Shown here piece by piece: positions 1 through 64,000 of a DNA stretch of 64,000 bases (the first letter of the stretch is position 1; each line of letters begins with the position of its first letter). The stretch comes from Monoplex corrugatus. Lineage: Eukaryota > Mollusca > Gastropoda > Littorinimorpha > Ranellidae. Where the stretch lies: contig JAPXFY010000026.1 in the NCBI GenBank assembly GCA_030674185.1, positions 52,025,246 through 52,089,245 of the forward strand, in the 5' to 3' direction. The notes below the pieces were generated by a model that did no database searches, was not told the DNA's origin, and saw only the letters and a program-made list of their open reading frames with translations. Made by a program: the position numbers and the translations under genes.

Positions 1-60
1 AATATTTTGAAATAATTACAATATAGGACCCACAGTCAAACTTCAATAACACAATAGAAT

Positions 61-390
61 GAGAGAGAGAGACAGACAGACAGAGAGACAGACAGCCACA
101 AAGAGAGACAGAGACAATTACACACCAACTGACTGACAAAGAGAGAGAGGGAGAGAGAGACACAGAGAGACAGACAGAAAGACCAACTGAGTGACAATGA
201 GACGGACAGACAGACACAGAGAAAGAAAGATAGACAGAGAGAGAGAGAAAAACAGAGGCAGGCAGACAGACAGAGAGAGAGAGAGAGACAGAGAGAGAGA
301 AAGAGACAGGGAGAGAGACAGAGAGAGACGAGAGAGAGACAGACAGACAGACAGAGAAAAAGAGAGACAGACAGACAGAGACAGAGAGCA
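61..390. repeat. GA/GACA purine-rich simple repeat
   Basis: Almost uninterrupted GAGA, GACA and AGAC motifs on the plus strand. The open frames crossing it read as Arg/Asp/Glu or Ser/Leu low complexity and are artefacts of the repeat. Confidence 0.95.
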
Positions 391-767
391 CTTGCTCCTC
401 TGTCCTATCTGCTTTCTTCCATTTACGTCGCTGAGAAACACTCTGCTGACACAGATCTACCATTTAATGCCATGAACAAAGACTAATATCCCTGTAGTTA
501 TCGTGAAATGTGTTGCCTTTCTCCGTGACTGTTTTGTATCCTTTCTTGAACAATTTTAGAAGTACAACATAGCATCTTCCAACACACTACTGCGCTGGCT
601 GCGGTGAACGCTTAGGGGACTTCACTCTCGTATCTCGCCTTCCAGCTTCTCTTCTTTGAGCATGCGTCTAGCTCGGCCCCTTACTTTCTATTATATGTCT
701 GTGGCTCTCATCCACGTCAAATTGTCAGAGCCTTCGGCAACCAAACTGCTGTCTTCAACATTTTGAG
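391..767. other. Unique sequence, nothing recognised
   Basis: Mixed-composition DNA between simple repeats. I see no coding signal, transposon motif or RNA gene. Confidence 0.5.
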
Positions 768-818
768 AGAGAGAGAGAGAGAGTGTGTGTGTGTGTGTGT
801 GTATGTGTGTGTGTGTGT
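768..818. repeat. (GA)n(GT)n compound microsatellite
   Basis: A GA run passes directly into GT repeats. Confidence 0.95.
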
Positions 819-939
819 TATTTCATCACCATCCTTACAGTCATGTTTGTCATCTATGCCTAGAGTCATCGTTATTTCAGTGATTTTTGTTTGTTTTTTT
901 GGTCTGTGTATATTGTGAATGATTTTTTCTGTGGACGTG

Positions 940-990
940 CTCTCTCTGTCTGTCTGTCTGTCTGCCTCCCTCTCTCTTTCTTTATATCTA
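940..990. repeat. (CTGT)n/(CT)n microsatellite
   Basis: Short CTGT and CTCT tandem tract on the plus strand. Confidence 0.85.
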
Positions 991-1002
991 TCTCAATGTA
1001 TG

Positions 1003-1100
1003 TGTTGGGGAAGGTAAACCAGCAAAGGAGAAAGGAATGGGAATCGCCCTCAAACAGCTGACCCAAGAGTAGCCAGGTCTCTACCACCTTACTCCCCGTA
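1003..1100 (+). repeat. 5' fragment of the SINE-like dispersed repeat
   Basis: This stretch (GGGGAAGGTAAACCAGCA ... GTCTCTACCACCTTACTC) matches the segment at about 58,062-58,152, which lies immediately upstream of the conserved 5' hairpin of the dispersed family described at 58,062-58,715. It is therefore probably an isolated 5' piece of that family. Confidence 0.55.
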
Positions 1101-1180
1101 CGATCCAGGTTAGGGTTAGGTGTCTACCTTCACCTGTCTATTTGAAGTCATCTAAAACGTGAATGTTTACGTGTTGGTAA

Positions 1181-1516
1181 AAGGACAAGGCAGAGAAAGT
1201 GCATGACGCAGACGGCAAGGTCAGACCAGATGCCATCCGCTTCACCGTGGAAGGCATCATCGACGGTGTTCAGCTGGCCACCCACAAGATCAACCTCTAC
1301 AGCGACGTTTCCATCCCCCCTATATTGCCGGGCCAAAGTAACCCCAACCGTTCAGACCCGAGCGACCGCACCCGGCTTTCTGCTCCTGTGGCTGAGAGAA
1401 GCTACTTCCAAAGCCCTGACACCCATTCGGTCCAGAACAAGCCTGCCCCCCTTCAGAGTGAAAACGCCGATGAAGCGAAAGATAACAACAACACCGTAAC
1501 CCACGGAATCAGTTGA
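1181..1516 (+). CDS. Possible orphan coding exon or pseudoexon, function unknown
   Basis: From 1,181 to about 1,313 the frame reads with strongly GC-ending codons (GAC GGC AAG GTC ..., ATC AAC CTC TAC AGC GAC), unlike the AT-rich surroundings. This suggests a real or recently real coding exon. The conceptual product includes the stretch FTVEGIIDGVQLATHKINLY, which I cannot place in a family. A stop lies just upstream (1,178) and the frame stays open to 1,516, but the later part looks less codon-biased. No good polypyrimidine tract precedes it and no partner exon was found. An L2 LINE 3' end starts about 80 bp downstream, so it could also be a fragment carried with repeats. Confidence 0.3.
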   Translation, partial: KDKAEKVHDADGKVRPDAIRFTVEGIIDGVQLATHKINLYSDVSIPPILPGQSNPNRSDPSDRTRLSAPVAERSYFQSPDTHSVQNKPAPLQSENADEAKDNNNTVTHGIS

Positions 1517-1595
1517 AGAGACTCTGAAAGATTGAATCCATTCAAAGAGAACATGTTTTCAAAGGTTTATTTTGTCATAGGCCTTTTCATTTTTT

Positions 1596-1675
1596 TCTTT
1601 GTGTGCGTGCGTGCGTGTGTGTCTGTTTTAGCGCTTAGGTTTGATTTTATCAAGATTTTGCGCTATATACTGTTT
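1596..1675 (+). mobile_element. Isolated L2-like LINE 3' end
   Basis: GTGCGTGCGTGCGTG followed by TTAGCGCTTAGGTTTGATTTTATCAAGATTTTGCGCTATATA matches the 3' terminus of the LINE at 19,120-19,200 and its reverse complement at 11,188-11,250. Only about 80 bp are present, as expected of a severely 5'-truncated or eroded copy. Confidence 0.75.
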
Positions 1676-1804
1676 TTACACCGGGATGTTTTCATTGCAG
1701 CAGCAAATTAAGAGATATATCGCAGTCCTGAACTTGCTAACCATACACTACGAGCAAGCACTCAGCATGATCATTCTTTATAGATAATAATTCTAAACGG
1801 TTGT

Positions 1805-3112
1805 CTTGAGTTTTGAGTATGGAAACCCTTTTTTTCTCAACCGTCTTGAGTATGGGAACACTTTTTTCTCAAACATCTTGAGTCTTGAGTATGGAACACT
1901 TTTTTCTCAAACATCTTGAGTATGGGAACACTTTTTTCTCAAACATCTTGAGTATGGGAACACTTTTTTCTCAAACATCTTGAGTATGGGAACACTTTTT
2001 TGTCAAACATTTTGAGTCCTGAGTATGGAAACACTTTCTTCTCAAACATCTTGAGTATGGGAACACTTTTTTCTCAAACGTCTTGAGTATGGAAACACTT
2101 TTTTCTCAAACATCTTGAGTCATGAGTATGGGAACACTTTTTTTCTCAATCATCTTGAGTATGGAAACACTTTTTTCTCAAGTATCTTGAGTATGGGAAC
2201 ACTTTTTTCTCAAACATCTTGAGTCTTGAGTATGGGAACACTTTTTTTTCTCAAATATCTTGAGTTGAGTATGGGAACACTTTTTCCTCAAATATCTTGA
2301 GTGTGGAAACATTTTTTTCTCAAACATCTTGAGTCTTGAGTGTGGAAACATTTTTTCTCAAACATTTTGAGTCTTGAATATGGAAACACTTTTTTCTCAA
2401 ACTCTTGAATCTTGAGTATGGTAACACTTTTTTGACAAATATTTTGAGTCTTGATATGGAAACACTTTTTTTTTCTCAAACATCTTGAGTATGGGAACAC
2501 TTTTTTTGTCAAATATTTTGAGTCTTGAGTATGGGAACACTTTTTTTCTCGAACATCTTGAGTATGGGAATACTTTTTTTCCTCAAACACCTTGAGTCTT
2601 GAGTATGGGAACACTTTATTTCTCAAACATCTTGAGTATGGGAACACTTTTTATCTCAAATATCTTGATCTTGAGTATGGAAACACCTTTTTTTTCTCAA
2701 TTATCTCGAGTGTGGAAACATTGTTTTCCCGAAACATCTTGAGTCTTGAGTATGGGAACACTTTTTTCTCAAACATCTTGAGTCTTGAATATGGAAACAC
2801 GTTTTTCTCAAACTCTTGAATCTTGAGTATGGAAACACTTTTTCTCAAACATCTTGAGTGTGGAAACACTTTTTTCTCAAACATCTTGAGTCTTGAGTAC
2901 GGAAACACTTTTTTCGTAAACATCTTGTCTTGAGTATGGAACACTTTTTTCTCAAACATCTTGAGTCTTGAGTATGGAAACACTTTTTTTCTCAAACATC
3001 ATGAGTATGGGAACACTTTTTTCCTCAAACGTCTTGAGTCTTGAATATGGAAACCCCTTTTTCTCAAAATCTTGAGTCTTGAATATGGAAACACTTTTTT
3101 CTCTCTCAAACT
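1805..3112. repeat. 32/39-bp minisatellite array
   Basis: About 35 units built on the core GAGTATGGGAACACTTTTTT followed by CTCAAACATCTT. The basic period is 32 bp. Many units carry an extra 7-bp CTTGAGT duplication, giving 39 bp. Units differ by point changes (GGAA/GGGA, length of the T run). The open frames through it, on both strands, simply translate the repeat. Confidence 0.95.
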
Positions 3113-3224
3113 CACAATATTCCATTTCCACACGAGCATATGTATGTATGGTGTACATCTTTTAAAAAAAAAACAATTGTACATTGGTTTGGTTAAATCT
3201 GCAATGAACACAGAATATTTGGCA

Positions 3225-3660
3225 AGTAATGTTACGTTGTCAAATATTTCATCTGCTTTAAGCAACCAGTTGATGTGCATGTATTTTTCCTGTGGACAAT
3301 TTCTTCAGTTCTTCTGTACATACCGTGAGGGTCCGTTTTGTGTCGGTCTTCTATTTCTTTGCATTTTGTTTTTAGCCAAGCTTCCTTAGCTTTATTACAC
3401 CTATTCCTGATTTCTTTGTTTATATTCCTGTATATCTCCTCGTTTCTCTTTGCCTTCCTCCGTTCATCCATCAAGCCTAGAATTTCTTTTGTCATCCAGA
3501 TCTTCTTTGCTTTTCTGTCTACTTTAGGGATGTCTTCACAACCTTCATTTATCGAATTTGTCCATTGTTCCTCACTGTCACCGACGTCTTCCGGAGCACT
3601 GAATTTGTTTTGAACATGTAAGTTAATTTTTTTACGAATCACTTCATCTGTCCTAAAGAT
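3225..3660 (-). pseudogene. RTE-like LINE ORF2 fragment (endonuclease-RT linker)
   Basis: On the minus strand the 136-aa frame at 3,232-3,642 contains IWMTKEILGLMDERRKAKR and a Lys/Arg/Glu-rich segment ending in a CTSTGC-type motif. This is the pattern of the linker between the APE endonuclease and reverse transcriptase of RTE-type LINEs. The same layout is seen in the longer LINE at 40,255-42,850. Both flanking domains are missing, so this is a dead fragment. Confidence 0.6.
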
Positions 3661-4030
3661 TTAGTTTGATGTTTTCGTATTTTTATTTTGTAAGAATGTT
3701 TTTAAGTTTGACATAAAAAAAATTTACGGCGGTTTTTTTTTTTTTCCTGTTAATTATTTCTGAATTTTTATTCCACAGGTATTCCGAAATGCACCCTATC
3801 AGAGTTCATTTTTTATATATATTATTATTATATATATATATATTGTAAAGGAACAGAGGCATCATAATAAGAAAAACGATAACAGTATAAAGTAAGTGTG
3901 ATCAAATATACAGTGAGTGGTCAGTTTAATAAGGTTCGTGGCCAGGATTTGTATTGACATGTCAGAATGGGAGTTTATTACTAAACTGATGTGGTCACAG
4001 TCTTGGCAATAAAAGTACCGTAGTTGGACA
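3661..4030. other. AT-rich unique DNA with short (TA)n
   Basis: Contains T-runs at 3,730-3,745 and a small (TA)n tract at 3,815-3,845. No gene is seen. Confidence 0.6.
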
Positions 4031-4033
4031 ATC

Positions 4034-4094
4034 CCCATTGTACGTGTGTGTGTTTTGAGTGCGTGTTTGTTTGTTTGAGTATGTGTGTGTGTGC

Positions 4095-4174
<80 letters not shown>

Positions 4175-4291
4175 TGGATGAATGTGTGTGGTGTGTGTGT
4201 GCGTGTGTGTGTTTGAGTGTGTGTGTGTTTGTGTGTGTGTGTGTGTTGGATGAAATATGTTAACTCTCTCTCCCTCTCTCTCTCTTTCTCT

Positions 4292-4364
<73 letters not shown>

Positions 4365-4440
4365 GAGTATGTGTGCGTGTGTGTTTTGAGTGTGTGTGTT
4401 GGATGAATGTGTGTGTGTGCGTGTGTGTGTGTTTGAGGCG
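4034..4440. repeat. Long interrupted (GT)n microsatellite
   Basis: Two long GT runs (about 4,085-4,172 and 4,295-4,360) with interspersed GTGC, GTTTGA and TCTC blocks. Cys/Val or His/Thr open frames here are translation of the repeat. Confidence 0.97.
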
Positions 4441-4449
4441 CATGTCCTA

Positions 4450-4574
4450 TGATTGTGTGCGCGAATGCATTGGTGTGTGTACTTGTTTTCTTTTTCTTTC
4501 TTTTTTCTTGTTGAAGTTCTTATGTTTTGAAACAGTTATAGCCCTAATATAGCTCTACGCAATCGGCTGGGCTT

Positions 4575-4616
<42 letters not shown>

Positions 4617-4618
4617 GT
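4450..4618 (+). repeat. 3' end of SINE-like dispersed repeat with (CAA)n tail
   Basis: GTTATAGCCCTAATATAGCT then CGCAATCGGCTGGGCTTTAAA followed by about 14 CAA repeats. This is the 3' terminus shared by copies near 24,366, 29,150, 54,680, 57,690, 58,630 and 61,745. The tail is the longest and purest of the set. Confidence 0.8.
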
Positions 4619-4741
4619 GACTTGGACCGTTTGTGAGTTGTTGATATCATATGTGCAGTACTCATACATACTTCTACTTCTGGCTACTGTTCTTTTGGCA
4701 TCGGGTAATCATTCGTGTCTGCCTGGTATATAACGGCTGCT

Positions 4742-4902
4742 TTAACCCTTTGACTCCCGCACCCGCAACATCTGCAAAAACTTAATCCTTTGACAGGAAG
4801 CTGGTGAATAGGGTGAGGGAATCAAGGGTTACGTTTTTGCTTTGCTAACATGATTGACAATACAGAATGTTAGTAAACAGGGCGTGGAAGTCAAAGGGTT
4901 AA
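4742..4902. mobile_element. TTAA-flanked fold-back MITE, copy 1
   Basis: Starts TTAACCCTTTGACTCCCGCA and ends GTGGAAGTCAAAGGGTTAA. The left flank (GGTATATAACGGCTGCTTTAA) and right flank (ACACCAGGGTATAAC) are the two halves of one 28-bp minisatellite unit, so the element is inserted at that unit's TTAA. Terminal CCC next to a duplicated TTAA is the piggyBac-type signature. Confidence 0.85.
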
Positions 4903-6851
4903 ACACCAGGGTATAACATGGCTACTTTAAACACGAGAGTATTAAACGACTGATTCGAACACCAGAGTATAAAATGGCTATTTTGAGAACCAGGGTATAA
5001 ATGGTTGCTTCAAACACCAGGACAAAAAATGGCTGTTTTAAACACCAGAGTATAAATGGCTGCTTTAAACCCCAGAGTATAAAATGGCTGTTTTGAGAAC
5101 CAGGGTATAAAATGGTTGCTTTAAACACCAGGGTATAAATGGCTGCCTTGAACACCAGTTTATAAAATGGCTGTTTTAAACACCAGGATATAAAATGGCT
5201 GTTTTAAACATTAGGGTATAAAATGGCTGTTTTAAACACAAGGGTATAAAATGACTACTTTAAACACCAGGGTATAAGATGGCTGAATTAAACACCAGGG
5301 TATAAAATGGCTGTTTTAAACACCAGGGTATAAAATGGCTGTTTTAAACACCAGGGTATAAAATGGCTGTTTTAAACACCAGGGTATAAGATGGCTGTTT
5401 TAAACACCAGGGTATAACATGGCTGCTTTAAACACCTGGGTATAATATGGCTGCTTTAAACACCAGGGTATAAAATGGCTGCTTTAAACACCAGGGTACA
5501 AAATGGCTGCTTTAAACACCAGGGTATAATATGGTTGCTTTAAACACCAGGGTATGATATGGCTGCTTTAAACACCAGGGTATAAAATGGCTGCTTTAAA
5601 CACCAGGGTACAAAATGGCTGCTTTAAACACCAGGGTATAATATGGCTGCTTTAAACACCAGTGTACAAAATGGCCGCTTTAAACATCAAGGTATAAATG
5701 GCTGCTTTAAACACCAGAGTAGAAAATGGCTGTTTTAAACACGAGGGTATAAAATGGCTGTTCTAAACACCAGGGTGTAAAATGGCTGCTTTAAACACCA
5801 GGGTACAAAATGGCTGCTTTAAACACCAGGGTATAAAATGGCTGCTTTAAATACCAGGGTATAAAATGGCTGCTTTAAACACCAAGGTATAAAATGGCTG
5901 CTTTAAACACCAGGTATAAAATGGCTGCTTTAAACACCAGGGTATAAAATGGTTGCTTTAAACACCAAGGTACAAAATGGCTGCTTTAAACACCAGGGTA
6001 TAAAATGGCTGCTTTAAACACCAGGGTATAAAATGGCTGCTTTAAACACTAGGGTACAAAATGGCTGCTTTAAACACCAGGGTATAAAATGGCTGCTTTA
6101 AACACCAGGGTGTAAAATGGCTGCTTTAAACACCAGAGTATAATATGGCTGCTTTAAACACCAGGGTATAAAATGGCTGCTTTAAACACCAGGGTATAAA
6201 ATGGCTGTTTCAAACACCAGGGTATAAAATGGCTGCTTTAAACACCAGGGTATAAAATGGCTGTTTTAAACACCAGGGTAGAAAATGACTACTTGAAAGA
6301 CCAGGGTAGAAAATGGCTGTTTTAAACACCAGGGTATGAAATGGCTGCTTAAACACCAGGGTATGAAATGGCTGTTTTAAACACCAGGGTATAAAATGAC
6401 TACTTTAAACACCAGGGTATAAAATGGCTGTTTTAAACACAAGAGTATAAAATGGCTGCTTTAAACACCAGGGTAGAAAATGGCTGTTTTAAACACCAGG
6501 GTATAATATGGTTGCTTTGAACACCAGGGTATAATATGGCTGCTTTAAACACCAGGGTGTAATATGGCTGCTTTAAACACCAGGGTGTAAAATGGCTGCT
6601 TGAAGCACCAGGGTACAAAATGGCTGCTTTAAACACCAGGGTATAAGATGGCTGTTTTAAAGACCAGTGTATAAAATGGCTGTTTCAATCACCAGGGTAT
6701 AAAATGGCTGCTTTAAAACCAGGGTATAAAATGGCTGCTTTAAACACCAGGGTATAAAATGGCTTCTTCAAACACCAGGGTATAAAATGGCTGCTTTACA
6801 CACCAAGGTATAAAATGGCTGCTTTGAACACCAAACTATAAAGTGGCTGCT

Positions 6852-6991
6852 TTAATTACCCTTTGACTCCTGCACCCTGTCCACCAGCATCTTGTATTGT
6901 CAACCATGCAGGTAGCTGGTGGACAGGGTGATGGAGTCAAAGAGTTAAGTTTTTGCGGTTGGTTGACAGGGTGCAGCAGTCAAAGGGCTAA
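6852..6991. mobile_element. TTAA-flanked fold-back MITE, copy 2, inside the minisatellite
   Basis: Begins with a TTACCCTTTGACTCCTGCACC stretch and ends GTCAAAGGGCTAA, with a Ctg-Gtg inverted stem in the middle. The flanks GTGGCTGCTTTAA and ACACCAGAGAATAAA again reconstitute one 28-bp unit, giving a second independent filled-versus-empty site. One TTAA has decayed to CTAA. Confidence 0.85.
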
Positions 6992-9900
6992 ACACCAGAG
7001 AATAAAATGGCTGTTTTAAACACCAGGGTATAATATGGCTGCTTTAAACACCACGGTATAAAATGGCTGTTTTAAACACCAGGGTATAAAATGGCTGTTT
7101 TAAACACAAGGGTATAAAATGGCTGCTTTAAACACCAGGGTATAAAATGGCTGTTTTAAACACCAGGGTATAAAATGGCTGTTTTAAACATCAGGGTATG
7201 AAATGGCTGATTTAAACACCAGGGTATAAAATGGCTGTTTTAAACACCAGGGTATAATATGGCTGCTTTAAAAACCAGGGTATAATATGGCTGCTTTAAA
7301 CACCAGGGTATAGAATGGCTGTTTTAAAGACCAGGGTATAAAATGGCTGCAGTAAAACCAGAGTATAAAATGGCTGCTTTAAATACCAGGGTATAAAATG
7401 GATGTTTTAAACACAAGGGTATAAAATGACTACTTTGAACACCAAGGTATAAAATGGCTGTTTTTTTAACACCATGTACACAATGGCTGCTTTAAACACC
7501 AGGGTATAAATGGCTGCTTTAAACTCCAGGGTATAATATGGCTGCTTTAAACACCAGGGTATAAAATGGCTGCTTTAAACACCAGGGTATAAAATGGCTG
7601 TTTTAAACACCAGGGTATAAAATAGCTGCTTTAAAAACCAGGGTATAAAATGGCTGCTTTAGACACCAGGGTATAAAATGGCTGCTTTAAACACCAGGGT
7701 ATAAATGGCTGCTTTGAACACCGGGGTATAATATGGCTGCTTTAAATACCAGGGTACAAAATGGCTGTTTTAAACACCAGGGTATAAAATGGCTGCTTTA
7801 AACACCAGGGTATAAAATGGCTGCTTTAAACGCCATCTTACAAAATGACTGTTTTAAAGACCAGGGTATAAAATGGCTGTTTCAAACACCAGGGTATAAA
7901 ATGGCTGCTTTAAAACACCAGGGTATAAAATGACTACTTTAAACACCAGAGTATAAAATGGCTGTTTAACACCAGGGTATAAAATAGCTGTTTAAACACC
8001 GGGTATAAAATGGCTGTTTTAAACACCAGGGATAATATGGCTGCTTTAAACTCCAGGGTATAATATGGTTGCTTTAAACACCAGGGTATAATGTGGCTGC
8101 TTTAGGCTCCAGGGTATAAAATGGCTGTTTTAAACACCAGGGTGTAAAATGGCTGCTTTAAACACCAGGGTATAATATGGCTGCTTTAAACACCATGGTA
8201 CAAAATGGCTGCTTTAAACTCCAGGGTATAAAATCGCTGTTTTTAACACCAGTGTATAAAATCGCTGTTTCAAACACCAGGGTATAAAATGGCTGCTTTA
8301 AACACCAGGGTATAAAATGGCTGCTTTAAACACCAGGGTATAAAATGGCTGCTTTAAACACCAGGGTATAATATGGCTGTTTTAAACACCAGGGTATAAA
8401 ATGGCTGCTTTAAACACCAGGGTATAAAATGGCTGCTTTAAACACCAGGGTATAATATGGCTGTTTTAAACACCAGGGTATAAAATGGCTGCTTTAAACA
8501 CCAGGGTATAAAATGGCTGTTTTAAACACCAGGGTATAAAATGGCTGTTTTAAACACTAGGGTATAAAATGACTGCTTTAAACACCTGGGTAGAATATGG
8601 CTGCTTTAAACACCAGGGTATAAAATGGCTGCTTTAAACACCAGGGTATAAAATGGCTGCTTTAAACACCAGGGTATAATATGGCTGCTTTAAACACCAG
8701 GGTATAATATGGCTGCTTTAAACACCAGGGTATAATATGGCTGCTTTAAACACCAGGGTATAATATGGCTGCTTTAAACACCAGGGTATAAAATGGCTGC
8801 TTTAAACACCATGGTACAAAATGGCTGCTTTAAACTCCAGGGTATAAAATCGCTGTTTTTAACACCAGTGTATAAAATCGCTGTTTCAAACACCAGGGTA
8901 TAAAATGGCTGTTTTAAACACCAGGGTATAAAATGGCTAAACACCAGGGTATAAAATGGTTGCTTTAAATACTAGGGTATAAAATGGCTGCTTTAGACAC
9001 CAGGGTATAAAATGGCTGTTTTAAACACCAGGGTATAATATGGCTGCTTTAAACACCTTGGTAGAATATGGCTGCTTTAAACACCAGGGTATAAAATGGC
9101 TGCTTTAAACACCAGGGTATAAAATGACTGCTTTAAACACCAGGGTTATAAAATAGCTGCTTTAAACACCAGGGTATAAAATGGCTGCTTTAAACACCAG
9201 GGTATAATATGGCTGCTTTAAACACTAGGGTTTAAATGGCTGCTTTAAACACCAGGGTATAAAATGGCTGCTTTAAACACTAGGGTAAAAAATGGCTGCT
9301 TTAAACACCGGGTATAAAATGACTACTTTAAACACCAGGGTATAAAATGGCTGCTTTGAACACCAGGGTATAATATGGCTGCTTTAAACACTAGGGTATA
9401 AAATGGCTTCTTTAAACACCAGGGTAAAAAATGGCTTCTTTAAACACCAGGGTAAAAAATAGCTGCTTTAAAACACCAGGGTATAAAATGACTGCTTTAA
9501 ACACCAGGGTATAAAATGGCTTCTTTAAACACCAGGGTATAAAATGGCTTCTTTAAACACCAGGGTATAAAATGGCTGCTTTAAACACCAGGGTATAAAA
9601 TGACTGCTTTAAACACCAGGGTATAAAATGGCTGCTTTAAACACCAGGGTATAAAATGGCTTCTTTAAACACCAGGGTATAAAAATGGCTGCTTTAAACA
9701 CCAGGGTATAAAATGGCTGCTTTGAACACCAGGGTATAATATGGCTGCTTTAAACACTAGGGTATAAAATGGCTTCTTTAAACACCAGGGTAAAAAATGG
9801 CTTCTTTAAACACCAGGGTAAAAAATAGCTGCTTTAAACACCAGGGTATAAAATAGCTGTTTTAAACACCAGGGTATAAAATGGCTGCTTTAAACACCAG

Positions 9901-11160
9901 GGTATAAAATGGCTTTTTAAACACCAGGGTATAAAATGGCTGCTTTAAACACCAGGGTATAAAATGACTGCTTTAAACACTAGGGTATAAAATGACTGCT
10001 TTAAACACCAGGGTAAAAAATGGCTTCTTTAAACACCAGGGTAAAAAATAGCTGCTTTAAACACCAGGGTATAAAATGGCTGCTTTAAACACTAGGGGTA
10101 AAAAATGGCTGCTTTAAACACCGGGTATAAAATGACTACTTTAAACACCAGGGTATAAAATGGCTGCTTTGAACACCAGGGTATAATATGGCTGCTTTAA
10201 ACACTAGGGTATAAAATGGCTTCTTTAAACACCAGGGTAAAAAATGGCTTCTTTAAACACCAGGGTAAAAAATAGCTGCTTTAAACACCAGGGTATAAAA
10301 TGACTGCTTTAAACACCAGGGTATAAAATGGCTTCTTTAAACACCAGGGTATAAAATGGCTTCTTTAAACACCAGGGTATAAAATGGCTGCTTTAAACAC
10401 CAGGGTATAAAATGGCTGCTGTGAACACCAGGGTATAATATGGCTGCTTTAAACACCAGGGTATAAAATGGCTTCTTTAAACACCAGGGTATAAAATGGC
10501 TGCTTTAAACACCAGGGTATAATATGGCTGCTTTAAACACTAGGGTATAAAATGGCTTCTTTAAACACCAGGGTAAAAAATGGCTTCTTTAAACACCAGG
10601 GTAAAAAATAGCTGCTTTAAACACCAGGGTATAAAATAGCTGTTTTAAACACCAGGGTATAAAATGGCTGCTTTAAACACCAGGGTATAAAATGGCTTCT
10701 TTAAACACCAGGGTATAAAATGGCTTCTTTAAACACCAGGGTATAAAATGGCTGCTTTAAACACCAGGGTATAAAATAGCTGCTTTAAACACCAGGGTAT
10801 AAAATGGCTGCTTTAAACACCAGGGTATAAAATGACTGCTTTAAACACCAGGTATAAAATGACTGCTTTAAACACCAGGGTATAAAATAGCTGCTTTAAA
10901 CACCAGGGTATAAAATAGCTGCTTTAAACACCAGGGTATAAAATAGCTGCTTTAAACACCAGGGTATAAAATGACTGCTTTAAACACCAGGTATAAAATG
11001 ACTGCTTTAAACACCAGGGTATAAAATAGCTGCTTTAAACACCAGGGTATAAAATAGCTGCTTTAAACACCAGGTATAAAATGACTGCTTTAAATACCAG
11101 GGTATAAAATGACTGCTTTAAACACCAGGGTATAAAATGACTGCTTTGGACACCAAGATA

Positions 11161-11257
11161 TAATAATAATAATTATTACAATATTTATATAGCGCAAAAT
11201 CTTGATAAAATCAAATCTAAGCGCTGAAACAGACACACACGCACGCACGCACACACA

Positions 11258-11317
<60 letters not shown>

Positions 11318-13260
11318 GCTATAAATGGGGAGAAAGAATAAAAGCAATGGAAAATTATAGAGAACATATTATATACAATTATATATTACAATGTGATTCC
11401 CCTCCGCGTGGAGACAGGCTGCAGAGGGGGTTGAGTGAGGTCAGGATTTTATGCAGAGGAGAAAAGGTGAGTTCTGAGAGCGGACTTGAAGGAGACAAAA
11501 GTAGGTTGCTGACGGACTGAGAGAGGAAGTTTGTTCCAGGAGAGTAGACCAGAAACAGAGAAGGCTCGTGGACCATAGGTATTGAGCTTAGTGCGTGGAA
11601 AGCGAAAAGTCAGAGGATCGGAGGCAGAGTGGAGGGTACGTGGGGGAACATAGATCTCAAGTAGGCTTGACAGGTAATCGGGGGCTGCGTTATTGAGGCT
11701 TTTGTAGCACATGGTGTCTAGTTTGTACTGTATGCGCTTTGATACAGGGAGCCAGTGAAGTTGTGCCAGGAGAGGAGATATGTGGTCAGCTTTTTTTCTT
11801 TTTGAGTACAAGGCGTGCAGCATTTTGAATGCGCTGTAGGATGTGAATGGTGGAGGCAGGAAGACCAGACAGGAGTGAATTGCAATAGTCAATGCGAGAC
11901 ATTATGAAGGAGAGAACGAGTTTTGCAGTTGTTTCGATAGAGAGATACTTCCTGATCAGGCTTATACGATGGAGGTGATAGTAACAAGATCTGGCAGTTT
12001 GAGAAAAAAAGTTGTTCATGGAGAGGATAGAGTCAATGCAGACACCAAGGTTTTTAGCTGAATCAGAAATTGGGACTGATGTGTTACATAATGGGAGAGA
12101 AAGAGGAGGCAGCTGAGAAAGTTTCTGATGGGGGCCAATGAGGATAGCTTCTGTCTTGTCATCGTTAAGCTGAAGTTTATTGTATGTCATCCACTTCTTA
12201 ATGTCCGAGTAACACTCAGTGGTGCGAGTCAAGAGGTGCTGTATATTGCCAGGTGAGTCACTGTCTTGAAGTTGGGTGTCGTCAGCATAGAAGTGGTGTT
12301 GGACAGGGGGGAGGTGTAATGAGTGAAAAGAACAGGGCCAAGGACAGATCCTTGTGGAACACCACAGGTCAGGTATGCAGGTTGAGAGTAAGTGCCATTG
12401 ATGAGAACAGTTTGTTTTCTGTTTGATAGATATGAAGTGAAAAAGGAGAGAGCAGTGTCAGAGATGCCAAAAGTATGATGAAGTCTAGAAAGGAGAATAC
12501 CATGATCATGGTATCAAAGGCTGCAGACAGATCAAGGAGTGTGAGGAGAGAGACTTTGCCAGTATCAGTTGCAAGGAGGAGATTGTTGAGAATGTGTAGT
12601 AGGGCAGTTTCAGTGCTATGGCACTGGCGGTAGGCTGACTGGAAAGGATTGAGGAGATTGTTGGCAGACAGGTGAGAGTTCAGCTAGATGAGGACAACTT
12701 TTTCAAAGAGTTTTGACAAGAAAGAGAGATTAGAGATAGGCCGGTAATTTTTCAGTTCATTTGGGTCCTAAATTGTATTTCTTGAGGAGAGGGTGAACAA
12801 TAGCAGACTTGAAAGAATCTGGGACAGTTCCAGTTTGAAGAGAAGTGTTGATGATGTCAGTGATGAATGGGAGGAGAGTAGGGAGACAGTCGGAGTAGAC
12901 AGAAACTGGAAGAGGATCCAGTTCGCAGGTTTTGAATGACATGGATCTGATTGTGTTGAAATTTCTTCTTGTGAGATTGGGGTAAAAAGTAGTAAGAGGT
13001 ATGTCAGAGAAGGAAGGGTCAGGTGGGCATGGTTGACAGGGTGTCCTGTCAAGCCTGTCACGAAGAGTTTGTATTTTGGTGGTGAAGTACTTGGAGAATA
13101 CAGATGGGAGTTCTTCATTTGTGTGTTTTGTTGGGAGAGGTAAATCTTTTCGTGTCCCAAGGAGATGATTCATGGTTGTAAAGAGTTATTTTGAAGAAGA
13201 GGCATTCAGGATTTTGGTTTGGAAATAGCTTGTTTTTGCAGATGCAATGAGGGTGGATAC
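11161..13260 (-). mobile_element. 5'-truncated L2/CR1-like LINE, copy 2
   Basis: Reads on the minus strand from 13,260 to 11,161. It is closely similar to the 3' two thirds of the LINE at 15,400-19,215 (for example GTATCCACCCTCATTGCATC at its start matches 17,075). The reverse transcriptase is broken by frameshifts; the pieces at 12,757-13,173, 11,786-12,232 and 11,449-11,892 lie in different frames. The C-terminal L2/CR1 motif LLAQLHWLPVSKRIQYKLD is kept. It ends with a (CA)n/(GT)n-rich 3' UTR and a TAATAATAATAATTATT tail. It interrupts the 28-bp minisatellite. Confidence 0.9.
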
Positions 13261-13345
13261 TTTTGAACACCAGGATACAAAAGGGCTGCTTTAAACACCA
13301 GGGTAGAAAATGGCTGCTTTAAACACCAGGGTACAAAATGGCCTA
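13261..13345. repeat. 28-bp minisatellite resumes after LINE
   Basis: Three 28-bp units (TTTGAACACCAGGATACAAA, TTTAAACACCAGGGTAGAAA, TTTAAACACCAGGGTACAAA). They show that the LINE at 11,161-13,260 was inserted into the array. Confidence 0.9.
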
Positions 13346-13369
13346 GAAAAGAAAGCTTACTAGTACTAC

Positions 13370-13810
13370 TAACTTAACCTTGCCTGGAATAGAGATGGAG
13401 TTCAGTCGAGGGACCTTGGAATCCATCTTCATGTTGACAGTGAAACATTTTCTGCAAACCTGAAGTAGTCCCTGACATTTTTCTTCATGTGCTTCCAGCA
13501 GGATCACTCCTTTAATTTTGCCATAGTCTTATCGTGACCCAAGTGACCACCAGTTGTTGGAGTGTCTTGTGGCATGCTTGGAGTATCGTAGGAAGGTGAC
13601 CGCGTTGGACTACTTCAAGATCCTTGTCCTTACGTCTGTGGTATTTCCTTTAGCTTGTTCATCAGTATTCATGAGCTGTTCCCACAGAATGTCATAGAAG
13701 TCTGGCGAAAACCGAGATGTGGAGTTACAACCTTTTTTATGCTTTATTGTAGATGTTGTATATTTGTTCAGGATATTTCTTGTCACTGGAGAAAAAAATG
13801 GCACCAGCTA
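13370..13810 (-). pseudogene. Degenerate Ty3/Gypsy-type integrase zinc-binding fragment
   Basis: On the minus strand, frame-shifted pieces read TTGGHLGHDKTMAKLKE, then CWKHMKKNVRDYF, then VCRKCFTVNMKMDSKVPRL. Their order fits the HHCC zinc-binding domain of a retroviral-type integrase (H-x3-H ... W ... C-x2-C). An upstream frame at 13,610-13,804 (WEQLMNTDEQAKGNTTDVRT) may be its N-terminal extension. Stops and frame changes show it is non-functional. No catalytic core or LTR was recognised. Confidence 0.45.
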
Positions 13811-14505
13811 CTGGTTCAGATTCTTATCCATTTCTGATGGCTGCGGGATTCAAGAACAAACATCAAGTAACCATCAAACACACACAGAGAAAGAAAATGT
13901 CCATGGATGCCAGGAAAGAAGACAGACTCGCAGACAGCACTCATGCTTATCCGATGCCATACAGCAGTCAGCATTTGAACCAGCTTCACGTCAGCAACAC
14001 ACACGAAGCCGAACACAGAAGACATCTCATTGTAAAGAAGGAAACATTAGGCAAAACTACACATGAACACTGATGGGAATAGGGCACAGAAAGAGACACA
14101 AAATAACTCACTACAACACTTAAACAAACAAACAAAACAATAAAAAAAAAACCCAGAGGAAATGAAGAGGTTTTAACAAAAGCTCTGATTCACAAGAGAA
14201 AAAGAATGAAATCTGTCAAATCTATTATGGAATGAGCGCAGCTGAAATCAGCTCACTAGACATGTTTGGATACCGACACCAGAATATTATGCTGAAAAGT
14301 ATTATCCTGCATGTGAATCTTTGTCACTGCAGAAGCTTCAAAGAATGGTGTTCTTTTCTTTGAAGATAAGACACACAGATACACCTATCATTCACATACA
14401 ACTAAGACTGTTTCAGTAATAGATTGACACAACACTAGTAGGAAAAAAAAACTACGAACTAAGAATGGCGCTTGTAATGGTACTTAACAACAAAGCATAA
14501 AGATT
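13811..14505. other. Unassigned AT-rich DNA
   Basis: Short overlapping frames only (up to 115 aa), without recognisable domains or codon bias. An A-run and AAACAAAC repeats lie near 14,120-14,150. Confidence 0.5.
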
Positions 14506-14509
14506 CATG

Positions 14510-14655
14510 AAAATACACATGCATGAACACACAAAAAATCACACACATACACACACACATGAACACACAAACACACACGCATACACACAAACACACTTTT
14601 AGACAACACACACATACACACACACGTATGTATGAATATATATATATATATATAA
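14510..14655. repeat. (CA)n and (TA)n microsatellites
   Basis: Interrupted CACA/CATACA tract followed by a short (TA)n at 14,636-14,654. Confidence 0.9.
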
Positions 14656-14659
14656 TTAT

Positions 14660-15400
14660 GTAATAGAGTGCCTTGCTCTGTTACGATCTTTCCCCATTTA
14701 CCTACAACGCTCAAAGGCACGACCGTGTAGCGTGCTTGCCTAGATCAAAAACGACGTTGCGTTCTCTCGGTCAAATTGTACTGTTATCTCACAGCCTCTG
14801 CCTACCCATAACTATGCATTGAACATTCCAAAGATCTAACCAATACATGACGCTTTAGATAACACACTGCTAAACAACGAGCAGATCTACAATGTGTACA
14901 TGTACTCTAAAGCTGGGCCTACGACAGATTTTGTCGTCATCTTCAGTCTGTTGTGTGTGTACACACAGTATTACGTTGTAGTCCTACAGAACCTAGAGGG
15001 GGCCATCACTAATGTATGCCGCCCTCAGCCCATTGTAAAACAAACGCCGTGTAATAGCCAGTACATAGCCGGTGGGAACACACACAATGACCGCAGGGTG
15101 TGTTGCGCGTCTCTGTCCCAACAGCCCTAAGTATTTGTGGCGCGATAGCGAATACATAGCCACTCGCGAAACTGCCCGACAATGACCAGTGTACCAGTTG
15201 TGTGTACTGACGCGCTGCGTTAAAACTACACACTAATTCCCGAGGTGGGGATGGGGTAGATGTCGCGCCAGCAGGCAGCAAAAGTGTGTGTGGTGTTTTA
15301 CAGTGATTTTATCGTGGTTCTATTTGGTTTTATGCATTGAATTTTGTATCAGTTTGTTGCTTTGAAATCCTGACACACGGTGATGTAAATATTTTTTAAA
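14660..15400. other. Unassigned DNA upstream of LINE, possible LINE 5' UTR
   Basis: Two diverged segments share TACATAGCC ... ACAATGACC spacing (about 15,042-15,100 and 15,150-15,190), suggesting a decayed internal repeat. No protein motif is seen. The 5' boundary of the LINE downstream is not defined. Confidence 0.35.
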
Positions 15401-15522
15401 ATTTTGAATATTTTACCAGATAATCTGATTTTAAAGTTTTTATACCTACTTTTCATCATTTTAATTCAGCCGCTCAAGTCGGACATTTTATTCTGTGAAC
15501 TGTGTTTACATCTTAGCCTACT

Positions 15523-17298
15523 GTGTTCGCCCAACGCTACAGCTTCCAAACCTTTGTGTTCTCTGGATTTAAGTGTTGTGAACTGACCAACCCACACACC
15601 AACCTGCAAGTATCTTCCTCTCCTGACTGGCTCGCAATTATGGACCCGTCTTTTATAAAACAAATTGGACTGACACTTTTTAAACACAGCAAGTGCTACC
15701 TCGGTGGAGGCGTCTACCAGCGAATACGAACACTGGGGCTGTGTCCTAAGCCCCGCACTGCGCGATCCTGTCGTGGTGGACGTCTCCACCGTCTTTGGCA
15801 CAACCTGCCTCCTGCCCGACGCCACTTTTCGTCTCCTGCTTCTTCGTCTCCTCCACTGCCCCTGCCCTCGACCTCGCTGCTGCAAACTTCGTCTCCTCCT
15901 CTGCCGTCTTCGCCTTCTGTCCGGATAGTACCGCCTTCACCTTCTGTCCCGCTGGTGCCGCCTTCACCTTCTGTCCCGCCGGTGCCGCCTTCACCTTCTG
16001 TCCCGTCGGTGCCGCCTTCATCGCCACCCCGGCCACCACCATATGACTGTGATAAACTAAAATTATGCCTTTTTAATGCTCAATCAACATGCAAGGATGG
16101 CAAAGCCGAAGTCATTGCTGATTTTATCGCAGATGAGCATGTTGACATTGCTTTTATCACAGAGACATGGCTTAACCCCCTTGGTCACGAACCTATACAT
16201 GCTAGCCTCACTCCGAGTGGTTACAGGCTTGCTTCTTTCCATCGCTCATCCCGAGGTGGTGGTATTGCCATCCTCTACAAAGACTCACTCCATTCCCGCC
16301 TATCTTTCTCGCAGTCTCTGCCTTTCTCCCATCCTTCTTTCGAGCACGTTCAAGTATCCTTCCAATCCACCCCTCACCCCATCACCTTCTCATGTGTCTA
16401 TCGACCCCCACCTAGCTCTGCCAACAAACTCACCACATCCACGTTTCTCTCTGACTTTGACCAATTGCTTGACCACTACTGCCTCTTACCTGGAAATCTC
16501 ATCATTCTAGGTGACATCAATGTCCACTATGACAACACTCACCGTTATGACACAAGACATATCATCAACTCTCTGTCCAATCACAATATGACTCAACACA
16601 TTTCTGAACCAACCCATCAAAAAGGTCACATTCTTGACTGGATCATTTCTCGTGATCACCAAAATTCCGCTACTGACAACTGCTTAGTTCTTTCTACCCG
16701 TCTAACTTCAGCCCTTCCATCTGACCACTCTGCAATTCTCTGTTCTCTCGACATTTCTCCTCCTTCCCGTACCATGCGCACAGTGACTCGACGCAATCTC
16801 AAATCTATCGACCTCTCCACATTTTCATCTGATGCCTCCCGTCTCCTTTCTGAAAAGTCACATAACCTTGCCGATGAATTCTATACTACTCTCCACCATC
16901 TTCTGGACACTCATGCTCCAGCCACAACCCGTCTTTTACCTGACCGCCCCCCTACCCCCTGGCTCACTCATGAGATTGCCTGTGCAAAACGTGCCCGCCG
17001 CAGAGCAGAGCGCCGTTGGCGCAAATCCAAACTCACTGTACACAGGCAACTTTTCCAAGCCTCTAAAACAAAAGTATCCACCCTCATTGCATCAGCAAAA
17101 ACAAGCTATTTCCAAACCAAAATCCTGAATGCCTCTTCTTCAAAAGAACTCTTTACAACCATGAATCATCTCCTCGGCACACGAAAAGATTTACCTCTCC
17201 CAACAAAACATACAAATGAAGAACTCCCATCTGTATTCTCCAAGTATTTCACCACCAAAATACAAACTCTTCGTGACAGGCTTGACAGGACACCCTGA
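15523..17298 (+). pseudogene. L2-like LINE ORF2, N-terminal half with APE endonuclease
   Basis: A 591-aa open frame. Residues about 90-165 are a Pro/Ser/Val-rich stretch. From about residue 175 the APE endonuclease follows: LCLFNAQS, FITETWL (metal-binding Glu), SSRGGGIAILYKD, FSCVYRPPP, LIILGDINVH (Asp/Asn pair) and ALPSDHSAILCSL (catalytic SDH). A basic linker follows. The frame ends at TGA (17,296-17,298). The other copy has TGT at the same place and the reading frame continues after the stop, so this is a point nonsense mutation and not the natural end. The endonuclease motifs themselves are all present. Confidence 0.85.
15905..16025 (+). repeat. 27-bp in-frame tandem repeat inside LINE ORF
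   Basis: About four units of the pattern CCGCCTTCACCTTCTGTCCC plus GGTG, each encoding nine residues of the type PPSPSVPxV. Being a multiple of three it keeps the LINE frame open. Shadow frames read as repeated FTFCPAGAA and are not genes. Confidence 0.85.
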
Positions 17299-18911
17299 CA
17301 ACCATGCCCACCTGACCCTTCCTTCTCTGACACACCTCTTACTACTTTTACCCCAGTCTCACAAGAAGAAATTTTCAACACAATCAGATCCATGTCGTTC
17401 AAAACCTGCGAACTGGATCCTCTTTCAGGTTCTCTCTACTCCGACTGTCTCCCTACTCTCCTCCCATTCATCACTGACATCATCAACACTTCTCTTCAAA
17501 CTGGAACTGTCCCAGATTCTTTCAAGTCTGCTATTGTTCACCCTCTCCTCAAGAAACACAATTTAGACCCAAATGAACTGAAAAATTACCGGCCTATCTC
17601 TAATCTCTCTTTCTTGTCAAAACTCATCGAAAAAGTCGTCCTCAACCAGCTGAACTCTCACCTGTCTGCCAACAATCTCCTCAATCCTTTCCAGTCAGCC
17701 TACCGCCAGTGCCATAGCACTGAAACTGCCTACTACACATTCTCAACAATCTCCTCCTTGCAACTGATACTGGCAAAGTCTCTCTCCTCACACTCCTTGA
17801 TCTGTCTGCAGCCTTCGATACCATTGACCATGGTATTCTCCTTTCTAGACTTCATCATACTTTTGGCATCTCTGACATTGCTCTCTCCTTTTTCACTTCG
17901 TATTTATCAAACAGAAAACAAACTGTTCTCATCAATGGCACTTACTCTCAACCTGCATACCTGACCTGTGGTGTTCCACAAGGATCTGTCCTTGGCCCTG
18001 TTCTTTTCACTCATTACACCTCCCCCCTGTCCACCATCATCAACTCCCACTCTATAAAACACCACTTCTATGCTGACGACACCCAACTTCAAGACAGTGA
18101 CTCACCTGATAATATATAGCGCCTGTTGACTCGCACCACTGAGTGTTACTCGGACATTAAGAACTGGATGACGTTCAACAAACTTCAGCTTAATGACGAC
18201 AAGACAGAAGCTATCCTCATTGGCACCCGTCAAAACCTTTCTCAGCTGCCTCTTCTTTCTCTCCCATTATGTAACACATCAGTCCCAATTTCTGATTCAG
18301 CTAAAAACCTTGGTGTCTGCATTGACTCTACCCTCTCCATGAACAACTTTGTTTCTCAAACTGCCAGATCTTGCTACTATCATCTCCATCGTATAAGGCT
18401 GATCAGGAAGTATCTCTCTGTCGAAACAACTGCAAAACTCGTTCTCTCCTTCATAATGTCTCGCATTGACTATTGCAATTCACTCCTGTCTGGTCTTCCT
18501 GCCTCCACCATTCACATCCTACAGCGCATTCAAAACAATGCTGTACGCCTTGTACTCAAAAAGAAAAAAGCTGACCACATATCTCCTCTCCTGGCACAAC
18601 TTCACTGGCTCCCTGTATCAAAGCGCATACAGTACAAACTAGACACCATGTGCTACAAAAGCCTCAATAACGCAGCCCCCGATTACCTGTCAAGCCTACT
18701 TGAGATCTATCTTCCCTCACGTACCCTCCGCTCTGTCTCCGATCCTCTGACTTTTCGCTTTCCACGCACTAAGCTCAATACCTATGGTCCACGAGCCTTC
18801 TCTGTTTCTGGTCCACTCTCCTGGAACAAACTTCCTCTCTCAGTCCGTCAGCAACCTACTTTTGTCTCCTTCAAGTCCGCTCTCAAAACTCACCTTTTCT
18901 CCTCCGCATAA
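17299..18911 (+). pseudogene. L2-like LINE ORF2, reverse transcriptase and C-terminal domain
   Basis: Continues the frame of the endonuclease with LKNYRPISNLSFLSKLIEKV and STETA, then shifts frame near 17,735. In the new frame it reads LLDLSAAFDTIDHGIL, GVPQGSVLGPVLF and HHFYADDTQL (the catalytic YADD). A TAG stands at 18,117-18,119 where copy 2 has CAG. The frame then continues through the thumb and the C-terminal L2/CR1 domain (LLAQLHWLPVSKRIQYKLD, PLSWNKLPLSVRQ) to 18,911. One frameshift plus one nonsense codon here make the reverse transcriptase inactive in cis. Confidence 0.88.
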
Positions 18912-19075
18912 AATCCTAACCTCACTCAACCCCCCCCCCCCTCTGCAGTCTGTCTCCGCTCGGAGGGGAATCACATGGTTATAATATATAATTGTATATG
19001 CTATGCTCTCTATAATTTTCCATTGCTTTTATTCTTGCTTTTATTGCTTTTATTCTTTCTCCCCATTTATAGCCA

Positions 19076-19141
<66 letters not shown>

Positions 19142-19215
19142 TGCGTGTGTGTCTGCTTCAGCGCTTAGATTTGGTTTTATCAAGATTTTGCGCTATATAA
19201 ATATTGTAATTATTA

Positions 19216-19745
19216 TTATTATTACTAAATGTTGATTGATTAACTAGGCGAGAACAACCAATCAGACCTTGTCATCTGAAAGGTTTGAAGTTTGAAAATA
19301 TGACCATCATGCTCTGTTCCCAGAGTATAAATTAACAAGGCGCGTCATAGCTCGTCATTTTTCCGCCGCCACTCCCAGTCTCACCAGAGGTGTACTTTTC
19401 TGCCACCACTCTCAGTCTCAACAAGAGGTGTCCTTTTCTGCCGCCACTCTCGGTCTCACCAGAGGTGATCAACTTCACTGTAGCACTGTCTTCTTCTTTG
19501 ACGTTCTTCTTCGTTTTCTTTGTCTTCTTTCGTTCTTCGTCTTCTTTGTCTTCTTTCGTTCTTCGTCTTCTTTGACGTCTTCTTTGATGTCTTCTTAATA
19601 ATAGTCAAGTATCAAAACAAGGACTTGTCTTTTGATTGAGAGACTTCCCTTTCTGCTCTGGATACAAACGACCACCACAGCAATCATCATCAACCAACCC
19701 CCTTGACCACTCGCCCCATCTCATATATACTCCTAATCATAATTT
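19216..19745 (+). repeat. Short tandem repeats downstream of LINE
   Basis: Three units of about 41 bp with CCACTCYCRGTCTCAMMAGAGGTG (19,364-19,466) are followed by a pyrimidine-rich repeat of TCTTCTTTGTCTTCTTTCGT type (19,488-19,600). A TATA-like GAGTATAAATTAAC lies at about 19,322, upstream of the triplet. It could be a promoter or LTR remnant, but no LTR pair was found. Confidence 0.5.
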
Positions 19746-19951
19746 AAGGGCCACTTCTTCCTTCCTCTCTAATTTTAAGTTGAAATAATTGACAATGTTT
19801 AGAATTGATTCTATGTTTTATTTCATCATTTCCACACCTGTTTTGGAAAAAGAAATTAGCACAATGACCCATTAGTGAACAGCACATGCATTTAAAGGAA
19901 CATCCCCCCCTTTTCCAAAAACAGAAAGTGTCAGATTTGGCCAATCTGTTT

Positions 19952-20980
19952 TCAATATCGCGTGTGTCCGCCCCGAGCCTGGATGCATGCTTCACAGCGC
20001 CGATGCATCGACCCCACAAGGGTACGGAGTGTGTCCTGAGGGATGGCCGCCCACTCGATCTGCAGGATGTCGACCAGCCTGGCCAGGGTGCCCGGTGGGG
20101 GGTGGTTGTCCCTGATGCGCCTCCCGAGCACATCCCAGAGGTGTTCAATTGGGTTCAGGTCAGGTGAGCACGCTGGCCAGGCCATACGGACGACTTCATG
20201 CTGCTCCAGGAAGTCGGTCACAAGGCGTGCTCGATGCGCAGGTGCATTGTCGTCCTGGAAGATGGCGCCTTGACCAAGGTCCACAAGCGCAGGCAGTGCC
20301 ACGGCCGCCAGAACCTCGTCCCGGTACCGGACCCCGTTCAGGATGCCGTCAATGGGGAGCAGGGGGGTCCGGGTACCACGGCTCATGCCACCCCACACCA
20401 TCACCGACCCGCCGCCGTACCGGTTATGCTCTTGGACAGTGGCGTCAGCGAACCTCTCCCCTTGACGTCGCCACACCCGAGCCCGGCCATCGTTAAAGGT
20501 CAGGGTGAACCTGGACTCATCCGAAAACAAGACCCGGGCCCACTGTTGCCTTGTCCAGGTCACGTGCTCCCTGGCCCAGGTCATGCGGCGCACTCTGTTG
20601 ACCGGTGACAGCACGAGTCGGACGGCCGGTCTCCGTGACCTCAAGTTTGCCTCATGTAGCCGTCTTCTCACCGTGCTGCAGCTGATGTTAGCACCTGTTG
20701 CGTCCCTCAGCTGACCCCTCAAGGTCACCGCAGTGGATGCCCTTTCCCTCAGGACGGAGAGGGCAAGGTAGCGGTCTTGCTGTCTTGTCATTACTCTGGG
20801 TCGACCCGTGTGACGCCTTTCCTGGACTGCTCCAGTCTCATTGAAGCGCTCCAGCAGTCTCTGGATTGTGGAATGCGACACTTCAAGTCGTCTAGCAACT
20901 TCCCGCTGCGCTAGGCCTTCATCAAGCAGAGCGAGGGCTCTCCCCCGCTGCTCATCCGTCATCCGTCGTCTTGCAAGCAT
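19952..20980 (-). CDS. Tc1-like DD34E transposase, uninterrupted
   Basis: The 342-aa frame is uninterrupted. The N-terminal part (residues about 5-60: RGRALALLDEGLAQREVARR, STIQRLLERFNETGAV) and RHTGRPRVMT form the paired helix-turn-helix DNA-binding region with a GRPR AT-hook-like link. The catalytic triad is visible: Asp in VLFSDESRFTL, Asp in IFQDDNAPAH and Glu in SPDLNPIEHLWD. The last two are 34 residues apart, the DD34E spacing of Tc1 elements; cut-and-paste at TA dinucleotides is the family mechanism. The coding region is far more GC-rich than its neighbours, consistent with a young copy or foreign base composition. I could not identify its terminal inverted repeats, so whether the element can move is unknown. 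Confidence 0.95.
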   Translation of the reverse strand: MLARRRMTDEQRGRALALLDEGLAQREVARRLEVSHSTIQRLLERFNETGAVQERRHTGRPRVMTRQQDRYLALSVLRERASTAVTLRGQLRDATGANISCSTVRRRLHEANLRSRRPAVRLVLSPVNRVRRMTWAREHVTWTRQQWARVLFSDESRFTLTFNDGRARVWRRQGERFADATVQEHNRYGGGSVMVWGGMSRGTRTPLLPIDGILNGVRYRDEVLAAVALPALVDLGQGAIFQDDNAPAHRARLVTDFLEQHEVVRMAWPACSPDLNPIEHLWDVLGRRIRDNHPPPGTLARLVDILQIEWAAIPQDTLRTLVGSMHRRCEACIQARGGHTRY

Positions 20981-21009
20981 GGTTAAAACGAACCAAGAAC
21001 GGGTCCTTT

Positions 21010-21340
21010 TTATCCTCGTCTGCGGGCAACTTTGGCTGGAGTAGTGTTCAAAAAGAGCTTGCCTTGCACGTGCAAAGCGAATTTTGTCGCTACCTTGCCT
21101 GCGTCGTCAGAGAGACCCTGCTGAAGATTCGACAATTTCGTGTGGAAATTGTCTTCCTTGGGCCGCCCATTGCAAATCGGCAAATCCCCAAACACGTGCC
21201 AAAAAGAAACTGCAATGTTGTCTGAGCTCTTATCCATTCAGTTACGGCAACGAATTGGAGAAAAGAGTAAGAGAAAATAGGTTATTTCTCCTTTCAAAAA
21301 TTGACTCAAAAACGTTCCTGGCCCTTCAATAATGACGTGT
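21010..21340. other. Flank of Tc1-like transposase, probably element 5' region
   Basis: Includes an imperfect palindrome GACAATTTCGTGTGGAAATT ending GTC at 21,131-21,153. No clear partner for a terminal inverted repeat was found on the other side of the transposase. Confidence 0.35.
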
Positions 21341-21349
21341 AGTATATAT

Positions 21350-21411
21350 ATGAACATACACACACACGCACACACACACACGTGAACACACACACACAAC
21401 ACACACACATG

Positions 21412-21451
<40 letters not shown>

Positions 21452-21634
21452 CACACACGAACACACACATACATACACACACGAACATGAACAACTCACA
21501 TGAACACAAACATACATGAACAACACATACATACACAACACACACACACACACACACACACATGAACACACACACAACACACACACACACATGAACACAC
21601 ACACAACACACACACATGAACACACACATACATG

Positions 21635-21708
<74 letters not shown>

Positions 21709-21730
21709 CTCTCTCTCTCTCTCTCTCTCC
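21350..21730. repeat. Long (CA)n with AACACA interruptions, then (CT)n
   Basis: About 350 bp of CACA with ACATGAACAC and ACACAACACA interruptions, closing with a (CT)n run at 21,706-21,729. Cys/Val-rich frames on the minus strand are repeat translation. Confidence 0.98.
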
Positions 21731-23265
21731 GATATGTTGCAATATAACAGGACGTAGTAAACTGTGAGCATTATCTAAGCAATTTCGTGGATACAAATAG
21801 AATGAATAAAAAAAAAATTTTAAAAGTAAATTTTAAAAAAGGTATTTCCTATTTCTTTAGTGCACATTACATCGAAATGGGACTGTTTATAGATATGATG
21901 AAATGGCTTTGAATTATTTGTTTTGCAAAAAAGATGTATTACCGTTCGGTGTAAAAGCAGACGAAACCAAAAGTAAGTCGGAAAGGGAGGCCAAACTGTA
22001 CTAAGGAATTTTAAATATATGCATTTCTAACTTAATCGTGACCTTCTAATTTTCATTGTTTGCACAGGCACAATTTTCTGAAGCAATATGTTGAAACGTT
22101 AAGTTTTAGATTTTGTAAATATTGTTGTGTATGCTGTTTTCAACGAAATATACCGACAGGGCTGAATATACCGATAGGGCGTTTACACACGTGTGTGCAA
22201 ACACTAGGATACGTGCGAAACCTTGCCTCTCCTTGCATGTGCACAGAGAGAGAGAGAGAGGGAGAGGCACACATCTTTTGAGTCGTTTTTAGAGAAGTTC
22301 CCTCATTGGACCGGAGGTTTATGTATTTTATTTTTCTCAATGAGAAAGAAGATTCTTAGTATGATTCAACCATCTTGTTTTATTTGTTTTATGTGGCACT
22401 GGTGAAAAAAATGGACGCAAAAGTACAATTATCTATCTAAATATCCCGTCTGCTTTCCCTCCAACTTATACTAATGACGTCATCCACCAACGACTAGAAC
22501 GACAAGGCCGATCACTCTTATTCAGTAACTTCTGAATCTTCTCCCTTTAATGTAGTCTGGCCTCTTGGAAACATCCGAAAAAGGTAGCGAGAGTCAGCAA
22601 TGTACATTTTTCATATTTATGTTTGTGAATCGCCACAGTTCTGAATACCACTATTCTCCGATAAACAGACTACCAGAAGAGGTAACACTAGAAACAACGA
22701 AGTTTTCAATGAGACAGAGTTGGGTGTGTTAACCGACTTCGTTGCGTCAGAGGTGAATTGCCGTCTGCTTCATCTGTTTTCAGATCGGGTTATTTTCTTT
22801 TATTATTGGTGTACTTGGTTACAGACTTCAGTTTCCTATGATGGTAAGAATATGGAAACGGATTAAAAACTTGCATGTTCATGTCTGATTCGGTGAATCA
22901 TCATTTTGACGACATCATCACATGAGCCAACCACAGTACTCGACTAGAACTTTGTGGAAGGCCTCGCCCTCTGTGACCGTCTACTAAGTACTAACACGGG
23001 AAAATCCACTGAAATGGATTATGGAATGCTTATCACCGAGTCATCCAGTGGCAAGAGATGAAATACATCTTCTTCATTTTCCATTTGCCGTTGTTCATCA
23101 CCGCCCATCACTCCAGTTAGGTAGCATGGTCAATCCACATCTGGCTGTTTTCTTTAGTTCCTGTGGACTCAGTTTTATCATACTCGTAGGGCATTGTGGT
23201 CGGCGTATTTGTAGTCAGTCACATCACCTGTCATTTTACTTGATAGAAATGACATTGTTAAAGTA
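21731..23265. other. No gene recognised
   Basis: AT-rich unique-looking DNA with a short (GA)n tract at 22,246-22,266. Short frames (up to 82 aa) show no domain or codon bias. It could hold the promoter or a non-coding first exon of the RING-H2 gene, but I cannot point to one. Confidence 0.4.
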
Positions 23266-23655
23266 TTAATTTTTCATTCTGCTTTTTCTCAGATGCATGT
23301 TTGCGTGTTGATTTGTGAACACTGTGCAGATGGTGTGTTTCTGCATGGTCTGCATACTCCAGCTTTGGTGGGCTTGCAAACTGGGTGTTTTTATATTTCC
23401 TGGCTTAAGCCAGCCACTGTCATGACTTCCAGGATCTTTAATGTGCATATTTGATATTCTGCATCCATATACACATGTTATGATGTAGGGGGTTTAGAGT
23501 TAGACATTGGACAGGTCTGCACACATGTTGATTTGAGAGTAAAAATCTCCAACCCTTTTAACCAAAAGGTAGAATTGTCTAAGTGCATTGAGCCCAGGAC
23601 CTTCCAGCTGAAAGTCAGACATTTATCCACTTGTCTACCATGCCCATAAAAATTC
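23266..23655 (-). repeat. tRNA-headed SINE, minus strand
   Basis: On the minus strand the stretch from 23,650 back to about 23,560 reads TGGTAGACAAGTGGATAAATG (A-box-like) and GGTCCTGGGCTCAATGC (decayed B box), a tRNA-like head. The body then includes TTTACTCTCAAATCAACATG, TGTGCAGACCTGTCC and GATCCTGGAAGTCATGACAG. The combination resembles a SINE type I associate with marine molluscs. It is diverged and not a functional tRNA. Confidence 0.55.
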
Positions 23656-24019
23656 AGTTTCAGTTTCTGTTTCTCGAGACAACATCTCCGCGCTCAGAAC
23701 GAATTCCATGTGCACTGACATCACAGGTGCCATGTGTATGGTGATCATGGCACAAGCCTTAAGCCTGCACATAAACCCATGAGCTATGTTTTACCTAGTC
23801 TATATTTTATACTGGTATCAGTCTATCACTGGAATAATCTTGGTTACATGTAATATGACATATGTATGATGTATCTGTGTATTAATCATCAAATGCCGTC
23901 TAGTACTTGACCACAGGGGCAGATTGGTCACTTAGTGAACGTGTTGGTTTGAACTTGCAGTTCATGTGTTTGTTGAGCTGATTGTGACTGATGGGGAGCT
24001 TTATGAGGATTACATTTTC

Positions 24020-24430
24020 TGCTTTGCTGGTCCATTCACCTGTATGTGTTTGATAAAGTCTTCAATAATTTCTCCTAGGATTGATGATTAGACACATGTG
24101 TTAAGTGCATTTTTGGCTTTAGGGAAATGAGATATGTGGAAGCAATTGTAGGTAAGTTAAGCCCATTTTTGTATATATGCTTTAGTGTCCTTGGTTGTGT
24201 TTGTAGTCAGATGTGTTCTTTTAATCCCTTTGTATGATAAATTGGATGGAGTGATCATTGCCAGGGGCATCTCCTTAAATTATTTGCACGAATTCATTGA
24301 TATGCGTACTTAATTTTGTTTTTCTTTTTTTCCTGTTGAAATATTGTGTGTGTATTGAAATGATTATAGCCCTGATATGGCTGTATGCAGTCGACTGGGC
24401 TTTAAACAAAAATGATAATAACAAGACTCC
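24020..24430 (+). repeat. SINE-like dispersed repeat, 5'-truncated copy
   Basis: Contains the family's middle (CTGGTCCATTCACCTGTATG, TGATAAATTGGATGGAGTGA) and 3' end (TTATAGCCCTGATATGGCTG ... GGGCTTTAAACAAAAATG). The first ~150 bp of the family are missing or decayed. Confidence 0.8.
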
Positions 24431-24639
24431 CATCATTGTCACTTTGTGTCAAGAAATGTTACTTCCCCAGCAAACCTGCTAACTTCAAGTGAGTAGCCAA
24501 CATATTTTTGCAGGTAGGCTGGCTCTTGTAATAGAGCTGTGGACTCAAAGTCTGATGTTTCAAGTTAGTTGCTGTCCTCAGTATAACAGCTGATCTGTTC
24601 AGTGTCCATCATACTGTTCTAATCATTCTGCCATTCACC

Positions 24640-25000
24640 ATGGTGTCACGGTTAGTGTAACGGACCACCGACTGGAAGGTTGTGGGTTCGAATCCCCATC
24701 AGTCCCTTCAAAAATCAATGTGGGATTTTTCAGCTTTAACCAGTTCCTACCCAGAGTTAGGCATGCTATGGGCTCATTGGGAAGACTGGGACCACACAGT
24801 CAAGGCTCATCCACTTCACGGATGTGCCATTGAGGGTATTGCTCAAATCTTCTGACCAGCACTGCAGGTGTCTGTATCTTTCAGGCCTGGTTGATGCCAG
24901 GATATATTATGATAGTAAGCGTAGAGTACAGCCTTGTCATGCAGTCGCAATCCTAGATAGAACTCCTTAGCATCATGACTATCATCCTCATTGACATCAT
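24640..25000 (+). repeat. tRNA-derived SINE family 2, plus-strand copy
   Basis: The head carries a Pol III A box (TTAGTGTAACGG) and a perfect B box (GGTTCGAATCC) at the right spacing. The body runs through GGGAAGACTGGGACCACACA and GATATATTATGATAGTAAGC to a tail AACTCCTTAGCATCATGACT. A reverse-oriented copy sits at 35,565-35,905 and shares head, body and tail, which confirms that this is a mobile family and not a tRNA gene. Confidence 0.85.
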
Positions 25001-25476
25001 CATCATCACATTGTAAAAACTGTGCCAGCTTCTGCAGCCATTAAGGTGGTGAATAAAATGGGACAGGAGGGGGGGGGGGGAGAAAAAAGTGAGTACAAAG
25101 GTTACCTCCCTGAGAGCGATGATCCTAAAAAGAATAGAAATGAAAAATGTTCTAATCATTCTTGTGGTGTCAGTTTTGTGCTTCACATTTCCCAGGTCAT
25201 GCCCTCTGCCCCCATCCATTTCAAGATCTTGCTATCCCTTCTGGATTTGCGCTGGTTCAAGGAATCTGCCAGATAATAGGTGAAAGATTCCTGGAAGTGC
25301 AGAGAGAATTGAGTGTGATGACTCTGTCTTGAACTCCAGACTTTCAAAACTGTCTATGTAGATACTGAATGAGTTAGACTTGGATACATGTCAGTCTGTC
25401 TTCCCAAATGTGAAGATTAACTGACTGACTGCTGGTTTTATTATTATTTTTTATTTATTTATTTATTTTACTACAG

Positions 25477-25609
25477 GAACCATCAAAATGATCAATCCTA
25501 AATTCAGAATTTCACATTGATGTATTAACAGGAGAGTACTGTAAGGATGAATGCCCAGATACATTGAAGTCAAGTCTGCCACATAGCGTATACCTTGTAC
25601 ACCAGAAGC
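25477..25609 (+). other. 5' UTR part of RING-H2 coding exon 1
   Basis: A polypyrimidine-like acceptor (TTTATTTTACTACAG) ends at 25,476. The exon continues through non-coding sequence with a short upstream ORF (from 25,488) to the ATG at 25,610. Upstream non-coding exons and the promoter were not found. Confidence 0.55.
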
Positions 25610-25685
25610 ATGGACAACAGCTCTGGAGGTGCCAAGCCCAAGACAAACACAGGTGCCAACAACAACAACAGCAACAACCAGCAAG
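25610..25685 (+). CDS. RING-H2 gene coding exon 1
   Basis: The ATG context GAAGCATGG has A at -3 and G at +4. It encodes MDNSSGGAKPKTNTGANNNN and on to QQ. The donor is CAAG|GTGAAT at 25,686 and the exon ends in phase 1. Confidence 0.75.
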
Positions 25686-25758
25686 GTGAATGAGGGGCAG
25701 GGGATGTAGTCATTTCTGAAGTTATAGAACTTTGTGCTTATTAGAAATAAATGCAGAT

Positions 25759-25789
<31 letters not shown>

Positions 25790-28700
25790 GTGCGTGTGTG
25801 TGTGTGTTGTGTGTAAAAATACATACGTTGTGGGTGTATTATATGTGTGTGTGTACGCACATGCACTTGTATTTAAGTAAGCAAAGGATTTAAGATTTTT
25901 TTGGCACAGTTTTATGTTTAATCCTTAAATGTTTTAAAACTAGAGTGAAAGAAATTGGGGCATGGTAAAGAAAGTGTGCTTCTAGATCTTTGAAAGATTG
26001 TTTCGGAGGAGGATGCATTTCAAAACATACCTTATTCATCATTTTCCAAGTAACAGCTATTAAATCATGCAGTTTAACTCACTCGGTACGGAGAGTTTTT
26101 CCCCTTGCATTTCCCCAGGGACGGCCCATTTTGAAGGGTTAGGGAAAAAAATCACAAAAAATACAATTTTAACATAAAAGAACAAAATGAAACTTTCAGA
26201 TCTGAATATTTACATGCTGGGTTAGTTCATGCCAAAATATTGAAGTTCTTCCTTGAATATTTCTTCGTCATGTGCCATGTTGAAAATGCCCCAAATTTTG
26301 TGGTCAGGATCACTGTATAGTCACACACTCTGATCAGCTCCATGATCACATAGTCAAAGGTGAGAAGGTCAGGAGAAGTGCTCATTCTGCTTGCCACTCA
26401 GTTCTCTTATGCCTTCTGTTATGACAATGGAATTTAGAAAGTCTTCTCGTCACAAACTGATTCAAGAAATCAAAGGGGGCGTGGCACTGAACTGGGACAT
26501 GCAGGCCACAAGAGCCAGAGAACAGAGGCAAAGTGGGAGAAAAACTAAAATCTTCGTGCCAGTCATGCATAGGAAAGTGAATGAAAACCTCCATCAGACA
26601 TGCGTTTCACTGTGCTTGACCCGCTGACCGCTCGCCTCACGTGACGTGTACGCCCACCACCCTCTCCCATTTCGTCTGAAACTGGGTCACTGTCAGTTCC
26701 TCCTTGCTGGCAGCTTCCATCACTTGATACACTTTCATCATTATCTTCATCATACTCCTCGATGTCCAATCCTTCAGTCTGAAGCACTTCAATCACTTCA
26801 GCAGCAGTAAAACGCCGCTGTCGCGATCTGCTTTGTTCGAAAACTCGTACTCGCCTGTGACGCCATTTTCGACACGAATGCAGATTAGCCATTTGTGTAG
26901 GGTACCAAAGTCAGTCGTTTCCCGACGAGTGTATGGCTACAGAATCTCACGAAGTAACTTTCCCTTTGACCCTTGACATGTTTGCAGTGACCAGTGTGAC
27001 TATGGTAGGCGTGCAGGATCTAAAGGGGAGTGTCTAAAAAATTTTAATTATCGAAACCGCTATAGCGTTCCGTTGTACGGAACCGTGTCTTTCCTCACGA
27101 CCGCTATAGCGTTCTGTCGTACCAAGTGAGTTAAGTTCAAAATCTGTAAAGCTGAAGTATTTACTCAGTTCATTTCTTTTCTTGAAAACAAGCCATTGGA
27201 AGCTGAGGTTTTCATTGATTATAGCAGACCTTTTTAATGGATGAACTTAATTGGTGGTATCAGTTTCTGTGCAGAGAAATTACATCAGTTTCATCTTCTG
27301 CCATATTTTTTTGGCTGCTGTGACACTGCTTTCTGTGGTCTGCTTCATGAATATGTGTACTTTAATTCATGCATTATAAAGGCCAAAATACTAGATAATG
27401 TTTGGGTTCACAGTGAGGGGAAGGGAGTGGAAAGGATCATGTTTTATCATCCAAAACCTTGTAATATTCGTATAGTGATTTTTTTGGGGATAGATATCTT
27501 CATAGCATTTAGTAGATTTTAAAATGTAAACTATGCTCTCGTAAATGAATGCGAAAATAAATAATTTTGTAACTCATTGTGCCAAATGTTTATCATAGAG
27601 ATTTAGATTACTTTTTATGTGGTCGGTTGATTTAAAGAATTTAAGAACAACAACAATGACAAAGACTATATTTTTGTGTAGGTGGTACCAACAGCAGTAC
27701 GCAGACCATAGGTGCACAGCCCCGGCATCGTTCTCCAAGAAGAGAGAACGGCTATGCCCGCCCCTCTGGGCGAGGACATCGAGGTATACGCAGCAATCCT
27801 GGAAGTGGTGGCAGCTGTGGTCATGGGACCAGACCCACTCAGGAGGATTCCATGAATCGGAGAGCCACTGGACCCAACCCTGCTAGCCGAACCAGACATT
27901 CTTCCTCTACCCAGACACGCAGCAGTGGGCCTCAAAGGCTCAGTTTCAATGATTACTGTCCTTTACGAGGGATAGGCCGCCTGGACTCCAGAAGTCTACA
28001 CCGGCAGAATGGTAGTACAGATTTCAGACGACCTTCCTTATGGCATCTCAGTCCCATACTCCGGTCCACGGAGACCATGATTGGACCTTTGGAAAGCCCC
28101 ACAGGGGATGTTTTGCCCCCTATTTCTGCATCTTCTATGCGCCCGTCTGTTTCGCCGTCCTTGCATGGGATTATTAGCAGCTCGGAGGATTCTGACTCGG
28201 AGTCAGACAGTCCTATGTCTCCCCTTGTTGCTTCACCACTGCCGTCTCCTGCATCCTTGGATCATCTGGCTTTGCCCCAAGGTGAGGATATTCAAGGATG
28301 TGTGGAAACAAGCAAGTAGTCATATATGTACATGTATGGGTCATATTTAATACAACCAGGCAAGACGGGCACAAATTTTCTCCCAACTGGCCTTTGTCAA
28401 GCATAAGATCACAAACAAACAAATACCAAATACAAAAATTAGGAGAAAAAGATTGAAACTTCCGTGCTGCTTTGGCGGAAAATTTGCGTCTGTCTTGTCT
28501 GGTTGTATTAAATACGTGTTCTGATTCTTTAGTCGTGTTTTTTCTGGTTCCTGTTTGCTTGAATGCGGGCAGTTACAATTGTTTTGAATGGGTCATACAC
28601 TATTCATGTAATTTAAATGAATATGCTGAATACAGTATACAGTTCTGTATAAAAAGTATCAATAGTATCCCAATCTTCTGGAAATTCTGTTATAGAATTT

Positions 28701-31700
28701 TCCTCTTTTCTGTCACTCTCTTTGTTTCTGCCTTATTCCTTTGCTTTCTGTCATTTCTTCTTTCTTTGCTTTCTGTCATTTCTTCCTATCATTTTCTGCC
28801 TTGCTGGTCCATTCACCTGTATGTGTTTGATTAAGTCTTACATATTTTCTCTTAGGATTGATAATTGGGTACATGTATTAAGTGCATTTTTGGCTCTAGG
28901 GAAATACGATACGGAAGCAATTTTAGGAATTTAGGCCCGTTTTTATAGATGTTTCGTGTCCTTAGGCTTAGTTGTGTTTAAATTTGTATTCAGGAATATT
29001 TTTTAATCCGCTGTGTGATAAATTGGACAGAGTGGTCAACGCCAGGGGCATCTCCTTAGATTATTTGTGCGAATGCATTGTTATGATGTGTGTATTCAAT
29101 TTTCTTTTCCTTTTCTTTTCTGTTAGAAGTGTTGTGTATGTTTTGAAACGATTATAGCCCTGATATGGCTCTACACAGTCGGCTGGGCTTTAAACAAAAA
29201 TAACAATAACGCTATTTATACAGCTGTATTCAGATAATTTGTATTTTTAATCCCTCTTAGTGATAAAGTGGTCAGAATGGCCAGTGCTAGGGGCATATCG
29301 TTTGAGATGGTAAAAGCTCTGTGCAGTTGGCTGGCCTTTAAACACTAACAATAATGAAAATAAAAATGATGATAATGGATAATATTAATAATATACTGTT
29401 TATGTTGTGTCAGCCAGTGGTATTCATAATAAAAATGATAATAATAATAATGTTTCTGTTGCCCTAGCACCAGCCTATTAGTTATCATAATAAAGACCAA
29501 TGTAATGGATTCAATAAAGTAATAGTAGTGTTTATGTCGCACCAGCCAATGGTTATCATAATATAAAATATTGAATAGGATAATAATATGTTGACAGCCA
29601 ATGTAAATATATAAATAATAATAATGATGACGTAATAATGTTTATGTTGTACTAGCCAATGGTAATCATAATAAAAATGATGATAATATAATAATAATAA
29701 AATAATATGTTTATGTTGCATCAGCCAATGGTAATCAATAAAATGTAATAATATGTTTTGTTACCCAGCGTGGTAATCATATTAAAAATGGATAGAATAA
29801 TGATAATAACAGTAATAAGATTTATGTGCACCAGATAATGATAATCGTAATAAAAATTATAATAAAGATAATAACAATAATACTGTTTGTGTTGCAGCAG
29901 CCAATGGTAATCGCCCTGTGCGTATGGCCCGTGACGCTGTTTTGGCAAGGGAACTGCTGCAGTCTGAAATGGACCTGATGATGCAGAGAGACGAAGAAAT
30001 GGCTCGACAACTACAGAACGAAATCGATAATGATGATGACGAGCCACCCCCATTGTCTCCACCACCACCTCTGTCCATGTTTTCTTCTCCTGGGTTCAAT
30101 TCTGTGAGTTTTGACTTAAGTTTAACCCTCTGACTCCCGCAGTCTATCCACCAACTGCAAAAACTTAACCCTATGATTCCCTCACCCTATCCACCAGCTT
30201 CTTGCAGGAAGCTGGTGGATAGGGTGAGGGAATCAAAGGGTTAAAGTTTTACTCTGCTAGTATTGTTGATGATGCACAATAAAGTAGAATTAACAGTTGT
30301 TAAAACAATTCTAATAAGTGTGGATGTGTAGTAATGCTGGTCTGTAATCTCTACTGTTCTCTGTATTGAAATAGGATCATACTGGTAATTGTAATCATAA
30401 TTATTGTACACATTCACACTGCGTGCGCGCAAACACAAACACACGCACACTCTCACACATATACTAGCAATGCCGTGCGAACCGAAACGCGACGTCAAAT
30501 TTGTGGTACAAAAAACTGGGGCCGGCCGCAAAATTGGGGGGGTCTTCAGTTCAATCAAGTATTACTGCCTCTTTAATCGGTGTTTCATTCTTATTTTTTG
30601 TCTTATGTGAATTAGAAATGAATAAAGATTTGAATGATTGCCTTTTTATATACTTAGAGCGAAAATAGAATTAGTTATTTGATGAGAAAGTCGAAAATCC
30701 GCGTTTCAAGCGCACTCGCGGCGACGGTATGCGTTTAGAATCGAAGTTTGTTCGAGGTGCTTCACTATTTCGGTCGGTACGGCTATATTTGTGAACCAAT
30801 CACATTGTAATTTTGCAGCCAATGAGAATTAATGTAACAGAATGATATATCCCGACGAGAGCTATGTGTGCTAGTTTCGAACCGAGATCGACGCTTCCAA
30901 AGTTTTGCTTTTTTTCATCGGAAAAGTTTGCAAGTAAGTCGCCATTTTTGGAACTTCTCGTCGGCGGGATTCAATTTTACATGCTTTTTTCTATATGGGC
31001 CGATGTCAAAAGGTGCCCAAGTCACTTCCGGGTTGCAGCAAGTTATGTAACTAGTTACAAAAATTGCATTTTGGACAGATTTGTGTTTCTTTTGACTGTT
31101 GAATAAATAAAGATGAACATTGAGAAAAATCAGAGGCACACGTTCTCTGTGATTTAAATAAATAAACAGCTTTGAAAAAAAAATGCTGCTTTTTAGCGAT
31201 GTATTTTGTAGTGGTACTACAGTGCACCCAATTGACTCAACAGACACCAACCCCCAAACCCTCTCCAAACAGTAAATTTGACATACATTGTTTATTAAAG
31301 GATAGATGCACTATTCTGTGTTGTTTGTTGTACTTTAAAGCGTTTTATTGGTGAAAAATCAAAGTTCGAAAATTGCAAGTCTAATGTGACTCTTGATGTC
31401 ACAGTAAGATCGGCTTTCCGACGACAGTTGTGTTTACACAAACCGTCGCCAAGGGAACAAACTAACGTTTACGCCAGTGCAGCGGTTGCAGCTCTCATAG
31501 GACGGGAAGTAACTGCTCGGTGTGAAGAAATTTTTGTGTTCTGGCTTGCTGAAGTTTTTGTGTCACATGTCACATTAGATCCACTCGACCCTTGTCGGAA
31601 AATCTTCGGTCAGGCGCCGTTCATTCTTCGCTTTTTAACAACCGGAAGCTGTGTGCGCATGGGCTATGTGTCTGTTTTCTACAAACCAAGATGGAGAGAC

Positions 31701-34700
31701 GGCGCGAAGGTGAGTTTCTTTCCCTGTCACGGGTACTGTGTCTTGTCATAAAAGACACGAAAGTCACACTAGACAACAACTTGTTCATTCTCCAAACTTT
31801 TCACTCATTGTTTATTACTTTTCTTGCTTGTATACGTTTAAATAAGTATCAGAACCTCAAATTTGGTTGCGACATCGTCGCTGCTACCCACAGAGGCGAA
31901 AATACAAAACATCGTGTACTTTGTGACAACCAGGGTTGTTGTCACACGTCACAATAGACTTAGCGTCTGATAGTCACAAGTCGCAGGTCACAGAAGACAT
32001 ATGATGTCACAGGTCACCAAAGACATCATTGAATCCGATTAACAGCATCAAAACGTACTAGTGTATTATCAAAATATTACTTTAGTTAATATTTTGTTGT
32101 TGTTGATAAACTTAAATTTTCTTAATTATACTGGACACAGAACTGGATGGTAATCTGTGTGGCTCTCTGTTTTTTGTGACTTTGACAACACATGAGAAAG
32201 TGGTCATGTTAGACTTTGCATTTGGAGGAAATTGGGGAAAATCTAATACTTTGGTCTGTGGTTCAGCTGTGCTTGTATTCCAGTACGAAGAATACTAAGG
32301 GACATGCAATCATATTGGAAAAAAACACTGTGTAAAAAAAAAATTTTTTTTTTTAGTTTTGTGACGGAAGGAGAAGTGTTGTCACTGTCACAATAGACAA
32401 GAAGGCCATTTAGGACAGCTCTATTAGTTCATGAAACAATTTGAAATGACAAATCATGCAATGTTTATTTACTGGCCTGTTGCTGAAAAGAAATTATTTT
32501 GAGCATCCATCAAGTTACAGGGTAAGATTTGTCATTTTAATGTCTTTAGTGACTGGTTTGGCATGTGACGACATTGAGATAGAATGAGAAATCAACACTG
32601 AACAATTGTTTCCACAGGACTTCGCTCACTAAAACCAAAGGCTCCAAAACCCACAAGGACCAATGCCCAGCGGTGTGCTGAATATAAGCAGAGACTCAAA
32701 AAGGATCCAGATAAATACGACATGTATCTGAAGAAGCAGAAAGCCTTGGCCCAGTCTTGGCGCGCTCGGCGGACTGAAGAGAAAAAAATGGAAGACAGAG
32801 AAGCAGCAAGAATCAGGAAACAGTTAAGCAGGTATGATGTTCAGACTGTGGTTCTCACTCTCGATTTTCAGTTACACTTTTGCTGCTGACTCCACCAGGA
32901 TGGGTGTCATGCCTTGTTGAGCATCAAAGCATAAATTCTAATATCACATTATTGTGAAGTCATTCTTGGAGTATCAGGTCTGTTTGCAGACACTGATGAT
33001 CAGGGTTCTCCAGACTTCTGTCGTCTGCTTTGTGAATAGGGTCTGTGTTGCTGATGTTTTTTCCGACAAAATTTTGTAGGCTGCTGATGTATGTTGTTCG
33101 CTGTCTACCACGGGCTTTCTTGCCTTGTAATTTTCCCATTAACATCAGTTTTTGTAAGCTTTTTTTTCTGATGATATGCCCAAGGAATTTCAACTGTCTC
33201 TCTCTAATTGTTGCAGTTAGAGATCTTTTTTTTGCCAGCTCTAATACTTCCTCATTTGTTTTCTTTTCTGTCCGTATGTGGAATATCCTTCTTAAGAACC
33301 ACATTTTGGTTACCTCCAATTTTCTTAATTGCTGATTGTTTAAGTCCAGCATTCACATCCATAAAGCAAGACAGACTATACATATGTCTTGAGGACTCTT
33401 GAGTTTAGTGTCGGGTGAGATATTCCTATTTCTGAGAATAGGGCTCATTTTTGTTGAAGCTGTCTTTTGATATGGCAATTCGTCTATTTCTCATTCGCAT
33501 CTACCATTTGATGTTATTGTGAAACCAAGCCATTTGAATTGATTCACTTGCTTGATTCTCGTGTTGTTGCATGTGGTGATACAAACTCAAATGGTGGGGG
33601 ATGTGGTTTCTTAGAATGTCATACATTTACTGATTTAGTTTTGTTGACATTCAAAGAGAGTCTATTTGCTTCACTATGGGCTACTACTGTGTTTAGGGTG
33701 TTCTGTAGCTTTTGTGCCCTTATCCGGGTGTGAAGTCATTAAGTAAAAGATTCAAAGAACCTTTTTGAACTCAGGGGGTTTATTTCAGCCTTGGAAAAAC
33801 AGGGTGACATCAGCTAATTAGTGCAGGAAGACATAAATTGTGTGTACATGTGTGTGTGTTTTTTACTTCACAATGTATTCATTTTATGATTTTATTGTTG
33901 TTGTTCTAGAGCACGACAAAAGGAGCAGGCGAAAAAGAACAGTGGACATCAATCTTGCTTTCAAGGTGTCATCAAAGGACAGAAGACGGGCGTACAGATG
34001 AAGGCTGCAGAGGCAAGCAGGCCAAAGACAAGAGCAGACACAGAAAAGAAGGAAGAGGAGAGAAGGAAAGCAAGAAAACGAAAGAGGAAGAGCAGGGCAA
34101 ACAGGTCAATCAAGAAAAAAGCTTCTGACAACAAGAAACGCATGGACAGATATTATAAAAAGAAAGAGAATGAAAAACTGTCAAGGGTAAAAGCCTTTAC
34201 AGACGTGAGCAAAGGTGACAGAAGAAACACAGGCTATCTAATGACCTTGAACAAGAAGTCTTTGAAGAACCTTTCCAAGAAAGAGACAAGCAGTCGCTTA
34301 CCAAGTTAGCTGCAATCAAAGAAATTCTTAAGAAATCGCAGGTGATGTCATGGGCAAAAACGCAATACTACAAACGCCAGAAAGTCAGTGATCGGACCAT
34401 TGAAGACTTTTGTGAGAAAGAAGCAATAGATTTGCCAGGCAAGAAGACAGTGGGACACTACAGCATGAAACAAAAGAAAGTGCTGACAAGGCGGATTGAA
34501 GATCTGTATGCAGACTTTCGAAACAAAAATCCATCATTCAAGATTTCTTTGACCACTTTTGCCAGACGGCGGCCATCACACATATTGCTTTCAAGTAGCA
34601 GAGCGTTTCTCCAGTGTCTGTGCGAGAAATGTGAAAACCCAATGCTGAACGTATATCTGAAGGTGAAAATAAGACAGGTGGGTCACTTAGTTGAACAGAC

Positions 34701-37152
34701 TCTTTGTGGATACAAAGAATTTCACAGAAACTGTGTTGACAGAAAATGTGATGCCTGTGGAGTGGAGAAGGTGATTACTAGATGGAAACTGGAGTTAGAA
34801 GGAAAGCTGCAGGATCAGGTCAAATGGACACGGTGGGAGCAGTCAGGAAAGTCAGGGAAAACCCTTGTGGAAAAAGATGGCAGCCTTGAAGACTTGATCA
34901 AAGAACTCCAGGCGGAGATGAAGGATCTTGCAAAACATTTGAAAACAGCAAAATGGCAGAGACAGCAGTATCAAAATCTGTTAAGCAGCTTGCCATACAG
35001 AACAGCAGTTATCACCAGTGACTTTGCGGAAAATTATACTTGTAAATTTCAAAATGAAGTGCAGAGCTCACATTGGAGCTATAACCAGATCAGCATACAC
35101 CCCTGTGTACTTCAGTACAAATGTCAGGATGAAGGGTGCGATGAAGCCGTCACTGAGTACATTGTGTTTATTTCTGATGATCTGCGCCAAGATGCAGCCT
35201 TTGAAAAGACTGTGATGGAGCAACTGTTGGGGCACTTGAAAGAAATTAGCATCACAAAAGCCATTGAAGACTGGTGCAAGTCCACTTCATGGTTCAAGTT
35301 GGACAGTTTTTCACTTGGCCAGTCAAACCAGACGAATCATGGGAGCCAGCAGAACTCTTCACCGGTCCGCCTCTGAAGCTGTCACTGAACATGGATCACT
35401 CCACACAGAGGAAGCAGTTTTTCACTGTTGACTAGATCTAATCTTCCTCATTAGTTACCCAGAACTTTTGGTGAGGGGGGGAGATCATCGCACCAAGTCA
35501 AGTTTCCTTCCTTTTGTGCTCACTGCTCAGTCCCTGTTTTGCTTTCTTTATTCATGAATCAGGTGATGAGGATGATAACTATGATGCCATGGAGTTCCAT
35601 CTAAGACTAGAGAAAGACTGCGTGACAGGGCTGTACTCTACGCTTACTACCATAATATATCCTGGCCCGAGAGATACAGACACCTGCGGTGTTGGTCAGA
35701 AGATTTAAGCAACACCCTCTTTCGCATCCGTAAAGTGGATGAGACTCGACTGTTTGGTCCCAGTCTTCCCAATGAGACCATAGCACGCCCACTCTGGGCA
35801 GGAGCCGGTTGGAGCCGAAAAATCGCACTGCGAATACGATGGGGATTTGAACCCGCAATCTTCCAGTCGGCAGTCCGTGGTGCTAACCACTACAACAAGG
35901 TTACTGGTTTTTCAGTTACCAAGAACTTAATAGCACCACTTCAGAGCAGTTGTTGTTTGTATTAAATTAGCTTTTAAAGGTTGGGTAATGTTAGTCACTA
36001 TCAAATCATTACTATAACTATGTCACAAGAGACACAATGTCGTCACAGGGTTTGTGTCACAAGAGACATATATTATGCAAAGTTTGATCAGATACAAAAA
36101 CTGACAACTTGTTGTTGCTTCTCATAGCAATAATTTCATGCTTCTATTTGGAGAAATAAAATTATTTCACAATGACTGGTGTGCCTTGTGCCCAAGACAG
36201 AATGTCTGTGAAAGTGTGAATGTCTTTTGTGACTGTGACAACTGAAATGGTATTATTTAATTGTAATAAACCTTTTCAAGGGGCTGTCTGATCTTATTCA
36301 AAGTCCATTACAGTTTTGCTCTTGTATACATGTTCAGTCAGAGTGATTTCCACCAAAACATTGAAAAAAAATTGTGTGTTTATGTCGTCACATGTCACAA
36401 GAGACATGGATCAGACCTTGATTTCAAAACTTAATTTCTCAAAACTGGCTGAATTTTTTTCCTTCTGCCTTTTAAAAGCAGTTAACTGAATGTTAAAGAA
36501 AAATCAAAATGCATTTTATTTAGCTTAGAATATACTTTGGTTTTGAAGGTGATCAAACAGCACCTTTTGACATTGGCCCATATGCATGTGTAATTTGAAA
36601 TCAATTTGATGTAAAATATGGCCGTACGGCAACATTTTACACGAGGATCTATACCAGATCAGTAGCAAAACAACGTCGCAATGTGCCGACGCCATAGGCC
36701 TACTGCGCGGAACAGAACAGTGTGCAAGTTTCAGCTCAGCAAGTTTCGCGTTGTCAGACAAAGACCAGCAACCAACAGATCAAGTTCTGTTTTATCTGTA
36801 ACACTGTATTTTTCAAGAAAAGGACAACTGCGTTTGAACTCGATTCGGAGTTGTCATCCGAAGCTATGTTCGTCAACCATTTCCTCCCTGAGGTCATGCT
36901 AATTTGCATGTCGCTGTGTAGACCTGCTCACCCCACGACGGGCGAGCTTACTACTAAAAATACTATGTGCTCGACGGGCTTCGCCGAGCTGTGGAAAATG
37001 GGTTTGCCCAAACAGAGGGGTGCGCATACCTGCCTCCCCAACTCTCTCTCTCTCTCTCTCTAATAAATAAATGAATGAATAAATAGGTCTAAATAATTTT
37101 TTTTCAAATCAACAAACAATTCTGTGCAAGTCATTGTACTTTCCTTGATATG

Positions 37153-37190
<38 letters not shown>

Positions 37191-40100
37191 AGATCAAGAA
37201 ATGAATAAATAAATAAATAGGCCCCAATACATTCATATCTAAGTCATTGTTAACAGGCATGATCCTCTCTCTCTCTCTCTCTCTGAGACAACACACACAC
37301 ACACTAACATACACAGAGATTTAGAATGTCACAAAACAAAATCTTCTGTCATTGTTATAATATTCTTTATTTAGGTTTTGCAACTGAATAGAAGGCTATG
37401 AGTTGTATTATTTGTAAAGTAGGCCATCCATTAGCTTACATAGTTGTTTCAATTTGTTGTCAGTATCTGAAAAGGATAGGCCTATTGTCATCAGTTTGTT
37501 TTAAAGGGAAGATTGCATCTTATTTAGTAGTAGCCTATTGTTATTGATTTGTATTAAAGGGCAAGATTACACTGGAAATACTTAGCAGGATTGCTCAGCT
37601 TTGGTAGACTTTTACAAGGAATATGCTCAAAATTAAAGTCGCGAGTTTGGGCTTAATGTTAAAGTAATATTGATGTTTAGACTATGCATCATGGTTTCCT
37701 TTCCTTTCCAATCTCTCAGTGAATAGCATATATTATGCAGAGATTCATATATTTCTCTACCTATTCCTGAATGGCGAGTGGTCCCATATCCTTCCTGAAG
37801 TTTTCTTTGGACTCAGGCTGTGCTAAATATTCGGGGACTTGACTCATCCACAGTCTACTGAATTTTTTTTTCTAAACACATGTATAAAATAAAAATCAAA
37901 TGTAATGTACAAAAATCTTGTCTGTAATGTTTTCCTTTGTGTGTATGTATGTGTGTTATGTGTATTTAGTTTTTAGAAGAATTTTGATCGGATGATATTT
38001 TTGGATAGACTGCAGCTTAAAAGCATGCAGTAATTTTTAATATTTCAATTATTGAAGTGATTCCAGAAGTCATTGATTCTCAGATTTCCTTTTATATGTA
38101 CAGAAACTGATGAAATATTACAAATTATTCATAAGATACTGAAGTAGCGAGTCATGACTTTTTTGGTTTGATTTGCAGTAATAAGACACTTGAACGATGA
38201 GCAAAATGATTTTATATCTATCTCATGAAATGATTATATATCCTTGTTTTGTTTCTAGCTTCATTTTTGTCTGTTACAAATATAATATGGGCAATTATTA
38301 ATGAAAAACTGATAAAACATGCCAAATATCACATGTTTCCTGTAATAAGACAAAAATGGCTCGTCGCAGAGTTACGATAATGGTTTCATTCAATTCGGCA
38401 TACAAAAATACATCAACGATCAAAATTTCATGACATTTGATCCTGTCTGTCTCTCACAATTACAAAATGAATGTCATTTCCAGCAAAATCAGCATACCAT
38501 GCCATTTGATGGGTTTGTTCTGTGACAGCTGTCCCACACATCTCTTCTTTGTCCCACTAAAACGTGGTACCAAAATTTAAGAAATTTTTTACGCTTCAAA
38601 TTCAAATATATCTTGAACTATTGGTCCGATCTGAAAAATTTAAACTGCTTTTTACTCAGGACCTCCTTGATATATCTTCAAAACCATATACATCTTTTAG
38701 CTCAAAACCCAATTTCAATTTTTCATGCGGCATTGCTACATATACACACTTTTACACATATACTAGGTACCGGCAGCCTCTCTTCAGCAATGCCAGAATT
38801 GTGTCAGTCAGTGGAAAAATTGCACATGTTTATCAGTCAAATATTCTTGCAGATGAACATGATTGACAAAGTTGTTATCATGAAGATAAAGATTAGTCTT
38901 TCCTCTATCAGTCTGTGCTGTTTGTTTTTGTTATAAATGCACCCCTGCGAAAATCTGCGCAAAAAAACAAACACGCCGACCGACGAAGTTTCACCGCGTG
39001 TCACGTAATGGCAACTGACTCACGGCAGTGTTTGGGTGACCGGTTAACGGCAACTTAAATTATATGGGTCACACAGGACTACCTTCATGCAAATTAGTGC
39101 AGTTGACAGGTCGAAACCTGTCCTTCATTCCCGTATAATATTTATATTACAAGATTATTAGTTTGTTAATCTTCTGAAGGTCGGAATATTGGCAAACTTT
39201 GAAGAAGAATATCTGAGGACCTCCTTGATATATTAGATTGCGTCCGCGGATGCGCAAACAGCTTATTTTTTGCTGAATTTAATCGTTTACAGAACTATGA
39301 GATGTGACCTGTACCGGATGTGCGCAAGCCTCCAAAGAGCAAGTACCCGTGATCTGCCATTTTAGCATTATGGGAACCTCGAATCATGGCGGCCTTCGAA
39401 GCGATCGCTGAAAGTCCAGTCAATGAATTTCTACCTGTGATCGTCAAGCTGAAGGACAAACATAGTAAACATCGACTGATTTTTCATGAAAATTGACTTA
39501 GAAGTTTGATTCAGTGAATTGTTTTTAATATTTCTCTTTATTTAGAAAGATTTTAAAAGAAATCCGCGGCAGGTATAGCCTGCATAAGCAAAGAATAGAA
39601 AGTACGATCTGCGGTTTGATGTTTTATCGCCAAGGGATTTTTTTTAAGTGACCTGGAACTAGTAGAATAAAACTGTGTGAAGCGACTGCTTTCCAAAGGT
39701 GTTTATATTGCTAGTATTTAATGAATACGATGGAATTTTGTTTTTAATACATCAAAATCAAAATATTTGTGCTAGTACTCGGCCAGAAATTCAAACCGGA
39801 AGTTGGTCGGCGAGTGCATGTTGTCTTTCGGGTCAGATTTGACAATTTTTATCATCGCAAAGAAGCAGCAAATAATGGTTTTGCACAATCACACACGCAT
39901 GCACGCAGGTACGCACACATTATCAGAACACTATATAGCATGAGGCAAACACGGACACGTAGCTCCACAAAGTCCAATGAGCCTTTCTAATGGTGAAAAT
40001 ATAAGAATACTTTACTCTCAAAAGTAATAGCTGGCTTAAATTAAAGAAAACACTTGAGAAAAAATTAGGATTTTATTTCTATTTGTTTTCAATGCAATGA

Positions 40101-43100
40101 TGATTTTTTTGTGGATGAAATTAACCATCACTGCCACCAAAACTTCAACAGCAGACACTCACTAATAAACTTAAAACTACTTCTACAGTTTGAGAACTGA
40201 GTGTGATAAGTCGCGGGACGAGAACACGGCTTTTGTTTCAAAAATTAGTCTCACCTGTCTCACCTGTCGGCGTCACCGGGAACAGTGTTGGCCGTTGCAC
40301 ATGATGTCCTGACAAGTTGCCTCCAGCACTCTCGATCTTGGCTAAGTCTGACCACCTCCTGGAGTTTCTTGCCACTGATGTTTGTGATGTTTCTAGCAAG
40401 TGATGCAGGTGGCCGTCCTCTGTTTCTCTTTCCTTCCACTTTACCTTGGAGGACAGTGGACATCAAGTCTGTTCTCTCATTACGGATTGCGTGTCCAACA
40501 TATTTCAGTTTCCTCCGTTGTATGAGTACTAGGAGCTTGCGTGTAGTACCCAACTCATTCAGTATGCTTTCATTTGAGCGCCTATCCGTCCATTTGACCC
40601 TCAGCAGTCTTCGGTAAAACCACAGCTCTGCTGCTTCCACTCGTCTTTCATCCTCTTTCTTCATTGTCCATGCCTCGCAGCCGTATAACATCACTGGCCA
40701 GACAAGACATTTTAAGAGTTTTATCTTAAGGTCTGCTGTTATGCTGTGGTCTTTCCAAATATTGTTCAATTGAACCATACTGTTCTTGGCCATTCCAATT
40801 CTCATCTTTATGTCTTTTGAGCATGTTCCATCGTGTGTCTTGACTGAACCTAAATATTTAAAGTCCTTGACATTTTCTAGAGGGACTTGGTTTAGCATGA
40901 TCTGGTCCTGTCTAGTGTTATATTTGCCTGCAACATGCATAACCTTTGTCTTCTTTGAATTTAAGTCCAGCCCAGCTGCCTTTCCAACCCGGTCTACCCT
41001 GTTCAGGATCCTCCTAGAGCCTGTAATGTTGTCTGCCAGTAATCCTGTGTCATCTGCGTAGCGTAAATTTGACAGGTTTCTACCACCAATATTTACTCCC
41101 ATGTCTTCTATGTCTGCCTCTCTCATGATATGTTCAGTGTATATGCTGAAGAGATGTGGAGACAGGATGCAACCTTGCCTTACCCCTTTAGTGATGTTAA
41201 AAAATTTGCAGTTTTGATTATTCCATCTGATTGTTGCTTTTTGATCATTATATAATGAAGCTATGAGGGAAACCAGATGTCTTGGAAAACCCATTTTGAT
41301 CATGAAGTGGAAAAGACTTTGGTGAATCACGCTATCAAACGCTTTGCTGTAGTCAATGAAAACGATGAACATCTCTTGGTCTGTGTTTCTAATCTTTTCT
41401 ATCAATATCTGGAGTACAAACAGCATATCTATTGTTCCCCTGTTTTTCCTATAGCCTGCCTGACAGTCGGATAGCTCTTCCTCTACTTTTGGCTTTAACC
41501 TGTTTAAAATTATTATCAGCAGTATTTTACTGGCATGACTGATCAGTGCAATTGTTCTATAATTGTTGCAGTCTTTGACATTTCCACTCTTAGTAACATG
41601 ACAAATTCTTGGAGCTTCCAGTCTGTAGGCCATTGACAAGTCTTCCATATCTTGCAGCATAAGTGATGCATTACTTTGAGTCCACCATCACCTGAGTGTT
41701 TCAACAACTCTCCAGGAATATTGTCAAGACCAGGAGACTTTCTGCATTTTAGATCTTTAATGGCAGATTCAACTTCGCTGAGCAGAGGTTCAGGTTCCAT
41801 ATCTCCAGGGGTCAATTCCAAATTTGGCTCTAAATTATTTTTATGGCTGTCAGGCTTGCCAAAAAGTGATGTGCCATATTCGTTCCACCTATCCAAGACA
41901 TCATCTGGTTCAGTCAGAGTGTGACCATCCTTGTTGTTGATGCATTGGTTTGTTGCTTTGAAATTTGTTTTTTTCACTTTTTTTATTTGTTTGAAGAGCT
42001 CCCTCGACTTCCTGTTTTCGTTGTGTTCATTGATTTTACTGCATTCTTGTGCCAGCCAATTTGCTTTGTCTCTTCTGACTTTACTTTTTATTTCCCTTTT
42101 CAGTGCTGAGTATTTTTCCCGCTCTCCCTGCTTTCGAGCTTGACTTTTCTTTTCTGCCAGATCTATCACTTCCTGACTTATGTAGGGCTTAGCTTTTTTC
42201 CTTTTTTCTTCTTTTCCTAGTTTTTCTTCAGAGATTTTGGTCAATGTTTTTTTATGTCTGTCCAGATTTCATCAGGATATGAGTCATTTTCATCCCAAAC
42301 TTCAAGTAACTTTAAGAAACGATTACTTGTTTCTATACTAAATTCTAACGCCAGCTCAGGGTTTTCTAATTTTGATATGTCGAACTTTGGCGTCGATTTG
42401 GTTTTAGGCTTCTTCAATATTTTCATTCCCAACTTGGTTGTCACAAGAATGTGATCCGTGTCGCAGTCCGCCCCAGGCTCCGCCCCCGCACCGAGGACAG
42501 CCGACCCCCAGGATCCGTCAATGACAATACAATCAATCCGACCACGACACCTGTCTCCCGGAGAGACCCATGTGCATCCTCCGCGCAGTGGCCGCCGGAA
42601 GAAAGTATCTGCGATGTTCATCCCACCTGCCCGACAAAACAGAGCCAGCATGTCACCTCTCCCACCTCGCTCTCCCAAACCACACGGTCCCACTCCACAC
42701 TCTGTGTCAGCCCCCTCTCCAACCCTAGCGCTGAAGTCACCCATCACAATGCACACCTCCCTCCCGGAGTAACATTGATTAATCATCACCTCAGGAGCTA
42801 AATCTGAAGACAAAAATTGAGACAGTTTTAAAAGAAGCGGAGAGATTTTCAGTAGAAAGATCAGACATTGAAAATTTCTTTGTCTATGGATATGGGAAGA
42901 TGCATGATACTGCGAAATATCTGTTGAAAATAACTTATTGATAAACATTAGGAATGAGCATAGAAATAGCGTAAGTCATATACTGCATTGCCAGGAATGT
43001 ATCTTCTGCTGTTACACATTTTACATTTTAGTTTCATTATGTTATTGAGAAGGATGTCTTTCTGTGCTAGTATGATACAAAGTCATCTGTGGATCACATT

Positions 43101-45925
43101 GTTTCAGACTAAATCAGTACATGCATACAAAATCTTAAAATCTCGTATATTAGCAACATTTGCCTGTGAAGAGTGAAGCTGTAGCTTTTATTTGATTCAC
43201 ATGCAAACTTTCAGGAGATTCCATCAAGACATAATGTGACTTATGTCTGTTTTAAGTTGGCCCGACACATGGGCCCTCACATTATTTGAGTGCAAATGCA
43301 TACAAAATATCTTATATCTTGAATATAACTAAGCTTGAAAATAATTTACTGGTAGCTTTCTGTATGTTTGATTCACATGCAAAATTTCAAGGAAATCCAT
43401 CAAAAAATAAGCGAAATATGTTCATTTTAATTTGGTCTGGTACGTGAACCATGCTTTTTCCATCATTTAAATGAGATATTTTGCCATTTTTGGAGCCATA
43501 TAACTCATGACTTTGTCACTTTACGCTGCCCCCCAAAATTTAAGTTTCATACAATAACATTGTTTCTGAGAAAAAGTGAACTCTAGCTAATTCTGTCTTC
43601 TTATTTTTGTGTAATGGAGGTGCAAAAATGGCTTGTCCTGCAATTTTGAACATTGACAAAATGTCATATTTATGAAGTTTGCAGCACTGCTGTGTAAATG
43701 TATGAACAGATCTGCTTGTATGCTTGCTTTTTTATGTAGTTTATGTTGTTAAGAATTAAAATCAGGAATGACATTCTCTGTCTGAGGACTTCTGGAAAGT
43801 AGATCACTCATAAGGAAGATTAGGAAAAGACAGGCAACATATGTAGGCCATTTTATGAGGAAGGGGGATTTGGAGCACCTGGTCACAACGGGAAAGCTGG
43901 AGGGAAAGAGAGCACCAGGTAGACCCAAGGAGAGAATGCTGGACGGACTTGCAGAGTGGCTGGGGATGAGGAGGGTGGGGGAGATGCTTGGGGCAACGAG
44001 AGATAGAGATGGTTGGAAGTCCATGGTCGCCAACGCCATGCGGCAGGCACATGATGATGATGATGATGATGTAGCCCTGATATGGCCCTATGCAGTCGGC
44101 TGGGCTTTAATCCTTTGACTCCAGCACCCTGTCCATCAACATCCTGCATTGCCAAAAACTTAACCCTTTGATTCCCTCACCCTATCAACCATCTTCCTGC
44201 ATAGGGTGAGGGAATCAAAGGGTTAAGTTTTTGCTTTGCTAGCATGGTTGACAGTGTAGGATGCTGGTAGACAGCACAGGAGTCAAAGGGTTAAACGACA
44301 ATAACAATAACAACAACCTAACTTAACCCCAATCCTGATACTGTCAATGTTGCAGTTGCAGGCGAGGGGTCGGCACTACCCCAGCATCCCCCGACGACAG
44401 GACGGGGGGCCTGGCAGTCAGACCTGGCACCGTCGAGGCCCGTCACCCTTGCGCTTTATGCACTCTCCACCTGAGAGGTCGGGGCTCGAATCCATGGGAA
44501 TGGGGCGCGCCATGCGACTGTTAATGGGCGTGGACCCTCCCCGAGGGATTGCAGGCCCCGGGCACCGGAGATCGTCAGATGCTGAGTCTTCAGATAGCCT
44601 GAGACGGCATGAATTTGGTCATGAATTTGAAGGTGAGGTTTTGTTGTTTTTCTCGTTTTGCTGTGTTCTTTGCATCATTTTTTTCTAAACATCAAAAATT
44701 GCATGACAATCAGTCTACAAGTACCTTTGATGTAAACATACTGTACTGTAGTTTGTAGATATTTAAATATTAGAGTACATTGTTATGTACACATATCTAC
44801 AAATCTATATGAGTTGTGTATTTTATGATTATTCCGTGTTTTGAAAACCGGGTTGTAATGTTGTTAACCCCTTGACTGCTGCCAAGGTAAAAACTACAGA
44901 GCTCACAAAGCCTTCTGTGACACATACAAATATAGAATTAAAGGAGGTAGCTTGCCACATGTTTCAGCGTATTGTAAATGGGAAAGAAGCACTGAATGAT
45001 GTTTCCAGTGTTGGAGAGGGTTTATAAAAGTGATTGGCTTCCCTTATATGACTCGATTACCTATGCTATACTTGCCAGATTGGTTTTATTTTCCTGAAAA
45101 TTGAAACTGGTTTGACATGCCAAATTGGTTTTATTTTCCTGAGAATTGAATTTGGTTTTCACTAAAACGGTGACACTGGGATTGTCTCACAATCCTGCAC
45201 ATTTTCAGTGTTTGAAAGCATGTTTTTCATATGATTCAGGAAAGCATGAATGATTTTATGATGATTCAAAAAACAATTCTGACAAAGAAGAGATTGAAAA
45301 CATTGATAATTACATGCTACTAGTGTTAGATGCATTTCGCACAGAGCAGACATTGAAAGAAATGAACTGACAAGCAGTCCAGGTATTGTAAAATCACTCA
45401 TAGCTTCCAGGAGTACTATTATTAACGGTAAGGGGAGGAATAGGGTGATGGTGGGGAGCATGGCAGCAACAGAAGCCATGACCTGGTCAAGCTATTTCAA
45501 CCAACCAACAGATCCCGGCCACAACCTCCTTTCGGGACTGAGGGGTTTAAGATGACCTCGTCAGTTTGGGATGGGAGGAAGACAAAGGGCGGCCTGTGTG
45601 TACGCCGCCTGAAGATAGTCTCCTTACAGGAAGATTGTCTTGTTTCAGTGCGGCTCATTCACAAAGGCTACAGTGAGTCATATCAACTACATCTGTATGC
45701 TTGGTCAAAGTGGAGGTGGTGTGGTCAGGGTCAGATGACTGGAAGAACAATCTGACGCTCAGATTCAGACTCAGTAGAACCCATATAGGGATATAAGACC
45801 AAGTGTGATCGTGTAGAGTCGACATAGGAAATAACAGAGAAGCGATTTTAAACATTAAACCTACCGTTTCCAGCAGTAGGAATATGTTGATAGAAATGTG
45901 TGTGTGTATATATGTGTGTTTGTGC

Positions 45926-45963
<38 letters not shown>

Positions 45964-46535
45964 CAAGGTGGAGGTGGTGTGGTCAGGGTCAGATGTCTGG
46001 AAGAACAATCTGATGCTCAGATTCAGACTCAGTAGGAATAACAGAGAAGCAATTTTAAACAGTAAACCTACCGTTTCCAGCAGTGGGAATATGTTGACAG
46101 AAATGTGTGTGTGTGTATATATGTGTGTTTGTGCGTGTGTGTATGTGTCTGTCTGTCTGTGTCTGTCAGTGTTTGTGTGTGTGTGTCTGTCTTTGACAGT
46201 TTTTGACTCCCTCATCCTCTCTGCATTTTCCTGCAGGAAGCTGGCGGATAGGGTGAGGGAATCAAAGGGCTACATTTTTGTTTTGCTAGCGTGACTAATA
46301 ATGCAGGATGCTGGTGGAGGGTGTGGGAGGCAAAGAGTGAATCAAGTGTTGAATTAAACAGATTCAAATGTTGCAGTTCTTGACACGCCAACGGATGAGT
46401 ATGACCCTGATGAACGCCTGTTGGCCGGAGGGCTGGATCCCCCTGATGACTTTCTTTCCATGATGGTGAGTGATAGTGGCCCGGCGGTTTTGATACTCAA
46501 TAGCTTGGAAAAAACAGTCACACACCACACAACAC

Positions 46536-46601
<66 letters not shown>

Positions 46602-47175
46602 ACAGTGAAGCATCTTCAGTCATGCCAGACTCTCAGAGGGAAGTGTTTCAACCCTTCAGGAAGCTGGTGGATAGGGTGAGGGAATCAAAGGGTTAAGTTT
46701 TTGCAGTTGGTGGACAGGGTGTGGGAGTCAAAGGGTTAACCATTAGACTGTCCTGCCATGCTGCGTAATGAAACTTGTTGAGACTATCCCGGTCTGTTTT
46801 CTGCTTGTTTTGTTGAGGTTGAAGTATATATGCTTGATGTTTGATATTTTGCATTATGTTATTTTTTTGATGGCAGAATGATCCATCGCTGATGTTGCTG
46901 ATGCTGTTGCTGAGAGCTCCAGAAACGCTGTACCAGAATGAAGCTGGCGTTGATCTGGACGATTATGAGGTGATTCACATTTTGTCTTGTAGTTCATTTT
47001 CATTTGTGCTGAAGTGGCAAAGATGTGATGTACGTATGTGCATGTGTGTGTGAGTGTTTGAGTGGTAGGGAAGTGTGATAGCAATGTGTGTGGAAGAGAA
47101 TATTTGTGTTACGTATATGTTTGAGACAAAGGAAGAGCAATGGTATGTCTGGGTGTGTATACATATGTATATATA

Positions 47176-47241
<66 letters not shown>

Positions 47242-50200
47242 ATATATATATATTATATGTGCACGTCTCAATACTGGAACAAGACCTGGGACATGAGGGT
47301 GAAAAATTAAAAGTAATTAAAAAAGCATGCAAAACACATTTTTGAAGAGTTCAGACATACCTTTAATAAACAGGAAAAAAGTAAACAGAGTTCATTTAAA
47401 GACTTCACTAAAAATCAGCAAAATGTAGACCAAGTGACTGGCGTGATGTGCATTACATGGTTTCCACTTGGTACTGCTTTTTTAGATAAAATAACCAGGC
47501 TTCATGGAAAGTATGATACCATCAATACAGACACCTAAGGTCATGTGTCCAATAATAAACTTGAACAGAAGAACTTAACCATGTCCTGTATATAAACTTA
47601 TGTATAGGTGGAGACCGTAACCCACACAACATTGTGGCTTGACAATTTTTCGCTGACAATGGTAGAGATGTAATATGGAAGTATCTTGATTTATTTTAGA
47701 CAACATATTAAAAGCTTTCTTTCTATGACAATGATGAGCATTTGGGCACAGCCATATTTATGTAACTGGGAAATGTTGCGTGCATTACGTGGAATCCAAA
47801 TGGGAAACCATTCTTGTATTCCATCAAGCAACATCAGAATAAATCACTGTTTTTACATTTAGGTGCTCTTGATGCGTTAGATTGTTCTCTACATTGTTAA
47901 TTTTTGTTTGCAGGACTTTACAATATGCTGTATGCAATGACTTTGCTGGGTTTTGAGCAATTTATTCAAATTGACTGGATTTTATGATTTCTTGCATTTC
48001 AGCGAATATTTAATTTTATTTGTTAGATGTCACACAGTGATACATACAAGTGGAAATGCAAGATGTCACACAGTGATACATACAAATGGAAATGCACTAA
48101 TTCAGCTGATTCATCCTTTCACTAATTCATTCTTTGAATTGGTCCATTCTCAGATTGCTGGAAGTCATAGGGGGGGGGACTACTTCATCAGTTCATGTTG
48201 AGATTCCATTTTTGGTCACATTTTCACAACTTGAGCTGTAAAGTCACTGCATTGGTGTAGCTTTTAAACAGTAAAAATATGGTGCCCGTGTTGGTTAATG
48301 GTCAGTGGCTGCAGGATACTCAGGTTGTCTGTCATTGGCCACTCAAGCAATGTCATCAATATCTGGAAAGCTGAAGTGTCCACTTCTGTCTACACAAATT
48401 TCACCAGCGTCTCACCACCTTCTGACTTCAGAACCTGGAAATCGCACACACACACACACACACACACAGCTCTGAATAATGGCTTTGATTATTGTATAAT
48501 GTGGAAAAGGTGAACTAAAAGTTTCAACATTAAGAAGTGTAAGCATTGTATTGATCAGATCTTATGCCTATGTACATTTTCAAAACCTACAGCAGGTTAA
48601 TTTTTTTAACTTATTGTCCTATTGGACAAAATTATGACCATGGTACTGCATTCAAAACAATGTATCCTTACCAGTCCTGACTAGCAACAATAATACTAAT
48701 ATTAATTTTTGTAATGATAATAGTAATGATAATAACAAGACAAGGAGTGAGAGTGGTTTCTCTGTAGCGCGCAAACAAGAAGTATAATCCAATCCGCTGT
48801 TTTAACAAGTAATCTTTTAATACTAATAGCCACTGAAAAGTAAGGCATAAAAAAGCACCATGTAGATCTGTATGCTGAGCCAGTTTCAGATAAGTCCGAT
48901 CAAAAATGTGCGTAAGGAGGAAGCACAATTGTCATCTCAATAGATCTGAATCACTTCAACTGTAACCAACGAACTTTTCTTTTGGCAAGATTTTAGATAG
49001 CTAATATGGCTTTCCTTCTCCCCTATTAATCTTCAAAGAAAGAATAGATCTAGATCTACAGTTCAGTGGCTGGGGAAAAAGAAACAAAATACATAAAGAC
49101 TGTGACATGCATACCTTGAAACAAATCTGCAACAATGTTTCGTCTCTGCAGTAACTCAGGCTCACAAAGTGCCGACTTTTAAAAATTCTCTGTAGATTTC
49201 AATGTCTTTAACTGAACCATGTAATTGGAATACCATAATTGTTTGCTTTCTGCCCAAAGACATCAATCTGTTGCGAAACGGTAATTGATAACAAAGATTC
49301 AGCAAGCGTGCGTTGTCGTGGAATCTAAAACCAGTGGCACTTAAAACTATTCCACGAAATTTCCTTTTTGCTGAGAGCGTTCCTTTCCGAAACACAAACA
49401 GTAGGGCTCACAATATTTTTATTAGTCACAACACACGCAGTAAAGCTTGTATAAACAAAAAGTGTCAATGAAAATGCCCCATGTAACGTTTATTCGTTAT
49501 GTGCGCTACAAGAGAAACAACAAATTACCGCTTTCGTTTCAGCAGAATCCCACGACTATGATTCGTTGTACACGTAAGATCATGAATGCATACCGAGTTT
49601 TGTGAAATATAAGAGACTTGCCTGTACACTGTAAACTTAAGAAAGTTTCCACATTTTCATGCACAGTAGATATCGTATTGAAACGTTTGTGCGTTACTAC
49701 AGAAACAATTGCAAATGCCCACATTTAATTTGCGTTTAGAGAGAATCGATCATTATTTACTCTTTTATTGAGTTTAATCCGGTAAAACTTATCTATTTTT
49801 AATAAACAATAAAAGCAAAATTGAATCCTTACCTCAGTTTGCTTGCCCCACACACACACCAAACTGGAGATGCCAACACTTGTGGTGACGTCAAGCAGAT
49901 ATGACGTGCGTTTCAAAGCGTCGGGTGGAGACGAGTCACCAATGTCCAGCTTGTGTTTGAGCATACATGGGCCATGTGCCGCTTGTCACGTACACATTTT
50001 CTTTGTTCTCAAACACTTTAGATTCAGAGGATGGGGCCAAGATGATTGACTTTGATGATGAGCAAGAAGGATAGGTTGTGTGCGTTACACTAGGAAGCAA
50101 AACGTGCCACGCTGTAAGCACCTTCAGAGAAACTTGCATTCAGCTTCATATTTCAACGAACTGAATCGTGAGCAGGAAGAACGATCCCCAAAGATGCATT

Positions 50201-53200
50201 TTGGAGTAATTTTGAATCTGTTGAACGCAACTTATTGCATGAAGTTTTGCAATGGCTTATTGTGGGTGGGATTAATGTTTTATTTACTAGCAGGACACAC
50301 ACAATTCATTTGTGTGTTGCTTGTTCTGATTAAGTTACACTGTTGTACAAGTTTCAACCCAAGCCATGTCCCACTTTCTGGCGCCTTTTTAGTCACAACA
50401 CAGACAAAATAAAAACAACAGAAAATCAGGCAAACGCAAATGGTGATGAACAATGCTTTATTTTGTTGAAGAAACATGTCGCCAAACCAACTGAAATAAA
50501 AAAAACTCCACCAACATATGCAAAGGCAGCTATAATTGAAGCTGAAGTGAGGGCCCTATCATTCTATTGGGTGATTCCAGTATTGTAGACGTGCACATAT
50601 ATATATGTGTGTGTGTGTATGTGTGTGTGTGTGTGTAGCTCATTGAAATTTCATGTATGGAGGTTTGCTTGTATGCGCATGCATGTATGTTTTGTGTATT
50701 TCTATGTTTCGTGTGTGTGTGTGTGTGTGGCGCACTTGTGCTCACACCTGTATGTTTTTGTGTTTGTGCATGTTGGTGATCGTACATGTGCAAATGTATA
50801 TGCTGTAAATAGGTATTCCAAAGTGCTCTTGCGGGTGACGAAAAGTACGGCAAAGTGCGGTTTTTCACTGGTTTTCAACTTGCTCGTTCTCAACAAAATG
50901 CAGTGTCAGAAATAAAAAACATAGATCATGTTGATCTGTGATCCTTTAAGCTTTGTTTAAAGTCAGAATAAATCAATAAGTGTAAATTTACCATTGGAAA
51001 TATGCTTTTGATGATGGGTACTAAATTGCGATTTTGCTGCTGCTGGAACGACGAAATCGGAACGCGGTTTTGACTCCTACCTTGAAAACTCGCCTCGAGG
51101 AGATTCGCTGGGTCAGATATCAACAAACCATTTACACAGTCAAAAAGACGACTAAATTTGCTTTCATCCCATTTAAAAAGTGAACTGATAGGCTTCCATT
51201 TAGTCGGTCGTTTCGTGCGTTAAAAACTTCCGTCGATGATTTCGCGACCTTACTCAAAACCAATTTCGCCATATTTTCCACTGTGCGAAAGGTCAAGGTT
51301 TCAACTTTCAACTTCTGCTATTTGCATACGGATTCAACCACTGGCTATTTTCCTCGAGGACTGAGAACAACGCGACCTATTTTCGCTTTCTCTTTAGCGT
51401 CTGACGCGCAATGGCGGACACGAGCGACAACCGTTCGGGTGAGCACATGGACGTCGAAGTTTACGTCAACTGCTCCAGCCACGACGAATCAAGCGATCTA
51501 ACTTATCTAGAGGGTAAGTGAAATATCTTGCAGTTTGTTTACTATTACTTTTCGACAGTTTGTTTCCTGAATTTAGAATATAATTGTTTGGAAAGCGCAC
51601 AGCTGCAGCACCCACAGTATCATGAATATGAATCAGCATGTTAGAAGGTAGGGGTAGGTGATGGTTTGGGGTGCGGTAATTTTACAGAGAGTGAGATCAG
51701 GCATATGATTAAAGGAAAATGTTTACAAAAGATTTTTTTAATAATCCATGCCTTTATTATATTTATTTATAATGATGTTAATGAGAGATTAACGATTTAT
51801 TGTGGTCACATGACCAATCGATCGATCGATAGTCGAATCGGCCGTGTGCCCTCCCTTGGCTTCTTGTTGACTTCACTCGATCTGGTTCAGTGTCGTTCAA
51901 TAATTTCACAATGTTACACCTTTTTCTTTTCTGCCTTTGTGTAAACTTCCTGAATGGTACCACTGAAACAAATCTGCATGTTTATCAATCCTATTATTTT
52001 TAGGCCCAATATTATTATCACCTAGTTCAACAGCTTTAAAAGTTTATTATTATTATTAATATTATCATATTTTTGTTATTGTTATTATTTTACTATCATT
52101 ATTCATTATTATTTATCATTATTATTATTATCATTATTTCATTATTAGTTTACTATCATTCATTACTATTTATTATCATTACTATTATTGTCATCAAAAA
52201 TAATATTTAAACAAAATAAAGTAGGCCTACCAGGTTAATGGGTTGGACACTATGAACCTTCCTAACTAGGCCTATAGTGTTTGTGAGATAAATTTTGCTG
52301 TGCTGATTTGAGTAGGCCTAAATGTATGGGACATTTTACTTTGCCCACTGCTTTGTGAGTTAGGGTAAGGTATTATAATTTTATTTTCAAAGCTGACAAT
52401 AATACTGGTAGGCTTCTTACAGCTCCACACCAATCTCTCTCTCTCTCTTTATCCTTTCTCTCTTTGACAGGCAGGGAAGTTAATTGAGCAGGGGTACAAA
52501 AGTCCTTGTGTTCCTGCATGTTTTATGTTCTTGTTTTTTGGATTTGTTTTTGTTTTGGTCAGTATTTGCCTCTTGCTCTGTATGTATAGGCCTATTTGTC
52601 CCTACAAATGGGATTTTCACATTACGCTACAGGATAGAACAGATAGATGTACTAATACTTTCCCTCTACACTATTTTTCTCACAGATGATCTCTTCATGA
52701 GGATGAAGGAGCGATTTCTTAAGACTGGCAGAGGGCGGAGACCTAGTCTTTTGGACAACTTTGACAGCAATGATGATGAACTGCGTCTTAACATGTTTTA
52801 ATTTCCTGTCACTTGTGAAGGGGAATCACTGATCATAGACACTGACAAGTATTTTTTTACATTTCATTACAACATGTTTTTTGTAAAAAGAGATGATTTC
52901 TATCTTTTGTGCTTCCAGTTTAAGTTGAAGGCCGGACAGTTATCTACTGTGATTAAGCAACAGTGAAAGGTCAAGACAATGATGTGGAAGCTTTGATAAT
53001 GTTCTACACACAGTTAAGGAACAGTTAAAGGTCAAGACATGTTTAATCATTGTTTAATGATAAAAAAAAACAAATTAGCATGTAAAAACTATGAAGATGA
53101 CTTCTTTGAATGAATGTTGTTGATGTACATGTCTTGTTTGGTTCGATATGTAAACAAAACGCATTATTTGTTACTATTATCAGCTGACATTTGTTATAAT

Positions 53201-56200
53201 TTTTGTTTACAGAAAGATTGAAACCTAATGTCTTGTTTGTTATACTGACAGATCATAAAACACTGATCATTTTGGTATATGGTACTTTGCAGTAGGATGA
53301 ATGTGATAGAAGTTACAGAGTCATGCGAAAAGCTAAAATACACAATTTTTTTCAAAATAGGTATTTTATCCTTACCCAAATATGGTTTGATTAAACATAC
53401 AGATGTCTGGGGTTGTTTTACATTGAAAGAGTTTGTCATGCTGAGCAATTTGATATCAAAACCATTTTTGTAACTTTAAAGTGAAAAAAGTTATGGTGCA
53501 CCAAATATGTGTAAAATTCGCCATTTTTTTCACTGTGACAAATCGGCATATTTCGCATTTTTGACATCTGATGTCTATTCAACCAGCTTTCAGATGAAGC
53601 TGGAAAAAATTAGGGTTAAATTCCTTAATATGTTTATCATATATGATTCATTTCAGTGTCACTGTATTGTATTTCTTAAAGATAATGGAGTTTGAAAATG
53701 GGTCCCTTGCCCAGTTGTTTGGAACGGCGGCATCCAATTTTGCTATTTTGTGTCATTTTCATAGGTCTGTATTTTTATTGATATGCATTTCTGTCCATAT
53801 GTTTTTTGCACATCAACTTAACAAGTAAAAACCTCCTCAGAAATGATTTTCTGGACTTGTGTGATTTTATATGTGTGTTCAAGGCATGTCTGAATGTGGC
53901 CTAAAATGCCATGCGAAATTTTTCTAAGTCCAAAAAGAAAGGAAAAAATCATAAAAAATATATTTTTTATCCCACATTAAAAAATAAAGTATGTGTGTGT
54001 TCAGAATGAAAATCTCTTTCCCAGCTGATTTTTATACAGATAAGTTCAAATTTGAAAATCACTTTGGAATACCTACCGTAAATAATGCAATACACTGTTT
54101 TTCTGGAAAATGAAACTCCTTTTTTATGAAAGTGTTGCTTACCTACAGAGTCTAAAATTGACTGACCTTGCAAACTTTTGATCTTATTACTAGGTTATCA
54201 TCAGATAGAAAGCTTGTAGAGACAGTTTTAAAGTTTGCAGATGAGGCACTTTCTCTCTCCCGTGGGGATGCTGGGGACTCTTCTGGTATATATAGTATCC
54301 CCACCTTCTGGAAGTTCTTTGCTAGAAATTTCCCTGCCGTAATGGTCCATTCACTTGTGTGTGTTCAATAAAGTCTTACACACTTTTTCTTAGGATTGAT
54401 AATTGGGTAGGCCTACATGTGTTATGTGCTTTTTTGGCTCTAGGGAAGTGAGATATGCAGAAGCAGTTTGAGGTAATTTGGGCACGTTTTTATGTTTTGG
54501 TGTCCTTACGTATGATTGATCTTGTACTCAGGTGTGTTTTTTAAATCCTCTGTGCGATAAATTGGACGGAATGGTTGACACTGGGGGTATGTCATTAGAT
54601 TATGTGTGCGAATGCATTGATATGTGTACTTAATTTTCTTTTCTCTTTTTTCCTGTTGAAGTTTTGTATGTTTTGAAGTGGTTGTAACCCTGATATGGCT
54701 CTATGCAGTTGGCTGGGCTTTAAACAACAATAACATTAACAAAAAGTAAGACACTTTTTCCATTGTTTTGAATGACAAGGTAAGGCGACATCTGTCACAC
54801 CCTGTTAATTATCTCCAGGCACTATGGGAGCTGGCAGAACAACTTGGGGAAGTACGCCGTCGTGGAATAACAGAAGAGGAGATTGGCCGCCTCCCCACCC
54901 ACAAGTTCAAAGCTCAGAATGAAGAAGCGTCTGAAGCCTGCGCCACAGCGTCCAGCAACGTTCAGTGCCAGATTTGTCTGGTGGACTTTGAGAATGGAGA
55001 TTGCCTGCGATGCATTCCTTGTAAGCACGACTTTCACAAAGACTGCATCGATGAGTGGCTACGGGTGAGTGGCAGTTGAACGGGATTTTTTGGGGGGTCA
55101 GTTTTTATCACAATTGATTTTTTTTTCATGAAATTTCGTTTGCTTTTCCCATTGAAAGTATGTCATGGTAGTATATGCATGTCTATGTCTGCGTCTGTAT
55201 ATATATCTGTCTGTCTATGACAAAAATGTGCAGACACAAGTTTCTCCACTCTTTGTAGTTGGATTTTGATCAAATATGGATCAAAGGAGGGGATCACTGA
55301 AGAGTGGCAAAAGGGTGTGTTGGGTGGTAAGGCACCTAGGCAAGAGCATCATCATCATCATGTTCCCTGCTGCATGGCGTTGGTGATCATGGCCCTCCAT
55401 ATGCATCTATACTTGTCGCTGCAAGCACATCCTCCACCCTCTTTGTCCTCAGCCACTCTGCAAGTCCGTCCAATATTTTCTCCCTGGGACTACCTGGTGT
55501 TCTCTTTCCATCCAGCTTTCCTGTTGTGACCAGGTGCTGTAATTCCCCTTTCCTCATAAAATGTCCTATAAATGTTGCTTGTGTCTTCCTAATATTCTTT
55601 ATCAGTAATCTTCCTGTGTCTGCCTCCTTCAAGATTCAAGACTGGTTTTTTTTCTTACTGTCCATGGAACTCTTAACATTCTTCTTAGAAACCATATGTC
55701 GGCTGCCTCAGTGTTGTTCTGACTTTGTGTGTTGACTGTCCACGCCTCACAATTGTACAGTAATATCGGTAACATTCAAGAACTCTCTTCCTGATGTTAA
55801 TTGATAGGCATTTGTTGGTTAGAATGCTTTTCGTCTTCTTGAATGCTGTTTTGGCTTGGCCGATTCCACTGGCTATTTCTGATATGCATCTGCCATCTGG
55901 TGAGATGACCGTTCCCAGATATTTAAACTTAACCTGACATTAGAAAAGCCAGCAGAATTGGCCAAGCTAAAACAGCTTTCAAAAAAAAAAAAGTGCCCTT
56001 ACCAACAAATGCCTACCAACTAACATCAGGAAGAGAGTTCTTCAGTGTTAAATAGCACCAATACTCTTGTATGAATGTAAGTGTGGACAGTCAACATACA
56101 AAGTCGGAACAAGACTAAGATAGCTGAAATATGGTTTCTAAGAATATTAAGAGTTCCATGGACAGCAAAGAAAACAAAGGAGACAGTCTTGAAAGAGGCA

Positions 56201-58918
56201 AACACAAAAAGAACATCAGTGAAGAAGATTAGGAAAAGACAAGGAACATTTTTAGGAGATTTTATGAGGCAAAAGAAATTCGAGCGCCTTGTCACAACAG
56301 GAAAGCTGGAGGAAAAAGAGCACCAGGTAGACCCAGGGAGAAAATATAGGACGGTTTTGCAGAGTGGATGAGGACAGACAGGGTAGTAAATGTAGCGACA
56401 AAAAAGAGATTTATATGGAAAGCCATGATCGTCAATGCCATGGGGCGAGGCACATGATGATGATGATGAAACAAAAATTGTCAAAAATTCAAGGAATCAA
56501 TTTTTTATATTAGCTGAAGTACTAAAACGGTCACAATTTTTTGTCATAGTTGGTAGGCTGTATATGCTGTTTGACTTTATTTTGTGCCATTGTTTAATGC
56601 ATCCATGAAAAATGAAATTACGATGTCAAGATATGTTTAGCTGGTCATGTGCATGGAGAATTACAATGAGAAATGCCTGTTTCAGAAATAAATTTCCTTT
56701 TTGATTTTATTAATTTTTGTATAAAAAAGATTTTGGGATGGCTTGACTGCCTTGTTTGTGTTTGTATACTTGATTTTTTTGATTTTTTTTACTTGGAGTG
56801 GATTTTCTATGGATCTTTGCTAGGAACAGCCTCAATGTTGCTGTGGGTAGAACCTCCAGACATCACAAGCACTTGTTGTTATGGTATTTGTTGTTTTAGC
56901 ATGTGTGGAGCTTTTAAAGGGAGGAGGTAAAATGTCCCTGTTGGAGTGTTAAAGTTTATAAGAACATTGAGAAATAAATGTTGGCAGACTTTTTCTTTTT
57001 ATAAGACAGGAGCAAAGTTGAACGCTTAAAAAAATCTTGCTTTATTTTGTTTTGAGGTTTTAGACAGGACTGTTTAACAGTAGCTGAGAATTTGAAATGT
57101 CGACTTTCAAGCTTTGGCATAGAGGGTATGTGCAGGCTTACAACATACAACATGATATTTTGTATTTCCAGTGTATGGCTTTTGGGATGTAACATATAGA
57201 TACCCCCTGTAGGGATGCCTGAGGCTCTATCAGTATGAATATTTCCCCACCTGGAAATTCTGTGCAAGAAATTACTTCTTTTCTGTTTGTTTCTGCCTTG
57301 TTCCCTTGCTTTCTGTCATTTCTTCCTATCTTTTTCTGCCTTGCTGGTCCATTCACCTGTACGTGTTTGATAAAGTCTCATATACTGTCTCTTAGGATTG
57401 ATAATTGGATACATGTATAGAGTGCATTTTTGGCTCCAGGGAATTGTGATATGCGGAAGCAATTTTAGGTAATTTAGGCCCGTTTTTATAGATATGTTTT
57501 TGTGTCTTTAGTTATGTTTAAATTTGCATTCAAGTATGTTTTTAAATCCCGTGTGATAAACTGGATGTAGTGGTCAATGCCAAGGGCATCTCTTTAGATT
57601 ATGTGCACAGATGCAATGATGTACATGTATACTTATTTTCTTTTCCCTTTTTTTCCCCTGTTGAAGTATTGTGTATGTTTTGAAGGGGTTATAGTCTTGA
57701 TATGGCTCTGCGCAATTGGCTCGGCTTTAAACAGACATAACAATAACAAGAACAACAGCACAGAGGTAGAGCTCCTTCAGTCCAGTCTGATTGCATAATT
57801 TCGAGTCTGGCGCAGGAAGACTTTGTTGGCATGAGTCAAGTCCATTAAATCTTTGACTCCTGAACCCTGTCCACCAGCATCCTGCATTGTCAACCATGCT
57901 CCCAAAGCAAAAACTTAACCCTTTGACTCTCTCATTCTGTCCACCAGCTTCCTGCAGGAAGCTGGTGGGTAGGGTGAGGGAGTCAAAGGGTTTTTGCAGT
58001 TGGTGGACAGGATGCGGGGGTCAAAGGGTTAAGGTGTCAATGTGTTCCTGAGTATGTTCAGGAGTTGGGAAGGTAAAGCAGCAAGGGGAAAGAGTTGGAC
58101 CTATCCTCATGAAAGGACTGACCAGAGAGTAATCAGTCTCTACCACGTTACTCTTCCCTGTGGGGATGCCAGGGGCTCTTTCAGTTTACATAGTATCCCC
58201 ACCTGGAAATTCTGTGCTAGAAATTTCCTGTTTTCTGTCACTCTCTTTGTTTCTGCCTTGTTCCTTTGCTTTCTGTCATTTCTACCTATCATTTTCTGCC
58301 TTAATGGTCCATTCACCTGTATGTGTTTGATGAAGTCTTATGTACTTTTTCTTAGGATTGATAATTGGGTATATGTATTATGTGCATTTTTGCCTCTTGG
58401 GGGTGAGATATGTGGAAGCAGTTTTAGGTAACTTATGGCCGTTTTTATGTATGTTTTGGTGTCCTTAGGTATGCTTATATTTGTATTCAGGTGTGTTTCT
58501 TAAATCCCTCGTGTGATAAATTGGATGATGTGGTCAGTGCCAGGGGCATGTCCTTAGATTATGTGCATGAATGTATTGATATGTGTACTTAATATTCTTT
58601 TTTTTTTTTTTTTTCCTGTTTTGTATGTTTTGAAGCGGTTATAGCCATGATATGGCTGTACGCAGTTGGATGGCCTTTTAACAACAATAAGAATAACAAC
58701 AACAACAACAACAACCACATAACTCTCCTGTGACCTTTGGGTCATGGGACTGCCTTCACCTTTGTATTGTTTTTAGCCTAACACTGCTAGTACTTGTACA
58801 ACTTAATGTACCAAATTGCCATCATGAACACTCACATTTTTTCTGTTTTGTCTTTTTTTTGCAGAGAAATGCCACGTGCCCGATTTGTCGACAAGACATT
58901 AAGCCAGATGACAAGTGA
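25610..58918 (+). CDS. RING-H2 E3 ubiquitin ligase, RNF38/RNF44-like (8 coding exons)
   Basis: Predicted gene joining 25610-25685, 27682-28281, 29898-30103, 44356-44632, 46377-46465, 46877-46969, 54819-55064 and 58865-58918. All junctions are GT-AG, phases agree at every joint, and the total of 1,641 nt gives 546 aa plus stop. Residues 1-400 are disordered: an Asn/Gln-rich start, a Ser/Pro/Arg-rich middle and an acidic SSEDSDSESDSP patch near residue 200. Residues about 443-477 (DDYEALWELAEQLGEV ... LPTHKF) match the block preceding the RING in RNF38/RNF44. The RING-H2 spans 497-537: C497-x2-C500, C515, H517, H520, C523, C534-x2-C537, with spacings of 14 and 10. A RING-H2 recruits E2 enzymes for substrate ubiquitination; the substrate here is unknown. 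No membrane segment is seen. A phase-0 exon could have been missed in introns 3 or 6. Confidence 0.88.
25757..25812. repeat. (GT)n microsatellite in intron 1
   Basis: GT repeats with GTGC interruptions. Confidence 0.95.
26078..27130 (-). mobile_element. Internally deleted piggyBac-type transposon
   Basis: Direct TTAA repeats flank it at 26,074-26,077 and 27,131-27,134. The inverted ends CTCACTCGGTACG (left) and CTCACTTGGTACG (right, reverse complement) match at 12 of 13 bases. A subterminal CCGCTATAGCGTTC appears twice at 27,057-27,117. The remaining coding part is an acidic N-terminal segment (26,563-26,892), followed by a possible C-terminal scrap on the minus strand (26,382-26,480). At 1,053 bp it lacks the catalytic core and would need a transposase in trans. 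It lies inside intron 1 of the RING-H2 gene. Confidence 0.88.
26563..26892 (-). pseudogene. piggyBac transposase N-terminal remnant
   Basis: The 109-aa frame begins MANLHSCRKWRHRRVR, then RRFTAAEVIEVLQTEG and an acidic EEYDEDNDESVSSDG run. Acidic, disordered N-termini of this pattern are usual before the DDBD/DDE core of PGBD-like proteins. No DDE Asp motif or C-terminal Cys-rich domain follows. The call leans on its position inside a TTAA/inverted-end element. Confidence 0.65.
27682..28281 (+). CDS. RING-H2 gene coding exon 2
   Basis: The acceptor TTTTTGTGTAG is at 27,681 and the donor CCAAG|GTGAGG at 28,282. It encodes 200 residues of Ser/Pro/Arg-rich, presumably disordered protein with RLSFNDYCPLRGIGRLDSRS and the acidic SSEDSDSESDSP patch. 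The phase is 1 on both sides. Confidence 0.88.
28655..29218 (+). repeat. SINE-like dispersed repeat in intron 2
   Basis: Runs from AATAGTATCCCAATCTTCTG through CTGGTCCATTCACCTGTATG to TTATAGCCCTGATATGGCTC and the GGGCTTTAAACAAAAATAAC tail. Confidence 0.85.
29225..29355 (+). repeat. Short fragment of the same dispersed repeat
   Basis: Has GATAAAGTGGTCAGAATGGC, then AGGGGCATATCGTTTGAGAT, and ends GTTGGCTGGCCTTTAAACAC. This is the last third of the family with an internal deletion, placed in tandem behind the longer copy. Confidence 0.65.
29395..29897 (+). repeat. Tandem array of exon-3 splice-acceptor copies in intron 2
   Basis: About eight degenerate units, 40-110 bp apart, each contain TGTTTATGTTG ... 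CAGCCAATGGTAATCA (29,396; 29,451; 29,528; 29,587; 29,639; 29,708; 29,753; 29,819) separated by AATAATAATA filler. The ninth member, at 29,884-29,914, is the genuine acceptor and first codons of exon 3 (TGTTGCAGCAGCCAATGGTA). The array therefore looks like amplified copies of the intron-exon junction. Confidence 0.8.
29898..30103 (+). CDS. RING-H2 gene coding exon 3
   Basis: The acceptor is TTGCAGCAG, a NAGNAG, so the exon may start at 29,898 or 29,901 with one residue of difference and no frame change. The donor is TTCT|GTGAGT at 30,104. It encodes a helical, Met/Glu/Arg-rich segment (ARELLQSEMDLMMQRDEEMA) followed by DDDEPPPLSPPPPLSMFSS. It enters in phase 1 and leaves in phase 0. Confidence 0.88.
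30122..30244. mobile_element. TTAA fold-back MITE, copy 3 (asymmetric)
   Basis: Begins 18 bp after the exon 3 donor. It has one outer left arm, then an inner palindrome TTAACCCTATGATTCCCTCA ... GAGGGAATCAAAGGGTTAA with CAGCTTCTTGCAGGAAGCTG at the centre. The right outer arm is absent. Confidence 0.85.
30245..30990. other. Intronic DNA without recognised feature
   Basis: Contains a short (CA)n at 30,430-30,460. No coding or mobile signature was recognised. Confidence 0.5.
30996..31016 (+). repeat. Left terminal inverted repeat of the 5.6-kb transposon
   Basis: TGGGCCGATGTCAAAAGGTG then C, flanked on the outside by CTATA. It is paired with 36,560-36,580. Confidence 0.7.
31691..35400 (+). pseudogene. 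Three-exon DDE-like transposase gene, broken
   Basis: Exons 31691-31709 (MERRRE), 32618-32831 and 33910 to about 35400 join in phase over GT-AG introns. The N-terminus is strongly basic with RCAEYKQRLKKDPDKYDMYL followed by KKQKALAQSWRARR, then Lys/Arg-rich coiled coil. Near 34,210 the frame slips (the first frame stops at 34,307; the second continues through EEPFQERDKQSLTKLAAIKE). The core has paired cysteines (CEKCENP, CVDRKCDACG), a coiled segment, and SDFAENYTCKFQNEVQSSHW then IHPCVLQYKC and FISDDLRQD, typical of a DDE-like RNase-H-fold protein of uncharacterised metazoan type. The catalytic region after HLKEI appears deleted. A second shift near 35,310 exposes a plausible C-terminus, TWPVKPDESWEPAELF. 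Alternative reading: a domesticated cellular gene, made less likely by the two frame breaks. Confidence 0.6.
32955..33770 (-). pseudogene. RTE-like LINE fragment inside the transposase intron
   Basis: On the minus strand, SVLLYGCECWT and then LRKLEVTKMWFLRRIFHIRT, RERQLKFLGHIIRKKSLQKL and GKKARGRQRTTYISSL form the thumb and C-terminal domain typical of RTE-like ORF2. The catalytic part is absent and stops break the upstream end. It lies in intron 2 of the broken transposase gene. Confidence 0.75.
35565..35905 (-). repeat. tRNA-derived SINE family 2, minus-strand copy
   Basis: The reverse complement starts TGTAGTGGTTAGCACCACGG with B box GGGTTCAAATCCCC, then GTAGTAAGCGTAGAGTACAG and the GGAACTCCATGGCATCATAG tail. 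It matches 24,640-25,000 over its length. It is inserted in the 3' part of the 5.6-kb transposon. Confidence 0.85.
36020..36070 (+). repeat. Right subterminal motifs of the 5.6-kb transposon
   Basis: Two copies of TGTCACAAGAGACA about 30 bp apart, each itself an imperfect palindrome (TGTC...GACA). A third copy is at about 36,389-36,402. Confidence 0.7.
36560..36580 (-). repeat. Right terminal inverted repeat of the 5.6-kb transposon
   Basis: The reverse complement reads TGGGCCAATGTCAAAAGGTG then C; TATGC follows outside. Confidence 0.7.
36581..37035. other. Unassigned intronic DNA
   Basis: Short frames only. No domain or repeat was recognised. Confidence 0.4.
37036..37310. repeat. Triplicated (CT)n blocks with AATAAATAAATG links
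   Basis: Three (CT)n tracts (37,044-37,062; 37,157-37,189; 37,266-37,284) are each linked by similar AATAAATAAAT and AAGTCATTGT segments, so the whole block looks like a ~115-bp tandem duplication. Confidence 0.75.
37311..40250. other. Intron 3 DNA without confident feature
   Basis: Nothing firm is seen. At 39,387 an ATGGCGGCCTTCGAAGCGAT opens a 35-codon frame to 39,494 with no adjacent donor site; it is too short to call. Confidence 0.4.
40260..41660 (-). pseudogene. RTE LINE reverse transcriptase and C-terminal domain
   Basis: The 466-aa frame holds CNNYRTIALISHASKILL, FIDYSKAFDSVIHQSL, GVRQGCILSPHLFSIYTEHI and NLRYADDTGLLADN (catalytic YADD intact), then CLVWPVMLYGCEAWTMKKED, RRRKLKYVGHAIRNERTDL and VEGKRNRGRPP. 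The motif order matches RTE-type ORF2. The RT core is intact across this frame, but the ORF cannot be translated as one unit with its endonuclease. Confidence 0.85.
41543..42244 (-). pseudogene. RTE LINE linker and start of RT
   Basis: The 233-aa frame has a Lys/Glu-rich linker (SQEVIDLAEKKSQARKQGER), a GTSLFGKP block and LSEVESAIKDLKCRKSPGLD then NIPGELLKHSG, the entry motif of RTE-like reverse transcriptases. The RT continues in another frame after about 41,620 (QWPTDWK to VTKSGNVKDCNNYRTIAL). Confidence 0.8.
42241..42948 (-). pseudogene. RTE LINE endonuclease, C-terminal half
   Basis: From about residue 70 of this frame: CIVMGDFSARVGEG (the GD-N/S metal-site block), GGCTWVSPGDRCRGRIDCIV, then GADCDTDHILVTTKL (the catalytic Asp-His pair, normally SDH, here TDH). 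The first 60 residues do not resemble an endonuclease, so the 5' end is truncated near 42,800. The last codons run into the next frame at 42,242. Confidence 0.75.
43185..43480. repeat. Degenerate ~170-bp tandem duplication
   Basis: Two segments share TTTGATTCACATGCAAA, TTTCA(A)GGA..TCCATCA and TTTTAA(G/T)TTGG(C/T)C in the same order. They are strongly diverged. Confidence 0.5.
43790..44066 (+). pseudogene. RTE LINE ORF2 C-terminal end with (GAT)n tail
   Basis: The plus-strand frame reads LRKTRQATYVGHFMRKG-like sequence, then DLEHLVTTGKLEGKRAPGRP, DGLAEWLGMRRV and GWKSMVANAMRQAHDDDD. The last Asp run encodes the (GAT)n 3' tail. Strong similarity to the copies at 55,333-55,640 and 56,200-56,465 shows one family with several 5'-truncated members. 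Confidence 0.85.
44067..44106 (+). repeat. 3' tail of the SINE-like dispersed repeat, split by a MITE
   Basis: GTAGCCCTGATATGGCCCTA then TGCAGTCGGCTGGGCTTTAA. The rest of the tail (ACGACAATAACAATAACAAC) resumes at 44,295 on the far side of a fold-back element. Confidence 0.8.
44107..44294. mobile_element. TTAA fold-back MITE, copy 4 (full nested form)
   Basis: The outer arms (about 65 bp, TTAATCCTTTGACTCCAGCA on the left; reverse complement of CAGGAGTCAAAGGGTTAA on the right) enclose an inner palindrome with its own TTAACCCTTTGATTCCC ends. It sits exactly at the TTAA of the dispersed repeat's GGGCTTTAAAC tail, giving a third filled-site comparison. Confidence 0.9.
44356..44632 (+). CDS. RING-H2 gene coding exon 4
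   Basis: Two acceptors lie 6 bp apart (TGTTGCAG at 44,355 and TTGCAG at 44,361), so an LQ dipeptide may be optional; the frame is unchanged. The donor is GAAG|GTGAGG at 44,633. It encodes RRHYPS-type Arg/Gly/Pro-rich sequence and RAMRLLMGVDPPRGIAG. It enters in phase 0 and leaves in phase 1. Confidence 0.85.
44640..45700. other. Intron 4 proximal DNA, nothing firm
   Basis: A lone TTAACCCCTTGACTGCTGCC at about 44,873 resembles one end of another TTAA-type MITE; no matching second end was found. No coding signal. Confidence 0.4.
45703..46150 (+). repeat. Imperfect tandem duplication in intron 4
   Basis: The segment AAGTGGAGGTGGTGTGGTCA ... GAATATGTTGATAGAAATGT (45,706 on) repeats at 45,965 as AAGGTGGAGGTGGTGTGGTC ... 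AATATGTTGACAGAAATGTG, each followed by a (GT)n tract. The first copy has about 60 bp extra in its middle. Confidence 0.85.
46190..46340. mobile_element. TTAA-type fold-back MITE, copy 5 (decayed)
   Basis: Inner stem TTTTCCTGCAGGAAGCTGGC then GATAGGGTGAGGGAATCAAA and the right outer arm GTTTTGCTAGCGTGACTAAT. Both terminal TTAA sites have decayed. Confidence 0.7.
46377..46465 (+). CDS. RING-H2 gene coding exon 5
   Basis: The acceptor AATGTTGCAG is at 46,376 and the donor ATGATG|GTGAGT at 46,466. It encodes VLDTPTDEYDPDERLLAGGL then DPPDDFLSMM, an acidic segment. It enters in phase 1 and leaves in phase 0. Confidence 0.85.
46533..46601. repeat. (CA)n microsatellite in intron 5
   Basis: About 34 uninterrupted CA dinucleotides. 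Confidence 0.98.
46634..46739. mobile_element. TTAA fold-back MITE, copy 6 (right half)
   Basis: Only the inner right arm (AGGAAGCTGGTGGATAGGGT ... AAGGGTTAA) and the outer right arm (GGTGGACAGGGTGTGGGAGT ... GGGTTAA) are present. Confidence 0.8.
46877..46969 (+). CDS. RING-H2 gene coding exon 6
   Basis: The acceptor TTTTGATGGCAG is at 46,876 and the donor TATGAG|GTGATT at 46,970. It encodes NDPSLMLLMLLRAPETLYQN then EAGVDLDDYE, a hydrophobic helix followed by the acidic lead-in to the conserved YEALxxLAExLG block. Phase 0 on both sides. Confidence 0.85.
47164..47257. repeat. (TA)n microsatellite
   Basis: Long TATATA runs with AT inversions (TATTATATA, ATAATATA), which could extrude as cruciforms. 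Confidence 0.97.
47258..49840. other. Intron 6 DNA, mostly featureless
   Basis: Includes a 35-bp direct duplication GATGTCACACAGTGATACAT at 48,025-48,094 and a short (CA)n at 48,445-48,468. No gene recognised. Confidence 0.5.
51411..52801 (+). CDS. Candidate two-exon small gene inside intron 6, unknown function
   Basis: Exon A 51411-51513 starts MADTSDNRSGEHMDVEVYVN and ends AGAGG|GTAAGTG, a near-consensus donor. Exon B 52686-52801 follows a CTATTTTTCTCACAG acceptor and encodes DDLFMRMKERFLKTGRGRRP then SLLDNFDSNDDELRLNMF and a TAA. Phase 1 matches, giving a 73-aa acidic-basic-acidic protein with no recognised domain. The start lies in CpG-containing DNA (51,030-51,430) unlike the AT-rich surroundings, which would suit a promoter. 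Neither exon can be spliced in frame into the RING-H2 protein without ending it, so it would be an independent transcript. Chance is possible. Confidence 0.4.
52016..52205. repeat. (ATT)n-rich trinucleotide tract
   Basis: Interrupted TTATTATTATTATCATTATT repeats. Confidence 0.9.
52810..54250. other. AT-rich intron DNA, nothing recognised
   Basis: Only short frames. No repeat or domain signature that I can name. Confidence 0.5.
54255..54748 (+). repeat. SINE-like dispersed repeat, near full copy in intron 6
   Basis: Begins CCCGTGGGGATGCTGGGGAC, continues ATATAGTATCCCCACCTTCT (the inverted partner of the GTGGGGAT start), CATTCACTTGTGTGTGTTCA and ends TGGCTGGGCTTTAAACAACA. It lies about 70 bp before exon 7. 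Confidence 0.88.
54819..55064 (+). CDS. RING-H2 gene coding exon 7 (most of RING)
   Basis: The acceptor TAATTATCTCCAG is at 54,818 and the donor CTACGG|GTGAGT at 55,065. It encodes ALWELAEQLGEVRRRGITEE then EIGRLPTHKF and the RING up to CKHDFHKDCIDEWLR, i.e. six of the eight metal ligands. Phase 0 on both sides. Confidence 0.93.
55333..55935 (-). pseudogene. RTE LINE 3' end, left arm of inverted pair
   Basis: On the minus strand, KNIRKTQATFIGHFMRKGEL, QHLVTTGKLDGKRTPGSP and KILDGLAEWLRTKRVEDV give the ORF2 C-terminus, ending in a (GAT)n tail at 55,345-55,360. Upstream minus-strand sequence reaches the thumb region. It is a head-to-head partner of 55,945-56,465. Confidence 0.85.
55945..56465 (+). 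pseudogene. RTE LINE 3' end, right arm of inverted pair
   Basis: Plus strand: IAEIWFLRILRVPWTAKKTK, KKIRKRQGTFLGDFMRQKKF and ERLVTTGKLEEKEHQ, then GCCATGGGGCGAGGCACATG and a (GAT)n tail. Same family and same 5' truncation zone as the left arm. Confidence 0.85.
57205..57752 (+). repeat. SINE-like dispersed repeat in intron 7, copy 1
   Basis: Starts CCCCTGTAGGGATGCCTGAG, has CTGGTCCATTCACCTGTACG and TGATAAACTGGATGTAGTGG, and ends GGCTCGGCTTTAAACAGACA. Confidence 0.87.
57845..58032. mobile_element. TTAA fold-back MITE, copy 7 (full nested form)
   Basis: Outer left arm CTTTGACTCCTGAACCCTGT, inner palindrome around CAGCTTCCTGCAGGAAGCTG, outer right arm GGTGGACAGGATGCGGGGGT ending GGGTTAA. The inner right TTAA is lost (GGGTTTTTGC). 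Confidence 0.87.
58062..58715 (+). repeat. SINE-like dispersed repeat in intron 7, longest copy
   Basis: Includes the 5' segment GTTGGGAAGGTAAAGCAGCA also seen at 1,003, the hairpin pair GTGGGGATGC / GTATCCCCAC, the middle and the 3' end TTATAGCCATGATATGGCTG followed by AACAACAACAACAACAACC. It ends about 150 bp before exon 8. Confidence 0.87.
58865..58918 (+). CDS. RING-H2 gene last coding exon
   Basis: The acceptor TCTTTTTTTTGCAG is at 58,864. It encodes RNATCPICRQDIKPDDK and TGA, supplying the final CPIC pair of zinc ligands at residues 534 and 537. Confidence 0.93.
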   Translation, partial: RNATCPICRQDIKPDDK

Positions 58919-59000
58919 ACTTTTCTTTATCTGTTCATTACATTTAGCGATCTAATGCATGACTTTCACGTCGGGGATGGGTGACAAATTATGTGTGTAG

Positions 59001-59070
59001 TTAACCCTTTGTCTTCCTCACCCTATCCACCAGCTTCCTGCAGGAAGGGTTGGAGAGTGAAAGGGGTTAA
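59001..59070. mobile_element. TTAA fold-back MITE, copy 8 (solo inner unit) in the 3' UTR
   Basis: TTAACCCTTTGTCTTCCTCA ... CAGCTTCCTGCAGGAAGG ... GAAAGGGGTTAA, 70 bp. It lies 83 bp after the stop codon of the RING-H2 gene. This is the simple, un-nested form. Confidence 0.85.
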
Positions 59071-59135
59071 ATTAGGGTAATACTAGAACTGGGAGTAAAC
59101 TTGAAGGTGGAACTGAAATAAAATGAGTTTTCAAT

Positions 59136-59137
<2 letters not shown>

Positions 59138-59187
<50 letters not shown>
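59138..59187. repeat. (GT)n microsatellite
   Basis: About 25 GT dinucleotides in the probable 3' UTR. Confidence 0.97.
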
Positions 59188-59429
59188 GGTTGTATGTTTT
59201 CAAGAACCTGATCTGTGATGACGAAAAACTGGTTTTGCCCCCTTAATCTGTAATCTGTATGTAGTGTGGCACAGAGTGTGTTGGTGTTTGGAGTGTTAGT
59301 CTTACCTGGTTCAGTTGGCTGTCTGTGACAAACATCAGCAGATTCAACCAGTCATACAGTAACTGGCTTTTACTGCGCAGGTTTGTGTTATTTTATCCTG
59401 TCAGTGTCTTGTTTCCTCTCATGCGATTT

Positions 59430-59550
59430 TTATGAAATATGTAAACTGTTCTGTTTTGACATCTTTTTGAAATATGTAATCTTTTTTTTTTTGTATGAAA
59501 TATGTAAACTGTCCTGTTTTGACATCTTTTTGAAATATGTAATCTTGTTT
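59430..59550. repeat. 67-bp direct duplication
   Basis: TATGAAATATGTAAACTGT(T/C)CTG ... GAAATATGTAATCTT occurs twice, starting near 59,430 and 59,497. Confidence 0.85.
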
Positions 59551-59652
59551 TATTTCGGTGTGTGAGAAAGAATTGTTACTGACTTGCTTTGACTTGAATT
59601 GTATGCAAAGCGTTTTCTGCTTTGTGGATGTCCCGTGTGTGTTAAGCTTGGC

Positions 59653-59659
59653 AATAAAA
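59653..59659 (+). terminator. Possible polyadenylation signal of the RING-H2 gene
   Basis: AATAAA (GGCAATAAAAACAAATTTC) about 735 bp after the stop codon. It is the first canonical hexamer I see in a plausible 3' UTR. Confidence 0.45.
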
Positions 59660-60090
59660 ACAAATTTCACATGTTAACTTCTGAGAAGTGTGGATACTAT
59701 CTGTTTTACTAACATGGTTATGGCTGTGTAGCAGATAGGCTAGCAGTGCTGCTTTGTGGTAGCATGAATTGTGGTACATTGCGTGTTTCTTAGCCATGGC
59801 GGTTTTTCAGGAGTTAAAAGCTCAGCAAAGACCCCACCCCTTAAGTTCTCAGACGACCAGCTTTCACAAGAGTGGAATGCTGAAGGATGGCACTGCGCTG
59901 CATCTTACTTTCGTTTTCACTTTGCCTAGCAGTGTATTATTTTGGACAGATTCGAGCCTAGCTATTCGTTGCCAATCAGCTCTCATGAGATAATGGTAAG
60001 TATACAATTTTAATCCCTCACCCCCCCAAACCAAACTTATTTGCTTTTGTCCACTCCTCGGCTGGGTATTTTGGAACTGCTGTCTTATGC
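59660..60090. other. Intergenic, nothing recognised
   Basis: One short frame opens at an ATGGCGG near 59,796, with no domain or splice partner. Confidence 0.4.
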
Positions 60091-60093
60091 TGA

Positions 60094-60340
60094 TTAACCC
60101 TTTGACTCCCACACCCTTCCCACCAGTATCCTGCATTGTCAGATATGCTAGCAAAGCAAAAACTTAACCCTTTGACACCCTGCTATGCTAGCAAAGACTT
60201 AACCCTTTGACGCCTTCAACCTACCCACCAAATTCATGCAGGAAGCTTTCAGTAGGGTGAGGGGGTCAAAGGGAAGCTGGCAGATAGGATGAGGGAGTCA
60301 AAGAGAAGCTGATGGATTGGATGAGGGAATCAAAGGATTG
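60094..60340. mobile_element. TTAA fold-back MITE, copy 9 (rearranged, several arms)
   Basis: TTAACCCTTTGACTCCCACA then a second and third TTAACCCTTTGAC start, and three successive right-arm copies (AGTAGGGTGAGGGGGTCAAA, GATAGGATGAGGGAGTCAAA, GATTGGATGAGGGAATCAAA). Confidence 0.85.
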
Positions 60341-60544
60341 ATTTTTCAAGGTAGCAGCCAGTAGTAAAAGTTGCGATGATTATTCTAGCCTTGTCACTGT
60401 GTCAACACATGGAGTTTGTGCAGGCTCATGGAAACTGACAGGTAAATGCTGGCAAATTTGGGTTTAGCACATATGGAACTGTTTGAGTGTGAGTGTGATG
60501 ATTTCCCCTTTCGTAAACTTGGTTTAAACAAGAACTTTTTGTCC

Positions 60545-61165
60545 AGAATACAGCAACAACTAAAACCATGCTATTGATACAATTCACAGACTTACATGCA
60601 TAATGAATAACAATTCACAGACTTCGTAATTGCATACAGCAACAACAACAACAATATCATATAATTGATCACAATTCACAGACTTCATAACCACACACAA
60701 CACTATATGAGACAACTGATCACAATTCAGACTTCATAATAACACACTACAACTATATGAGATAATTGATTACAATTCACAGACTTGATAGTAACACTAC
60801 AAAAAGCATATCATATAATTGATCACAATTCACAGACTTAATAGTAACACCACAGACTTCATAATCACATACCACAGCAATCATATATAATTGATCATAA
60901 TTCAGACTTCATAATCACACACAATAACATTTCATATAATTGATCACAATTCACAGACATCATGATCACATAACATCCATATCATTTAATTGGTCACATG
61001 TCACAGACTTCATAATCACACATAACAACAACCATATGATCACAACTCAACAGACTTTAATATCACATACAGCAATCACCAAGTCATATTATAAATCACA
61101 ATTCAGACTTTGTATTCACATACAATGAGTAAATCGTATAATAGATTTCAGTTCACAGACTTAAT
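60545..61165. repeat. Degenerate ~45-bp minisatellite
   Basis: Units of the form AATTGATCACAATTCACAGA then CTTCATAATCACACA. They vary in length. The array resumes at about 61,795 after a dispersed repeat. Confidence 0.85.
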
Positions 61166-61269
61166 ATTATGAGCATTTGTATGTATGTATTCTGCATCAA
61201 TGGGTCAGACATTGGGGGACACGCCTGCATCTGTGTTAGCAGCCCACGCTGCTGTCTTGACCACCTCAC

Positions 61270-61785
61270 ACGCCCCCTGTGGGATACTGGGGGCTCTTTC
61301 AGTATAAATAGTATCCCCACTTTCTGGAAATTCTGTGCTAGAAATTTCCTCTTTTCTGTCACTCTCTTTGTTTCTTCCTCCTTTGCTTTCTGTCATTTCT
61401 TCCTGTCATTTTCTGCCTTGCTGGTCCATTCACCTGTACATAAACATTTTTTTTTTTTTGACATACTTTCTCTTAGGATTGATGATTTGGTACATGTATT
61501 AAGTGCATTTTTGACTTTAGGGAAATAGATATGCGGAAGCAATTCTAGGTAATTTAGGTCCATTTTAGTGTCCTTGATTATGTTTAAATTTGTATTCAGG
61601 TATGTTTTTTGTAATTCCCCGTGTGATGAATTATATGGAATGGTCAGTGTCAGGGGCATCCCATAGATATGTGCTCGAATGCATTGATATGTGTACTTAA
61701 TTTTCTTTTCTTTTCTTTTTTCCTGTTGAAAGTTTGTGTGTTTTGAAGCGGTTATAGCCCTGATATGGCTCTACAGAGTCGTTAC
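61270..61785 (+). repeat. SINE-like dispersed repeat splitting the minisatellite
   Basis: Starts CCCCTGTGGGATACTGGGGG, has TATAAATAGTATCCCCAC and CTGGTCCATTCACCTGTACA, and ends TTATAGCCCTGATATGGCTC. It is flanked on both sides by the ~45-bp minisatellite. Confidence 0.87.
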
Positions 61786-61794
61786 TGTCAATGT

Positions 61795-61920
61795 GATTAC
61801 AAACATGAACAATCAAGTCATATAAAGGAACACAATTTACAGTTCACATTACACATACAATAGATTCCAATTCGTAGACTTTGTACCACATACAACAACC
61901 ACCAAGTCAATAGAATAGGT
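61795..61920. repeat. ~45-bp minisatellite, continued
   Basis: Further diverged units (AACACAATTTACAGTTCACA, CCAATTCGTAGACTTTGTAC). Confidence 0.7.
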
Positions 61921-63480
61921 AACAAACCTTGGGGTTGTTCTTTAGAGTTTTGATTGCCACAATAGAACATGTGGTTTCCTACAGTAAACAGTGCTGTAAG
62001 AGTGAAAGAATGCTGTGCAGTTGAGCTTATATGCTGCAGTTATATCTCCACTGGATCTTGTGTTTACATAGGAAAGAGATATTTCCCCTGCATTTACATA
62101 ATGAATGGTTAATTGCCTGACTGGTCAGTAATATATTGTTTATATTTTGATGAAACTCTCTGTTGTTGTAGGACTGCATATTTTCATGATAGATTTCTTT
62201 TGATACCATCTTTTGCAGTTTTATTTCGGTATTATTGATTATATACTTATTTATTTATTCATTCATTTTTTTAAATTCATGTACTCATCAGAATATGTAT
62301 TTATTTTTATTGGTGGTGTAATATGTAAGGACATGTTTTCAGTTTCATGAGTGAAAAAAAAAAAAAAGAAACGAACGATTAAGTCTGCTGTATGTGTCTG
62401 TGCTGTGTTATGTGTGAGTGTGTGTATGTGTGTGTCTATACTGACCCTGATTTGTTGGTAAGGATTTCTCATTTCTATAAATGTGTGTCTGTGTGTGAGA
62501 TTTTTATACCAAATTTGGGTCTTATGTCTGTTTTGAAGGCATGTGGTAGATGAGTAGGTTTGAAATTAAACGGTCATGGTCGAATTTTGAGAAGGAAGGT
62601 GACTCTGTCGCTGAAATGTATGGTCTTTAGGTGATGTGGAGAATCAGTAGAACTGTAGAGGGAGAGAACACATTACTAAGAGTGCTGTAGAGCTTACCCC
62701 CTTGTTCGGGGATTCATTGCGTGTGTGTGTGGTTAATGAATGTGGTATTGCTGTTTTTACCCTGTGAGAAATATAACTTGACTATTTTGTGTTTCTTCCA
62801 TTTTGGTACAATCAAAGTCAGTATTGATCAGTAATTTATTTTCTGTTGCAAACATTGATGGGTGAGATTATCCTACACTGAATGGTTTAGTGTCTCTGTT
62901 GTCATCCCTTCTGTTCTCTCTTTATTTCTTTTAATTATCTTTTTTTTTTAATTGTCTGTGAAGGGCAGTGTTCTATTCTAGATGATCTGTAGTATTTCAT
63001 ACACATTTTGTTCAGTGCCATCTATGTCATTTTAGTATGTATGAATATGTACATAAGATTGCAGGTGGGGGTGGGGATTGATATGTGTGTGTGTTTTGCT
63101 TTTTTTTTTTTAAAGGAGTATTTCACTCATTATCTTCAGCTAAGGTGTTCATCAATGGCTTTCTAGTCCAGGAATTTTACAAATTTCTTCAAAATCTCCT
63201 CTGTATTCTTAGTCCCAAATATCTTATATGGATTATTTTCTATGTTCTGTACCTCCATCAATGCTCATTGTGTTAAGAAATGGACAAATAGTCCTTGAAA
63301 ATACTTCAGAATGAATGCGCCTGTTTGCTGCTAAGACACTTTATTGCAGTGCATGCATTTAGAAAATTTCATGAAAAGCTGACAAGATTTTGACTGCTGT
63401 CTCTGTTAAGATCTCTAAAACTATGAAAAATAACATTGTAAAAAGATGTTTAAATCTGGGACAGTTGAACAGATTTTGCT
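61921..63480. other. Intergenic AT-rich DNA
   Basis: Short A/T and GT-rich runs. No gene, RNA or named repeat recognised. Confidence 0.5.
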
Positions 63481-63481
63481 T

Positions 63482-63683
63482 TTAACCCTTTGACTCCTGT
63501 ACCTTGTACACTTCACCACCATCTTGCATTGTCAGCCATGCTAGCAAAGCAAAAACTTAACCCTTGGACTCCCTCACTCTATCCACCAGCTGCCTGCCTG
63601 CAGGAAGATGGTGGATAGCGTGAGGGAGTCAAAGGGTTCAGTTTTTGCAGGTAGTGGATAGGGTGCGGGAGTCAAAGGGTTAA
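63482..63683. mobile_element. TTAA fold-back MITE, copy 10 (full nested form)
   Basis: Outer arms TTAACCCTTTGACTCCTGTA and GTGCGGGAGTCAAAGGGTTAA; inner palindrome around CAGCTGCCTGCCTGCAGGAA. The best preserved copy with all four arms readable. Confidence 0.9.
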
Positions 63684-63984
63684 TAGTGTTATTTCAGATG
63701 TTGAAACATGAAAGTGGCATTTGGACATACGCCGTACTTTTATGCAGTGGTGATGTGCATGTTGATTGTTGATAGTGAAGGAAAAGTGTTGCAGGCCTTG
63801 AAGCACTTTTTCCTTACCTTCTTCATTTGCTGGCCATGTCTGTCTTGGTGGTCAGAGGAGTTGTTGTCAGCCATGCCCCTGTCACGTCACTTGACAGAGG
63901 CGACATCACTGCAACATGTGTTTAGCTGTCTGGTTTTCTTGACGTGAGGGGCAGATTAATAAACGCATCAGTTTCAACATGCAG

Positions 63985-64000
63985 ATCCCCCTTGGGGATG
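63985..64000 (+). repeat. Probable start of another SINE-like dispersed repeat, cut by the window end
   Basis: TCCCCCTTGGGGATG matches the family's 5' hairpin start (CCCTGTGGGGATG). Only 15 bases are visible. Confidence 0.35.

Follow-up and report, generated by a model that had tools for sequence, protein, structure and literature searches.

A recently spread, internally deleted DNA transposon, probably Sola2-like, in the gastropod Monoplex corrugatus

Sola transposons, according to the passages of a review cited here (PMC10741241), have a DDD transposase, 4-bp target-site duplications (TSDs) and terminal inverted repeats (TIRs) of 11-1124 bp. The Sola2 elements of Dictyostelium fasciculatum (DFa-1/2/3) and Polysphondylium pallidum (PPa-1/4/5) were described by Bao and Jurka (2013, PMC3627910). 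In the parts of that description drawn on here, the TIRs are 12-13 or 21 bp long, the AT-rich 4-bp TSDs follow AWWT (ATAT, AAAT, ATTT), the transposase has 888 aa, and some members have lost most of the transposase region. Ginger1, as given in an excerpt of its description (PMC2836005), combines a Gypsy-type DDE integrase core with TIRs of 44-270 bp and an OTU or Ulp1 tail.

The window analyzed here is a stretch of 64,000 nucleotides on contig C26 of the 3.0-Gb source assembly. It contains inverted arms of 24 nt (30993-31016 and 36560-36583; 96% complementary), and of the 25 pairs listed out of 38, no other of 20 nt or more reached 95% complementarity. The outermost ATAT on each side is the target duplication, so the transposon proper extends from 30997 to 36579 (5,583 bp), with 20-bp TIRs that differ by one mismatch and termini reading GGGCC...GGCCC. 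A sequence-only reading of the window had proposed a DNA transposon of about 5.6 kb with 21-bp TIRs; the transposon and its inverted ends are real. The coordinates of all features are collected in Table 1.

Table 1. Features of the transposon and its insertion site (window coordinates)
Feature	Position	Strand	Evidence
Left TSD, ATAT	30993..30996		equals 36580-36583; empty sites hold one ATAT
Left TIR, GGGCCGATGTCAAAAGGTGC	30997..31016	+	inverted-repeat listing, genome copies, TSD reading
Left subterminal region, dispersed TGTCACAnnAGACA motifs in both orientations	31233..32554		motif count
Exon 1, ATG GAG AGA CGG CGC GAA G, donor GTGAGT at 31710	31691..31709	+	sequence reading; counterpart in L040
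Exon 2, basic N-terminal region	32618..32831	+	splice signals read; tblastn match
Exon 3 (Cys-rich region; first half of the RNase-H-like core, including the first catalytic Asp, DFAENY)	33910..35266	+	ORFs, homologue alignment
Deletion junction, ~2.3 kb of coding sequence absent (second and third catalytic Asp, OTU-like domain)	35266..35267		C28 copy, other copies, tblastn
C-terminal tail after the deletion, unlike relatives; stop 35374-35376	35267..35376	+	ORF, comparison with C28
Right subterminal region, TGTCACAAGAGACA motifs	36021..36406		inverted-repeat listing, motif count
Right TIR, GCACCTTTTGACATTGGCCC	36560..36579	-	inverted-repeat listing, genome copies, TSD reading
Right TSD, ATAT	36580..36583		TSD reading, empty sites

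The source assembly was then searched for further copies with the same ends. The first 136 bases of the element gave 18 matches, of which 17 were nearly full-length (97-100%), and the last 151 bases matched 16 places at 98-100%. Fifteen copies could be read at both ends, contrary to the absence of such copies that the sequence-only reading had named as grounds for rejecting its proposal. Over the last 2.7 kb, substitutions amounted to 0-1.05% (mean 0.70%; 12 of the 18 copies compared). The segment 30997-36579 is thus a true DNA transposon with dispersed, near-identical copies, which has spread recently.

Next, the target site was read, allowing only substitutions in the matching of the ends. 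An exact 4-bp TSD was observed in all 15 copies readable at both ends; in the other three of the 18, the sequence runs into N (C24 and C34) or has N at the left end (C20:41.78M). The duplications were ATAT in ten copies, AAAT in three, and ATTT and ACTT in one each, so that 14/15 follow AWWT. The TA duplication suggested earlier, as in Tc1/mariner, was therefore ruled out: the AAAT, ATTT and ACTT copies show 4 bp without TA. TTAA is the target of piggyBac, Kolobok and Sola3, and it was found in none of the 15 duplications, which does not fit these groups either.

When the two window flanks were joined, they matched at least 40 uninterrupted paralogous sites over all 400 bases at 98-99%, with one short match besides the 40 full-length ones (best 40 of 912 candidates scored). 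Eight of these empty sites were read, and each contained one ATAT, with 4-9 mismatches per 400 bases. These results indicated that the insertion was precise and had entered a highly repeated host sequence. The repeated host sequence was matched at 30797-30996 and 36584-36783, on either side of the insertion. Elsewhere in the window, a tandem array of a 28-bp unit occupies 6.3 kb (4899-11163; ~225 copies, 88% matches), and another, at 1804-3103, has nested periods of 32, 39, 103 and 147 bp around a TTGAGTATGGGAACACTTTTTTCTC core. ARAGORN, run with the bacterial code, predicted a tRNA-Gly (ccc) at 20088-20173; Rfam gave nothing in the window at the gathering score, so this sequence may be merely tRNA-like.

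Inside the TIRs, the motif TGTCACAnnAGACA was found 19 times in the element with up to two mismatches (13 on the plus and 6 on the minus strand, some overlapping), compared with 200 first-order Markov sequences of equal length, which averaged 1.2 matches and never exceeded 6, and with 13 matches in 58.2 kb of window sequence outside the element. All 19 matches start at 31233-32541 or 36021-36393; at this threshold, intron 2 and the coding part of exon 3 contain none. The typical site is TGTC-N6-GACA. The subterminal motifs proposed for both flanks were thus borne out.

The proposed three-exon gene was also recovered. Read from the sequence alone, its exons have matching phases; exon 2 is supported by the mollusc homologue P0030 (tblastn at 32620-32823, 45%, E 1.1e-10), and another locus, L040, whose protein is ~48% identical, shows an equivalent of the small exon 1 and its donor. 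The motifs FAENYTCKFQNE, IHPCV and FISDD, as had been noted, are all present in the frame 34219-35376. The window copy carries a one-base frameshift near 34280, which is absent from the other copies readable there (12/12). Intron 2 holds a minus-strand ORF (32960-33352), which resembles the C-terminal (gene 3') part of a LINE reverse transcriptase, and which had no Pfam match. This stretch is also present in the copies on C16 and C5768 (L059 and L060 alignments), and therefore it is probably older than the spread of the family. The stretch at 35840-35890 looks like a tRNA B-box region in reverse complement (GGGATTTGAACCC) and may be an old SINE within the 3' part of the element.

The encoded protein type is widespread in animals, as supposed, with relatives from molluscs, a sea spider assembly and a fish. 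The relatives (~800-1,100 aa) are D-D-D transposases with a predicted RNase-H fold: after the first Asp, the second lies in SDGCxxQYKS and the third in HGKSxCD, followed by a long C-terminal part that is OTU-like, an uncommon tail resembling a ubiquitin protease, in mollusc relatives and Ulp1 in others. Six Pfam families were detected in 66 relatives at E 0.01, none of them an integrase core. As to the profile check proposed for a DDE fold, in the proteins scanned with Pfam, NCBIfam and PHROGs no transposase family was assigned to the core, P0149 and P0084 excepted, and the RNase-H fold appeared in the predicted structure of a relative. P0149, from a sea spider assembly and outside the 66, has a Pfam rva_4 integrase core at 142-321 (E 1.1e-17); P0084, from a fish, combines a PRDM2 PR domain (97-146) with a DUF7869 match below the cut-off (537-620); both proteins are possible fusions. 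Foldseek with the predicted structure of a relative returned nearly all OTU and no integrase among the best 50 of 502 matches, and integrases surfaced in the VIA structure comparison of the relative. PDB sequence searches gave nothing informative. Pattern searches for the wider family gave 26 matches in viral contigs and 11 in prokaryote genomes, none confirmed.

Comparison with the relatives and with the other copies showed what the window gene has lost. None of 54 query proteins matched the window beyond 35400 (tblastn, E 0.01), which rules out a downstream exon restoring the missing part. A 6.0-kb copy on C28 (L058; blocks of 92.7-98% identity) has ~2.3 kb between the window-equivalent positions 35266 and 35267, and this extra segment encodes, with frameshifts, the second and third Asp, a Cys cluster and the OTU-like end. 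The C28 copy itself is without element positions 1795-3607. Of the 15 copies read at the junction 35266|35267, 13 have it, among them the window copy (C19, C24 and C34 lie outside this count); the other two are C28, which keeps the segment, and C5768, in which a further 0.6-kb deletion spans the place. Additionally, C16 has a 0.45-kb deletion, and the end-to-end spacing of C19 equals that of C16. When 1,301 bases of the C28 segment were compared with the assembly, the sole matches were C28 and a 60-base stretch at 83%. A complete element close to the family in DNA sequence did not turn up in the assembly, in which C24 and C34 contain N stretches. Because the junction is shared by 13/15 copies, and C28 is deleted elsewhere and frameshifted, the family consists of internal-deletion derivatives and is non-autonomous. 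Judged by its sequence, the window gene is a non-working transposase with one of three catalytic residues left. The earlier description of it as DDE-like does not hold, as two of the three residues are gone and the triad of the relatives is D-D-D.

More distant elements of the same assembly have long open frames: 781 aa in L016 (55% to P0001) and 1084 aa in L017 and L023 (48%), among the best 90 of 1143 candidates. By-eye reading of L023 (C17:23.81 Mb) showed ATAT adjoining each end, and its TIRs are akin to the window TIRs, with the right end GGCACCTTTTGGGAGTTGCCC. Its sister L040 has a related motif, TGTCACGAGAAACA, on both flanks, and the outermost left bases of L040 do not fit the end pattern of L023 and the window. 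The ends of L016/L039, examined as a full-length relative, were not found. These distant elements are candidate helpers that may move the window family.

The features of the family were compared with the published descriptions. As in the excerpted account of dictyostelid Sola2 (PMC3627910), the TSD is 4 bp and AT-rich, with AWWT in 14/15 and one differing ACTT; the TIR is short (20 bp compared with 12-21 bp); the transposase of the relatives is of similar size (~800-1,100 compared with 888 aa); and deleted family members occur. The DDD triad given for Sola in the cited passages of the review (PMC10741241) was found in the relatives and the C28 segment; the window copy keeps the first D only. 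In contrast to Sola2 as presented in those parts of PMC3627910, the present family lives in an animal, its gene has three exons, its flanks bear subterminal motif arrays and its mollusc relatives an OTU-like tail, and no Fanzor gene was seen here. No dictyostelid name occurred among the 120 relatives listed out of 289, most of which are nameless. In the literature searched, which lay outside most subscription journals and Repbase Reports, nothing relevant was found on Sola2 with OTU. The TSD, TIR length and DDD fit Sola2, and the comparison is one of features rather than of protein sequence; thus, the element is probably of a type that we call Sola2-like. The sequence-only reading had regarded this metazoan type as unnamed, which is probably incorrect given these matches.

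We therefore propose, with a probability of roughly 85%, that the 5.58-kb element is an internally deleted, non-autonomous Sola2-like member mobilized by a full-length transposase from another element. A full-length D-D-D transposase, with an OTU-like C-terminus in mollusc relatives, would be supplied by the other element and would bind both the TIRs and the subterminal TGTC-N6-GACA motifs. In a putative cut-and-paste reaction, the element would then be cut out and inserted, with a stagger of 4 bp, into an AT-rich target that is usually AWWT. Its own gene, which keeps only the N-terminal part, the Cys-rich region and the first half of the core, cannot supply catalysis, and the family was probably moved in trans by such a helper.

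End-binding repressors are known from deletion derivatives of the P element, and the truncated protein might similarly have been retained to occupy the ends without cleaving them, as a repressor or a regulatory subunit. Stop-free exon-3 frames of 484-501 aa in five copies (C9, C15:7.03M, C33 and two on C20), three of which keep the Cys-rich region among those examined, agree with such a role. However, open frames are expected even without selection because the copies are at most 1.05% diverged, and five further copies are limited to a frame of 320 aa, one stop interrupts that of C872, and the window copy carries its frameshift; we therefore consider a retained repressor unlikely. Membership in Ginger1 appears very improbable. 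The relatives, though not the window copy, share both kinds of C-terminal domain, OTU and Ulp1, with Ginger1 as excerpted (PMC2836005), and the wider relative P0149 has an integrase core; nevertheless, no integrase-core family was detected in the 66 relatives at E 0.01, a set without P0149, the third catalytic residue of the relatives is D, and the TIR of ~20 bp contrasts with the 40-270 bp given for Ginger in the cited passages of PMC10741241. Ginger1 and the present group thus have both tail kinds in common and differ in core and TIR length. In several species, annotation presents the relatives as Vertnin or as uncharacterized host genes, which might recall an ordinary host gene, or a host repeat mimicking a transposon. 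The dispersed near-identical copies, exact TSDs and empty sites contradict this explanation, which is hardly credible, and the copies and empty sites equally contradict a single-copy molluscan orthologue lacking TIRs, the other outcome against which the sequence-only reading had been set.

The relatives of the element may also bear on vertnin. UniProt gives the name Vertnin to three mollusc relatives (P0020, P0024 and P0030). Human vertnin (VRTN) is listed as an inactive OTU-like homologue in the portion of PMC10318531 cited here, so that the likeness consists of an OTU-like domain, also found in the relatives, and of the label on these three proteins. An extract of the paper naming pig VRTN (PMC3024977) mentions a helix-turn-helix motif similar to the one in IS3/IS911 transposases. 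In contrast to the present elements, VRTN is a vertebrate host gene. These labels, the OTU listing and the helix-turn-helix remark make descent a lead rather than a result. We tentatively suggest, as a possibility somewhat less than even, that the animal OTU-tailed DDD transposases form a distinct, unrecognized Sola2-like clade and that a transposase of this clade was domesticated as vertnin, a gene linked to vertebra number in pigs.

Taken together, a recently amplified non-autonomous family has been documented, with no close complete relative found in the assembly, in which C24 and C34 were not read through. OTU and Ulp1 tails occur outside Ginger1 as well, in this group of DDD transposases; the parallel agrees with the idea, put forward in the excerpt of PMC2836005, that removal of ubiquitin or SUMO aids transposition. 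Furthermore, many "uncharacterized" animal proteins are now connected with a DNA transposon whose ends, target duplications and empty sites are established, and for vertnin a testable origin is offered, from a transposase of this clade.
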